A DNA stretch of 41,720 bases. It comes from Acidimicrobiaceae bacterium (lineage in GTDB: Bacteria > Actinomycetota > Acidimicrobiia > Acidimicrobiales > RAAP-2). Position numbers and translations under genes: made by a program. Positions 1 through 41,720 of this stretch are shown here, piece after piece (position 1 is the first letter of the stretch; every line of letters begins with the position of its first letter). The notes beneath the pieces are model-generated. The model saw only the letters and a program-made list of their open reading frames with translations, searched no databases and was not told the origin of the DNA. Location of the stretch: positions 28,639 to 70,358 of the forward strand of contig PLKM01000029.1 of the NCBI GenBank assembly GCA_003141095.1, read 5' to 3'.

Positions 1-576
1 AAGGGCGGCCAGTCCATGAACCCTTCAACCGCCGATCTGGTCGAGGCGGTGAAGGCGACGGGTTCGAGTCAAGTCGTGATACTGCCGAATAACAAGAATA
101 TTCGACCGGTCGCCGAACAGGTCGACGCGCTCGTTGACCAGACGGTCACGGTCGTGCCGACCAACTCCATCGTGGAAGGTTTCGCGGCGCTGCTGACCTA
201 CGACCCCGACGCCACCGCCGCGCAGAACATGAAGACCATGGGTGCCTCGGCGGGCAGCGTGGTCGCCGGTGAAGTGACCCAGGCGGTTCGCGACACCTCG
301 ACTGATGTGGGTCAGGTGCACGTCGGGGACTGGATTGGCCTCGGATCCAAGGGCGTCCGCTCGATTGCCGACTCGATTGCCGTGGCGAGCAACCAGTTGC
401 TGAGCCAGCTGGTGAGACCCGGGCACGAACTTCTGACGATCATTGAAGGCGACGGGTCGACGCCCGCCAATACCCGTCGAATCACGGAGTTCGTCGCCGA
501 CGAGTTCCCCGACGTCAGTGTGGAAGTCCACCACGGCGGTCAACCCCTCTACCCCTACCTCTTCGGCATCGAGTGA
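1..576 (+). CDS. DAK2-domain fatty acid kinase-like protein (FakA/YloV family), C-terminal part
   Basis: The gene enters from the left edge. The frame is open from base 1 and reads KGGQSMNPST, a motif typical of the C-terminal region of FakA/YloV proteins (DAK2 domain plus C-terminal DegV-like region). Full-length members have about 530-550 residues, so only the last third (191 codons) is seen and the kinase domain lies outside. Family knowledge: FakA phosphorylates fatty acids presented by the FakB carrier. The ATG at base 16 is internal, not the start. The stop overlaps the recG start by 4 bases (GTGA), so the two are probably co-translated; the same gene pair is common in Gram-positive bacteria. 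Family assignment is firm, substrate is inferred. Confidence 0.85.
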   Translation, partial: KGGQSMNPSTADLVEAVKATGSSQVVILPNNKNIRPVAEQVDALVDQTVTVVPTNSIVEGFAALLTYDPDATAAQNMKTMGASAGSVVAGEVTQAVRDTSTDVGQVHVGDWIGLGSKGVRSIADSIAVASNQLLSQLVRPGHELLTIIEGDGSTPANTRRITEFVADEFPDVSVEVHHGGQPLYPYLFGIE

Positions 577-2783
577 GTGAATCGGCGCCTCGCCGACTGC
601 GTCAGTTAGGCGACGTTCCCGTCAGCCAGTTGCGCAACGTGGGTGAAAAGCGCACCGCGGCCCTGGCGTCGCTCGGCATTGAAAACGTCTTTGATCTGTT
701 GACGATCTATCCGCGTCGCTACATTGACCGCACCAAACGCGTCGACCTCTCCGACCTTACGGTGGGTGAAGAAGCCGCCGTCTTTGGCGAGGTGGGAAAG
801 GTCTCGTCTCGTCGCACGAAGCAGGGCAAGGTGATGGTTGAGGTGTCGGTGCGTGACGACGGCGGGTCGATCAAGGTGGTCTTCTTCAATCAGGCCTGGC
901 GCGAGCGTCAACTGCCCGTGGGCGTGCAGGCGCTCTTCTTCGCCAAGGTCACCGAGTACAAGGGCCAGCGTCAAATGACCAACCCGGTAGTTGACGTCAT
1001 CGTTGGCGCCTCGGGAGAGGAGCGCGATGTCACTCGAATCGGTCGGGTCGTGCCGATCTATCCGGCGTCGGGAAAGGCCGGTCTCACGAGTTGGGAGATC
1101 GGGGGATTCATCGACGAATCGCTGCGACGCGCCGGACCGCTGCTCGACCCGGTGCCGCCCTCGGTGCGCGACGAGCTCCAGCTGGTCGACCGCACCCAGT
1201 CCTACTGGGGGATCCACCTGCCGAGCGACCTGGACGACGTCGCCCCGGCCCGACGCCGACTGGTGTTCGACGAGTTCCTGCGACTGCAGCTGCTGCTCGC
1301 TCTTCGACGACGGCGCCTGGAGGAGAGTTCCGCGGGTATTCGCCATCCCCTCGCGCTTGACGATCTGGACGTCGAGCCCGGTGCTCTCAGCTCGCCGTCG
1401 TCATCGCTCGTGCGCCGGTTCCTCGCCGGTCACCATTTCGCTTTGACGTCCGCGCAGCACCGCGTGCTCGTAGAGATCGCCCGCGACATGGCCTCGCCCC
1501 TGCCAATGCATCGCTTGTTGCAAGGTGACGTCGGTTCGGGAAAGACGGTGGTCGCGCTGACGACGCTGCTGGCGGCGATCGACGGTGGTCGCCAGGGCGC
1601 CCTGATGGCACCGACCGAAGTTCTCGCCGAGCAGCACCTCGCCTCGCTTCGTGCGGACCTGGCCGGACTCACGAAGAGCGACCCCTCGGTCCTCGGCGGG
1701 GAGCGGGGACTTTCGATTCAACTGCTCACGGGGCGAGTGAAGGCGAAGGACCGCCAATCGGTGCTCGATGGACTGCGCAACGGCTCGGTCGACGTGGTCG
1801 TGGGCACGCACGCTCTCTTGACCGACGACGTGCGCTTCAAGGCGCTCGGCGCCATCGTCATCGACGAGCAGCACCGTTTCGGTGTCGAACAACGGGCCGC
1901 ACTCCGTGACAAGGGACGAAACCACTCGGATGAACAGGCCGACCCCGATCTGCTGGTCATGACTGCGACCCCGATTCCGCGCACCGCCGCGATGGTCGTC
2001 TTTGGCGACCTCGACCGATCGGTGCTCGATGAGATGCCCCGGGGACGAATCCCCATCCGTACCGAGTGGGCCAAAGACGCCGGCGACGTTGAACGTTGCT
2101 GGCAACGAGTCCGTGAAGAAGTGAGTGCCGGTCGCCGGGCTTTCGTTATCTGTCCCCTGGTGGAGGGTTCGGAGCGCATCGAGGCAACCAGCGCCGTCGA
2201 GGAACGAACGCGACTGGCGCTCGAAGAACTACGTGGGCTCAGCGTCGGGCTGCTGCACGGGCAGATGAAGGGGCCGGAGAAGGAAGCAGTGATGGCGCAG
2301 TTCCGAGCGGGAGAACTCAACGTTCTCGTGGCGACGGTCGTCATCGAGGTCGGCGTCGACGTGCCCGAGGCGAGCGTGATCGTGATCGAAGACGCGTGGC
2401 GCTTCGGCCTCGCCCAGTTGCATCAGTTGCGCGGCCGCGTCGGACGCGCCAGCGTCCAGAGCTACTGCTATCTGCTCGGTACTCCGCCCAACGACGAGGG
2501 GGCCGTTCGCCTCCAGGCGCTCGTCGATTCAACCGATGGCTTCGCCCTCGCCGAAATCGATCTGGACTTGCGTGGCGAAGGCACGCTGCTCGGCGCGCGC
2601 CAACGCGGCCGGAGCGACCTGCGCCTGGCGTCGCTTCGTGACGACGAGGATCTGCTGCTCGCCGCGCAAAGAGTCGCTGATTCCATGGTGCGACGCGACG
2701 GGCTGACCGGCGAACCAGACATGGTCGACGAACTCCGGCTCTTCGTCGACGACGAGGAGGCGGACTACCTGTTCAAGTCCTAG
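573..2783 (+). CDS. recG: ATP-dependent DNA helicase RecG
   Basis: RecG remodels stalled replication forks and branch-migrates Holliday junctions. The 736-residue product has the usual RecG layout: an N-terminal wedge/OB-fold region to about residue 260, then two superfamily 2 helicase lobes. Visible motifs are Walker A GDVGSGKT (residues 318-325), the DEQHRFG motif II (about 431-437), MTATPIPRT motif III, and QLRGRVGR motif VI. It starts with GTG inside the stop of the FakA-like gene, so translation is coupled. Length is normal (family about 680-750) and nothing looks damaged. Confidence 0.97.
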   Translation: MSESAPRRLRQLGDVPVSQLRNVGEKRTAALASLGIENVFDLLTIYPRRYIDRTKRVDLSDLTVGEEAAVFGEVGKVSSRRTKQGKVMVEVSVRDDGGSIKVVFFNQAWRERQLPVGVQALFFAKVTEYKGQRQMTNPVVDVIVGASGEERDVTRIGRVVPIYPASGKAGLTSWEIGGFIDESLRRAGPLLDPVPPSVRDELQLVDRTQSYWGIHLPSDLDDVAPARRRLVFDEFLRLQLLLALRRRRLEESSAGIRHPLALDDLDVEPGALSSPSSSLVRRFLAGHHFALTSAQHRVLVEIARDMASPLPMHRLLQGDVGSGKTVVALTTLLAAIDGGRQGALMAPTEVLAEQHLASLRADLAGLTKSDPSVLGGERGLSIQLLTGRVKAKDRQSVLDGLRNGSVDVVVGTHALLTDDVRFKALGAIVIDEQHRFGVEQRAALRDKGRNHSDEQADPDLLVMTATPIPRTAAMVVFGDLDRSVLDEMPRGRIPIRTEWAKDAGDVERCWQRVREEVSAGRRAFVICPLVEGSERIEATSAVEERTRLALEELRGLSVGLLHGQMKGPEKEAVMAQFRAGELNVLVATVVIEVGVDVPEASVIVIEDAWRFGLAQLHQLRGRVGRASVQSYCYLLGTPPNDEGAVRLQALVDSTDGFALAEIDLDLRGEGTLLGARQRGRSDLRLASLRDDEDLLLAAQRVADSMVRRDGLTGEPDMVDELRLFVDDEEADYLFKS

Positions 2784-2797
2784 CCGTTCCCAGCGCC

Positions 2798-2803
2798 TAC
2801 CCT
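2798..2803 (+). promoter_or_regulatory. Putative leaderless -10 box of rsmD
   Basis: TACCCT ends six bases before the GTG start of rsmD, and no purine-rich ribosome binding site fits. This is the TANNNT-N6-start pattern of leaderless transcripts, seen at several other genes of this window. No clear -35 box is visible. Confidence 0.4.
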
Positions 2804-2809
2804 TAAGGG

Positions 2810-3337
2810 GTGCGAGTGATTGGTGGTGCGGCGCGGGGACGTCCGCTCAAGGCGAAACTTCCACCTACGGTGCGACCAACGACCGACTACGCCCGCGAGG
2901 CGATCTTCTCCATGCTCGAGAGCCGCGGAGGTCTGGTTGGTCTCGTGGTCGTCGATCTCTACTGCGGTTCGGGCGCGCTCGGCATCGAGGCGATGTCGCG
3001 CGGCGCCGCCAAGGTCTACTTCGTCGACAGTGACCCCGCGTGCCTGGTCGCCGCGAAGGCCAACCTCGAACCCTTGCACCTGAACGGCGAAGCGGTGTTC
3101 ATCCGCTCCACGCTGCCCGTCTGGCAGCCTCCGAACGACCTCGATCTCGTCCTAGCGGACCCCCCGTACGGGCCACTGGAGCTGGCGAGTTTGCTGCGAG
3201 ACGTTGGGGCATCGCGCGTGATTGTCGAAAATGATCGCCATATGGACGCCCCGTCGGGGTGGACCGTGACGAAAACCAAGCGCTACGGCACTACGCTCGT
3301 AACGATGTTGGAACCGCACGAAGGGGATGACGAGTGA
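2810..3337 (+). CDS. rsmD: 16S rRNA (guanine966-N2)-methyltransferase RsmD
   Basis: RsmD methylates G966 of 16S rRNA in the assembled small-subunit particle, using S-adenosylmethionine. The 175-residue protein starts MRVIGGAARGR, the family's opening motif. It carries a Rossmann SAM site (VVDLYCGSGALGIEA, near residues 45-60) and the ADPPYG catalytic motif of N2-guanine methyltransferases (about residue 117). The GTG start is chosen because family alignment begins there and a -10-like box precedes it. The stop overlaps the coaD start by 4 bases, the usual rsmD-coaD arrangement. Confidence 0.95.
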   Translation: MRVIGGAARGRPLKAKLPPTVRPTTDYAREAIFSMLESRGGLVGLVVVDLYCGSGALGIEAMSRGAAKVYFVDSDPACLVAAKANLEPLHLNGEAVFIRSTLPVWQPPNDLDLVLADPPYGPLELASLLRDVGASRVIVENDRHMDAPSGWTVTKTKRYGTTLVTMLEPHEGDDE

Positions 3338-3831
3338 CGGTTGGTCTTATTCCGGGCTCTTTCGACCCCTTCCACAACGGCCACCTCGAGGTCGTCGAGC
3401 GCGCGTCGCACATCTTTGACGAGATTGTGGTCGCCGCAATCCGCAACCCCCAGAAGTCCGAAGCCCTCTTTGACCTCGAAGAGCGCCGCGAGATGATCGC
3501 CGAGTCCTGCGCGCATATCAAGAACGTGCGCATCGTCTCGATCTCCACGCTCCTGGTGAACGTGGCTCGCGACGTCGACGCCACCGCCATCGTGAAGGGG
3601 CTGCGCGCCGTGTCGGACTTTGAAAGCGAGCTCCAGATGGCGCAGATGAACCGGTCGCTCTCGGGTGTTGAGACCCTCTTCATCCCCACCAGTTCCGGGC
3701 ATTCGTTCATCGCTTCACGCCTGCTTCGTGAAGTCGCCCGCTACGGCGGCGACGTCTCACAGTTCGTGCCCGGTCCCGTCGCGGTCCGACTAAAGGCAAT
3801 ATTCCCCGGAGGTGACCATGACGTCTTTTGA
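3334..3831 (+). CDS. coaD: Phosphopantetheine adenylyltransferase CoaD
   Basis: CoaD joins AMP from ATP to 4'-phosphopantetheine to make dephospho-CoA, the penultimate step of CoA synthesis. At 165 residues it has normal length. The nucleotidyltransferase site is clear: GSFDPFHNGH (residues 8-17) holds the HxGH motif, and the C-terminal part has SSGHSFIASRLLREVARYGGD, the counterpart of the ISSTxVR ATP-binding helix. It starts with GTG overlapping the rsmD stop, and its last 14 bases overlap the next gene. Confidence 0.96.
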   Translation: MTVGLIPGSFDPFHNGHLEVVERASHIFDEIVVAAIRNPQKSEALFDLEERREMIAESCAHIKNVRIVSISTLLVNVARDVDATAIVKGLRAVSDFESELQMAQMNRSLSGVETLFIPTSSGHSFIASRLLREVARYGGDVSQFVPGPVAVRLKAIFPGGDHDVF

Positions 3832-4444
3832 CGGCTACGACAATCCAGAAGAGTTCATCGAGCCGAGCGGGCGACACGCGCGCCGCGACATTGAATCAGA
3901 TCTGCGCGAGCTCATCGAACTCGTCTCGAACGCCAAGCAGATGCCGCTGTCGAACTCGGCGCTGGTGCCTCGCGAAGACGTGCTGGGCCTGCTCGAGCAG
4001 GCCCTGCGCAGCCTGCCCGAAGAGATTCGAGAAGCCCGATGGGCGCTTCGCGACCGTGAGGAGTTGATGGCCGCGGAGACGCAAAAGGCGCAGCAACTGA
4101 TGGACCAGGTGAGGGCCGAGGCCGCCCGCATGGTGGATAAGACCGAAATAGTGCGCCAGTCGCGTCTCAGAGCCGAGCAGATCATCGCCGAAGCCCAGGC
4201 CCAGGCCCGCCAGATGATCAATCAGTCCGAGGACTTCATTGACGGCAAGCTCGGCAACTTCGAAATCGTGTTGGAACGACTCTTGAAGACCGCGCACTCG
4301 GGTCGCGAGCGACTGAGCGCCCAGGGCCTTCCGACGTCCATGATCGAGCCCGCGACCCCGCTCGAGCGTGACCGTGGCGACGCGGACTACCTCGAACCAC
4401 AGGTGCCTGACGAATCATCGTTCTTTGATCAGGACGCCTTCTAA
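3818..4444 (+). CDS. SepIVA-like DivIVA-domain coiled-coil protein
   Basis: The 208-residue protein is mostly charged alpha-helical coiled coil (about residues 15-160) with Ala/Glu/Gln/Arg repeats such as AEQIIAEAQAQARQMI, then an acidic tail. Two segments resemble the mycobacterial septal protein SepIVA: the N-terminal ELVSNAKQMPLSNSALVPRE region and the conserved SEDFIDGKLGNFE region, and in mycobacteria SepIVA is likewise encoded next to the DUF177 and rnc genes. The central coil is shorter than in mycobacteria. The ATG at 3818 is preferred over GTG 3812 because GGAGGTGA (3808-3815) is well placed for it. A role in septation or polar cell-wall growth is inferred from family and context only. 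Confidence 0.7.
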   Translation: MTSFDGYDNPEEFIEPSGRHARRDIESDLRELIELVSNAKQMPLSNSALVPREDVLGLLEQALRSLPEEIREARWALRDREELMAAETQKAQQLMDQVRAEAARMVDKTEIVRQSRLRAEQIIAEAQAQARQMINQSEDFIDGKLGNFEIVLERLLKTAHSGRERLSAQGLPTSMIEPATPLERDRGDADYLEPQVPDESSFFDQDAF

Positions 4445-4449
4445 CTACG

Positions 4450-5004
4450 GTGGCTTCGCCCTACCTCGTTCCAGTCGCCCAGCTACTTCGCGACGTACCT
4501 TCGACCTACGAGGCATCCTTCGAGGCGCCGTTTGACGAGCCCCACGAGTTCCCAGCCCGCGGACCCGCCGAGACCGATGTTTTTCCCGAGGCCACGGTAA
4601 AGGTCCGCATCACGCTGCAGAGCTTCAGCGGGGGACTGCGCGCGAAGGGTCTCGTCGAGGCACCTTGGCACGGGATGTGTCGCAGGTGCTCGAACCCGGT
4701 TCTCGGGGTGAGCGTGGTCGCCGTCGACGAGCGTTACGTCGACGCCCGGGGCCCCGGCGACGATGACGCCTACCTCGTCGAGAACGACTTTGCGGATCTG
4801 GCCCCCCTCGCCCACGACGCGATTTTCTTGGATCTGCCTCTCGCCCCGCTCTGTCGCGAGGACTGCAAGGGCCTCTGTCCCTTTTGCGGAATCGACTGGA
4901 ATGAGGCCAGTTGTGACTGCCAGGTTCCGGTGGACGCGCGCTGGGCTACACTTGATGTACTCCGATTCGCGGACTTTGAGTCCGACGAATCCAAAGAAGT
5001 GTGA
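4450..5004 (+). CDS. DUF177 (YceD) family protein
   Basis: The family protein is involved in 23S rRNA accumulation in bacteria and plastids and is nearly always encoded just upstream of rpmF, as here. The 184-residue product has the family's cysteine pattern: CRRCSNP in the middle (about residues 77-83) and LCREDCKGLCPFCG near the C-terminus (about 137-150), which probably bind a metal. The rest is acidic with no membrane segment. The start is GTG, six bases after the previous stop. The molecular activity of the family is not established. Confidence 0.88.
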   Translation: MASPYLVPVAQLLRDVPSTYEASFEAPFDEPHEFPARGPAETDVFPEATVKVRITLQSFSGGLRAKGLVEAPWHGMCRRCSNPVLGVSVVAVDERYVDARGPGDDDAYLVENDFADLAPLAHDAIFLDLPLAPLCREDCKGLCPFCGIDWNEASCDCQVPVDARWATLDVLRFADFESDESKEV

Positions 5005-5037
5005 CGGGTTCGCCCGTTCTGGCGAAAGAGAAGATCG

Positions 5038-5217
5038 ATGGCAGTTCCAAAGCGCAAGACCAGCAAAGCCAAGACGCGTAGCCGCCGTGCGGCCAACTGG
5101 CGTCTGGCCCGTCCCGCACGCAGCGTCTGCCCGCAGTGCGCCACCTCGAAGTTGCCGCACATCGTGTGCCCGAACTGCGGCTGGTACAAGAATCGCGTAG
5201 CCGTCGAGGTTAACTAA
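5038..5217 (+). CDS. rpmF: 50S ribosomal protein L32
   Basis: This short gene gives a 59-residue product starting MAVPKRKTSKAKTRSRRA, the signature of L32, followed by a zinc ribbon with two pairs, CPQC and CPNC (residues 31-34 and 44-47). L32 is a structural protein of the large ribosomal subunit near the peptide exit region. The zinc-binding (C+) form is kept. GAAAGAGAAG lies just upstream of the ATG as a ribosome binding site. The order DUF177-rpmF-plsX is the conserved bacterial arrangement, linking ribosome and lipid synthesis. Confidence 0.97.
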   Translation: MAVPKRKTSKAKTRSRRAANWRLARPARSVCPQCATSKLPHIVCPNCGWYKNRVAVEVN

Positions 5218-5218
5218 A

Positions 5219-6202
5219 TTGACCCTGCCCATCGCCCTTGACGCGATGGGAGGTGACTTCGCACCCAGTGAAATCATTGCGGGCGCCCGGCGCGCCGTCG
5301 ATGAATTGGGTCTCTCGGTCATCCTCGTCGGCGTTCCCGAACTAATGGGAGACCCCCAGGGTCTCGACGTCTTCGCGTGCAGCGAAGTGATCGCGATGGA
5401 CGACGATCCCGCGGGCAGCGTCCGCAAAAAGAAGGACTCCTCGCTCGTTCGCGCCGCCGAACTTGTTCGCGACGGCAAGGCCTCGGCGATGGTGTCGGCG
5501 GGCAATACCGGCGCGACCATGGCCTCGGCGCTGCTTCGCATGGGACGGCTACCCGGCGTGGTGCGCCCGTGCATCGCCACGCCAATACCCAACCCCGGGC
5601 GCACGCCGTCGGTCCTGGTGGACGCGGGGGCCAATGCCGAATGCACCGCCGAGATGTTGGTGCAGTTCGCGCAGATGGGCTCGGCCTTCGTGCAGGCTCG
5701 CTACGGCGTTGAGTCTCCGAGGGTTGGACTGCTTTCCATTGGTGAAGAGTCCTCCAAGGGCACGCCGCTCGTGAAAGAGACGCACGCGCGGCTGGCGCAA
5801 CTCGAGGGCCTGCACTTCGCAGGCAACGTCGAGGGGCGCGACCTCATTCCCTCGCCGGTCGACGTGGTGGTGACCGATGGCTTCACCGGCAACGTCGCCT
5901 TGAAGACGCTCGAGGGCGCCCTTAAGTTCATTTTCTCGACGGTGCTCGGGGTTATTGGCACCAACGAGGAGACGAGGGCCGCCGGTGACGTGCTGTTCAA
6001 GTACCTGCTGCCGATTGCGGGACAGTTGGACCCGGAAAATCAAGGCGGAGCGATGCTGCTCGGGCTCAACGGTATCTGCGTGATCAGCCACGGTTCTTCC
6101 AACGCCACGGCGATCATGAATGCGCTTCGCGTGGCGTCCGAAATGGATCGCGCGGGAGTCGTCGAGAGACTGCGCTTGGCCATTCGCCCTGATCAGGACT
6201 AG
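5219..6202 (+). CDS. plsX: Phosphate acyltransferase PlsX
   Basis: PlsX converts acyl-ACP and phosphate to acyl-phosphate, the acyl donor for PlsY in phospholipid synthesis. The 327-residue protein opens with LPIALDAMGGDFAP, the family's N-terminal phosphate-binding motif, and contains VSAGNTGATMASAL and LVDAGANAECTAEML, both diagnostic. Start TTG at 5219 lies one base after the rpmF stop; GAGG at 5206-5209 inside the end of rpmF serves as binding site. Next is acpP, its substrate carrier. Mycobacteria usually lack plsX, so its presence here argues against that group. Confidence 0.96.
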   Translation: MTLPIALDAMGGDFAPSEIIAGARRAVDELGLSVILVGVPELMGDPQGLDVFACSEVIAMDDDPAGSVRKKKDSSLVRAAELVRDGKASAMVSAGNTGATMASALLRMGRLPGVVRPCIATPIPNPGRTPSVLVDAGANAECTAEMLVQFAQMGSAFVQARYGVESPRVGLLSIGEESSKGTPLVKETHARLAQLEGLHFAGNVEGRDLIPSPVDVVVTDGFTGNVALKTLEGALKFIFSTVLGVIGTNEETRAAGDVLFKYLLPIAGQLDPENQGGAMLLGLNGICVISHGSSNATAIMNALRVASEMDRAGVVERLRLAIRPDQD

Positions 6203-6231
6203 CAACAAGCCACGCCTGGTTCGCTTCTCGG

Positions 6232-6237
6232 TAATCT
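6232..6237 (+). promoter_or_regulatory. Possible -10 box of acpP
   Basis: TAATCT lies 25 bases before the acpP ATG in the only gap (60 bases) of this stretch. A start near 6244 would give a short leader containing AAGGAG. No good -35 is seen, so this is tentative. Confidence 0.3.
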
Positions 6238-6262
6238 AGAGCAGCAACACAAAGGAGTGGTC

Positions 6263-6553
6263 ATGACCGCAGACGCTGGGAACGCTTCATCACTCGATAG
6301 GGCCGCAGTCTTGGCAGTCGTTCGCGAACAACTCGCCGAAATCCTCGAAAAGAGCCCCGATGAGATCGTCGAAGATATTCCGTTTACCGATCTAGGTGCC
6401 GACTCGCTCGCGCTCATTGAACTCGTTGAGGCGCTCGAGGAATACCTATCCAGCTACGTCGCTGGCTTCCACATTGATGACGAAGACCTCGAGGGTCTTC
6501 TCTCGGTGCGCGACGCCGTTGATTACGTGGTTGCAAAACTGCAAGTGGCGTAA
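6263..6553 (+). CDS. acpP: Acyl carrier protein
   Basis: ACP carries growing acyl chains on a phosphopantetheine arm. The 96-residue acidic protein has the attachment motif GADSLALIEL, with Ser48 as the modified residue, inside the four-helix fold. It is somewhat longer than the usual 75-85 residues through a poorly conserved N-terminal extension of about 12 residues. The ATG at 6263 is chosen over the in-frame GTG at 6257 because AAGGAG (6252-6257) covers that GTG. It lies between plsX and rnc, as in many bacteria; no fabD, fabH or fabF is present. Confidence 0.94.
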   Translation: MTADAGNASSLDRAAVLAVVREQLAEILEKSPDEIVEDIPFTDLGADSLALIELVEALEEYLSSYVAGFHIDDEDLEGLLSVRDAVDYVVAKLQVA

Positions 6554-6561
6554 CGGAGTTC

Positions 6562-7251
6562 GTGAGCCTTTTGCTTTCACCACTGGACGCGTTGGCTGGT
6601 CGCTTGGGACTGAGTCCCGAGAGCGAGCTGCTCGCGTTGGCCGTGACCCATTCGAGTTACGCCGCGGAACATAACTGCGAATCGAATGAGCGTCTGGAGT
6701 TTCTCGGTGACGCCGTGGTGGACCTGGCGATCGCGGACTTCATCGTTCGTGAGTACCCCGAGCTCAACGAGGGCGCCAGTTCGATCCTTCGCTCGCGCGT
6801 GGTCAATGAGGACTCGCTCGCGCAGGCGGCGACTCGCCTCGGGCTCGCGAGCTTCCTGCGTATTGGCCGCGGCGTGGTGAAGGAGAAGGGCCTCGAGCGG
6901 CCCTCGATGCTGGCCGACGCCTTCGAAGCCGTGGTCGCCGCGCTCTACCTCGAACGGGGCTACGAGCCCGCGAGGTCGTTCGTCCAGACGATTCTCGCTG
7001 ACGACGTCGCGAACGCCTCGTCGGCGTCGGACACGTTGGATCCGAAGACGCGCCTTCGTCAATGGGCCGAGGCCGCCGGACTCGGTGTTCCCGTCTACGA
7101 CGTGGCGTCGAGCGGCCCGTCGCACGACATGATGTTCGAAGCAACGGTCTCGATCGGCGCGGCGCTTCGCGCGTCGGGACGAGGCCGATCAAAGAAACGC
7201 GCGGAGACGCAAGCAGCTGAGGCTGCGTGGAAGGGGCGTATCGATGCCTGA
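6562..7251 (+). CDS. rnc: Ribonuclease III
   Basis: RNase III cuts double-stranded RNA and separates pre-rRNA species. The 229-residue protein has the catalytic signature ERLEFLGDAVVDL (about residues 44-56) with the acidic metal ligands, a second acidic site in DAFEAVVAALYLERG, and a C-terminal double-stranded RNA-binding domain ending with KKRAETQAAEAAW. The GTG start is eight bases after acpP, and the gene overlaps mutM by eight bases, so acpP-rnc-mutM is one operon. Confidence 0.96.
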   Translation: MSLLLSPLDALAGRLGLSPESELLALAVTHSSYAAEHNCESNERLEFLGDAVVDLAIADFIVREYPELNEGASSILRSRVVNEDSLAQAATRLGLASFLRIGRGVVKEKGLERPSMLADAFEAVVAALYLERGYEPARSFVQTILADDVANASSASDTLDPKTRLRQWAEAAGLGVPVYDVASSGPSHDMMFEATVSIGAALRASGRGRSKKRAETQAAEAAWKGRIDA

Positions 7252-8146
7252 ACTGCCCGAAGTAGAAACCGTGCGCGCCTCATTGGCCCGCGACTTGATC
7301 GGAAAGAAGATCAAGAGCGTGGCCGTGACGAACGGCCGCGTGGTCCGTCGCCACAAGACGGCCAAGGATTTCCGGGTCCTGCTCGAAGGTCACTCCATCA
7401 AGAGCGCGCAACGGCTCGGCAAGAACCTCATCTTTGGTCTGGACAACGGCAACCATCTGGTGATTCACCTCGGGATGAGCGGCCAGCTGTTGCGCGCGAA
7501 GGGCGCGAAGGACCCCAAGCCCAAGCACACCCACGTGGTCTTCACCTTCGCCCAGGGTGAAGAGCTCCGTTACGTCGATCCGAGGACGTTCGGAGAGCTC
7601 TACGTGTCGATTCCTCCCGGCGAAGGGGTGGAGGTCGAGATCTCGAAGTTCGCCCGACTCTCCATTGGCGGCGACGGACTCACGCTGCGTCGCCAGATTC
7701 CCGAGCTCGCCCACCTGGGGATCGATCCCTTCGAGGATCAGATCGGCTGGGATCGTTTCGCCGCGATTTTGCGCAGCCGCACCACGTCGTTGAAGGTCGT
7801 CCTGACGGATCAGGACATCATCGCGGGGCTCGGCAATATCTACGCCGACGAGTCGCTCTTCGCCGCCGCCCTACGCTACGACCGATCCGCGGAGTCGCTG
7901 TCGACCATCGAGATCCGCCGGCTGCACCGAGCGATTTCTGAGATATTGACCGACGCGATCAAGCACGGCGGAACCACGCTGGACGACGAACAGTTCGTGA
8001 ATCCTGACGGCAAGCCCGGCTCGTATCAGCAGTACCTTCAGGTCTATAACCGCGAAGGACTCCCGTGCCACCAGTGCCGGCTGCCCATCAAACGGGTGAC
8101 GCTGCGCGGGCGATCCACCTTCTTCTGTGAGAAGTGCCAAAGTTAG
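7244..8146 (+). CDS. mutM: Formamidopyrimidine-DNA glycosylase (Fpg/MutM)
   Basis: MutM removes 8-oxoguanine and ring-opened purines and nicks the abasic site. The 300-residue protein starts MPELPEVETVR: after Met removal the N-terminal Pro is the nucleophile and Glu the acid. GKNLIF supplies the conserved lysine region, AGLGNIYADE the helix-two-turn-helix, and the C-terminus has a zinc finger with CHQC and CEKC pairs. All catalytic features are intact. The order rnc-mutM-smc-ftsY is the classical actinobacterial one. Confidence 0.96.
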   Translation: MPELPEVETVRASLARDLIGKKIKSVAVTNGRVVRRHKTAKDFRVLLEGHSIKSAQRLGKNLIFGLDNGNHLVIHLGMSGQLLRAKGAKDPKPKHTHVVFTFAQGEELRYVDPRTFGELYVSIPPGEGVEVEISKFARLSIGGDGLTLRRQIPELAHLGIDPFEDQIGWDRFAAILRSRTTSLKVVLTDQDIIAGLGNIYADESLFAAALRYDRSAESLSTIEIRRLHRAISEILTDAIKHGGTTLDDEQFVNPDGKPGSYQQYLQVYNREGLPCHQCRLPIKRVTLRGRSTFFCEKCQS

Positions 8147-8172
8147 CGCCGAACTCGACCCCAGAAGATTGC

Positions 8173-8178
8173 TAGCGT
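8173..8178 (+). promoter_or_regulatory. Putative leaderless -10 box of smc
   Basis: TAGCGT ends six bases before the GTG start of smc in the 38-base gap after mutM; no ribosome binding site is visible. The same hexamer and spacing precede purK on the other strand. Confidence 0.45.
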
Positions 8179-8184
8179 CTACGC

Positions 8185-11100
8185 GTGTTTCTTAAGCGAT
8201 TGACCATGAAGGGCTTCAAGTCCTTCGCCGACAACACCGTGCTGGAGTTCGAGACCGGTGTGACCGCCGTGGTCGGTCCCAACGGTTCGGGAAAATCCAA
8301 CGTCGTGGACGCGGTGACCTGGGTGCTGGGCGCCCAGAGCACGCGGGCGCTTCGCAGCGCGAAAATGGACGACGTCATCTTTGCTGGCACCGCGAATCGG
8401 CCCGCCCTCGGACGCGCCGAAGTGGCCCTGACGCTCGATAACTCCTCCGGGCGCCTGGCCATCGACGGCGCCGAGGTCACCATTTCGCGAACCCTCTTTC
8501 GAAATGGCGACTCCGAATACGCCATCAACGGAACGACCTGTCGTTTGCTCGACGTGCAAGAGCTCCTGGGCGACTCCGGTGTTGGTCGCCAGCAGCACAT
8601 GATTATTGGTCAGGGCCAGCTCGACTCCATTTTGAATTCGAGTTCCGAGAACCGCCGCGCGGTCATTGAAGAGGCGGCCGGGGTGCTCAAGCATCGTCGG
8701 CGAAAAGAACGAGCTGAGCGACGCCTCACGTCAACCCAAGAAAACCTCGAGCGGTTGGGGGACCTCGTTCGAGAGGTGCGGCGCCAGATGCGCCCGCTCG
8801 AACGCCAAGCCGCCTCCGCACGCAGTTACTCCGACGTCGAGCAGGATCTTCGCCATGCCCGCCACTCGCTTTTTTCGTCGCGCCTGACGGCCTTCGAGGC
8901 TCGTCGCCACGAACTCGAAGAAGTCCTCCAGGGATCTTCTTCGAGGGAGCGTGAACTGCGCAGTGAGCTCGTCACGCTCGACGCGCAGGCAACGACCGCC
9001 GCCGCGGAGATGGCGAGTCGCCGTGAGGAGATGCTCGCCTCCACGCTCGGAACTCTCCAGGGACTGAGCGAACGTGCGCGTGGAACCGTCTCCATCATCC
9101 AAGAGCGCGAGCGCTCGCTGCGCATGGCTCTCATCGCCTCGGCGGACGAGAACGTCATCGCGACGCTCGAGGCGGATGCCGCGAAGCTGGCGACCGATTT
9201 GCAGGGTCTCGACGTCGAAGAGTCGCAGTTAGGTGCGCAGCGCGACGAGCTCGACGCGGCGCAGCGCGCCCTCGACGCCGCGGACGAACAGTTCGACGCC
9301 ACCTGGGGCTCGGCCTCCAGCGAAGGTGACGAGGCGGCGTTGCGCGCGGCGCGTGAGCGGGTCCAACTGCTCGAGCGTTCGCTCGGTTCGCTTCGCGAGA
9401 GTGAACGTCGAAGCTCGACTCGAGTGCGCGACGCGTCCGAACGACGCGCGAAGGCTTCGGCCCAGCTCGACGACGACCTGGTGGCGCGAACCAGCGCCCA
9501 CGGCGTGGTCGAGGCGGCCGATCAAGAGCGTCTCGACGCCCAGAGCGAGGCACAAAGGGCTGAAGCCCAGCGCAGCGACGCCGACGAAGCACTTCGAGAG
9601 GCGACCGACGTCGCCGCTCGAACCCAGGCGCGCGCCGAAGCGCTGGCGCGCGCCCTCGACGAACTCTCCGGCGCCGGAGGGCGCGCGATCATCGGCAACC
9701 TCGACGGCGTGCTCGGTTCATTCCTCGACTTGATCGAAGTGGACAGCGGCTGGGAGCGAGCGGTCGAGTCGGCCGCCGGCGCCTCGGTCGGGGCCATGGT
9801 GGTCGACGGAAGCAAGTCCGCGCGCGCCGCGCTCGAGGCACTTCGGCGCGAAGGCGGCGCGGGACTGATCCTGCCCGTCGCCGAGGGGGACGTGGCGGTC
9901 CCGCCGGCACCGAGCGGCTGCACGGCGCTACGTTCACTGGTGCGCTCGCGAGCCGGGTCACCTCAGCACGTGACGCGGGTGCTCGACGCGCTCTTCAGTC
10001 GGGCCTTCGTGGCTGATGACTGGGAGTCGGGCATCGAGGTCGCGGTCGCGAACCCCGACCTCGTGATTGTCACGCGCGAGGGTGACCGCTTCGCGTCGTC
10101 GGGTTGGCGCGTGGCGTCCGGGCGCGCCGTCGTCACGCGCTCAACGGTCGAGGAGGCCCAGGGCGCGGCGAGCGAGGCCCAGGGCGCGGTCGGTCCCATT
10201 CGTGAACGTCGCAGCCAAGCTGACGAGGCGGCCGTCGCCGCTCGCCAGCGCCTCAACCGTTCGAGCACGCTGCACGCCCAGGCCGAAGCTGAACTGAATC
10301 GTCTGGAGCGCGAGATCGCGCGCCTCGGCGAGTTGATCGAAGAGCTCGATCTCGGTGTTGCATCGTTGACCAGCGAAGTGGCCGGGCTCGCCGCGCAGAT
10401 CGTCACGCTCGACGAGGAGTTGGCGACGCTGCACCAGGAACTTCCCAGGCTCGAGCGCGCCGTCAGTGACGCCGATCAACGCAAGCGTCACATGGACGAG
10501 GACCGCGCCGCCCTGGAAGCGGCTCGTGGCCACGTGGTCCAGCTGTCGACGGTGTTGTCGCGCCGCGAGGCCGAGTTTGGCGAGCGGCGTCGTCTGATCG
10601 AGCAGCGCCGGGGCGAGATCGAGCAACGCCTGGAGGGCCGAACGTCCGAGCGCCTCGAGGCGGCGAGCCGACGTGAGTCCCTCGAATTCGACCTGCGCGT
10701 TCTCGAGCGCCTCACCGCGCTCGTGACCCACTCGTCGGACGATATCCGCACCTCCCAAGAGGCCATGGACTCCACGTACCGCGAACAGCTCGAGACATCG
10801 CGAGCGAGCGCCGAGCGCTTGGAAGAGGTTCGCCGGGCGCGCAGCGCCGCCGAAGGGCGACTCGGCCAAGTTGGCGAAGCCATGCACCGGGGTGAGATCG
10901 AGCGCGCCGAACTCGCGGTCAAGATAACGAACCTGCACGAGATGATCCGCCGCGACCTGGATATTGAGCCCGACGACATGGCCCCCGTCGGCGAAATAGA
11001 GTTGCCCGAAGGTGTTTCAATCGAGCAGCGCGTGGGCGAGCTCGAGGCTCGAATCACTTCGCTCGGGCCCATCAATCCGCTCGCCCTGGAAGAGCTCGCC

Positions 11101-11679
11101 GCGCTCGAGGACCGCTACAAGGACCTGGACGCCCAGGTGAGTGACGTGCGCAACGCCCGGCGCGAGCTTCAAGAAGTGCTTCGCGCCCTCGACGAGGAGA
11201 TCATGCAGTCGTTCTCCAGCGCCGTTGCCGACGTCAACGAACACTTCTCGACGTTGATCGCGATGCTCTTTCCCGGTGGCCAGGGCCGCCTCATTCTCAC
11301 CGAGCCGGACGATCCGCTCAACACGGGCGTGGAGATCGAAGTTCGTCCCATGGGTCGAAACGTCCGACGCATCTCCCTGCTGTCGGGCGGCGAACGCTCG
11401 ATGGCCGCGCTGGCGTTTCTCTTCGCGGTGTTCCGCTCGCGACCCTCGCCTTTTTACATGATGGACGAAGTCGAAGCGGCACTCGACGACGTGAACCTGC
11501 AGCGTTTCTTGAGCCTGGTCGACGAGTTCCGCCACGAAGCCCAGCTGCTCATCGTCACGCACCAGAAGCGCACGATGGAAGCCGCCGACGCGCTCTACGG
11601 CGTCACCATGGTGCCCGGCGCGTCCTCCAAGGTCGTCAGCCAGCGCGTGAAGCGCACCAAGGAAGTTGAGACGGCGTGA
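8185..11679 (+). CDS. smc: Chromosome partition protein SMC
   Basis: SMC dimers with ScpA/ScpB form the bacterial condensin. The 1164-residue protein is full length. The N-terminal ATPase half has Walker A GPNGSGKS (residues 31-38). Two long coiled coils flank a hinge at about residues 495-650 (starting near GRAIIGNLDGVLGS and running through AAGASVGAMVVDG). The C-terminal half has the ABC signature LLSGGERS (1065-1072) followed by Walker B YMMDEVEAALDD. The coils are very rich in Arg, Glu and Ala. The GTG start fits the family's N-terminus FLKRLTMKGFKSF. The stop overlaps ftsY by 4 bases. Confidence 0.96.
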   Translation: MFLKRLTMKGFKSFADNTVLEFETGVTAVVGPNGSGKSNVVDAVTWVLGAQSTRALRSAKMDDVIFAGTANRPALGRAEVALTLDNSSGRLAIDGAEVTISRTLFRNGDSEYAINGTTCRLLDVQELLGDSGVGRQQHMIIGQGQLDSILNSSSENRRAVIEEAAGVLKHRRRKERAERRLTSTQENLERLGDLVREVRRQMRPLERQAASARSYSDVEQDLRHARHSLFSSRLTAFEARRHELEEVLQGSSSRERELRSELVTLDAQATTAAAEMASRREEMLASTLGTLQGLSERARGTVSIIQERERSLRMALIASADENVIATLEADAAKLATDLQGLDVEESQLGAQRDELDAAQRALDAADEQFDATWGSASSEGDEAALRAARERVQLLERSLGSLRESERRSSTRVRDASERRAKASAQLDDDLVARTSAHGVVEAADQERLDAQSEAQRAEAQRSDADEALREATDVAARTQARAEALARALDELSGAGGRAIIGNLDGVLGSFLDLIEVDSGWERAVESAAGASVGAMVVDGSKSARAALEALRREGGAGLILPVAEGDVAVPPAPSGCTALRSLVRSRAGSPQHVTRVLDALFSRAFVADDWESGIEVAVANPDLVIVTREGDRFASSGWRVASGRAVVTRSTVEEAQGAASEAQGAVGPIRERRSQADEAAVAARQRLNRSSTLHAQAEAELNRLEREIARLGELIEELDLGVASLTSEVAGLAAQIVTLDEELATLHQELPRLERAVSDADQRKRHMDEDRAALEAARGHVVQLSTVLSRREAEFGERRRLIEQRRGEIEQRLEGRTSERLEAASRRESLEFDLRVLERLTALVTHSSDDIRTSQEAMDSTYREQLETSRASAERLEEVRRARSAAEGRLGQVGEAMHRGEIERAELAVKITNLHEMIRRDLDIEPDDMAPVGEIELPEGVSIEQRVGELEARITSLGPINPLALEELAALEDRYKDLDAQVSDVRNARRELQEVLRALDEEIMQSFSSAVADVNEHFSTLIAMLFPGGQGRLILTEPDDPLNTGVEIEVRPMGRNVRRISLLSGGERSMAALAFLFAVFRSRPSPFYMMDEVEAALDDVNLQRFLSLVDEFRHEAQLLIVTHQKRTMEAADALYGVTMVPGASSKVVSQRVKRTKEVETA

Positions 11680-12728
11680 TCGTCGCCCTGATAATCCTCG
11701 CCGTCGTGGTGCTGGTGGGCGCCGCGGTCGTCGTTCGCCGCCGCCGCCGCCGCCGTTCGCCGGCGATGTTGGCGCCGGTCGTACGCGAGGCCATGCCCGA
11801 CGTACTCGTCAGCGAGGTCGCGGAGCGACCCGTGCTGGCGAACGAGACGCTGTTCCTGGAAGAGCGCCTCGGCGCGAGCCGTTCCATCTTTGACCGGGTC
11901 CGCGCAATTTCGAGCGTCGGATCATTGAGCCAGGACCAGCTGGACACCGTCGAGGAGGTCCTCTTGCGAAGTGACGTCGGGGCCACGACGACCACCGCGA
12001 TTCTGGATGAGCTTCGAGAGAACGGCGCGCCCGACGGGGTCGCGGCGGCGGTGCGCGAGGCGCTGCTCGCGTCGTTGACGGCGGACCGATCCGTCGTGAC
12101 GACCGCGGCTCCCGGACGAGTCCCGGTCTGGCTGTTCGTCGGCGTGAACGGTGTGGGCAAGACAACCACCATTGGCAAACTCGCCCAACGCCACGTGGAC
12201 GAGGGTCGCTCGGTGGTACTCGCCGCCGGCGACACCTTCCGTGCCGCGGCGTCCGAGCAGCTCCAGGAGTGGGCGCAGCGTACGGGCGCCGACGTCGTGC
12301 GCGCCGCCGAAGGCGCGGATCCGGGATCGGTGGTGCACGATGCGCTCGGTCGGGCCGCCGCGCGCGGGGCCGATATCGTCCTCGCCGACACCGCGGGCCG
12401 GCGGGCCAACAGCACCAACCTGCTCGACGAACTGAGCAAGATCCGCCGGGTCGCCGATCGTGATCCCGGTCAAGTCGTCGAGACGTTCATGGTCCTCGAC
12501 GCCACCACTGGTCAAAATGCCCTGAGCCAGGCGCGTGAGTTTCTGGCCGCGGCGTCGGTCACGGGCATCGTGCTGACGAAACTCGACGGAACGGCCCGAG
12601 GGGGGATCGTCGTCGCCATCGAGCGCGAGCTCGCGATTCCCGTGAAGTTCGTCGGGGTGGGCGAAGGAGTCGCCGATCTCATTGTCTTTGAGCCAAAGGC
12701 ATTCGTTGATTCGCTGCTCGACGCGTAA
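11676..12728 (+). CDS. ftsY: Signal recognition particle receptor FtsY
   Basis: FtsY is the membrane receptor for the SRP-ribosome complex. The 350-residue protein begins with a hydrophobic membrane segment (about residues 2-22) followed by a run of seven Arg, so it looks N-terminally anchored rather than peripheral. After a short linker comes the N domain helical bundle (from about residue 70) and the GTPase domain with GVNGVGKTT (156-164), DTAGR, and TKLDGTARGG. It starts with GTG overlapping the smc stop, so SMC and FtsY are translationally coupled. Its partner Ffh is the next gene. Confidence 0.95.
   Translation: MIVALIILAVVVLVGAAVVVRRRRRRRSPAMLAPVVREAMPDVLVSEVAERPVLANETLFLEERLGASRSIFDRVRAISSVGSLSQDQLDTVEEVLLRSDVGATTTTAILDELRENGAPDGVAAAVREALLASLTADRSVVTTAAPGRVPVWLFVGVNGVGKTTTIGKLAQRHVDEGRSVVLAAGDTFRAAASEQLQEWAQRTGADVVRAAEGADPGSVVHDALGRAAARGADIVLADTAGRRANSTNLLDELSKIRRVADRDPGQVVETFMVLDATTGQNALSQAREFLAAASVTGIVLTKLDGTARGGIVVAIERELAIPVKFVGVGEGVADLIVFEPKAFVDSLLDA
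11736..11756 (+). repeat. CGC trinucleotide run encoding seven arginines in ftsY
   Basis: Six CGC codons followed by CGT form a small in-frame microsatellite just after the FtsY membrane segment. The positive run fits the positive-inside rule, anchoring the N-terminus; changes in repeat number would stay in frame. Confidence 0.85.
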
Positions 12729-12746
12729 AGGTAGCCTTCAGGAACC

Positions 12747-14234
12747 ATGTTTGACGCACTGAGTGAACGATTTGAACGACTGGGCAGTTCGCTGCGGTCC
12801 CGCGGGCGCCTGAGCGACGCCGATCTCGACGAGGCGCTGCTCGAAGTTCGAGCCGCCCTCTTGGACGCCGACGTTGAGCTCGGGGTCGTGCGGGCATTTC
12901 TCGACGCCGTGCGCGAACGGCTCGGCGGCGAAGTACTCAGTCAGAGCCTGACACCGGGCCAGCAGGTCATCAAGGCCGTGCACGATCAGCTGATCGAGGT
13001 GCTCGGCGGCTCGGCTCTCAAGGTCACGTACGCGTCGCGCCCTCCCACGGTTGTTCTCCTGGCGGGCCTGCAGGGCGCCGGTAAGACCACCGCCGCGGCG
13101 AAGCTGGCCTTGTGGTTCAAGCAGCAGGGCCGCCAGCCCTACCTGATCGCCGCCGACCTCCAGCGTCCGGCGGCGGTCGAGCAGTTGCGCGTGCTCGCGG
13201 GTCAAATCGGTGTCGACGTCTTCAGCGAACCTTCGGACCCGGTGGAAGTGGCACGCAAGGGACTCGCCGAAGCGACCAGGCTCGGCCGTGACGTCGTGAT
13301 CATCGACACCGCGGGTCGACTGTCCATCGACGAGGCCCTCATGCGCGAGGTTCGCACCATCAGTGACGTCACGTCGCCGCACTACACGTTCCTCGTGATC
13401 GACGCCGTGACCGGCCAAGACGCGGTCTTCACCGCCCGCGCCTTTCACGAGACCCTGGAGCTGTCGGGAATCATCGTGACGAAGTTGGACTACGACGCAC
13501 GCGGTGGTGCGGTGTTGTCGGCTCGAGGAGTCGTCGGGCGCCCCGTCGTCTTCGCCTCGACCGGCGAGAAGCTGGCGGACTTCGATCTCTTCCACCCTGA
13601 TCGCATGGCGTCGCGCATCCTCGGAATGGGCGACGTGATGTCGCTCATCGAACAGGCCGAGCGCACGATGGATGAAAGTGTCGTCGCCGAATCGGCGGGA
13701 CGCATGATGGCCGGCACCTTCACGCTCGACGACTTCATGGCTCAGCTGAACCAGGTTCGAAAGATGGGCTCGCTCGGTGGGCTGATGAAATTGATGCCCG
13801 GGGTCACCAAGGAGATGCGCAGCGCTGCTTCGAACGTCGACGATGGCGAGCTCGACAAGATCGAGGCGATCATCCGGTCAATGACCCCGCGCGAACGCCG
13901 CGAGCCCGCGGTGATCGACGGATCGCGCCGAACCCGTATCGCCAAGGGTTCGGGCACGACCGTGAACGGCGTGAACCAGCTCCTGAAGCAGTTCACCGAG
14001 ATGAGAAAAGTCATGAAGCAGATGAGCGGCGGGGGAATGCCGAACCTGCCGGGCGGAATGGGTCGAATGGCCGGGCTCGCCGCGAAGGCCAGCGCACAGC
14101 GCAAGGAACAGCTGCCACCGGGCTTTGAGGCGCTGGGCGCCGGCATGAGCGCCGGCACCCCCGCGAGCCGGGCCGGCGGCGGGAAAAACAAGAAGAAGAA
14201 GGGTGGGAGGGTCACACCCCCTAAACAACGCTAA
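12747..14234 (+). CDS. ffh: Signal recognition particle protein Ffh
   Basis: Ffh is the protein of the SRP; it binds signal sequences and 4.5S RNA and docks on FtsY. The 495-residue protein has the N domain, the GTPase domain with GLQGAGKTT (residues 107-115), DTAGR, TKLDYDARGGA, and a methionine-rich M domain (from about residue 330) with MRKVMKQM and a Gly/Met-rich finger. The C-terminus is a Lys-rich tail. The start is ATG with a weak AGGA; TAGCCT (12732-12737) lies nine bases upstream and may be a -10 box. The SRP RNA gene was not found in the window. Confidence 0.96.
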   Translation: MFDALSERFERLGSSLRSRGRLSDADLDEALLEVRAALLDADVELGVVRAFLDAVRERLGGEVLSQSLTPGQQVIKAVHDQLIEVLGGSALKVTYASRPPTVVLLAGLQGAGKTTAAAKLALWFKQQGRQPYLIAADLQRPAAVEQLRVLAGQIGVDVFSEPSDPVEVARKGLAEATRLGRDVVIIDTAGRLSIDEALMREVRTISDVTSPHYTFLVIDAVTGQDAVFTARAFHETLELSGIIVTKLDYDARGGAVLSARGVVGRPVVFASTGEKLADFDLFHPDRMASRILGMGDVMSLIEQAERTMDESVVAESAGRMMAGTFTLDDFMAQLNQVRKMGSLGGLMKLMPGVTKEMRSAASNVDDGELDKIEAIIRSMTPRERREPAVIDGSRRTRIAKGSGTTVNGVNQLLKQFTEMRKVMKQMSGGGMPNLPGGMGRMAGLAAKASAQRKEQLPPGFEALGAGMSAGTPASRAGGGKNKKKKGGRVTPPKQR

Positions 14235-14237
14235 ACT
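14232..14237 (+). promoter_or_regulatory. Possible -10 box of the rpsP operon
   Basis: TAAACT, using the ffh stop codon TAA as its first half, lies 65 bases before rpsP in the sequence CGCTAAACT. The same nine bases occur around the trmD stop before rplS. No good -35 is visible. Confidence 0.35.
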
Positions 14238-14302
14238 TTGTCGCTCGGGTATATCGCCCAGTTCTGGTGGACCAGAACAAAAGGTTTGAAGGGAATTTCG
14301 TT

Positions 14303-14590
14303 GTGGCTGTGAAACTTCGTTTGGTGCGTATGGGCAAGAAGAAGCAACCGACCTATCGCGTCGTAGCGGCTGAGAGCCGTCGCGCCCGTTCGGGTGCTTT
14401 TCTGGAGATCGTCGGCACCTACCAGCCCCGCGGCATTTCGGCTGCTCAGCCGGAGACCGTTTTCTCAATTGACAACGACAAGGTCGTTCACTGGCTCCAA
14501 CACGGCGCCCAGCCCACCGAGCGTGTGGCGAAGTTGCTGAAGGCGAGCGGGGCCCTCGAAGCCTTCGAAGCCTCAAAGGCCGCCAAATGA
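14303..14590 (+). CDS. rpsP: 30S ribosomal protein S16
   Basis: S16 is an early-binding small-subunit assembly protein. The 95-residue product begins VAVKLRLVRMGKKKQPTYR (Met in place of the first Val), the family's N-terminal signature, and includes GAFLEIVGTYQPRG. The GTG at 14303 is preferred over the in-frame upstream ATG 14267 because family homology starts there and GAAGGG lies nine bases before it. It opens the classical rpsP-KH-rimM-trmD-rplS order and overlaps the KH gene by 4 bases. Confidence 0.95.
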   Translation: MAVKLRLVRMGKKKQPTYRVVAAESRRARSGAFLEIVGTYQPRGISAAQPETVFSIDNDKVVHWLQHGAQPTERVAKLLKASGALEAFEASKAAK

Positions 14591-15009
14591 GCGACGTACA
14601 CGACGACTACGTCGCCGGTGATATCAACACCATCGACGATGGCGACATCGACGACAACGACATCAACGACAACGGCACGAACGACATTGACGTCGACGAC
14701 GATATCGACGACAACGACAACGACATTGACGACGATGAGGTCGTGCAAGAGTTCAACGGCGCCGACAGTGCGCTCACGGCGACCGCGGCACTGGAGTTCA
14801 TCGCCAAGTCCCTCGCCGAGGACCCGAGCGCCGTCTCGGTTGAAGTGAGCGAGCGTCAGGGCAAGGTGGTTCTTTCACTGAGCGTTGGTCCGAACGACAT
14901 GGGCCGCATTATTGGCCGCCGTGGTCGCACCGCGCAGGCAATCCGGGCCCTCGTGGGCGCGGCTGGCGTGCGTGACGGCGTGACTACCTCTGTCGACATC
15001 GTCGACTAA
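14587..15009 (+). CDS. KhpA-like KH-domain RNA-binding protein with an Asp-rich N-terminal extension
   Basis: The C-terminal 85 residues are a KhpA-type KH domain: TAALEFIAKSLAEDPSAV, then the RNA-gripping loop GRIIGRRGRTAQAIR with GxxG at residues 110-113. KhpA usually has only about 75-85 residues. Here about 55 extra N-terminal residues form a low-complexity acidic stretch with 23 Asp in the first 50 residues, broken by Asn, Ile and Gly in a repeated DIDDND pattern. The extension is in frame from an ATG overlapping the rpsP stop, so it is probably translated, although an internal start cannot be excluded. KhpA is a small RNA chaperone-like protein encoded between rpsP and rimM in many Gram-positives. 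Confidence 0.88.
   Translation: MSDVHDDYVAGDINTIDDGDIDDNDINDNGTNDIDVDDDIDDNDNDIDDDEVVQEFNGADSALTATAALEFIAKSLAEDPSAVSVEVSERQGKVVLSLSVGPNDMGRIIGRRGRTAQAIRALVGAAGVRDGVTTSVDIVD
14638..14739 (+). repeat. Imperfect Asp/Asn codon tandem repeats in the KH gene
   Basis: GAC, GAT, AAC and ATC codons recur in short imperfect units (core GACATCGACGACAACGAC) for about 100 bases. The reading frame is kept throughout and the codons vary, so the protein sequence rather than only the DNA appears maintained. Confidence 0.75.
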
Positions 15010-15488
15010 TGCCGAGCGCCGACGAGCGCCCCACGCTCGAAGTCGGGCGGATCATTAAAGCGCACGGCCTGCGGGGTCAGGTCTTGGTCGACCTCTGGAC
15101 CGATCGTCACGAACGCCTGGACGTCGGCGTCGAACTCTCCACCCATCGCGGCCCGCTCGTCGTCAACGCCGCCGCGGCTCATCAAGACCGGTTCATCGTC
15201 AGTTTTGATCGCATCGTCACGCGTGAGGATGCGGAGATCTGGCGGGGTGTCGTGCTGAGCGCACCGCGCATCGAGGACGACGACGTGATCTGGATCGATC
15301 AACTCTTTGGCGCGCAGGTCTTTGACACGTCGAGCATTCTTCGCGGTGTGGTCGTCGACGTCGAGTCGAATCCGGCGAGCGACATTCTGGTCTTGGACAG
15401 CGGTGCGCTCGTGCCGCTCACGTTCGTGACGAGCGTCGAGGCGAACGTGCGCATCGACGTCGACGTGCCCGAAGGGCTCTTCGAATGA
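15009..15488 (+). CDS. rimM: Ribosome maturation factor RimM
   Basis: RimM binds S19 and helps mature the 30S head. The 159-residue protein has the N-terminal beta-barrel starting VGRIIKAHGLRGQVLVDLWTD (only the pattern is given) and the C-terminal PRC-barrel from about residue 95 (DVIWIDQLFGAQV) ending with VDVPEGLFE. It starts at ATG overlapping the TAA stop of the KH gene by one base, and overlaps trmD by four bases, so the operon is tightly coupled. Confidence 0.94.
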   Translation: MPSADERPTLEVGRIIKAHGLRGQVLVDLWTDRHERLDVGVELSTHRGPLVVNAAAAHQDRFIVSFDRIVTREDAEIWRGVVLSAPRIEDDDVIWIDQLFGAQVFDTSSILRGVVVDVESNPASDILVLDSGALVPLTFVTSVEANVRIDVDVPEGLFE

Positions 15489-16237
15489 CCCTTCGCGTCG
15501 ACGTCCTCACCCTCTTTCCAGAAGCGGTTTCCCAGTACGCGACGACGTCGGTGCTCGGACGAGCGAGTGAGCGGGGCGTGTGGGAGTTGCACGTCCACGA
15601 TTTTCGCGACGCGACCGATGATCCGCACCGCACCGTCGACGACACCCCATTTGGCGGGGGAGCGGGCATGGTGCTTCGCGCCGAGCCCATACTTCGAACC
15701 ATTGAAACCACGCCCGGCATCGCCCGGCCCGTCATCGCCCTCACGCCGTCGGGGCGGACCTTCAACCACGACGTGGCCCGCGAGCTCAGCCAGCTCGATG
15801 GTTTTACCCTGCTCTGTGGTAGGTACGAGGGCTTTGATCAGCGCGCGCTGGACCTGGAGGTGGACGACGAGATCTCCCTCGGCGACTTCGTTCTCGCCGG
15901 CGGTGAACTCGCTGCGCTGTGCGTGATTGAGTCGGTCGTTCGCCTGCGTCCCGGCGGCCTGGGCAACGACGAGTCGAGCGTCGAGGAGTCCTTCGGCGAC
16001 GGGCTGCTCGAGTACCCCCAGTACACCAAGCCCGCGGTCGTGCGCGGCATGCAAGTACCCGAGATCCTGCGGTCGGGCGACCACGAACGCATCGCGCGTT
16101 GGCGCCAGGCCCAGGCGCTCAGTCGGACCATGGCCCGCCGCCCGGACCTCATCGAGCGCCGGGGGGGCCTGAGCGACCAAGAGCGGTCAATAGTGGCTGA
16201 ATTCCCCTCGGTGGAAGAACCTCGCGAAAACCGCTAA
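15485..16237 (+). CDS. trmD: tRNA (guanine37-N1)-methyltransferase TrmD
   Basis: TrmD makes m1G37 next to the anticodon and prevents +1 frameshifting. The 250-residue protein starts LRVDVLTLFPEA and shows the trefoil-knot SAM motifs: DDTPFGGGAGMVL (about residues 54-66), LLCGRYEGFDQRAL (about 110) and ISLGDFVLAGGELAAL (about 130). The C-terminal domain contains EYPQYTKPAVVRG. Length and motifs are normal. Confidence 0.97.
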   Translation: MTLRVDVLTLFPEAVSQYATTSVLGRASERGVWELHVHDFRDATDDPHRTVDDTPFGGGAGMVLRAEPILRTIETTPGIARPVIALTPSGRTFNHDVARELSQLDGFTLLCGRYEGFDQRALDLEVDDEISLGDFVLAGGELAALCVIESVVRLRPGGLGNDESSVEESFGDGLLEYPQYTKPAVVRGMQVPEILRSGDHERIARWRQAQALSRTMARRPDLIERRGGLSDQERSIVAEFPSVEEPRENR

Positions 16238-16240
16238 ACT
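16235..16240 (+). promoter_or_regulatory. Possible -10 box of rplS
   Basis: TAAACT again uses the upstream (trmD) stop codon and sits in CGCTAAACT, identical to the sequence before rpsP. It lies 35 bases before the rplS ATG. No convincing -35 is seen. Confidence 0.35.
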
Positions 16241-16275
16241 CTTAAAGCCTCAGTGATCCGAAAGGGACCGCTCTC

Positions 16276-16632
16276 ATGAATCCGACTGACCTCATCGACC
16301 GCGACTCGCTTCGCGACGACATTCCACCATTTCGCACCGGCGACACCTTGAAGGTTCACGTCCGAGTTGTGGAGGGTACCCGCGAGCGCGTCCAGGTCTT
16401 CCAGGGCGTCGTTATTCGCCGCCAAGGCTCGGGCGTGCACGAGACCTTCACCGTGCGCAAGATCAGTTTCGGTGTAGGGGTGGAGCGCACGTTCCCGGTT
16501 CATGCGCCTACCATCGCCAAGATTGAAGTGGACTCTTACGGCGATGTTCGCCGCGCCAAGTTGTACTATCTCCGTGATCTGCGTGGAAAAGCCGCCAAGA
16601 TCAAGGAGCTCCGCGTCACCGAGCGTCCGTAG
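16276..16632 (+). CDS. rplS: 50S ribosomal protein L19
   Basis: L19 sits at the subunit interface. The 118-residue product contains the family motifs [22 protein letters not shown], here cited as a pattern near residues 15-37, and [26 protein letters not shown], and ends with [24 protein letters not shown] upstream of the ATG is a good binding site. In other actinobacteria lepB and rnhB usually follow; here DUF2469 follows directly. Confidence 0.97.
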
Positions 16633-16638
16633 TTCCCC

Positions 16639-16938
16639 TTGGGCGAAGAAGAGCTCGACGACTACGAGTCAACTCTCGAACTCGCGCTCGTCCAGGAGTA
16701 CAAGGCTGTCGTCGGGATGTTCGACTTCGCCGTGGAGACGGATCGCCGCTTCTACCTGGCCAACTCCGTGGCCGTCGAGGTTCGATCCTCGGGCACCCCG
16801 ACGCTGTTGGAAGTCACATTGAACGACGCCTGGGTGTGGGACATGTACCGCGCCGCTCGCTTCGTGCCCTCCGTGCGGGTTCTGACCTTTCGCGATGTCA
16901 ATATTGAGCGTCTGCCCAAGGAAGACCTCCAGCCCTAG
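16639..16938 (+). CDS. DUF2469 family protein (Rv2901c-like)
   Basis: The 99-residue acidic protein matches the actinobacterial DUF2469 family: LDDYESTLELALVQEYK at the N-terminus, then ETDRRFYLANSV and LNDAWVWDMYRAARFVPSV. The family is nearly restricted to Actinomycetota and has no known function. The TTG start follows the rplS stop by six bases and gives the family's normal length. There is no signal peptide or membrane segment. Confidence 0.9.
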   Translation: MGEEELDDYESTLELALVQEYKAVVGMFDFAVETDRRFYLANSVAVEVRSSGTPTLLEVTLNDAWVWDMYRAARFVPSVRVLTFRDVNIERLPKEDLQP

Positions 16939-16940
16939 CG

Positions 16941-17441
16941 ATGGAGTTGCTTCGCCTCCGCGCTCCGCTCGCCCGGGTCGAACAACTCGCGGGTTTCATC
17001 GCGACACGACCTGGTGTGGTGCTCGACTGCGCCGACGCCGACACCGTCATTGTTGCGGGGTCGCTGAAGGACCGGTGGCCGGGACCAATCGGGGTATGGC
17101 TCGAGGTCGCTCGTGAGTACCCGGCGCAGCTTGCGGCTCGCGACGTCGCCACACTCAGTTGGCTGATCGAGCTCGACCACGTGGTCGTGAGCGCCGAGCA
17201 GTCAGCCGAGTCGCACGCCGACGTGGTGCGGGCGCTCTTGACCAACGATGAGGTCAACTTCTCCAATGACGTCGCCACGATCGTGGGGGCGTACAACCGG
17301 CCCGCGCCGCCGCGCCCGCTCGCGGTGTGGAGTTTTGACGGCACCACCTTGCGCCACGAGAGCGAGGCGTTGATCCAGGTCGATTCAACGTCGACGCCGG
17401 TGGGCGAGTTGACGAGATTCGCCTCCGACTATTCGGGCTGA
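16941..17441 (+). CDS. Unrecognised protein with faint luciferase-like monooxygenase resemblance
   Basis: I do not firmly recognise this 166-residue product. It starts two bases after DUF2469, so it is probably in the same transcript. The middle part reads like the core of luciferase-like flavin/F420 oxidoreductases: VAREYPAQLAARDVATLSWL resembles the segment before the flavin-binding strand, and HADVVRALLTNDEVNF followed by YNRPAPPRPLAVW resembles the later gate region. It is about half the family's length, and the usual glycine-rich GR.LGVG segment is missing. It could be a shortened, non-catalytic relative or an unrelated small protein. Its 3' end overlaps the converging PPOX gene by 13 bases. 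Confidence 0.7.
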   Translation: MELLRLRAPLARVEQLAGFIATRPGVVLDCADADTVIVAGSLKDRWPGPIGVWLEVAREYPAQLAARDVATLSWLIELDHVVVSAEQSAESHADVVRALLTNDEVNFSNDVATIVGAYNRPAPPRPLAVWSFDGTTLRHESEALIQVDSTSTPVGELTRFASDYSG

Positions 17442-17830
17442 ATGGCGATCCGGTCGGGTCGGATGTGCACCGTGACGCGGACCTCTCCTTCGCGGCGCAT
17501 CGGGTAGGAGTCGACGTTCAGGTACTTCTTGGCGAGCCGATCAATGACGTCGTCCGCACCCTCGGTGGTGAAGCCCACGACCGTGCCGCGCACGGCGACG
17601 CAGACGTAGGGATTGTCGGGATCGGTCAGCGAAACGGCCACCCTCGAGTCCGAGGCGAGATTGCGGGCCTTGGCTCGTCCGAGTGCCGTATTGATCACAA
17701 TGTCGTCGCCGTCGAGCTCCACCCAGACGGGTGTGACGTAGGGTCCACCGTCCGAGCCGATGCTCGCGACGTGGGCGAGGACGTTCTTGTCGAATATTGC
17801 CCGCGCGGCGGGAGTGAAACTGTCGGCCAT
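17429..17830 (-). CDS. PPOX-class F420-dependent oxidoreductase-like protein
   Basis: The 133-residue protein has the split beta-barrel of pyridoxamine-phosphate-oxidase-like enzymes: LAHVASIGSDGGPYVTPVWVE, quoted as a pattern near residues 16-37, then DDIVINTALGRAKARNLASD, the phosphate-binding strand pair, and VAVSLTDPDNPYVCVAVRGTV. This combination is typical of the actinobacterial F420-dependent subgroup, which reduces quinones, biliverdin or other unsaturated compounds; the substrate cannot be told. The ATG has AAGGAG at a good distance. It converges on, and overlaps, the preceding + strand gene and is divergent from nfo across 47 bases. Confidence 0.85.
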   Translation of the reverse strand: MADSFTPAARAIFDKNVLAHVASIGSDGGPYVTPVWVELDGDDIVINTALGRAKARNLASDSRVAVSLTDPDNPYVCVAVRGTVVGFTTEGADDVIDRLAKKYLNVDSYPMRREGEVRVTVHIRPDRIAIQPE

Positions 17831-17864
17831 GGTGGCTCCTTACGGGGATGGGGTTGTTGGGAAC

Positions 17865-17870
17865 TAGTTT
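17865..17870 (+). promoter_or_regulatory. Putative leaderless -10 box of nfo
   Basis: TAGTTT ends seven bases before the ATG chosen for nfo; no ribosome binding site is seen. The gap also holds the start of the divergent PPOX gene. Confidence 0.4.
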
Positions 17871-17877
17871 TACTGTA

Positions 17878-18810
17878 ATGAACATTGGTGCGCACGTGCG
17901 CGGCGGAGGAAAGCTCGTACCCTCGCTGGAGGCCGGCGTCGAGATCGGCGCCACTTCGGTGCAGATCTTCACCCAGAGCCCGCGCATGTGGAAGCCCTCC
18001 CAGTACGCGCCGAGCGTGCTCGCGGCGTACCGCGAAGCGCAGGCGCAACACCCGACGATCACCGACACGTTCTGTCACGCCACGTACCTGATCAACCTGG
18101 CGAGCGCCGACAATGAGCTGTACGAGAAGTCCGTGGAGTGCCTGATCAACAATCTGTCGGTCGCTCGCGGCATGGCCTCGTCGGGGCTCGTGCTGCACGT
18201 TGGCAGCCACAAGGGCGCGGGCTTCGAGGAAGTGGTTGCCCAGATCGCCCGGGCCTTCGAGCGCGCCCTCGACGACGCCGAGCCCGCCCCCGAGGGCTTC
18301 GCGGACTGCCCGATCCTGATTGAGAACGCCGCGGGCGCCGGCGGCACCGTGGGGCGAAGCCTCGAAGAGATCGAGGCGCTCATCGGAGCCTGCGGCGATG
18401 ACGAGCGCCTGGGCCTGTGCATCGATACCCAGCACCTCTGGGCGAGCGGCGTCGACTATTCGAGCATCACGGGGACCAAGAGACTCGTCAAGGAGATCGG
18501 CGACCGGGTGGGCATCAGCCGACTGCGTTGCCTGCACCTGAACGACTCCAAGATCGAACTGGGCGCCAACCGCGATCGTCACGCCAACATCGACGAGGGG
18601 ACCATTGGCTCGAAGGGTCTCGCGCCGCTCGTGGGTCATCCCAAGATCCGTGACCTGCCCCTGCTGCTCGAGGTGCCAGGTGACGGCGACGGTCCGCGCG
18701 CGAGCGACGTCGCCCAGGCGCGCAAAGTGGTGAGCGCGGGCATCAAGCTCTATTCGAAGCCGGCGGCGCCGGCGAAAAAGACCGCGGTGAAGAAGTCAAC
18801 CAGGAAGTAG
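17878..18810 (+). CDS. nfo: Endonuclease IV (AP endonuclease)
   Basis: Nfo cleaves 5' of abasic sites during base excision repair and is a likely partner of MutM. The 310-residue TIM-barrel protein has the family motifs NIGAHVRGGGKLVPS at the N-terminus, LVLHVGSHKGAG, PILIENAAGAG, GLCIDTQHLWASG, LHLNDSK and RDRHANIDEGTIG, which hold the three-zinc ligands. The ATG at 17878 is preferred to the in-frame ATG 17848 because homology starts with MNIGAHV and a -10-like box precedes it. The last 18 residues form a Lys/Ala/Pro tail resembling histone-like tails, not a normal part of the fold. Confidence 0.95.
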   Translation: MNIGAHVRGGGKLVPSLEAGVEIGATSVQIFTQSPRMWKPSQYAPSVLAAYREAQAQHPTITDTFCHATYLINLASADNELYEKSVECLINNLSVARGMASSGLVLHVGSHKGAGFEEVVAQIARAFERALDDAEPAPEGFADCPILIENAAGAGGTVGRSLEEIEALIGACGDDERLGLCIDTQHLWASGVDYSSITGTKRLVKEIGDRVGISRLRCLHLNDSKIELGANRDRHANIDEGTIGSKGLAPLVGHPKIRDLPLLLEVPGDGDGPRASDVAQARKVVSAGIKLYSKPAAPAKKTAVKKSTRK

Positions 18811-18822
18811 AGAGGGATCATT

Positions 18823-20211
18823 ATGACCAATGTTCGAATTGAATCTGACACGATGGGCACCATCGAGGTGCCGGCCGATCATTACTGGGGCGCCCAGACC
18901 GAGCGGAGCCTTCACCACTTCGCCATCAGCGACGAGACCATGCCCCCGGCCCTCATCCGCGCCTTCGGTGTCTTGAAGTTAGCGTCGGCGCAGGTGAACA
19001 ACGCCCTCGGCAAACTCGACAAGGAGCGCGCCACCCTGATCGAGCGAGCCGCCCGCGAGGTGATCGCGGGTGAGTTGATGGGCGAGTTCCCACTTCGTAT
19101 CTGGCAGACCGGCTCGGGGACCCAGACCAACATGAACGTGAACGAGGTCATCTCGAACCGCGCGATCGAGATGGCCGGAGGTGAACGCGGCAGCAAAGAC
19201 CCCGTCCATCCCAATGACCACGTGAACATGTCCCAGTCGTCCAACGACACCTTTCCAACGGCCATGCACATCGCGGCGGTCGTCGAGATCACCGATCGCC
19301 TCGTGCCGGCCCTCGAGCGCCTGCGTGACGCGCTGGACGCCAAGGCCAAGGCCTACGCCTCGATCACCAAAATCGGCCGTACGCACCTCATGGACGCAGT
19401 GCCGCTCACCCTCGGCCAGGAGTTCTCTGGCTACGTGGCCCAGCTCGACGCCGATCTGGAGCGCTTGCGCCTGGTCCTCGGCGGGCTCTACGAACTCGCC
19501 GCCGGCGGGACCGCGGTGGGCACGGGCCTCAACACGCACCCCGAGTTCGGCGAGCGCGTGGCGGCGGCCATCGCCGAGCTGACGGGAAAGCCCTTCGTGA
19601 CCGCTCCGAACAAGTTCGCCGCCCTCGCCGCGCACGACGCCCTGGTCTTTGCGCACGGTGCGATCAAGACCACGGCCACGAGCCTCATAAAGATCGCCGA
19701 CGACCTGCGCTGGCTGGGCTCGGGACCGAGGTCGGGCCTCGGCGAGCTGCAGCTGCCCGAGAACGAGCCGGGAAGTTCAATCATGCCGGGCAAGGTCAAC
19801 CCCACGCAGTCCGAAGCGATGATCATGGTCGCCATTCAAGTATTCGGCAACGACGCCGCCGTGGCCATGGCGGGATCTCGCGGGAACCTCGAACTCAACG
19901 TCTGCAAGCCGGTCATGATTCACAACTTCTGCAACTCGATTGACCTGCTGACCGACGCCTGCGACCGGTTCCGCGAGTTCTGCGTCGAAGGACTCGAGCC
20001 CGACTACGAACAGATCAGCCACCACCTCAACAACTCCTTGATGCTGGTGACGGCGCTCAATCCCATCATTGGTTACGACAAGGCCGCCAAGGTTGCGAAG
20101 AAGGCCCACAAGGAGAGGACGACGCTGCGCGAAGCGGTGCTCAGTCTGGGCTTTCTCAGCGCCGAGGAGTTTGACGCGGCGGTGGTGCCCGAAGACATGA
20201 CCCATCCGTGA
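18823..20211 (+). CDS. fumC: Class II fumarate hydratase
   Basis: FumC interconverts fumarate and malate in the TCA cycle without an iron-sulfur cluster. The 462-residue protein starts with the [20 protein letters not shown] region, quoted as a pattern, contains [13 protein letters not shown], the [11 protein letters not shown] segment, [16 protein letters not shown], and the mobile catalytic loop [15 protein letters not shown] (about residues 318-332). GAGGGA before the ATG is the binding site. It lies 12 bases after nfo and overlaps the next gene by four bases. Confidence 0.96.
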
Positions 20212-20525
20212 AGCGGCCCGACCGTCTCGACGACGACGTTATCGACGAATGGCTCGAGCGACACGGCACGTGGCGTCGCTCGGACGGCCACCTGGTTCGT
20301 GAACTGAAGACGAAGGACTACCCGACGTCAGTGGCGATTCTCAGTTCGCAGGTCGAGTTGGCTGAGCGATTGGACCATCACCCGATCGCAACCCTCGGCT
20401 ACCGCGAGCTTCGTCTGGATCTCTGGACCCACGATCGAAGCGGTTTGACCCAGCTGGACCTGGACTACGCGGCGGGCTTCGACGAAATTGTCGCCGCCCA
20501 ATTCTCCAACTCGATCGTGATCTAG
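20208..20525 (+). CDS. Pterin-4a-carbinolamine dehydratase-like protein
   Basis: The 105-residue protein matches the PCD/DCoH fold: a helix with [17 protein letters not shown], then the active-site region [13 protein letters not shown] and [17 protein letters not shown]. The HHP and TH...GLT motifs are the family hallmarks. Typical members dehydrate 4a-hydroxytetrahydrobiopterin, but no aromatic amino acid hydroxylase is nearby, so its role is open. It starts with GTG overlapping the fumC stop and ends in a CTAG shared with the converging pspAB. Confidence 0.85.
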
Positions 20526-21097
20526 TTAACCGGCAAGTTCCACAGGGCCATCCACCTCGACAGGTCCTTCTCGATGGGCAGGTCGTTTTCGAGAAACGAT
20601 CGAACTCGAAGTTCGAGTTCGTTGTCGCGTTGGTTGGCACTGGTGGGAGCGAAGGGGTAGAACGTGCCCTGTTTCAAGAGGTACACCATGCGCACGGCGC
20701 CGTCACCCGGGGGCGTCTTGGGCACGAAGCCAAAGACCGCGCAGAGCAACCGCGGGCCGAGACCGTTTTCCACCATCGAGGTATTGGCCCCGTGGATCCT
20801 CGTGACGAGCCCCTCGATGTCGGGGTCGTTGATGACCAGCCACTTGAAGCCGAGGTCGTCGGTCGTGAGCGAGACCTTGCCATTCGTTTCGTCGAAGTTC
20901 AGCAGCTCTTGCAGGTCGGCATCGGTGGTAATCGACGAGTCGCCACTACCGGATTTGAAGCACAGTCCGGCCTGGCCCGACGGGACGAGGTCGAGCTCGG
21001 TCTCGAGGGTGAGCGCCGCGGTGGGCAGGGCGAAGAGGGTGTCAAGTTTGGGCTGCACTTGTTTGGTGCGCCCGAAGAGCGCATCACGTAAGCCCAC
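20522..21097 (-). CDS. pspAB: PspA-associated protein PspAB
   Basis: This 191-residue protein matches the actinobacterial PspAB family: LRDALFGRTKQVQPKLDTLF at the N-terminus, FKWLVINDPDIEGLV and IHGANTSMVENGLGPRLLCAVF in the middle, and VYLLKQGTFYPFAP near the end. The GTG start at 21097 shares one base with the htpX stop (TAGTG), so it is coupled. The open frame continues upstream inside htpX, but homology begins at this GTG. The function is not known beyond association with PspA and HtpX in envelope stress. Confidence 0.88.
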   Translation of the reverse strand: MGLRDALFGRTKQVQPKLDTLFALPTAALTLETELDLVPSGQAGLCFKSGSGDSSITTDADLQELLNFDETNGKVSLTTDDLGFKWLVINDPDIEGLVTRIHGANTSMVENGLGPRLLCAVFGFVPKTPPGDGAVRMVYLLKQGTFYPFAPTSANQRDNELELRVRSFLENDLPIEKDLSRWMALWNLPVN

Positions 21098-22002
21098 TAG
21101 CCGTTGAGCTCGCGCTCGAGCTTGTTGAGTCGATCGAGGCGTATTTCCAAGGAAGGGTGGGTGGAAAACAGCGACGCGGCGGTTCCGCCGGCGAGAGCGG
21201 GCGCGAAGAAGAAGGCGTTCATTCCCTCGGCCTTTCGTAGGTCCGTGCGGGGGATTTTGCCGATGTCGCCGGTGATGTGCACGAGGGCGCTCGCGAGCAC
21301 GCTGGGCTTTCCGATGAGGATTGCCCCGGACCGGTCGGCGGCGAGTTCGCGGTAGCGCGAGAGGGCCATGGTGAGCAGGTACGCAATGACGTAGATCACT
21401 AACGAGACAATCCACGTGACCATTTCGACGAGCACGATGTTCTGGCCGTTGCGGCCTCTTCCGCCGCCCGAGAGCATGGCGCTCCACATGGCGATTCGAC
21501 TCACGAGACCGGCCAGCATGCCCACGCCCGAGGCAATGGTCATGATGGCGACGTCGCGATGGGCCACGTGGCTGAGCTCGTGCGCGAGGACGGCCTCGAG
21601 CTCCTCGTCGTTCAACCGGCGCATCAGCCCGCGAGTGGCGCAGATCACGGCGTGCTTGGGACTGCGACCAGTCGCGAAGGCGTTGGGAATATCCATCTCG
21701 GACACCCCGACGCGGGGTTTTTCCATATTGGCGAGCAGGCAAAGCCGATCAACGATCTCGTGCAGCTTGGGCTCCTGCTCCGGCGTGACTTCGTGCGCGT
21801 GCATGGAGAACATGGCGATCTTGTCCGAGAAGTAGTACTGGGAGAAGATCAGCGCCAGAGCGATGACGATCACGAGGCCCATGGCGACGCCCACTCTCAG
21901 CAGCACCGTCACGATGATCACGTACAGCACCACGAGCAAGAGGCCCGTGATGAACATTCGAACGTTCAGCCCGTGGTCGCTCTCGATCTTGGACTTCGCC
22001 AT
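21097..22002 (-). CDS. htpX: Zinc metalloprotease HtpX
   Basis: HtpX is an M48 membrane protease for quality control of membrane proteins. The 301-residue protein has two N-terminal membrane segments (about residues 15-35 and 38-56), the zinc motif HELSH (residues 141-145) and the third ligand Glu in RYRELAADRSG (about 219), then two more hydrophobic segments on either side (about 155-170 and 192-212). It is the middle gene of pspA-htpX-pspAB, two bases after pspA. All catalytic residues are present. Confidence 0.95.
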   Translation of the reverse strand: MAKSKIESDHGLNVRMFITGLLLVVLYVIIVTVLLRVGVAMGLVIVIALALIFSQYYFSDKIAMFSMHAHEVTPEQEPKLHEIVDRLCLLANMEKPRVGVSEMDIPNAFATGRSPKHAVICATRGLMRRLNDEELEAVLAHELSHVAHRDVAIMTIASGVGMLAGLVSRIAMWSAMLSGGGRGRNGQNIVLVEMVTWIVSLVIYVIAYLLTMALSRYRELAADRSGAILIGKPSVLASALVHITGDIGKIPRTDLRKAEGMNAFFFAPALAGGTAASLFSTHPSLEIRLDRLNKLERELNG

Positions 22003-22004
22003 CG

Positions 22005-22748
22005 TTACGCTCCGTGCCCCGATGGCAACTCGCCGGCGTCACCGGTGCCGGAACTGATTTGAGCCTTGAGCGCCGCCAACTGGGCGTCGACGGTGGAGGA
22101 GTTGCCGGCCTTGTCGAGTTGGGCCTGGATGTCATCGGTGGGGCTCGCCGAGAGGTCGGTGAGGGTGCCCGAGGCGAGAAGCTCGTCGAGGGCCCCGCTG
22201 CGGGCCTGCATCTCCGCGACCTTGTCCTGGGCGCGCTGCATGGCGGCGCCCGCGTCGCTCATCGAGGTCGAGATGCCGCTGACGGCTTCGTTGATATGAG
22301 CGGACGCCTCGGCGGCGGTGTACGTGGCCTTGATGGTCTCTTTCCTGGTACGAAAGGCCTCCACCTCGGTCTGGAGCCGCTGGGACGTCTGGGTGAGTTT
22401 GTCCTCCTGCTCGAGAATCGTCGCGTGCTGGGCGTCGAGGTCCTTTAACTGTGAGGCGATCGCCTCGCGGCGGGTGAGGGCCTCTCGAGCCAACGATTCG
22501 TTGCCCTGGGCGAGGGCGGCCTTCGCCTGATCGGCCAACTTGTCACCCTGGTTCTTCAACTGCTCGGCTTGGATCTCCACGCGCTTGCGCGCAGTGGCGA
22601 CGTCGGCGACGGCTCGCCTGACCTTGGTGAGGTTCTCCAGCTGCTGTTCGTACGAAAGATCCAGCGTTTGACGGGGATCTTCAATCTTGTTGAGCGCCGC
22701 ATTGGACTTGGCCTGAAAAATGGAACTGATTCTCTTCGCTAAACCCAT
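22005..22748 (-). CDS. pspA: PspA/IM30 family envelope-stress protein
   Basis: PspA forms ESCRT-III-like coats that support damaged membranes. The 247-residue protein is mostly coiled coil and starts with an amphipathic helix, MGLAKRISSIFQAKSNAALN, followed by EDPRQTLDLSYEQQLENL, the family pattern. The C-terminus is short and Gly/Ser-rich. AAGGAGG lies just before the ATG. It heads the three-gene stress operon. No pspB, pspC or pspF type regulator is present nearby. Confidence 0.93.
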   Translation of the reverse strand: MGLAKRISSIFQAKSNAALNKIEDPRQTLDLSYEQQLENLTKVRRAVADVATARKRVEIQAEQLKNQGDKLADQAKAALAQGNESLAREALTRREAIASQLKDLDAQHATILEQEDKLTQTSQRLQTEVEAFRTRKETIKATYTAAEASAHINEAVSGISTSMSDAGAAMQRAQDKVAEMQARSGALDELLASGTLTDLSASPTDDIQAQLDKAGNSSTVDAQLAALKAQISSGTGDAGELPSGHGA

Positions 22749-22772
22749 GGGGGCCTCCTTCGCTTCTAGTCC

Positions 22773-22802
22773 AGACTACGGGTACTGGGGCGCCACGGTG
22801 AA
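22773..22802 (-). promoter_or_regulatory. Possible promoter of the pspA operon
   Basis: Reading the minus strand, TTCACC (22802-22797), an 18-base spacer and TAGTCT (22778-22773) resemble a sigma-70 type promoter, with a leader of about 20 bases containing the AAGGAGG site of pspA. Match to consensus is moderate. Confidence 0.3.
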
Positions 22803-22832
22803 TAAGAAAGTGACCGAGCGCGCCTAAAAAGC

Positions 22833-23321
22833 CTACTTCCGAGGAAGGTTTCGGTCCTGGGCGCTGGCCTGCTCGGCGAGGTCCAGTCGGTACGCCTCGA
22901 GCGCGTCACCGAGAGAGCCGATTTCCAAGGCCAGTATGCGTAGGGCGAGCAGCCCGGCGTTGGCCGCTCCGTTGATCGCCACCGTCGCGACCGGCACCCC
23001 TCGGGGCATTTGCACGATCGAGAGCAGCGAGTCCAATCCGTCGAGTCGGGCGAGCGCGACCGGCACGCCAATCACCGGCAGCGTCGTCACCGCCGCCAAC
23101 ATGCCCGGCAGGTGGGCGGCGCCCCCGGCCCCGGCGATGAGTACCTTGAGGCCCCGGCCCCGGGCGCTGTGGCCGTACTCGATCATGGCCTCGGGCGTGC
23201 GGTGGGCCGAGACGACGTGAAGTTCGTAGTCAACCCCGAAGCGCTCGAGCATGGCGGAGGCTTCCGCCATGACCTCATGGTCCGACGAACTGCCCATGAC
23301 GATGCCGACAACTGGTTGCAC
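22833..23321 (-). CDS. purE: N5-carboxyaminoimidazole ribonucleotide mutase PurE
   Basis: PurE rearranges N5-CAIR to CAIR in purine synthesis. The 162-residue protein has [14 protein letters not shown] at the N-terminus, [11 protein letters not shown] with the catalytic His (about residues 38-48), and [14 protein letters not shown]. The GTG start shares one base with the purK stop (TAGTG), and GGGAGG precedes it. The frame stays open upstream within purK, but homology starts here. A short inverted repeat CTTCC/GGAAG at the gene end followed by a run of five T could be a weak terminator. Confidence 0.95.
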
Positions 23322-24472
23322 TACGCCTCCCGGGTCCTCGTGCCGTACGCGCGGGCACTCTCCCATGCTCTCACGTGCACCTGCGCTGCACTGTCACCGA
23401 GCACCGTGACGTGGCCCAGTTTGCGTCCGGGTCGCCAGGACTTGCCGTAGTCGTGCACGAATGCCCCCTCGACGGTCATCGCCAGCTCGAGCGAACTTGG
23501 TTGGTCGGAGCCGACCACGTTCACCATGACGGCGTTGTCGCACAGCGCAGTGACGTCACCGAGCGCCTCACCGCTCACCGCGAGCAGATGATTGGCGAAC
23601 TGACTGGTCCGCACGCCCTCGATCGTCCAGTGGCCGGAGTTGTGGGGCCGAAGGGCCACCTCGTTGATGAACAGGCCATCTGACGTGACGAAGAATTCAA
23701 TGGCCAGGATGCCGACGACGTCGATGAGCGAGGCGATCTGCTCGGCGAGCTCTGACGCGCGCTGGGCCAACTCGTTCGTCACCTGAGCGGGAAAGACGAC
23801 CTCGACGCACATGCCCTCTGATTGGACGGTCGTGACGAGCGGATAGAGCGCGGTCGAGCCGTCGGTGCCGCGCGCGATCAACTGGGCGACCTCGCTCTGT
23901 AGCTGAAGACGCTCCTCGACGACCACGTCGCTCGACTCGGCGAGGTCATCAATCATTCGAAGGGTCTCGTGGCGATCACGAGGAAAGAGCACGCCCCGCC
24001 CGTCGTAGCCGCCCCTGGAGGCCTTCACGACCGGAGGATCCCCTAACTCGTCAAGCAGGGAAGAGAGTCGCGGATCGTCCGACGAGTTCACGACCAGGAA
24101 ACGAGGCACCGGCAGACCGGCGTCGAAGAACGTGCGCCGCTGGTGGGCCTTGTCAACGGCGAACTCGAGGGCGCGCGCACTCGGTCGAACCACGACGCCG
24201 CGTGATTCGAGAGCCTCGATCTGGTGGAGGTCGACGAGTTCGTGATCGAAGGTGACCACGTCAACACTCTCGCCCAGGGCGTCGAGAGCCGACGGATCCT
24301 GAGCGTCGCCCACGATGACCTCGTCGCACGTGGCGACGGCGGCGTCATCGAGCGAGGTGGCGAGTACCGTGACGCTGAGTCCGAGCGAAGGCGCTACTTC
24401 GCCCATCATCCGGGCCAACTGGCCCGCCCCGATCACTCCGATTCGGCGGCTAAGTTGGGGACTAATCGACAC
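23321..24472 (-). CDS. purK: N5-carboxyaminoimidazole ribonucleotide synthase PurK
   Basis: PurK carboxylates AIR with bicarbonate and ATP, feeding PurE. The 383-residue ATP-grasp protein has the N-terminal [13 protein letters not shown], the ATP-grasp segment [14 protein letters not shown] (about residue 140) and the metal-binding [29 protein letters not shown] region, quoted as a pattern. The GTG at 24472 is preferred to TTG 24478: TAGCGT ends exactly six bases before this GTG, as at smc. The purK-purE order with overlapping stop and start is normal. Confidence 0.94.
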
Positions 24473-24478
24473 GACCAA

Positions 24479-24484
24479 ACGCTA
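24479..24484 (-). promoter_or_regulatory. Putative leaderless -10 box of purK
   Basis: TAGCGT on the minus strand, six bases before GTG 24472, and the same hexamer and spacing as before smc. It lies in the 38-base divergent gap to the luciferase-like gene. Confidence 0.45.
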
Positions 24485-24510
24485 CAGGTCGCGTGAGGGG
24501 GGCTCCAACG

Positions 24511-25425
24511 ATGCGCATCGCCACGGGACTGGACACGAACGGGCCACTGGAGCGAACGCTCGAGAGGGCCACCGGGCTGCGCGATCGGGGATTCACGTCG
24601 ATGTGGTCGTCGCAGATCTTCGGGCCCGACACCCTCACGGTCTTGGCAATAGTTGGCCGAGAGTTGCGCGACATTGACCTTGGAACCGCGGTTATTCCAA
24701 TCCAGCCCCGACACCCCTCGATGCTCGCGGCCCAGGCGCGCACGGTGCAAGAGGCGATCGGCGGTCGCTTGTCGCTCGGTGTTGGACTCTCGCACCAGGT
24801 GATTGTCGAGGGGCTGTGGGGCCTCTCATTCGATCGTCCGGCTTCGTACATGCGCGAATACATCGACGCGCTGGCCCCCCTGTTGCGCGGCGAGAACGTG
24901 TCGGCGAAGGGCGAGCGCGTCACGGCGATATCGACGAGTCCGCTCGGACCGAGGGAGACCCGCACGCCGGGCCTGCTCATCGCCGCGCTAGGGCCCAAGA
25001 TGCTGCAACTCGCCGGTTCGTCGACCGACGGCACTCTTTTGTGGTTGACCGGTCCCAAGACCATCGCGTCGCACGTCGCTCCGACAATCAGAGCCGCCGC
25101 CGCGCAAGCCGGTCGGCCAGAACCGCGCATCGTGTGCGCCCTGCCCATGAACGTCACCAACGACATCCCCGGTGCGCGCGAGCGCATTAACACGCAATTG
25201 GCGACGTACGCGACGCTCCCCAGTTACGCCAAGATGATGGCACAAGAGGGCGCGCGCGAGCCCGCCGACGTGGCGTTGCTGGGATCGAGGGAACAGGTCC
25301 TCGAACAACTTGACGAGTTAGCGAACGCCGGCGTCACCGAATTCTCCGGCGCGCCCACGGGCACCGCGGCGGAGCGTGAGGCGGCACTCGATGTCCTTGT
25401 CGAGTACGGCGCATCGCACCCGTAG
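24511..25425 (+). CDS. LLM-class flavin/F420-dependent oxidoreductase
   Basis: The 304-residue protein is a luciferase-like TIM-barrel oxidoreductase. It starts MRIATGLDTNGP, has GFTSMWSSQIFGPDTL, VIPIQPRHPSMLAAQARTVQ and RLSLGVGLSHQVIVE (about residues 88-102), the flavin/F420-binding core, and PGLLIAALGPKMLQLAG later. Related actinobacterial proteins are F420-dependent, and cofactor choice here is inferred from that. The substrate is unknown. ATG 24511 is preferred over GTG 24493 because GAGGGGGG (24495-24502) overlaps the upstream codons as a binding site. It stands alone, divergent from purK. Confidence 0.88.
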   Translation: MRIATGLDTNGPLERTLERATGLRDRGFTSMWSSQIFGPDTLTVLAIVGRELRDIDLGTAVIPIQPRHPSMLAAQARTVQEAIGGRLSLGVGLSHQVIVEGLWGLSFDRPASYMREYIDALAPLLRGENVSAKGERVTAISTSPLGPRETRTPGLLIAALGPKMLQLAGSSTDGTLLWLTGPKTIASHVAPTIRAAAAQAGRPEPRIVCALPMNVTNDIPGARERINTQLATYATLPSYAKMMAQEGAREPADVALLGSREQVLEQLDELANAGVTEFSGAPTGTAAEREAALDVLVEYGASHP

Positions 25426-25486
25426 AGGAGTTGGTGCACGTTTGTTTTGGCGCCGAGACTAAAGTTGCTGGTTACAAGGAGCACTT

Positions 25487-25855
25487 ATGTCAGCAGTAGC
25501 AAGCATTCTCTCGATTCTCTTATTCCTGGTCTTCGCCTCGTCGGGTCTGCAGAAGGTTCGTTTCAACCCGATGGCCTCGCAGTCGGCTGGTCACCTCGGC
25601 TTTTCGAAGACGGCGTATCAGCGCATCGGCGTGCTAGAGATCGCGGGCGGCATTGGTCTGCTCGTCGGGCTTTCCGCGAAGGCTTCATCGTTCTGGGGCG
25701 TTCTTAATGAGGTCGCGGCCCTTGGACTGGTCGTCACGATGCTCCTGGCGGTCTATTTCCATCTGCGCAAGGGCGACAACGCCAAGATCTTTACGCCGGC
25801 GTTGGTGCTGGGCCTCTTGGCGCTGCTGGAACTGGTGTTCCGCCTCGCGGCTTAG
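25487..25855 (+). CDS. DoxX-like small membrane protein
   Basis: The 122-residue protein has four hydrophobic segments (about residues 3-20, 45-62, 68-90 and 98-118) and the DoxX-like motif FASSGLQKV followed by RIGVLEIAGGIGLLVGL. AAGGAG precedes the ATG, and TAAAGT (25460-25465) may be its -10 box. DoxX-family proteins are small membrane proteins sometimes tied to respiration or redox balance, but the precise role of this subgroup is unknown. It converges on the DsbA-fold gene with only three bases between the stops. Confidence 0.85.
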   Translation: MSAVASILSILLFLVFASSGLQKVRFNPMASQSAGHLGFSKTAYQRIGVLEIAGGIGLLVGLSAKASSFWGVLNEVAALGLVVTMLLAVYFHLRKGDNAKIFTPALVLGLLALLELVFRLAA

Positions 25856-25858
25856 GGC

Positions 25859-26455
25859 CTACAGCGGCAGTCGGGTGTGCTTGAACTCATTGAGTTCGGG
25901 CTGGGCCGCGATAAGGGTCACGATGGACTCGATCAGTTTGATGGAGTCCTCGGCGTCACCGGTCGGCGGCTTCATGTAGCGAACGAACGTCGCGTCGTCG
26001 CCGACGACGAAGGTGGGCACGCCGAACGCCTCAAACTTGGCGAACTTCAGAAAACTTTCGCCAATGACGGCGTGCGGGCGACGAGACGCGAGGTCATCTT
26101 TCACCAGGGCCACGTCAACGCCCAGCGGCGCGAGCACGCCCTCCAGCTCTTCCAGGGTGACCAGGCGAATCGCGCGTTCATGGCGGGCGCGGAAGAGGGC
26201 CTCGTGGACCCACAGGAAAAGCGCCGGCTGTTGATCGCGCACGGAAATACTTGCCGCGAGCGACAGTAGATCGGCGTCGTGCGCGGGGTCGTTCCATACG
26301 TCGGGGGCGCCCTCGTCCTTGTAACCCTGGCTCATGGTCCAGGGTACGAAGTTGACCGAGAACTCCGCGCCGGCGTCAAGTGCACGCAGGACGTGAAGGT
26401 GGATGTTCTTGGCGAACGGACAGCGGTAGTCGAAGGAGAGGTCGAAGGATGTCAT
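25859..26455 (-). CDS. DsbA-family thioredoxin-fold protein with a single active-site Cys
   Basis: The 198-residue protein is a DsbA-fold member without a signal peptide, so it is cytoplasmic. The active-site segment FDYRCPFAKN has Cys12 and Ala15 where DsbA has CxxC, so only one cysteine remains. The cis-Pro loop EAFGVPTFVVGDD is intact, and the C-terminus LNEFKHTR resembles mycothiol-dependent nitroreductase-like proteins. A thiol-transfer or glutathione/mycothiol S-transferase-like role is possible, as in the kappa-class and 2-hydroxychromene-carboxylate isomerases. ATG 26455 follows a TANNNT box by six bases. Confidence 0.85.
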   Translation of the reverse strand: MTSFDLSFDYRCPFAKNIHLHVLRALDAGAEFSVNFVPWTMSQGYKDEGAPDVWNDPAHDADLLSLAASISVRDQQPALFLWVHEALFRARHERAIRLVTLEELEGVLAPLGVDVALVKDDLASRRPHAVIGESFLKFAKFEAFGVPTFVVGDDATFVRYMKPPTGDAEDSIKLIESIVTLIAAQPELNEFKHTRLPL

Positions 26456-26461
26456 GGCCCC

Positions 26462-26467
26462 AGCCTA
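26462..26467 (-). promoter_or_regulatory. Putative leaderless -10 box of the DsbA-fold gene
   Basis: TAGGCT on the minus strand ends six bases before ATG 26455. It lies in the 16-base gap behind the nuclease gene, so this gene may have its own promoter. Confidence 0.4.
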
Positions 26468-26471
26468 CGGA

Positions 26472-27263
26472 TTAGCGCATGGGAACCGGTACGCCGTCAG
26501 CTCGACAGAGATCCTTGTAGGAACAGAAGCGGCACGCGTTGCTCGAGGGTGTGGCTGGAAAATCGCCATCGTCGTAGTAGCGCTTGATGCGCTCCCACGC
26601 GCCAGAGGCTGCCGAGGCGCGGGCCCTTATGACGACGTCGGTGACGTCGCGTTCTAGTGCTTCGCCTTGAGCAACGTAGAGGAGTCGAATCTTGGTGGGC
26701 GTTTCGCCCAGCTTCTCTTGACACAAGACGGCGTAGAGTTCGGCGTTCGCGAACGTCTGGGAGTCGTAGTTTCGGTTCGGCAGTCCGCCCGTCTTGTAGT
26801 CCACGATCACCAGATTCCCGTCGGCGTCACGATCGAGCCGGTCGAGAATGCCAAAGAGCGGCGTAGCACCAACGGTGACCCCGAGCCGCAGTTCAACGCC
26901 CTCGCTGTTGACGGTGCGCGGATCTTCCATCTGGAAGTACCTGGTAATGATCTCCTCGGTCTCGCCGAGCATCCGCTGCAACATGGCGTCGTCCATGGCC
27001 AGGTCCTTGCGTACATCGTCGGTGAGGATCTCGTCGATGGCGGGCGCCACGTAGTCGCGGGCTCTTTCGATGGTGCGATCTGGGGCGGGCAGTAGATAGA
27101 GCTTCTCGAAGACGAAGTGAACGAAGCGACCCTTGGCGCTGGCGTACGAGGCCGGTTGGGCGATGCGCTCAACCGACGCGTGCTGATAACGACGGGGGCA
27201 CGCCTGAAAGTCCGAAAGTCGAGAAGGCGAGAGGGACTTGGGGAGTGGCTGTTCAAATGTCAT
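26472..27263 (-). CDS. RecB/Cas4-type PD-(D/E)XK nuclease with iron-sulfur cysteines
   Basis: The 263-residue protein is a stand-alone RecB-family nuclease. The catalytic core is FGILDRLDRDADGNLVIVDYKTG, cited as a pattern, with the Asp and DYK residues of the PD-(D/E)XK fold. Cys22 (in FQACPRRYQH) and the C-terminal set Cys244, Cys247, Cys253 (CRFCSYKDLC) match the four-cysteine 4Fe-4S clamp of Cas4 and AddB. No helicase or CRISPR gene is nearby. Start ATG 27263 is used because homology (LSPSRLSDFQACPR) begins soon after it and TACGGT lies six bases upstream; the open frame extends 59 codons further without similarity. Confidence 0.88.
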   Translation of the reverse strand: MTFEQPLPKSLSPSRLSDFQACPRRYQHASVERIAQPASYASAKGRFVHFVFEKLYLLPAPDRTIERARDYVAPAIDEILTDDVRKDLAMDDAMLQRMLGETEEIITRYFQMEDPRTVNSEGVELRLGVTVGATPLFGILDRLDRDADGNLVIVDYKTGGLPNRNYDSQTFANAELYAVLCQEKLGETPTKIRLLYVAQGEALERDVTDVVIRARASAASGAWERIKRYYDDGDFPATPSSNACRFCSYKDLCRADGVPVPMR

Positions 27264-27269
27264 GGGCCA

Positions 27270-27275
27270 ACCGTA
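27270..27275 (-). promoter_or_regulatory. Putative leaderless -10 box of the RecB-type nuclease gene
   Basis: TACGGT on the minus strand ends six bases before ATG 27263. No ribosome binding site is present. Confidence 0.4.
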
Positions 27276-27342
27276 CGACACGCCTCTGACATGCTCACGA
27301 ACCTTAGGCACTCGACTGCTGGAGCGGTGGTAAAAAGGAACT

Positions 27343-27648
27343 GTGAAAAAGCGCCCCGTCGTCACTCGTCGGGGCAATCTCGTTCGCACGACGAACTGGG
27401 CGGGCGTGACCGCAGGAGACGCGGTCGTTGTGGATGGCACGAAAGAACGACGTCAAAGTTGGGTGTTCGTGGCGCATGTGCTCAATGAGGCGACGAGTGA
27501 AGAGTGGATCGAAGTTCGAGGCGGACGAATCGGTGAAGCGAAGGGTCGATCGTTTCGCCCGGAACTGATCTACCCAGCCAGCGCGAAGAAGGGCGCTCGC
27601 CTGGTGGGCCTGCCGCTCGCTCTGGCCCCGCAGCTGCCAATCCATTAA
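27343..27648 (+). CDS. Small conserved basic protein of unknown function
   Basis: The 101-residue product is basic and has no membrane segment. Its sequence (RPVVTRRGNLVRTTNWAGV, then DGTKERRQSWVFVAHVLNE, EEWIEVRGGR and SFRPELIYP) looks evolutionarily constrained and resembles small actinobacterial proteins without known function. AAAGGA before the GTG start is a good binding site. It is divergent from the nuclease gene across 79 bases. The compact beta-rich sequence with Arg/Trp pairs might bind nucleic acid, but that is speculation. Confidence 0.75.
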   Translation: MKKRPVVTRRGNLVRTTNWAGVTAGDAVVVDGTKERRQSWVFVAHVLNEATSEEWIEVRGGRIGEAKGRSFRPELIYPASAKKGARLVGLPLALAPQLPIH

Positions 27649-27970
27649 TTCCTGACTACTCGGTGGTGCTGCTTCGACGCGGCGCAAGGATGACCACTGC
27701 GAGGACGCCGGGGTCGACGACGTAACTGCGAACTTTGAAGCAGCGGTTGAGTTTCAACATTGTCAGGCGTCGTTTCATCACGGCCACCCTGCGTAACGCC
27801 AAGTTCCCTGCGAGTGTGCTCACCGACCAGTTGACGATGAGGAGTAATTGTTGTCAATGGACAGGACGCCGCCACGTTCACCCGCAGGGTGCAACGAAGC
27901 GATCCTCGGCGTCAAGGCTGGGACTTCTCGGTTCGACCACGACGACATGGGTCGATTGCCCGCGAGGATC
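27649..27970. other. 322-base stretch without a confident gene
   Basis: Between the small basic protein and the TetR gene no good gene is found. On the minus strand a frame from GTG 27823 to TAG 27656 codes for 55 residues (VSTLAGNLALRRVAVMKRR, then a CFKVRSYVVDPGVLAVVILAP stretch) and is open for eight more codons upstream. It has plausible composition but no ribosome binding site or known relatives. The plus-strand frame from 27735 has unlikely Ser/Thr/Arg-rich composition. The segment may be decayed coding DNA. Confidence 0.4.
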
Positions 27971-28564
27971 TCAGATCTCCGAGCGAACGACGGCGTTCGC
28001 GAGCACGTTGAGCGCCATGAGCCAGGACTCCGGGTTGATTGAAAGGGCGTGCTCACCCTCGAGCGCAATCTGACCGAAGAACAGCGCGTACCAGATTCGC
28101 GCAAAGGCAACTCCGCTCATCCCGTCGGCGAGAAACTTCTTCTCATAGAGCGGCTGCACTATTTCCATGATCTGCAGGCTGGTCTCTTGCTTCGCGGCGG
28201 CGATGCCGGCAGAGGCGGTCATGTTGTGATGTGCGAAGGAGATGCTTTCAATGCGAAGAATTCGCCCCTCGTCACGCTCGGGGGTCTGCGCGTCGGTGAT
28301 CATTACCTGCAAGGCTGCACGCAGCTCTTGAGCCGTTTCAACGTGGCGTAGGGGCGTCGTGAAGATCTCCGCTTGACCCAAGAGCACCTGACGGAAGCGG
28401 TGCACGATGGTCGCCGCGATGAGGTCCTCGCGGTCACTGAAGTAGCTGTAGAGGAGGGCCACAGAGATTTCCGCCACGGACGCCACTCGTTTTACGCGGA
28501 ACTGCGTCAAACCGTTCCGCTCGATCTCGAACGCCGCCGACTCCAGGATCTTGTCACGCGTCAT
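27971..28564 (-). CDS. TetR-family transcriptional regulator
   Basis: The 197-residue protein has the TetR N-terminal helix-turn-helix: ILESAAFEIERNGLTQFRVKR, quoted as a pattern, then VASVAEISVALLYSYFSDREDLI (about residues 30-52). The C-terminal ligand-binding half is helical and without recognisable ligand motifs. ATG 28564 is preferred over TTG 28600 because TATCCT ends six bases before it and the HTH starts soon after. It lies directly behind the E2 gene on the same strand and is the only regulator gene in the catabolic island, so it is the likely local regulator (inference). Confidence 0.88.
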   Translation of the reverse strand: MTRDKILESAAFEIERNGLTQFRVKRVASVAEISVALLYSYFSDREDLIAATIVHRFRQVLLGQAEIFTTPLRHVETAQELRAALQVMITDAQTPERDEGRILRIESISFAHHNMTASAGIAAAKQETSLQIMEIVQPLYEKKFLADGMSGVAFARIWYALFFGQIALEGEHALSINPESWLMALNVLANAVVRSEI

Positions 28565-28570
28565 CTCTGG

Positions 28571-28576
28571 AGGATA
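28571..28576 (-). promoter_or_regulatory. Putative leaderless -10 box of the TetR gene
   Basis: TATCCT on the minus strand ends six bases before ATG 28564, giving the regulator its own possible leaderless transcript next to the E2 stop. Confidence 0.4.
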
Positions 28577-28603
28577 CCTCTCGGGCCCGGTGTCACTCAA
28601 TGC

Positions 28604-29953
28604 TTAGAACTCCCTGCTCCAGTCACGGGTATCGAGAATCTCGGCGACGTGGCGAAGAAACCTCGCCGCGTAGGCGCCGTCGACCGCTCGATGGTCAAAC
28701 GTGAGCGCCAAGAGCCCCACCGAGTGAATGGTGATCGCCTCACTGCCGTCGGGCATCGCCACGACGACGGGCTTCCTCGCCACCCCATCCGTCGACAAGA
28801 TCGCCACCTGGGGTTGATTGATGACTGCCCCGGTGAGCAGTGTTCCAAACGGCCCAGGATTCGTGATGGTGAAGGTTCCGCCCGCCATGTCGTCCACGCC
28901 GAGCTTCTTTTCGCGCGCGCGAGTGGCGAGGCCGCGGATCCTGCGCGCGATCGAGCGGAGCGTGTCGTTGTTCGCGTGGTCAACCACCGGCACGACGAGA
29001 CCGTCGTTGTCGAGGTCCACGGCGATACCAAGATTGATGTTGTGATGGATAATGAGTTCGTTGTCGCCTACCGATGCGTTGAGATGCGGAAAAGACTGCA
29101 GCGCCTCAACCGCGGCGACCGCGATGAAGGGCAGGTAGGTGAGGCTAAAGCCCTCCTGCTCCTTAAAGGAGGCGCCGACCAGTCGCCGCACGACGTCGAC
29201 ACGTTCGTAGTCGACCTCCTTCACCATCAAGGTGTGCGCCGACGTTGCCTTCGAACGCACCATGTGCTCAGCGGTGAGTCGACGAATCTTGGTGAAGGGA
29301 ATGATCTCGTCGGGTAGATCCTGGCGCGACCTTGAGGGCGTGGTCGAAATGATGAGTTCAACGTCACGCCGGGTGATGCGCCCCTCGGGACCAGTGCCCG
29401 TCACGGAACTCTCACTGATTCTGTGGTCGCTCAACAGACGCCGCACGACGGGCGACAGCGACGGCACGCCACGACGGGGCGCCGTCTCGGAGGTGGCCTT
29501 CGCCGCGTCGATGACGTCCTGGCGGGTGATCCGTCCGCCCGGTCCGCTACCGGTCACGTCATCCGCGCTCAGATTGTGCTCTTCGAGGAGTCGGCGCACC
29601 ACGGGGGAGAGTTGTGCGCCGTCACGAACCGGTTTGTTCGCAGTCGCTCGGACCGGTGCTGGCTCTGGGGCCACGCGGTCTTTCGTCGGCTTTGTTGAAG
29701 CGGTCGCGGGAGCGCCTGGATCGCCGCCGATAACCGCGAGGACGGTGCCCACGTCGACGGTGACGCCCTCGGCGACCAAGATCGCGCTTAAGACGCCGTC
29801 AGTCTGGGCCGGTATCTCGGTGTCGACTTTGTCGGTCGACACCTCAAAGAGGGGCTCGCCGCGAACAACGACATCGCCAACGGCCTTGAACCATTTCGTC
29901 ACCGTTCCGTCGGCGACGGTTTCGCCCAGTTGGGGCATCGTGACCTCAGCCAT
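28604..29953 (-). CDS. Dihydrolipoamide acyltransferase (E2) with two subunit-binding domains
   Basis: E2 transfers the acyl group made by E1 to CoA in 2-oxoacid dehydrogenase complexes. The 449-residue protein has one lipoyl domain (residues 1-77, lipoylated Lys42 in STDKVDTE), an Ala/Pro linker, then two peripheral subunit-binding domains in tandem: LSPVVRRLLEEHNL to about residue 151 (from 115) and LSPVVRRLLSDHRI to about 202 (from 166). The catalytic domain follows and ends with FDHRAVDGAYAARFL, the active-site His motif. One binding domain is the norm. ATG 29953 is preferred over TTG 29962 because GAAGG fits it. E1 genes lie at the far end of the island, and acyl specificity cannot be read. 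Confidence 0.93.
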   Translation of the reverse strand: MAEVTMPQLGETVADGTVTKWFKAVGDVVVRGEPLFEVSTDKVDTEIPAQTDGVLSAILVAEGVTVDVGTVLAVIGGDPGAPATASTKPTKDRVAPEPAPVRATANKPVRDGAQLSPVVRRLLEEHNLSADDVTGSGPGGRITRQDVIDAAKATSETAPRRGVPSLSPVVRRLLSDHRISESSVTGTGPEGRITRRDVELIISTTPSRSRQDLPDEIIPFTKIRRLTAEHMVRSKATSAHTLMVKEVDYERVDVVRRLVGASFKEQEGFSLTYLPFIAVAAVEALQSFPHLNASVGDNELIIHHNINLGIAVDLDNDGLVVPVVDHANNDTLRSIARRIRGLATRAREKKLGVDDMAGGTFTITNPGPFGTLLTGAVINQPQVAILSTDGVARKPVVVAMPDGSEAITIHSVGLLALTFDHRAVDGAYAARFLRHVAEILDTRDWSREF

Positions 29954-29992
29954 CGCGCTCAACCTTCATGAGGTGGAATTGGCAACGTTGCA

Positions 29993-31060
29993 TCAGTTGG
30001 TCCCTCCGAGCCGCGAGGCCATCCAGTCAGCTGCGAGCGGGCGGTGCCGGTAGATCACGTTGGCGCAGCCGTGGTTGCCCTCTTCGAGCAGGATGAGCTT
30101 CGACTCGCCCCCCGCTTCGTGGGCGAGTCGCTCGCCGTCCTGCCACGGGAAGAGCCGATCCCGCTTGCCCATGATGACCAGGAGCGGTGTCGTGATCTTC
30201 GAGGCGTGGCCCTCGAGGGTCATTTCCCAGGCGCGCTTTTCGGCCTCTTCCGGCGAGGACGAAAATGACCGGACTTCGAACGCGTGGCGGGTGAGTGGAT
30301 TCAGGTCGTTCCACGCGGCGCCGAGGTTGTACGGACCCGCCAGCGCGATGGTTCCTCGAATCGGCAGGTCCGAGCTCGCCAAGCGGGCGGCGTAGAAGCC
30401 GCCGAGACTCACGCCCCAGACGCCGATGCGGTCATTGTCCACCTGGCCCATCTGGTGCAGATGGTTGATGACCGCCTCGCCAACCTTGTCCCACTCGGGA
30501 CGCACGGGCAGGGTCCATTCGGCTTCGCCCTGGCCCGGGCCGTCGAGCGCGAAGGTGGCCATGCCGCGGTCGAGAAAGGCGCGTTCGACGTCACGGAACT
30601 CCTCCTTCGTGGAATCGAGTCCGGGTATCAAAATGACCGTGGGGTGGGGGCCGTCGGTAGACGGGAATCGGAAAATCCCGACCAGCTTGGACCCCTCGAA
30701 GGCGATCTCCTCACGTGTGGCGGGTGGGTCGAAAAGGGGAAGTGCTCGGTTGAGCGCGTCCACTGCTCGAGCGTGCGCGGCTTTTGCCTGATCCAGGTCG
30801 TGAACGAAGAGGAACTTTCCAAAATGGAAATACGTGGCGGCGCGCGCGAAGAACTCGCCCGCGGAGCGCGTTCGCCCCTCGCTCAGCGCGATCTCACCGA
30901 GGGTGAGATGCTCCTCGGCCCCCGCGCACCAGGCCGAACACCAGTCGTCCCAACGCTCCAGGCTCTTCGTGATGCGGGCGTAGTCGCTCGCGTCGACACC
31001 GTTCGCGGTGAATCGCGGCTCCCAATTTGTGACAGCCGTCTCCAAAAGAACGTCGACCAT
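29993..31060 (-). CDS. Alpha/beta hydrolase, dihydroxypseudooxynicotine hydrolase-like
   Basis: The 355-residue protein has the two-part layout of 2,6-dihydroxypseudooxynicotine hydrolase and related C-C bond or ester hydrolases: an N-terminal helical cap region (residues 1-115, with an AGAEEHLTLGEIALSEGR motif) and an alpha/beta hydrolase fold. The triad is visible: Ser218 in GVSLGG, Asp301 in GKRDRLF and His330 in EGNHGCAN; the fold's GLDSTKEEF loop is also present. No signal peptide, so cytoplasmic. The ATG at 31060 has AGGGGGG upstream. It is transcribed towards the E2 gene (39-base gap) and divergently from the importer, so the two probably act on the same imported compound. Confidence 0.88.
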   Translation of the reverse strand: MVDVLLETAVTNWEPRFTANGVDASDYARITKSLERWDDWCSAWCAGAEEHLTLGEIALSEGRTRSAGEFFARAATYFHFGKFLFVHDLDQAKAAHARAVDALNRALPLFDPPATREEIAFEGSKLVGIFRFPSTDGPHPTVILIPGLDSTKEEFRDVERAFLDRGMATFALDGPGQGEAEWTLPVRPEWDKVGEAVINHLHQMGQVDNDRIGVWGVSLGGFYAARLASSDLPIRGTIALAGPYNLGAAWNDLNPLTRHAFEVRSFSSSPEEAEKRAWEMTLEGHASKITTPLLVIMGKRDRLFPWQDGERLAHEAGGESKLILLEEGNHGCANVIYRHRPLAADWMASRLGGTN

Positions 31061-31177
31061 GGCCCCCCTAGGACATCTGAATTGATGCCGATGGTAACGG
31101 ACTTGAGTGCCTCGTGGATAGGGCAGGACCTTTGAATCTTTTTCACCGGGGGTGTAAAGATTTCATGGTGTTTTGAA

Positions 31178-31206
31178 TTGACGACCACTTGCATCGTCGT
31201 TATGGT
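31178..31206 (+). promoter_or_regulatory. Sigma-70-like promoter of the importer operon
   Basis: TTGACG (31178-31183), a spacer of exactly 17 bases, then TATGGT (31201-31206). This is the best promoter match in the window. Transcription would begin near 31213, giving a leader of about 80 bases before the binding-protein ATG at 31293. Confidence 0.6.
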
Positions 31207-31214
31207 TGCCCAAT

Positions 31215-31268
31215 CACTCACCGAGTGGTCATTTCTAGAGCGAAGGCCTTTGGGGGGTTTTTCTAGAG
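31215..31268 (+). promoter_or_regulatory. Leader with inverted and direct repeats before the importer operon
   Basis: Just after the expected transcription start lies the inverted repeat CACTC-ACC-GAGTG (31215-31227). Further on TTTCTAGAG occurs twice (31232-31240 and 31260-31268), with palindromic TCTAGA cores 28 bases apart and AAGGCCTT between them. These could be operator or RNA-structure elements controlling the operon; no factor is identified. AGGGGGG just before the ATG is the ribosome binding site. Confidence 0.35.
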
Positions 31269-31292
31269 ACGCACATATGTAGGGGGGAATGT

Positions 31293-32540
31293 ATGAAAAG
31301 AAGAGGAAAACTCTTTCGCGCGTTCGGTGTGACTTCGGTCGCCGCCGCAACGGTACTGGTGATGGCAACGACGAGTGGTGCTTCGTCGAGTAGCTCCATT
31401 GCGAAAGGCGCGCCGGTAACCATCGGAATATCACTTTCGTTGTCCGGTGACTTCTCCGCGGACGGCCTGGCGTACCAACAGGGCTACAAACTGTGGGCCG
31501 CCGACGTGAACGCCTCGGGCGGGCTGCTCGGACACAAGGTTGTCTTGGACATCGTGTCTGACGCCTCCAGTCCAACTCAGGTGGTAACGAACTATCAGAA
31601 GTTGGTCTCGGTCGACCACGCAAATCTGACCTTCGGTCCGTTCTCAACGTTGCTGACGCTTCCCGCCGCCCAGACGGTGAACCGTTACGGCTACGCCATG
31701 CTCGAGGGTGCCGGCGGTGGACCATCGGTCTTCCAGGCGGGACTGAAGAACGTCTTCGACGTGACGCTGCCCGTGGCCTACGACCTGCAGCCGTTTGCAA
31801 AGTGGCTGACGTCACTTCCAGCGAGTACGCGTCCGAAGACCATTTCGTACGTGACCTCGAACGACCCGTTCACCCAGCCCGTCGTCCAGGAAGCGCAGAA
31901 GCTGATCGGCAAGAAGCTCAAGACCGTGTACAACAACGTCTTCCCCGCTGAAGCGACTGACTACACCTCCATCGCCGACGCGGTTGCCGCGGCGAAGGCG
32001 CAAGTTGTGGTTCTTGGTTCTGTTGACGTGCCGACGGTGTCGGCCTTCATGCAGGCGTTTGAGCAGGCGCACTACACGCCCGAGGCATTCGTCGCCACGG
32101 CCGGACCAGACCAGGGCGCCGCGTTCATCAACGCAGTGGGCGCTGGTAACGCCGACGGCATGATGGTGCCAAACTCGTGGTACGGCGGTTCGAAGAACCC
32201 GGCCAGCGTGAAGATGGTTGCCGAGTACGTGAAGAAGTACGGTGGCACCGCCGCCGGGGTCAACGCCGACATCGCAGAGGCCTATTCGGTTGGTCAGGTC
32301 ATGGCTCAGGCCGTGACCGCGACGAAGGGCTTTGACAACGCGAAGATCATCAAGTACCTCCACTCTGGTGTGACAATGAGCAGTGTTCAGGGTTCGGTGA
32401 AGTTCAACTCACTGGGTGAGAACACGGCCCAGACGGCCTACACCTTCCAGTGGCAGGGTTCGAAGTTCGTCGAGGTCAACCCGGTGGGCGACCCCGGCTC
32501 CTCGAAGATCCTCTTCCCGAAGCCGGCGTGGGGGAATTAA
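31293..32540 (+). CDS. Branched-chain-amino-acid-type ABC transporter substrate-binding protein
   Basis: The 415-residue protein is a HAAT-family (LivJ/K type) periplasmic-binding protein: VTIGISLSLSGDFSADGLA, then GYKLWAADVNASGGLLGHKV with the later TFGPFSTLLTLPAAQTVN segment, all typical. The N-terminus is a signal peptide (KRRGKLFRAFG, hydrophobic core to about residue 28), but there is no Cys lipobox, so a lipid anchor is not predicted. The ligand is unknown; relatives bind amino acids, amides, urea and aromatic acids. It is the first gene of the operon. Confidence 0.93.
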   Translation: MKRRGKLFRAFGVTSVAAATVLVMATTSGASSSSSIAKGAPVTIGISLSLSGDFSADGLAYQQGYKLWAADVNASGGLLGHKVVLDIVSDASSPTQVVTNYQKLVSVDHANLTFGPFSTLLTLPAAQTVNRYGYAMLEGAGGGPSVFQAGLKNVFDVTLPVAYDLQPFAKWLTSLPASTRPKTISYVTSNDPFTQPVVQEAQKLIGKKLKTVYNNVFPAEATDYTSIADAVAAAKAQVVVLGSVDVPTVSAFMQAFEQAHYTPEAFVATAGPDQGAAFINAVGAGNADGMMVPNSWYGGSKNPASVKMVAEYVKKYGGTAAGVNADIAEAYSVGQVMAQAVTATKGFDNAKIIKYLHSGVTMSSVQGSVKFNSLGENTAQTAYTFQWQGSKFVEVNPVGDPGSSKILFPKPAWGN

Positions 32541-32543
32541 CCC

Positions 32544-33428
32544 TTGAATAGCTCTGCTCTTATCCATGCCGTCATCGATGGCGTCCTGACCGGATCGGTC
32601 TACGCCCTCATGGCCACGGGGTTGACCCTCATCTTCGGAGTAATGGACATCATCAACGTGGCTCAGGGGATCTTTGTCATCCTCGGCGCTTACTTGAGTT
32701 ACGCCCTCTCCGTTCACTGGGGCATCGATCCCTTTGTTGGCTTGGTCATCACGATCCCCACGCTGTTTCTGGTGGGGATCGTGGTGGAGCGGGCGTTCAT
32801 TGGGAGGCTGAAGGGTCCGGAAAAGACCGCCATGTCGATTCTGGTCACCTACGCAATCTCTCTCGTCATTGAAGGTTCGCTGAACATGATCTTTTCGGTC
32901 AACGACGTACAGATCTCGGCGTCGTACGTGACCAAGACCTTTCGAATCTTCGGGGTCTACTTCGCCTACATCTACGTCTATGGGTTCATCCTGGCGGCGG
33001 TCTTGCTGACCGCGTTGTACCTGATGCTGTACCGGACGCGTTTCGGAGCCAGTATTCGAGCGTCCTTAGCCGACCAAACCGCCGCTGCGCTGGTCGGCAT
33101 CGACGTCAAACGAGTTTCTACTATCTGCTTCGGTATTGGCATCGCCGTCACCGCCGCCGGCGGCATGGTCTTCGGCGCCACCAACGCGTTCAACGCGAGC
33201 ACGAGCTACGACCTGATCTCTCGACTACTCGTCATCATCGTGTTGGGCGGGATGGGAAGTTTGGGCGGGGCACTGCTCGCGGGCATTCTCATGGTGACGT
33301 TGGAGGACATCGTCGGTGTGGTCTGGTCGCCGGTGTGGTCGATCATCGCCTTTTACATCGTGCTGGTCATTGTGCTTTCGTTGCGTCCCCAGGGACTCTT
33401 TGGTAAGCAGTCTGCGAGGATCGCCTAG
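32544..33428 (+). CDS. livH: Branched-chain-type ABC transporter permease (LivH-like)
   Basis: The 294-residue protein is one of the two membrane subunits of the importer. It has about eight hydrophobic segments and the LivH hallmarks GVLTGSVYALMATGLTLIFGVMDIINVAQG near the N-terminus (only the pattern is given) and VIIVLGGMGSLGGALLAGI in the loop that contacts the ATPases. Start TTG lies three bases after the binding-protein stop with GGGGG upstream. It overlaps livM by one base (TAGTG). Confidence 0.92.
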   Translation: MNSSALIHAVIDGVLTGSVYALMATGLTLIFGVMDIINVAQGIFVILGAYLSYALSVHWGIDPFVGLVITIPTLFLVGIVVERAFIGRLKGPEKTAMSILVTYAISLVIEGSLNMIFSVNDVQISASYVTKTFRIFGVYFAYIYVYGFILAAVLLTALYLMLYRTRFGASIRASLADQTAAALVGIDVKRVSTICFGIGIAVTAAGGMVFGATNAFNASTSYDLISRLLVIIVLGGMGSLGGALLAGILMVTLEDIVGVVWSPVWSIIAFYIVLVIVLSLRPQGLFGKQSARIA

Positions 33429-34426
33429 TGCTACAGAAAAAGAATCTCTTGTGGCTCGCGGCACTCGCCATCGCGCTCTTCGTGCCGAGCATCATCACGA
33501 ATCCCGCGTATCGCCAGATCGCGGTCATCACGCTCATCTTCACGGCGTGCGCCACGTCATGGAACATGTTCTCCGGCTACTCCGGCTACGTTGCGCTTGG
33601 TTCGGCGGCCTTTTACGGGACCGGGGCCTACACCATGGGCCTGTTGGCAGTCCATTGGCACGTGCCCGCGAGCGGTGACATGTTCTGGTTGGTGCCGGTG
33701 GGCGGACTCGCCGCAATGCTGGTGGCTATCCCCGTCGGGCTCATCGCCCTACGCGTTCGACGACACACCTTCGTGGTGATCACCATCGCGATCTTCTTTG
33801 TCTTCCAACTCGCCGCCATCAACTTCGGTTTCACCGGCGGGACGGGCGGCCTCACGCTGCCCTACGTTCCCTGGTTGATTCAGGACTATCACATTCCCTT
33901 TTACTACGTGGCCCTGGCAATCCTGGTCTTTGCGATCGCGCTCTCGGCAGCGGTTCGCCGTTCGCGTTTCGGACTGCAGCTGCTCGCCATTCGCGACGAT
34001 GAGGATCGCGCGCTGGGTCTCGGGGTAAAGGTGTTCCCGGTGAAGCTGACGGGATTTGCCATGTCGGCGTTCACCATTGGAATGTGTGGTGCCCTTTACG
34101 CGATGATGCAGGGTCAGATTTACCCGCAGTTCGTCTTCGACCCGATCTTTGACATCTCCATTGCCTTGATGGCGTTCTTCGGAGGCTTCGGCACGCTGCT
34201 CGGTCCAATACTTGGAGGACTCATACTCGAGTCTTCGCAGCAGTATCTGACGGTCTCGTACTCGAACGGTTCGCTGTACCTCATTCTCTTCGGCGTCCTG
34301 TTCCTGCTCGTGGTGCTGTTCATGCCCCAGGGCATTGTCGTCTACGTCAAAGAATGGTGGACGAAGCGCCAAGACCGCATGGCGGCGGCGAGCGAAGCGG
34401 CCCTGGCGCCAGGAATCAACTCATGA
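33428..34426 (+). CDS. livM: Branched-chain-type ABC transporter permease (LivM-like)
   Basis: The 332-residue protein is the second membrane subunit. It has about nine hydrophobic segments, ATSWNMFSGYSGYVALGSAAF near the N-terminus (pattern), FGLQLLAIRDDEDRALGLGV, and the EAA-like ALMAFFGGFGTLLGPILGG coupling loop. A basic C-terminal tail follows the last segment. Starts with GTG in the livH stop and ends in the livG start (ATGA), so the operon is coupled. Confidence 0.92.
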   Translation: MLQKKNLLWLAALAIALFVPSIITNPAYRQIAVITLIFTACATSWNMFSGYSGYVALGSAAFYGTGAYTMGLLAVHWHVPASGDMFWLVPVGGLAAMLVAIPVGLIALRVRRHTFVVITIAIFFVFQLAAINFGFTGGTGGLTLPYVPWLIQDYHIPFYYVALAILVFAIALSAAVRRSRFGLQLLAIRDDEDRALGLGVKVFPVKLTGFAMSAFTIGMCGALYAMMQGQIYPQFVFDPIFDISIALMAFFGGFGTLLGPILGGLILESSQQYLTVSYSNGSLYLILFGVLFLLVVLFMPQGIVVYVKEWWTKRQDRMAAASEAALAPGINS

Positions 34427-35202
34427 CCACTCTCTTGAGCGCCCAGAGCATCACCAAGGCCTTTGGGGGCGTGCAGGCGCTGAATCTCTGTTCGCTGGAC
34501 GTTGAGAAGGGCAGTGTTACCGGTCTCATTGGACCGAACGGATCGGGGAAGACGACACTGTTCAACGTCGTGACCGGTTACGTGAAACCTGATGCGGGAA
34601 CGGTCACCTTCGAGGGCAGCGACATTACGGGCGCTCGACCTAACAAGGTGTTCGCCATGGGTATCGGGAGGACCTTTCAGCTCACTCGGATTTTTGGCCG
34701 AATCAGCGTGCTGGAAAACATGCTGGTCGCGACGCAACGAGAAGAGAGCTGGCTGCGCGGGCTCACCCGATCGATGTCCTCCAAGTCCGAACTGGATGCG
34801 GCGATGGAGTGGCTGGACTTCGTGGGAATCGCCCGTCTGGCGAAACTGCCCGCCGGTTCACTTTCCTACGGTCAGCGAAAGCTCTTGGAGCTGGCCTACG
34901 TGCTGGTTGCCGACCCCGACGTGATCTTGCTGGACGAACCCGCCGGTGGTGTGAATCTCACCCTCATCAACGAGATTAGTCAAAAGATTCGTGCGCTGAA
35001 TAAGGAAGGCAAGACGTTCTTGATCGTTGAGCACAACATGGAGTTCGTGATGAATATCTGCGACTCGGTCACCGTCATGCATCAAGGGGCGAATCTCGTG
35101 ACCGGAACGCCCGCTGAAGTACGCAGTAATCCTCTCGTCCTCGACGCCTACCTGGGCGGCGGAGAAGAACAGGACTCGATCGAGGAGGTCGCCAATGGCT
35201 GA
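34423..35202 (+). CDS. livG: Branched-chain-type ABC transporter ATP-binding protein (LivG-like)
   Basis: The 259-residue ATPase has Walker A GPNGSGKTT (about residues 40-48), Q-loop, signature LSYGQRKLLELA and Walker B VILLDEPAGGVN, then the switch His in IVEHNMEFVM. Signature is LSYGQ rather than LSGGQ, as usual in this family. The ATG at 34423 is preferred over upstream in-frame starts because the domain begins LLSAQSITKAFGG and it overlaps the livM stop. It ends eight bases inside livF. Confidence 0.93.
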   Translation: MTTLLSAQSITKAFGGVQALNLCSLDVEKGSVTGLIGPNGSGKTTLFNVVTGYVKPDAGTVTFEGSDITGARPNKVFAMGIGRTFQLTRIFGRISVLENMLVATQREESWLRGLTRSMSSKSELDAAMEWLDFVGIARLAKLPAGSLSYGQRKLLELAYVLVADPDVILLDEPAGGVNLTLINEISQKIRALNKEGKTFLIVEHNMEFVMNICDSVTVMHQGANLVTGTPAEVRSNPLVLDAYLGGGEEQDSIEEVANG

Positions 35203-35944
35203 TTCTGACGCCTTCGTGCGCTTTACGGGAGTCGTCGCCGGCTACGGCGGCGGCGACGTACTGAAGGGCGTGTCCTTCGACGTTCCCAAGGGTGGCGTGA
35301 CGTGCATCGTGGGCCCCAACGGTTCGGGCAAGTCAACCTTGCTCAAGACCGTGAGCGGGCTTGTTCGTCCTCGCCTGGGAGAGATCTGGTTCAAGGGCAC
35401 GCAGTTGGTGGGCCTGAGTCCGAAGGAGATCTTGCGGCTCGGGGTTGTCCAGGTGCCTCAGAACCACAGCCTCTTTCGCGAGATGACCGTGCACGAAAAC
35501 GTGGAACTGGGTGCGTTTCTCGTGAAGGACCGCAAGGTCATCGCCGAGCGCATGGACACGATCCGAGAGATGTTCCCCATCGTCGCCGAGCGGGCCAAGG
35601 ATAAGGCGGGCAGCCTCTCGGGCGGCCAGCAGCGCCTGGTCGAATTTGCCCGGTGCCTGATGCTCGAACCCGAACTGGTGGTGCTCGACGAGCCTTCGAT
35701 GGGCCTCGACCCGAAGACTCTTCGCTCGATGTTCAACACCATCAAGATGATGAACAGCGTGGGTCGCACGGTGCTGCTCGTCGAACAGAACGCCCGTCAG
35801 GCCCTTCGAATGAGCCACTTCGGCGTGGTGCTGGAGAACGGTCAAGTGCGCCTCTCGGGCACCGGGTCGGAAGTCTTGAATAATCCAGAGATTGGCGCGC
35901 TGTATCTGGGCGGGTCGATCGAAGAGACCAAGCACGTCGCGTAG
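35195..35944 (+). CDS. livF: Branched-chain-type ABC transporter ATP-binding protein (LivF-like)
   Basis: The 249-residue ATPase is the partner of the LivG-like subunit: Walker A GPNGSGKST (about residues 39-47), VPQNHSLFREMTVHEN, signature LSGGQQRLVEFARCL, Walker B LVVLDEPSMGLD and VEQNARQALRMS. With it the importer has all five subunits. The start overlaps livG by eight bases. Confidence 0.94.
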   Translation: MADSDAFVRFTGVVAGYGGGDVLKGVSFDVPKGGVTCIVGPNGSGKSTLLKTVSGLVRPRLGEIWFKGTQLVGLSPKEILRLGVVQVPQNHSLFREMTVHENVELGAFLVKDRKVIAERMDTIREMFPIVAERAKDKAGSLSGGQQRLVEFARCLMLEPELVVLDEPSMGLDPKTLRSMFNTIKMMNSVGRTVLLVEQNARQALRMSHFGVVLENGQVRLSGTGSEVLNNPEIGALYLGGSIEETKHVA

Positions 35945-35979
35945 TCCGTGGCTGTACGGGAAAGTCAAAGGAATTGAAC

Positions 35980-36915
35980 ATGAGTGAGAGCATTCGCATT
36001 GGTTGGATTGGGTGTGGACGTATGGGCACCGCCATGGCCACGAGACTGGTTGTTGCGGGCAACGACGTCGTGGTGACGAACCGCACCCGAGCGAAAGCTG
36101 AGGTCCTGGGAGCGCTCGGTGCGCAGGTGGTCGACAGTCCGCGCGACCTCGCGACCTGTGACGTCGTGTTCATCATGGTGGCGGCGAACGCTGACCTCAT
36201 CGACGTGACCCTGGGCGCCCAGGGCGTGCTCTCGCACGAGGAGCACGCGCCGCGGATCGTGGTTGACTGCTCGACCGTTTCGAGCGAGACCTCGGCGAGC
36301 GTGCGTGAGGCCTGTTCGTCGCGCGGCGCGGCATTTCTCGCGGCGCCGGTCAGTGGGAACCCGAAGGTGGTCGGTGCGGGTCAGTTGACCTTGGCGGTAT
36401 CGGGCACCCGGGAGGCCTTCGATGAGGTGCGTCCGTACTTTGACCAACTGGGCCAGGGTGTCACGTACGTGGGCGATGGCGAGGTCGCTCGACTCGTAAA
36501 GATCTGCCACAACATGTTCCTCGGCATCGTGACCCAGGCGATGGCCGAGATAACCGTGCTCGCCGAAAGCGGGGGCATCAAGCGAAGCGCCTTCCTGGAG
36601 TTCATCAACAACTCCGTGATGGGCTCGACGTTTACCCGCTACAAGACGCCGGCCTTCGTAAACCTCGACTTCAAGCCGACCTTCACGCCCGTGCTGTTGC
36701 GCAAGGACTTCGACCTCGGCATGGCCGCGGCGAAGAAGATGAGCGTGCCCATGCCCGTGTCCGCGCTCTGCACCGAGATTGTGGTGAGTGCCATCGGCGC
36801 CGGTTACGTCGACGAGGACTTCGCGGTGCTGCTGCTCGAAGAGGCGCGCGGCGCCGGGCTCACGATGGAGCCAGAGAACATCGACGTCGATGACGGACTA
36901 AGTGGGGTGAAGTGA
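35980..36915 (+). CDS. NAD(P)-dependent beta-hydroxyacid dehydrogenase (3-hydroxyisobutyrate dehydrogenase family)
   Basis: The 311-residue protein has the NAD(P)-binding GWIGCGRMGTAMA (residues 8-20), the substrate-binding APVSGNPKVVGAG (family consensus APVSGG), and the catalytic Lys174 in LVKICHNMFLG. Family members oxidise 3-hydroxyisobutyrate, tartronate semialdehyde and other beta-hydroxyacids, so it probably handles a small hydroxyacid from the imported compound. The ATG at 35980 has AAAGGA; it lies 35 bases after livF, in the same direction. Its stop overlaps the M24 gene start. Confidence 0.88.
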   Translation: MSESIRIGWIGCGRMGTAMATRLVVAGNDVVVTNRTRAKAEVLGALGAQVVDSPRDLATCDVVFIMVAANADLIDVTLGAQGVLSHEEHAPRIVVDCSTVSSETSASVREACSSRGAAFLAAPVSGNPKVVGAGQLTLAVSGTREAFDEVRPYFDQLGQGVTYVGDGEVARLVKICHNMFLGIVTQAMAEITVLAESGGIKRSAFLEFINNSVMGSTFTRYKTPAFVNLDFKPTFTPVLLRKDFDLGMAAAKKMSVPMPVSALCTEIVVSAIGAGYVDEDFAVLLLEEARGAGLTMEPENIDVDDGLSGVK

Positions 36916-38165
36916 TGCGTGACGGATTCGGACCAACGATGATGACTCCCGGGCACATGGGCGTGGACTTCGAGATGCGCGTCGATTTCGATCGTCTGCG
37001 AAACTACCGCCTGGCCCGTGCGCGCGAAGCGCTCGAGGCCAGTGAGTTTGGCGCGCTGCTGCTCTTTGACTTCTACAACATTCGCTACGTGTCGGGTACC
37101 TGGGTCGGGGGAGCGCTCGGCGACAAGATGACGAGATACTGCCTGTTGACCCGGGGTGGTGAGCCAATGGTGTGGGACTTCGGATCAGCCGTTCGCCACC
37201 ACCAACTGTTTTCCCCGTGGCTCGAGCCGGACAACTGTCGCCCGGGCATGCTGGGCCTGCGAGGAGCGATCGCGCCCCGAGCGGGCCTCTTCGAGTCAGC
37301 CGTGAAGGAGCTCGTGGGAATCCTGGGCGACCAGGGCCTGCTCGGTCAGCCCATTGGCATCGACATCGTCGAGCTACCCTTCCTCTTCGAGATGCAAAAG
37401 GCCGGCGTCGAGATCCGTGACGCCCAGCAGACCATGCTCGACGCGCGACAGATCAAGTCCCAGGACGAGCTGATGCTGCTCTCCCAGGCGGCCGCCATGG
37501 TCGACGGCGTCTACCAGGACATCTTCGAAGCGCTCAAGCCCGGGGTTCGAGAGAACGAGATCGTGGCGCTGGCGAACAAGCGCCTCTACGAGATGGGCTC
37601 GGATCAGGTCGAAGCCATCAACGCGATCTCGGGCGAGCGTTGCAATCCGCACCCGCACAACTTCACCGACCGCATTATTAGACCAGGTGATCAGGCGTTC
37701 TTTGACATCATCCACTCGTTCAACGGCTATCGAACGTGTTACTACCGCACGCTGGCGGTGGGAAGCTCGACGGCGCCTCAACGAGACGCGTACACCCAGG
37801 CGCGCGAGTGGATGGACAAGGCCATCGACCTCGTTCGCCCCGGCATCGGTACCGACCAGATCGCCCGTGCGTGGCCGGCCGCGACGGAGTTCGGCTTCGC
37901 CAACGAGATGGCCGCCTTCGGTCTGCAGTTCGGGCACGGCCTCGGCCTCGGACTGCACGAACGACCGGTCATCAGTCGTCTCAACTCGCTCACCGATCCC
38001 ATCGAATTGAAGACCGGCATGGTCTTTGCCCTCGAGACCTACTGTCCGGCGTCTGACGGCGTGTCGGCGGCTCGCATCGAGGAGGAGATTGTGGTCACCG
38101 ATGACGGTCCCGCAATACTCACCAAGTTCCCCGCGCAGGAACTCATGATCGCCAACAAGTACTAG
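36915..38165 (+). CDS. M24-fold (creatinase/aminopeptidase P-like) hydrolase with altered metal site
   Basis: The 416-residue protein has the two-domain M24 architecture: an N-terminal creatinase-like domain (ALLLFDFYNIRYVSGT, about residues 45-60) and a pita-bread domain from about residue 160. The expected metal ligands are Asp264 (FFDIIHSFNGY), His341 (FGHGLGLGLHE), Glu374 (ALETYCP) and Glu389 (RIEEEIVVT). The second Asp of the DxxGxxxxxxxD signature is Cys275 (RTCYYRT). Relatives include prolidases, creatinase, ectoine hydrolase and the DMSP lyase DddP, so small-molecule hydrolysis is at least as likely as peptidase action. The ATG shares a base with the previous stop; a GTG three bases earlier is an alternative start. 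Confidence 0.87.
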   Translation: MRDGFGPTMMTPGHMGVDFEMRVDFDRLRNYRLARAREALEASEFGALLLFDFYNIRYVSGTWVGGALGDKMTRYCLLTRGGEPMVWDFGSAVRHHQLFSPWLEPDNCRPGMLGLRGAIAPRAGLFESAVKELVGILGDQGLLGQPIGIDIVELPFLFEMQKAGVEIRDAQQTMLDARQIKSQDELMLLSQAAAMVDGVYQDIFEALKPGVRENEIVALANKRLYEMGSDQVEAINAISGERCNPHPHNFTDRIIRPGDQAFFDIIHSFNGYRTCYYRTLAVGSSTAPQRDAYTQAREWMDKAIDLVRPGIGTDQIARAWPAATEFGFANEMAAFGLQFGHGLGLGLHERPVISRLNSLTDPIELKTGMVFALETYCPASDGVSAARIEEEIVVTDDGPAILTKFPAQELMIANKY

Positions 38166-38175
38166 GAGTAGCAAA

Positions 38176-39183
38176 ATGTCAACGACCACCACCACCGCGA
38201 GTCCGACGGACCTCAACGCGAAGTTGAGCCTGTACCGTAGCCAGTTAGCGCTGCGTCTTTTCGAGCAGCGCGCCTACGACCTGTTCCTCGAGAATCTGGT
38301 CAAGGGCACGAGTCACCTCTCGCTCGGCCAGGAGGCCATCGCGTCGGGTTTCGCCGCGGCGATGCGCCCCACCGACTGGACGTTCGCGACCTATCGCGGC
38401 CACGCGCACACGTTGGCGCGGGGTGTTCCCATGACGCCGGTGCTCGCGGAACTGCTGGGCCGCAGCAACGGACTCATGGCCGGAAAGGGTGGCTCCATGC
38501 ACCTCACCAGCGTCGAGCACGGGGTCATGGGTTCCTATGCCATCATCGGCGCCCACCTGCCCATTGCGTGCGGTGCGGCCTGGAGCGCGCAGTACCGCGG
38601 CACCGAGCAGGTGGCGGTGTGCTTCTTCGGCGACGGTTCGACGAACATCGGCGCCTTTCACGAAGCGCTCAACTTCGCCGCCGTGTGGAAGCTGCCGGTG
38701 ATCTTCGTCTGCGAGAACAACCTCTGGATGGAATACACGCGTACGTCCGAGGTGACCGCGGTGGCGAATCCGGCGGCCGATCGCGCGAGCGCCTACGGGC
38801 TGGAGAGCATCATCGTCGACGGCAACGACGCGGACGCGGTCTACGAGGTGGCGTTGGCGGCGATCACTCGGGCCCGCGAAGGGGGCGGGCCGAGCATGAT
38901 CGAGGCAAAGACCTATCGACACGGCGGCCATTCGAGGGCCGACCCGGGCAAGTACCGCCCCGCGGGCGAGGTGGCGGAGTGGCTCGCGAAGGATCCGATT
39001 CCCTTCTACCGAGCTCGCCTGGTTGAACTGGGCGCGTCCGACGAGCAGTTGCGCGAGATCGAAGAGCTGGTCGAGGCGGACGTCGAGCTCGCCACGCAAG
39101 AGGCGAAGGCCGGCGGCGTACCCGGAGAGGATCTATTGATGAAGGATGTTTGGGCAGATGGAGGCTCGTCATGGCGCAATTAA
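38176..39183 (+). CDS. Thiamine-dependent 2-oxoacid (pyruvate/acetoin-type) dehydrogenase E1 alpha subunit
   Basis: The 335-residue protein has the E1-alpha motifs: SLGQEAIASGFAAAM, TYRGHAHTLARG, GKGGSMHLT and the thiamine diphosphate motif starting GDGSTNIGAFHEALN (from residue 152) and ending with VCENN (about 176-180). Acetoin dehydrogenase and pyruvate dehydrogenase alpha subunits share these; the substrate cannot be told. AGGAG precedes the ATG ten bases after the M24 gene. The C-terminal 13 bases overlap the E1 beta gene. Confidence 0.93.
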   Translation: MSTTTTTASPTDLNAKLSLYRSQLALRLFEQRAYDLFLENLVKGTSHLSLGQEAIASGFAAAMRPTDWTFATYRGHAHTLARGVPMTPVLAELLGRSNGLMAGKGGSMHLTSVEHGVMGSYAIIGAHLPIACGAAWSAQYRGTEQVAVCFFGDGSTNIGAFHEALNFAAVWKLPVIFVCENNLWMEYTRTSEVTAVANPAADRASAYGLESIIVDGNDADAVYEVALAAITRAREGGGPSMIEAKTYRHGGHSRADPGKYRPAGEVAEWLAKDPIPFYRARLVELGASDEQLREIEELVEADVELATQEAKAGGVPGEDLLMKDVWADGGSSWRN

Positions 39184-40148
39184 CGTTTCGTGAAGCAATC
39201 GCTCGGGGCATCGCCCAGGAGATGCGCCGCGACGAGTCGGTGGTGTTCCTCGGTGAGGACATCGGAGCCGCCGGGGGTGTGTTCAAGGGCACCGTCGGTC
39301 TGCTCGAGGAGTTCGGCGGCGTGCGAGTGCGCGACACCCCTATCAGCGAGCAGGCCATTCTGGGAGCGGCGATGGGAGCGGCGATGACTGGCCTCAAGCC
39401 CATCGCCGAGATAATGTTCGCGGACTTCTTCGCCGTGTGCTGGGACATCGTCGTGAACGAGATCGCGAAGAGTCGCTACATGACCAACGGTCAGTTGACG
39501 TTCCCACTCGTCATCCGCTCCGGCAACGGCGGTGGTCTGCGCTTCGGCGCCCAGCACTCGCAAAGCGTCGAGAACTGGGCGATGATGGTGCCCGGACTCA
39601 AGGTGGTCGTCCCGTCGACGCCGGCCGACGTCATCGGACTGATGGCGGCGGCGATCCGCGACCCCGATCCCGTCATCTTCCTCGAGGCGAAGGTCCTCTA
39701 CGCGTCAAAGGGCGATGTCCCCGACGGCGAGATCGTCGACTCGCTCGGCACCGCCAAGGTCCTGCGCCAAGGCTCCGACGCGACGCTGGTGGCGCTCGGG
39801 GCCATGGTGCCCAAGGCCATGGCCGCGGCCGATGAGCTCGCCGAGATGGGCGTCGACTGCACTGTCGTCGACGTTCGCTCGCTGGTGCCCCTCGATACCA
39901 AGACGCTCCTGCGCGAGATCGCCGCGACCGGCCGCCTCTTCACGGTCGAAGAGAACCCGCGGCTGTGCGGATGGGGCGGCGAGCTCGCCTCAATCGTGAG
40001 TGAAGAGATCTTCTACGATCTCGACGGTCCGATTGTCCGGATCACCACCCCGCACATCCCGCTCCCGGCGGCTGACGCACTCGAGGACTTGGCGATTCCC
40101 TCCATCGAGCGAATTGTGACAACGGTTTCCAAGTCAATGAACTCGTAG
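39171..40148 (+). CDS. 2-oxoacid dehydrogenase E1 beta subunit
   Basis: The 325-residue protein matches E1-beta subunits: LTFREAIARGIAQEMRRD, VVFLGEDIGAAGGVFKGT, RVRDTPISEQAILGAAMGAA, and the later SGNGGGLRFGAQHSQSVENW segment, then VDVRSLVPLDTKTL. ATG 39171 has GGAGG at 39160-39164. With the alpha subunit it forms the decarboxylating E1; the matching E2 is at 28604-29953 on the other strand, and E3 is not in the window. A hairpin without a T-tract lies downstream (40215-40236). Confidence 0.93.
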   Translation: MAQLTFREAIARGIAQEMRRDESVVFLGEDIGAAGGVFKGTVGLLEEFGGVRVRDTPISEQAILGAAMGAAMTGLKPIAEIMFADFFAVCWDIVVNEIAKSRYMTNGQLTFPLVIRSGNGGGLRFGAQHSQSVENWAMMVPGLKVVVPSTPADVIGLMAAAIRDPDPVIFLEAKVLYASKGDVPDGEIVDSLGTAKVLRQGSDATLVALGAMVPKAMAAADELAEMGVDCTVVDVRSLVPLDTKTLLREIAATGRLFTVEENPRLCGWGGELASIVSEEIFYDLDGPIVRITTPHIPLPAADALEDLAIPSIERIVTTVSKSMNS

Positions 40149-40214
40149 TCGAGTTCAATGACTTGGAAGGACGGCGAAGCCTCAGCCGGCGTAGCGCGCG
40201 GGTACCTTCGCGCA

Positions 40215-40236
40215 GTCGTCGAGGGAGGTCGACGAC
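40215..40236 (+). terminator. Hairpin downstream of the E1 beta gene
   Basis: GTCGTCGA, a six-base loop GGGAGG, then TCGACGAC form a perfect 8-base-pair stem 67 bases after the E1 beta stop. No T-run follows, so it may be a Rho-dependent pause, an RNA end or an operator rather than a simple terminator. Confidence 0.35.
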
Positions 40237-40267
40237 GCTCGGTGGTGGCCGCCACGACGGCTGCGCG

Positions 40268-40296
40268 ATGACCTTTCGCCGGGGTGCACCTAAGGT
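40268..40296 (+). promoter_or_regulatory. Promoter of the DUF393 gene, probably leaderless
   Basis: ATGACC (40268-40273), a spacer of exactly 17 bases and TAAGGT (40291-40296), which ends six bases before ATG 40303. Of the leaderless-style starts in this window it has the best -35 candidate. Confidence 0.45.
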
Positions 40297-40302
40297 GCCT
40301 TC

Positions 40303-40686
40303 ATGGAGACCGCCAGCGGAACCTTGCTCTACGACGGAGAGTGCGGCTTCTGCAGCACGTGCGTTCGCTGGCTCATCGCCCGTCAGAGCGACCGCTCCAC
40401 TCTTTGCTTCGTGAGCAGTTCCGACGTGACTAACGAAGGGCTGGGCGAACTGTCGCTCACGCGACGTGACGTTGATCGGTATCTCTGGTGGATTGGCCCG
40501 ACGGGCAATGATCGAGGTGCGACGGCGATTGCTCGTGCGCTTCTCGGCACTGGGGGAGTTTGGAGGTGGTGGGGGACTCTCCTGCTGACACCGCCGATTT
40601 CGTTCTTGGCGCCCTGGGCGTATCGAATGGTCGCACGATATCGCTACCGCTTGCCCGGGGCGACGCCAAACTGCAGGGTCGATTGA
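40303..40686 (+). CDS. DUF393 (DCC family) thiol-disulfide oxidoreductase-like protein
   Basis: The 127-residue protein starts with the family motif TLLYDGECGFCSTCV (residues 7-21), a thioredoxin-like CxxC (Cys14, Cys17). A hydrophobic central part (TLLLTPPISFLAPWAYRMVARYRYR, cited as a pattern near 90-115) may touch the membrane. DUF393 proteins have the DCC motif and are predicted oxidoreductases; no substrate is known. It has a -10-like box six bases before the ATG and a matching -35, so it is likely a separate leaderless unit. Confidence 0.9.
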   Translation: METASGTLLYDGECGFCSTCVRWLIARQSDRSTLCFVSSSDVTNEGLGELSLTRRDVDRYLWWIGPTGNDRGATAIARALLGTGGVWRWWGTLLLTPPISFLAPWAYRMVARYRYRLPGATPNCRVD

Positions 40687-40905
40687 CGCTCGAAGGCGCC
40701 AACCTCACCGCGCGACTTCGAGGAGACTGACTTCGTCCTCTGGGAGCAGCCAGTGAACGGTCGCGGCACTCGGCACTTCAGTGCGCTTTCGAGTGGCACG
40801 AGACAAGGCGAGAATGGGGCAATTGGTCACCCTTTGTCGGCTCCGTATCGGGTTCGTCAGTAAATTTCGACATTACGGTACGATTGATTACCTTGAAAAA
40901 TACGT
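40687..40905. other. 219-base gap before the kinase gene
   Basis: No open frame with plausible coding composition is seen. The last 45 bases are clearly AT-richer and hold the kinase promoter candidate. Confidence 0.6.
40866..40894 (+). promoter_or_regulatory. Possible promoter of the kinase gene
   Basis: TTCGAC (40866-40871), a 17-base spacer, and TACCTT (40889-40894). Transcription would start about five bases before the ATG at 40906, leaving almost no leader. Confidence 0.4.
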
Positions 40906-41720
40906 ATGACCTCGGTTAATGATGTCCTCGGTGCCCGCTACCGCCTCGTTCGATTGCTCGGCCGAGGCGGTATGTCCGACGTCTACGAAGCCGTTGACGA
41001 GAGAAGCGGGACCACGGTCGCGCTGAAAATCGTCCGCTCGGGCGACCCCGAGTACGGGCGCAGGCTGGCCCAAGAAGCCGCGGCCCTCGAGAGTTTCGAA
41101 CACCCCGGTCTCATTCGACTGCTGGATACTGGCCTGGCGGGCGATCAAGCCTTCCTCGTCATGGAGCTCATCGATGGACCGACCCTCTCGGCGTACCTGC
41201 GAGATGGACCTTTGAGTTCGCGAGACACCGCCGACCTCGGCGCGAGACTCGCCGACGCGCTTGCGTACGTGCACCAACGCGGCATCGTGCACCGCGACGT
41301 GAAACCGTCCAACATCTTGTTGGCGTCGAACGGCGACGCGTGGCTCGGCGACTTCGGCATCGCGCGCCTTCACGACACGTCGACGATGACGGTGACCGGT
41401 ACGACGATGGGGACCGTCTCGTACATGGCGCCCGAACAGCTCGAAGACCATCAGGTGGGGCCCGCCGCCGACATCTGGTCGCTCGGCATCGTCCTGCTCG
41501 AGTGCCTGACGGGACAGCGCGCCTACGGCGGCACGCCGAGCGAGGTGGTGGCGCGGCGAATGGCCGGACCGGTGCCGCTGCCCGACGACCTGCCGGCTCC
41601 TTGGAAACTGGTGCTCACGGGCATGCTCGACCATCAACCCGACCAGCGTCTCGACGGCGCCGAGGTGGCCTCGCTCTTGGCGGCCGCGGCGTTCGACCCC
41701 CCGTGGTCACCGTCGGACAG
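40906..41720 (+). CDS. PknB-type Ser/Thr protein kinase, N-terminal catalytic domain (partial)
   Basis: The gene runs off the right edge: 271 codons are open with no stop. The kinase domain is complete: glycine loop GRGGMSDVYEA (residues 19-29), catalytic Lys41 in VALKIV, catalytic loop HRDVKPSNIL with Asp131, DFGIAR with Asp149, a Thr-rich activation loop ending GTVSYMAPEQ, and the DIWSLGIVLLE helix. The gene continues beyond residue 270, where relatives often carry a juxtamembrane linker, a membrane segment and sensor domains such as PASTA; those are not visible. No other kinase-related gene is in view. Confidence 0.93.
   Translation, partial: MTSVNDVLGARYRLVRLLGRGGMSDVYEAVDERSGTTVALKIVRSGDPEYGRRLAQEAAALESFEHPGLIRLLDTGLAGDQAFLVMELIDGPTLSAYLRDGPLSSRDTADLGARLADALAYVHQRGIVHRDVKPSNILLASNGDAWLGDFGIARLHDTSTMTVTGTTMGTVSYMAPEQLEDHQVGPAADIWSLGIVLLECLTGQRAYGGTPSEVVARRMAGPVPLPDDLPAPWKLVLTGMLDHQPDQRLDGAEVASLLAAAAFDPPWSPSD

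Follow-up and report, generated by a model that had tools for sequence, protein, structure and literature searches.

Gene Content of the Locus

The window analysed here is the whole stretch of 41,720 nucleotides from an Acidimicrobiaceae bacterium (assembly GCA_003141095.1, contig PLKM01000029.1, positions 28,639 to 70,358 of the forward strand). One run of genes on the + strand comprises an ABC transporter of the branched-chain-amino-acid type (31293-35944), a 3-hydroxyisobutyrate-dehydrogenase (HIBADH)-family gene, an M24-fold gene and the two E1 genes of a 2-oxoacid dehydrogenase. The transporter begins with a periplasmic-type substrate-binding protein (31293..32540), recognised by Pfam as Peripla_BP_6. 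It continues with permeases of the LivH/UrtB type (32544..33428) and the LivM/UrtC type (33428..34426) and ATPases of the LivG type (34354..35202) and the LivF type (35195..35944). Profiles identified these last four components as well as the HIBADH-family gene (35974..36915), the TPP-dependent E1 alpha (38176..39183) and the E1 beta (39150..40148). The top solved relatives of the HIBADH-family protein are 3pef, 3pdu and 3doj, which we take to be gamma-hydroxybutyrate dehydrogenases or succinic semialdehyde reductases.

The M24 gene (36915..38165, + strand) starts within the end of its neighbour, as the stop of the HIBADH-family gene overlaps its start. Its frame is open throughout and, translated from the ATG at 36915, encodes 416 amino acids. 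The protein matches the Pfam family Peptidase_M24 (PF00557) with 131.9 bits, above the curated cut-off of 23, and Creatinase_N with 21.9 bits, slightly below the cut-off. Translation, profile, alignment, tree and structure model place it in a subfamily with the motif GYRTCYYRT, in which a Cys is found at a metal-ligand position. Two further M24 genes are present in the same genome.

Three genes on the - strand are divergent from this run. They encode an alpha/beta hydrolase (29993..31060), an E2 component of a 2-oxoacid dehydrogenase with lipoyl, E3-binding and acyltransferase domains (28604..29962) and a TetR-type regulator (27971..28600), the latter two assigned by profile. The nearest solved relative of the alpha/beta hydrolase is the 2,6-dihydroxy-pseudo-oxynicotine (DHPON) hydrolase 2jbw, with 152 bits against 64 for the next match. 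The imperfect inverted repeat between the divergent operons (31128..31169; 14-nt arms, 79%) is one that we infer to be a possible TetR operator. Farther off in the window, the ten genes scanned between 573 and 20211 are mostly housekeeping genes, including those for a RecG-like helicase, RNase III, Fpg, SMC, two SRP GTPases, TrmD and a fumarase-type lyase.

A Cysteine at the Position of the Bridging Aspartate

In M24 enzymes such as methionine aminopeptidase and aminopeptidase P, the second Asp of the metal site has a bridging role. The residues that the earlier note had assigned to this site were recovered by translation and alignment. They are encoded on the + strand by the codons of D264 (37704..37706), C275 (TGT, 37737..37739), H341 (37935..37937), E374 (38034..38036) and E389 (38079..38081), and the stretch around D264 and C275 reads FFDIIHSFNGYRTCYYRTLAVG. 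D264 and C275 are 11 residues apart, the same spacing as that of Asp260 and Asp271 in E. coli aminopeptidase P (numbered as in PDB titles), which we take to be its metal ligands. No Asp occurs in residues 265-290 of the translation. Given this and the spacing, C275 holds the position of the second, bridging Asp, which agrees with the earlier claim that a Cys replaces a metal-binding Asp. A shift of the alignment that would bring another Asp into the ligand position is ruled out by the same stretch of residues. Instead of the D-D-H-E-E of a canonical M24 metallopeptidase, the five ligand positions read D-C-H-E-E.

The cysteine is not the product of a sequencing or assembly error, as all 80 other loci have it. 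A scan of genome contigs confirmed at least 580 relatives, so many stretches that such proteins must be called common, not all of them necessarily of the Cys subfamily. The best 80 of these (75-96% identical) were kept, and a direct scan found the motif GY[RK]TCYYR in every one, with the Cys encoded by TGC in 69 and by TGT in 11. The family alignment has 81 rows, and Cys occupies position 275 in 79 of them; the remaining two have gaps there and belong to loci whose match phmmer had split. In the 48 rows of alignment A1, D264, C275, H341, E374 and E389 are all invariant. C243 is also invariant in these 48 rows, but it is Gly in L122.

The same residue was found at greater distances. A search of 198 genomes from the same phylum gave matches at 1e-20 in 41, often to other M24 subfamilies, and 22 matches of at least 550 bits in 20 of the genomes. 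The Cys motif was present in 21 of 21 such matches when the window's own was excluded, a set that may overlap with the 80 loci. It is present in homologues on Roseobacter plasmids (about 61% identity), and the Cys is found in homologues from Rhodococcus and Paenarthrobacter (53-56% identity). The Rhodococcus/Paenarthrobacter branch has Trp at position 348, where the main type has His. Two scans of viral contigs returned no relatives. The reading of C275 is correct, far beyond what chance would allow.

Phylogeny of the Cys-Containing M24 Proteins

A broad alignment of 77 rows, from which three fragmentary rows (L167, L170, L109) were omitted, gave the ligand patterns D-C-H-E-E (42 rows), D-D-H-E-E (25), D-C-H-E-G (5), W-C-H-E-E (2) and N-C-H-E-E (1). 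The remaining two rows, DoeA and a Mycobacterium protein, are quite unlike the others at these positions. L087 and L088, misaligned from extended frames, were dropped from the 80-row alignment together with L093, a copy of P0001.

Column 275 was removed before a quick tree of 71 rows was built, which omits L167, L170, L109, L131, L098, Mbrand2 and rows more than 92% identical. The window's family (32 rows) has a support of 100 in this tree. It belongs to a larger group of 44 rows, 41 with Cys and three with Asp, whose support is only 85. A DddP-like clade of 14 rows (support 100) adjoins this group and contains a second Cys group of five rows (support 99). Five canonical Asp rows and DoeA fall on the opposite side of the drawn root (90). 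The family thus lies apart from the canonical peptidases sampled, in keeping with the earlier view that the protein is not a standard aminopeptidase P or prolidase.

A more careful tree of 53 rows was made, additionally without the canonical M24 rows, DoeA, Mbrand1 and rows more than 85% identical; since it has no outgroup, its root is arbitrary. The window's family (24 rows) has a support of 100/100. The starred branches of this tree force at least two changes between Cys and Asp, and a single change was found in 0% of 200 bootstrap trees. In both trees, long branches that meet were flagged, and the topology fits a gain of Cys as well as a loss. Judging from these sequences, the Cys marks a clade and also recurs in another lineage, a second Cys subfamily on a branch of its own, which the window alone could not reveal.

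Several of the sampled proteins are worth describing in their own right. L139, L140, L157, L158 and L160 form a separate Cys subfamily (GYFFCVSRT) within the DddP-like clade, with Gly at the last Glu ligand position. L153, L154 and L156 form a Cys subfamily in which Trp or Asn replaces the first Asp and another Cys follows two residues later (W/N-x-C-G), at the position of DddP Asp297; their sequences may possibly encode a two-Cys site. Distant M24-like proteins (23-25% identical) are encoded at L014:16672-17775, L026:13396-14397 and L028:13862-14989. They carry the motif EITANFFEYGGQ.LRT, without Asp, and are likely another non-peptidase M24 branch. S. meliloti pSymA encodes an Asp-type DddP-like protein (L173:5812-7116) that may act on a quaternary amine; its gene lies next to those for members of the trimethylamine methyltransferase and isochorismatase families and for a glycine betaine transporter.

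Gene Neighbourhoods in Related Genomes

The arrangement around the M24 gene recurs in its closest relatives. A HIBADH-family gene, similar to gamma-hydroxybutyrate dehydrogenases, is the immediate upstream neighbour in 75 of the 80 loci, as measured from the start of the M24 match; the exceptions are L005, L006, L012, L038 and L063, and in L012 and L063 such a gene is nearby but outside the limits. At the chosen score thresholds, on which the following counts depend, E1 was found in 58 of the 80 loci, the ABC transporter in 55, E2 in 45 and a DHPON-hydrolase-like gene in 38. These counts are lower bounds because some of the loci are short; 71 of them reach 13 kb or more, and of these 71, 20 have no E1. 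The suggestion in the earlier note that the Cys might define a clade with transporter neighbours was borne out by the tree and by the 55 transporter loci. At the same thresholds, LacI (34), succinic semialdehyde dehydrogenase (SSADH)-like (27) and VOC (23) genes were counted in the 44 loci L037-L080 and in none of the 36 loci L001-L036. Earlier counts of genes "directly downstream" (E1 19, SSADH 16) and of HIBADH (52 of 80) were distorted by the upstream extension of stop-to-stop ORFs and were discarded.

More distant homologues vary this theme. Other genomes supplied 11 loci of the His348 type; ten of these have E1 and only six a HIBADH-family label, with lower scores. Of eight loci of the Trp348 type, two have E1, one has a HIBADH-family label and three have a strong DHPON-hydrolase-like match. 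The three plasmid members of this type have no E1. In all four of the Roseobacter plasmid regions that were read, M24, two E1 genes, a lipoyl-type gene, SSADH and E2 stand in a row. An SDR gene is directly 5' of M24 in these regions, and the HIBADH-family gene is some kilobases off in two of the four. The order in Streptomyces is HIBADH-family, M24, SSADH, VOC, fused E1, E2, flavin reductase, LLM oxidoreductase and an NMT1-type transporter, and the aldehyde dehydrogenase there is nearest to SSADH. Pfam was applied to 20 chosen unlabelled neighbour ORFs, which revealed PF01979 amidohydrolases near M24 in L180, L185, L192 and L197; most of the remaining ORFs were unrelated. A molybdopterin hydroxylase gene adjoins M24 in L193. 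Amidohydrolases of PF01979 belong to some of the neighbourhoods, as do LLM oxidoreductase, flavin reductase and RidA. The recurring operon seems to be an uncharacterised catabolic pathway of soil Actinobacteria and marine Roseobacters.

Predicted Fold

A first structure model, from 48 near rows, was poor (pLDDT 62.6) and was set aside. The AlphaFold2 model that was used is the second, built from 58 rows that included three distant M24 proteins encoded in the same loci. It reached a pLDDT of 78.4 and a pTM of 0.79, with values below 50 at residues 239-244. Four DddP chains ranked first in Foldseek (E 4.6e-26, TMq 0.77). VIA-align placed EutD first (Z 33.9, rmsd 2.8, 356 aligned), followed by prolidases (Z 33.6), creatinase (31.9) and DddP (31.7). 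As far as the model goes, the fold by itself cannot tell these functions apart.

Proposed Function and Alternative Readings

The gene set looks like a catabolic pathway and not like protein turnover. The M24 enzyme probably acts on a small molecule rather than on peptides, because the Cys subfamily keeps company with genes for uptake and breakdown. The presence of a 4-hydroxy acid dehydrogenase, an SSADH-like enzyme, a C-C hydrolase and, in some loci, of amidohydrolases, RidA and flavin oxidoreductases suggests that the compound contains nitrogen and is perhaps heterocyclic. From the same set of enzymes (dehydrogenase, SSADH-like enzyme, C-C hydrolase, amidohydrolases), C-N hydrolysis would be the likeliest task of M24. 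In the reading that we prefer, with a confidence evenly divided between acceptance and doubt, the protein would be a pita-bread-fold enzyme of a DddP-like subfamily, probably cytosolic, that most likely carries out C-N hydrolysis on an imported small molecule in a catabolic pathway and has a metal site altered by a thiolate.

From the residues, their conservation, the phylogeny, the predicted fold and the neighbourhood, we infer the following order of steps. The ABC transporter would import the compound, and the DHPON-hydrolase-like enzyme would cleave a C-C bond. The M24 enzyme would hydrolyse an amide, a lactam or a similar C-N bond. A product of the 4-hydroxy acid type would then be converted to a semialdehyde by the HIBADH-family enzyme, and an SSADH-like enzyme is encoded near the gene in many relatives. 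The E1/E2 complex would yield an acyl-CoA. D264, H341, E374 and E389 are probably still metal ligands, and the C275 thiolate would take over from the bridging carboxylate. With such a thiolate, the site would be expected to prefer softer metals (Fe, Zn, Co, Ni) or to hold a single metal.

Another use of the cysteine is a minority possibility. In a metal-free or metal-assisted hydrolase, C275 would be the nucleophile and form an acyl-enzyme with the help of the conserved His246, His248 and His341. The ectoine hydrolase EutD, a relative with the M24 fold whose structure with bound substrate is in the PDB, follows a covalent route and works without metal. Additionally, Cys and H341 persist where E389 is replaced by Gly (five rows) or D264 by Trp or Asn (three rows); these other subfamilies drop further ligands, which lends the nucleophile reading some probability, and the Cys/Asp state has changed at least twice. 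However, a metal-free enzyme would need none of the other four ligands, which are invariant in 48 of 48 rows of the window's family, and their retention favours a metal site with a thiolate. EutD is also ruled out as a precedent for Cys at this position, as its sequences have Pro there. A bolder form of the idea, which we regard as doubtful, is that in the GYRTCYYRT proteins and in at least one other lineage the M24 metal site became a cysteine-based catalytic site. This would make a new catalytic class of the pita-bread fold, at work in an undescribed pathway of small-molecule breakdown in Actinobacteria and Roseobacters.

The preferred hydrolase reading also has to contend with the fact that DddP, the nearest characterised full-length relative, is a lyase. 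The M24 protein might likewise eliminate a leaving group from a small substrate, with no hydrolysis. DddP entries are the only near-full-length matches among the 60 matches listed, and they rank first when the query ends at residue 285, as DddP chains do in the four best Foldseek matches. DddP is also the top NCBIfam model (NF043017). The protein nevertheless scores 91.1 bits against this model, whose equivalog cut-off is 600, and the DddP ligands Asp297 and Asp307 are not retained. A lyase of this kind is improbable.

Annotated plasmid copies are mostly called "Xaa-Pro peptidase family protein", a name that is probably misleading. This label, the fold and the highest-scoring PDB matches of the catalytic domain, which are prolidases (86 bits), would agree with an ordinary aminopeptidase P or prolidase that tolerates a changed ligand. 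Its place in the trees, the operon, the match to DddP over the full length and the two other M24 genes in the genome speak against such a peptidase, which is very improbable.

Pantothenate breakdown presumably proceeds via 4-hydroxy and 4-oxo pantoate, and the activities presumed for the HIBADH-family relatives would suit it. The M24 enzyme could then be the orphan pantothenase (EC 3.5.1.22) that cleaves pantothenate, with the HIBADH-family and SSADH-like enzymes converting pantoate to dimethylmalate and E1/E2 converting ketoisovalerate to isobutyryl-CoA. The nearest relatives fit, with 4-hydroxy acid dehydrogenases for the HIBADH-family protein and SSADH for the Streptomyces aldehyde dehydrogenase. 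E1 alpha scores higher with human pyruvate E1 (199 bits) than with the entries named 2-oxoisovalerate E1 (139), but this counter-argument is weakened by the 187 bits with the Thermus 2-oxo acid dehydrogenase 1um9, which we take to be of the branched-chain type, so the E1 type does not decide the question. This identification is the least credible of all, as the annotated genes include none recognised as encoding a dimethylmalate dehydrogenase and the DHPON-hydrolase-like gene has no place in the pathway. The available text of PMC10393543 reports the protein of pantothenase as unidentified.

Comparison with Known M24 Enzymes

Over its full length, the sequence points to DddP (4s01, 4rzy, 4s00, 4b28), a metalloenzyme and DMSP lyase of the M24 fold, as the nearest characterised relative; the match includes the N-terminal domain. 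Four metal-ligand positions are shared, aligned to DddP Asp295, His371, Glu406 and Glu421. DddP keeps the second Asp (Asp307), whereas the M24 protein has Cys275. DddP Asp297 is also not retained, with Ile at position 266, and the distance from the first Asp to the second ligand position is one residue shorter than in DddP. The protein therefore lacks the full set of six ligands (Asp295, Asp297, Asp307, His371, Glu406 and Glu421), which the available text of PMC4108388 reports to be invariant in DddP. By its sequence, the protein is a member of an uncharacterised DddP-like M24 subfamily that the literature searched does not describe; a limited search found no paper on the GYRTCYYRT subfamily.

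The ectoine hydrolase EutD/DoeA (6twj, 6twk, 6yo9; TIGR02993) has the same fold and is a small-molecule C-N hydrolase in a catabolic operon, like the setting proposed for the M24 protein. However, none of the five ligand positions is alike (E-P-Y-M-T in S. meliloti DoeA against D-C-H-E-E), and the TIGR02993 score of 67.8 bits is below the equivalog cut-off of 613. Creatinase (1chm, 1kp0, 7yto), also a small-molecule hydrolase of this fold, has lost its metal ligands. Its sequence match is weak (29-44 bits for 1chm and 7yto), and the M24 protein does not show a creatinase-like loss. The comparison with creatinase made in the earlier note is thus weak, because four of five ligands are kept here and none in the ectoine hydrolase compared. 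Prolidase and aminopeptidase P share the fold and four of five ligands. They have the bridging Asp, whereas the M24 protein has Cys, belongs to another clade and has small-molecule catabolic neighbours. The repeated change between Asp and Cys is a natural test of the role of the bridging carboxylate in M24 enzymes. The Cys-containing M24 protein is a variant of a known fold and not a new kind of system.
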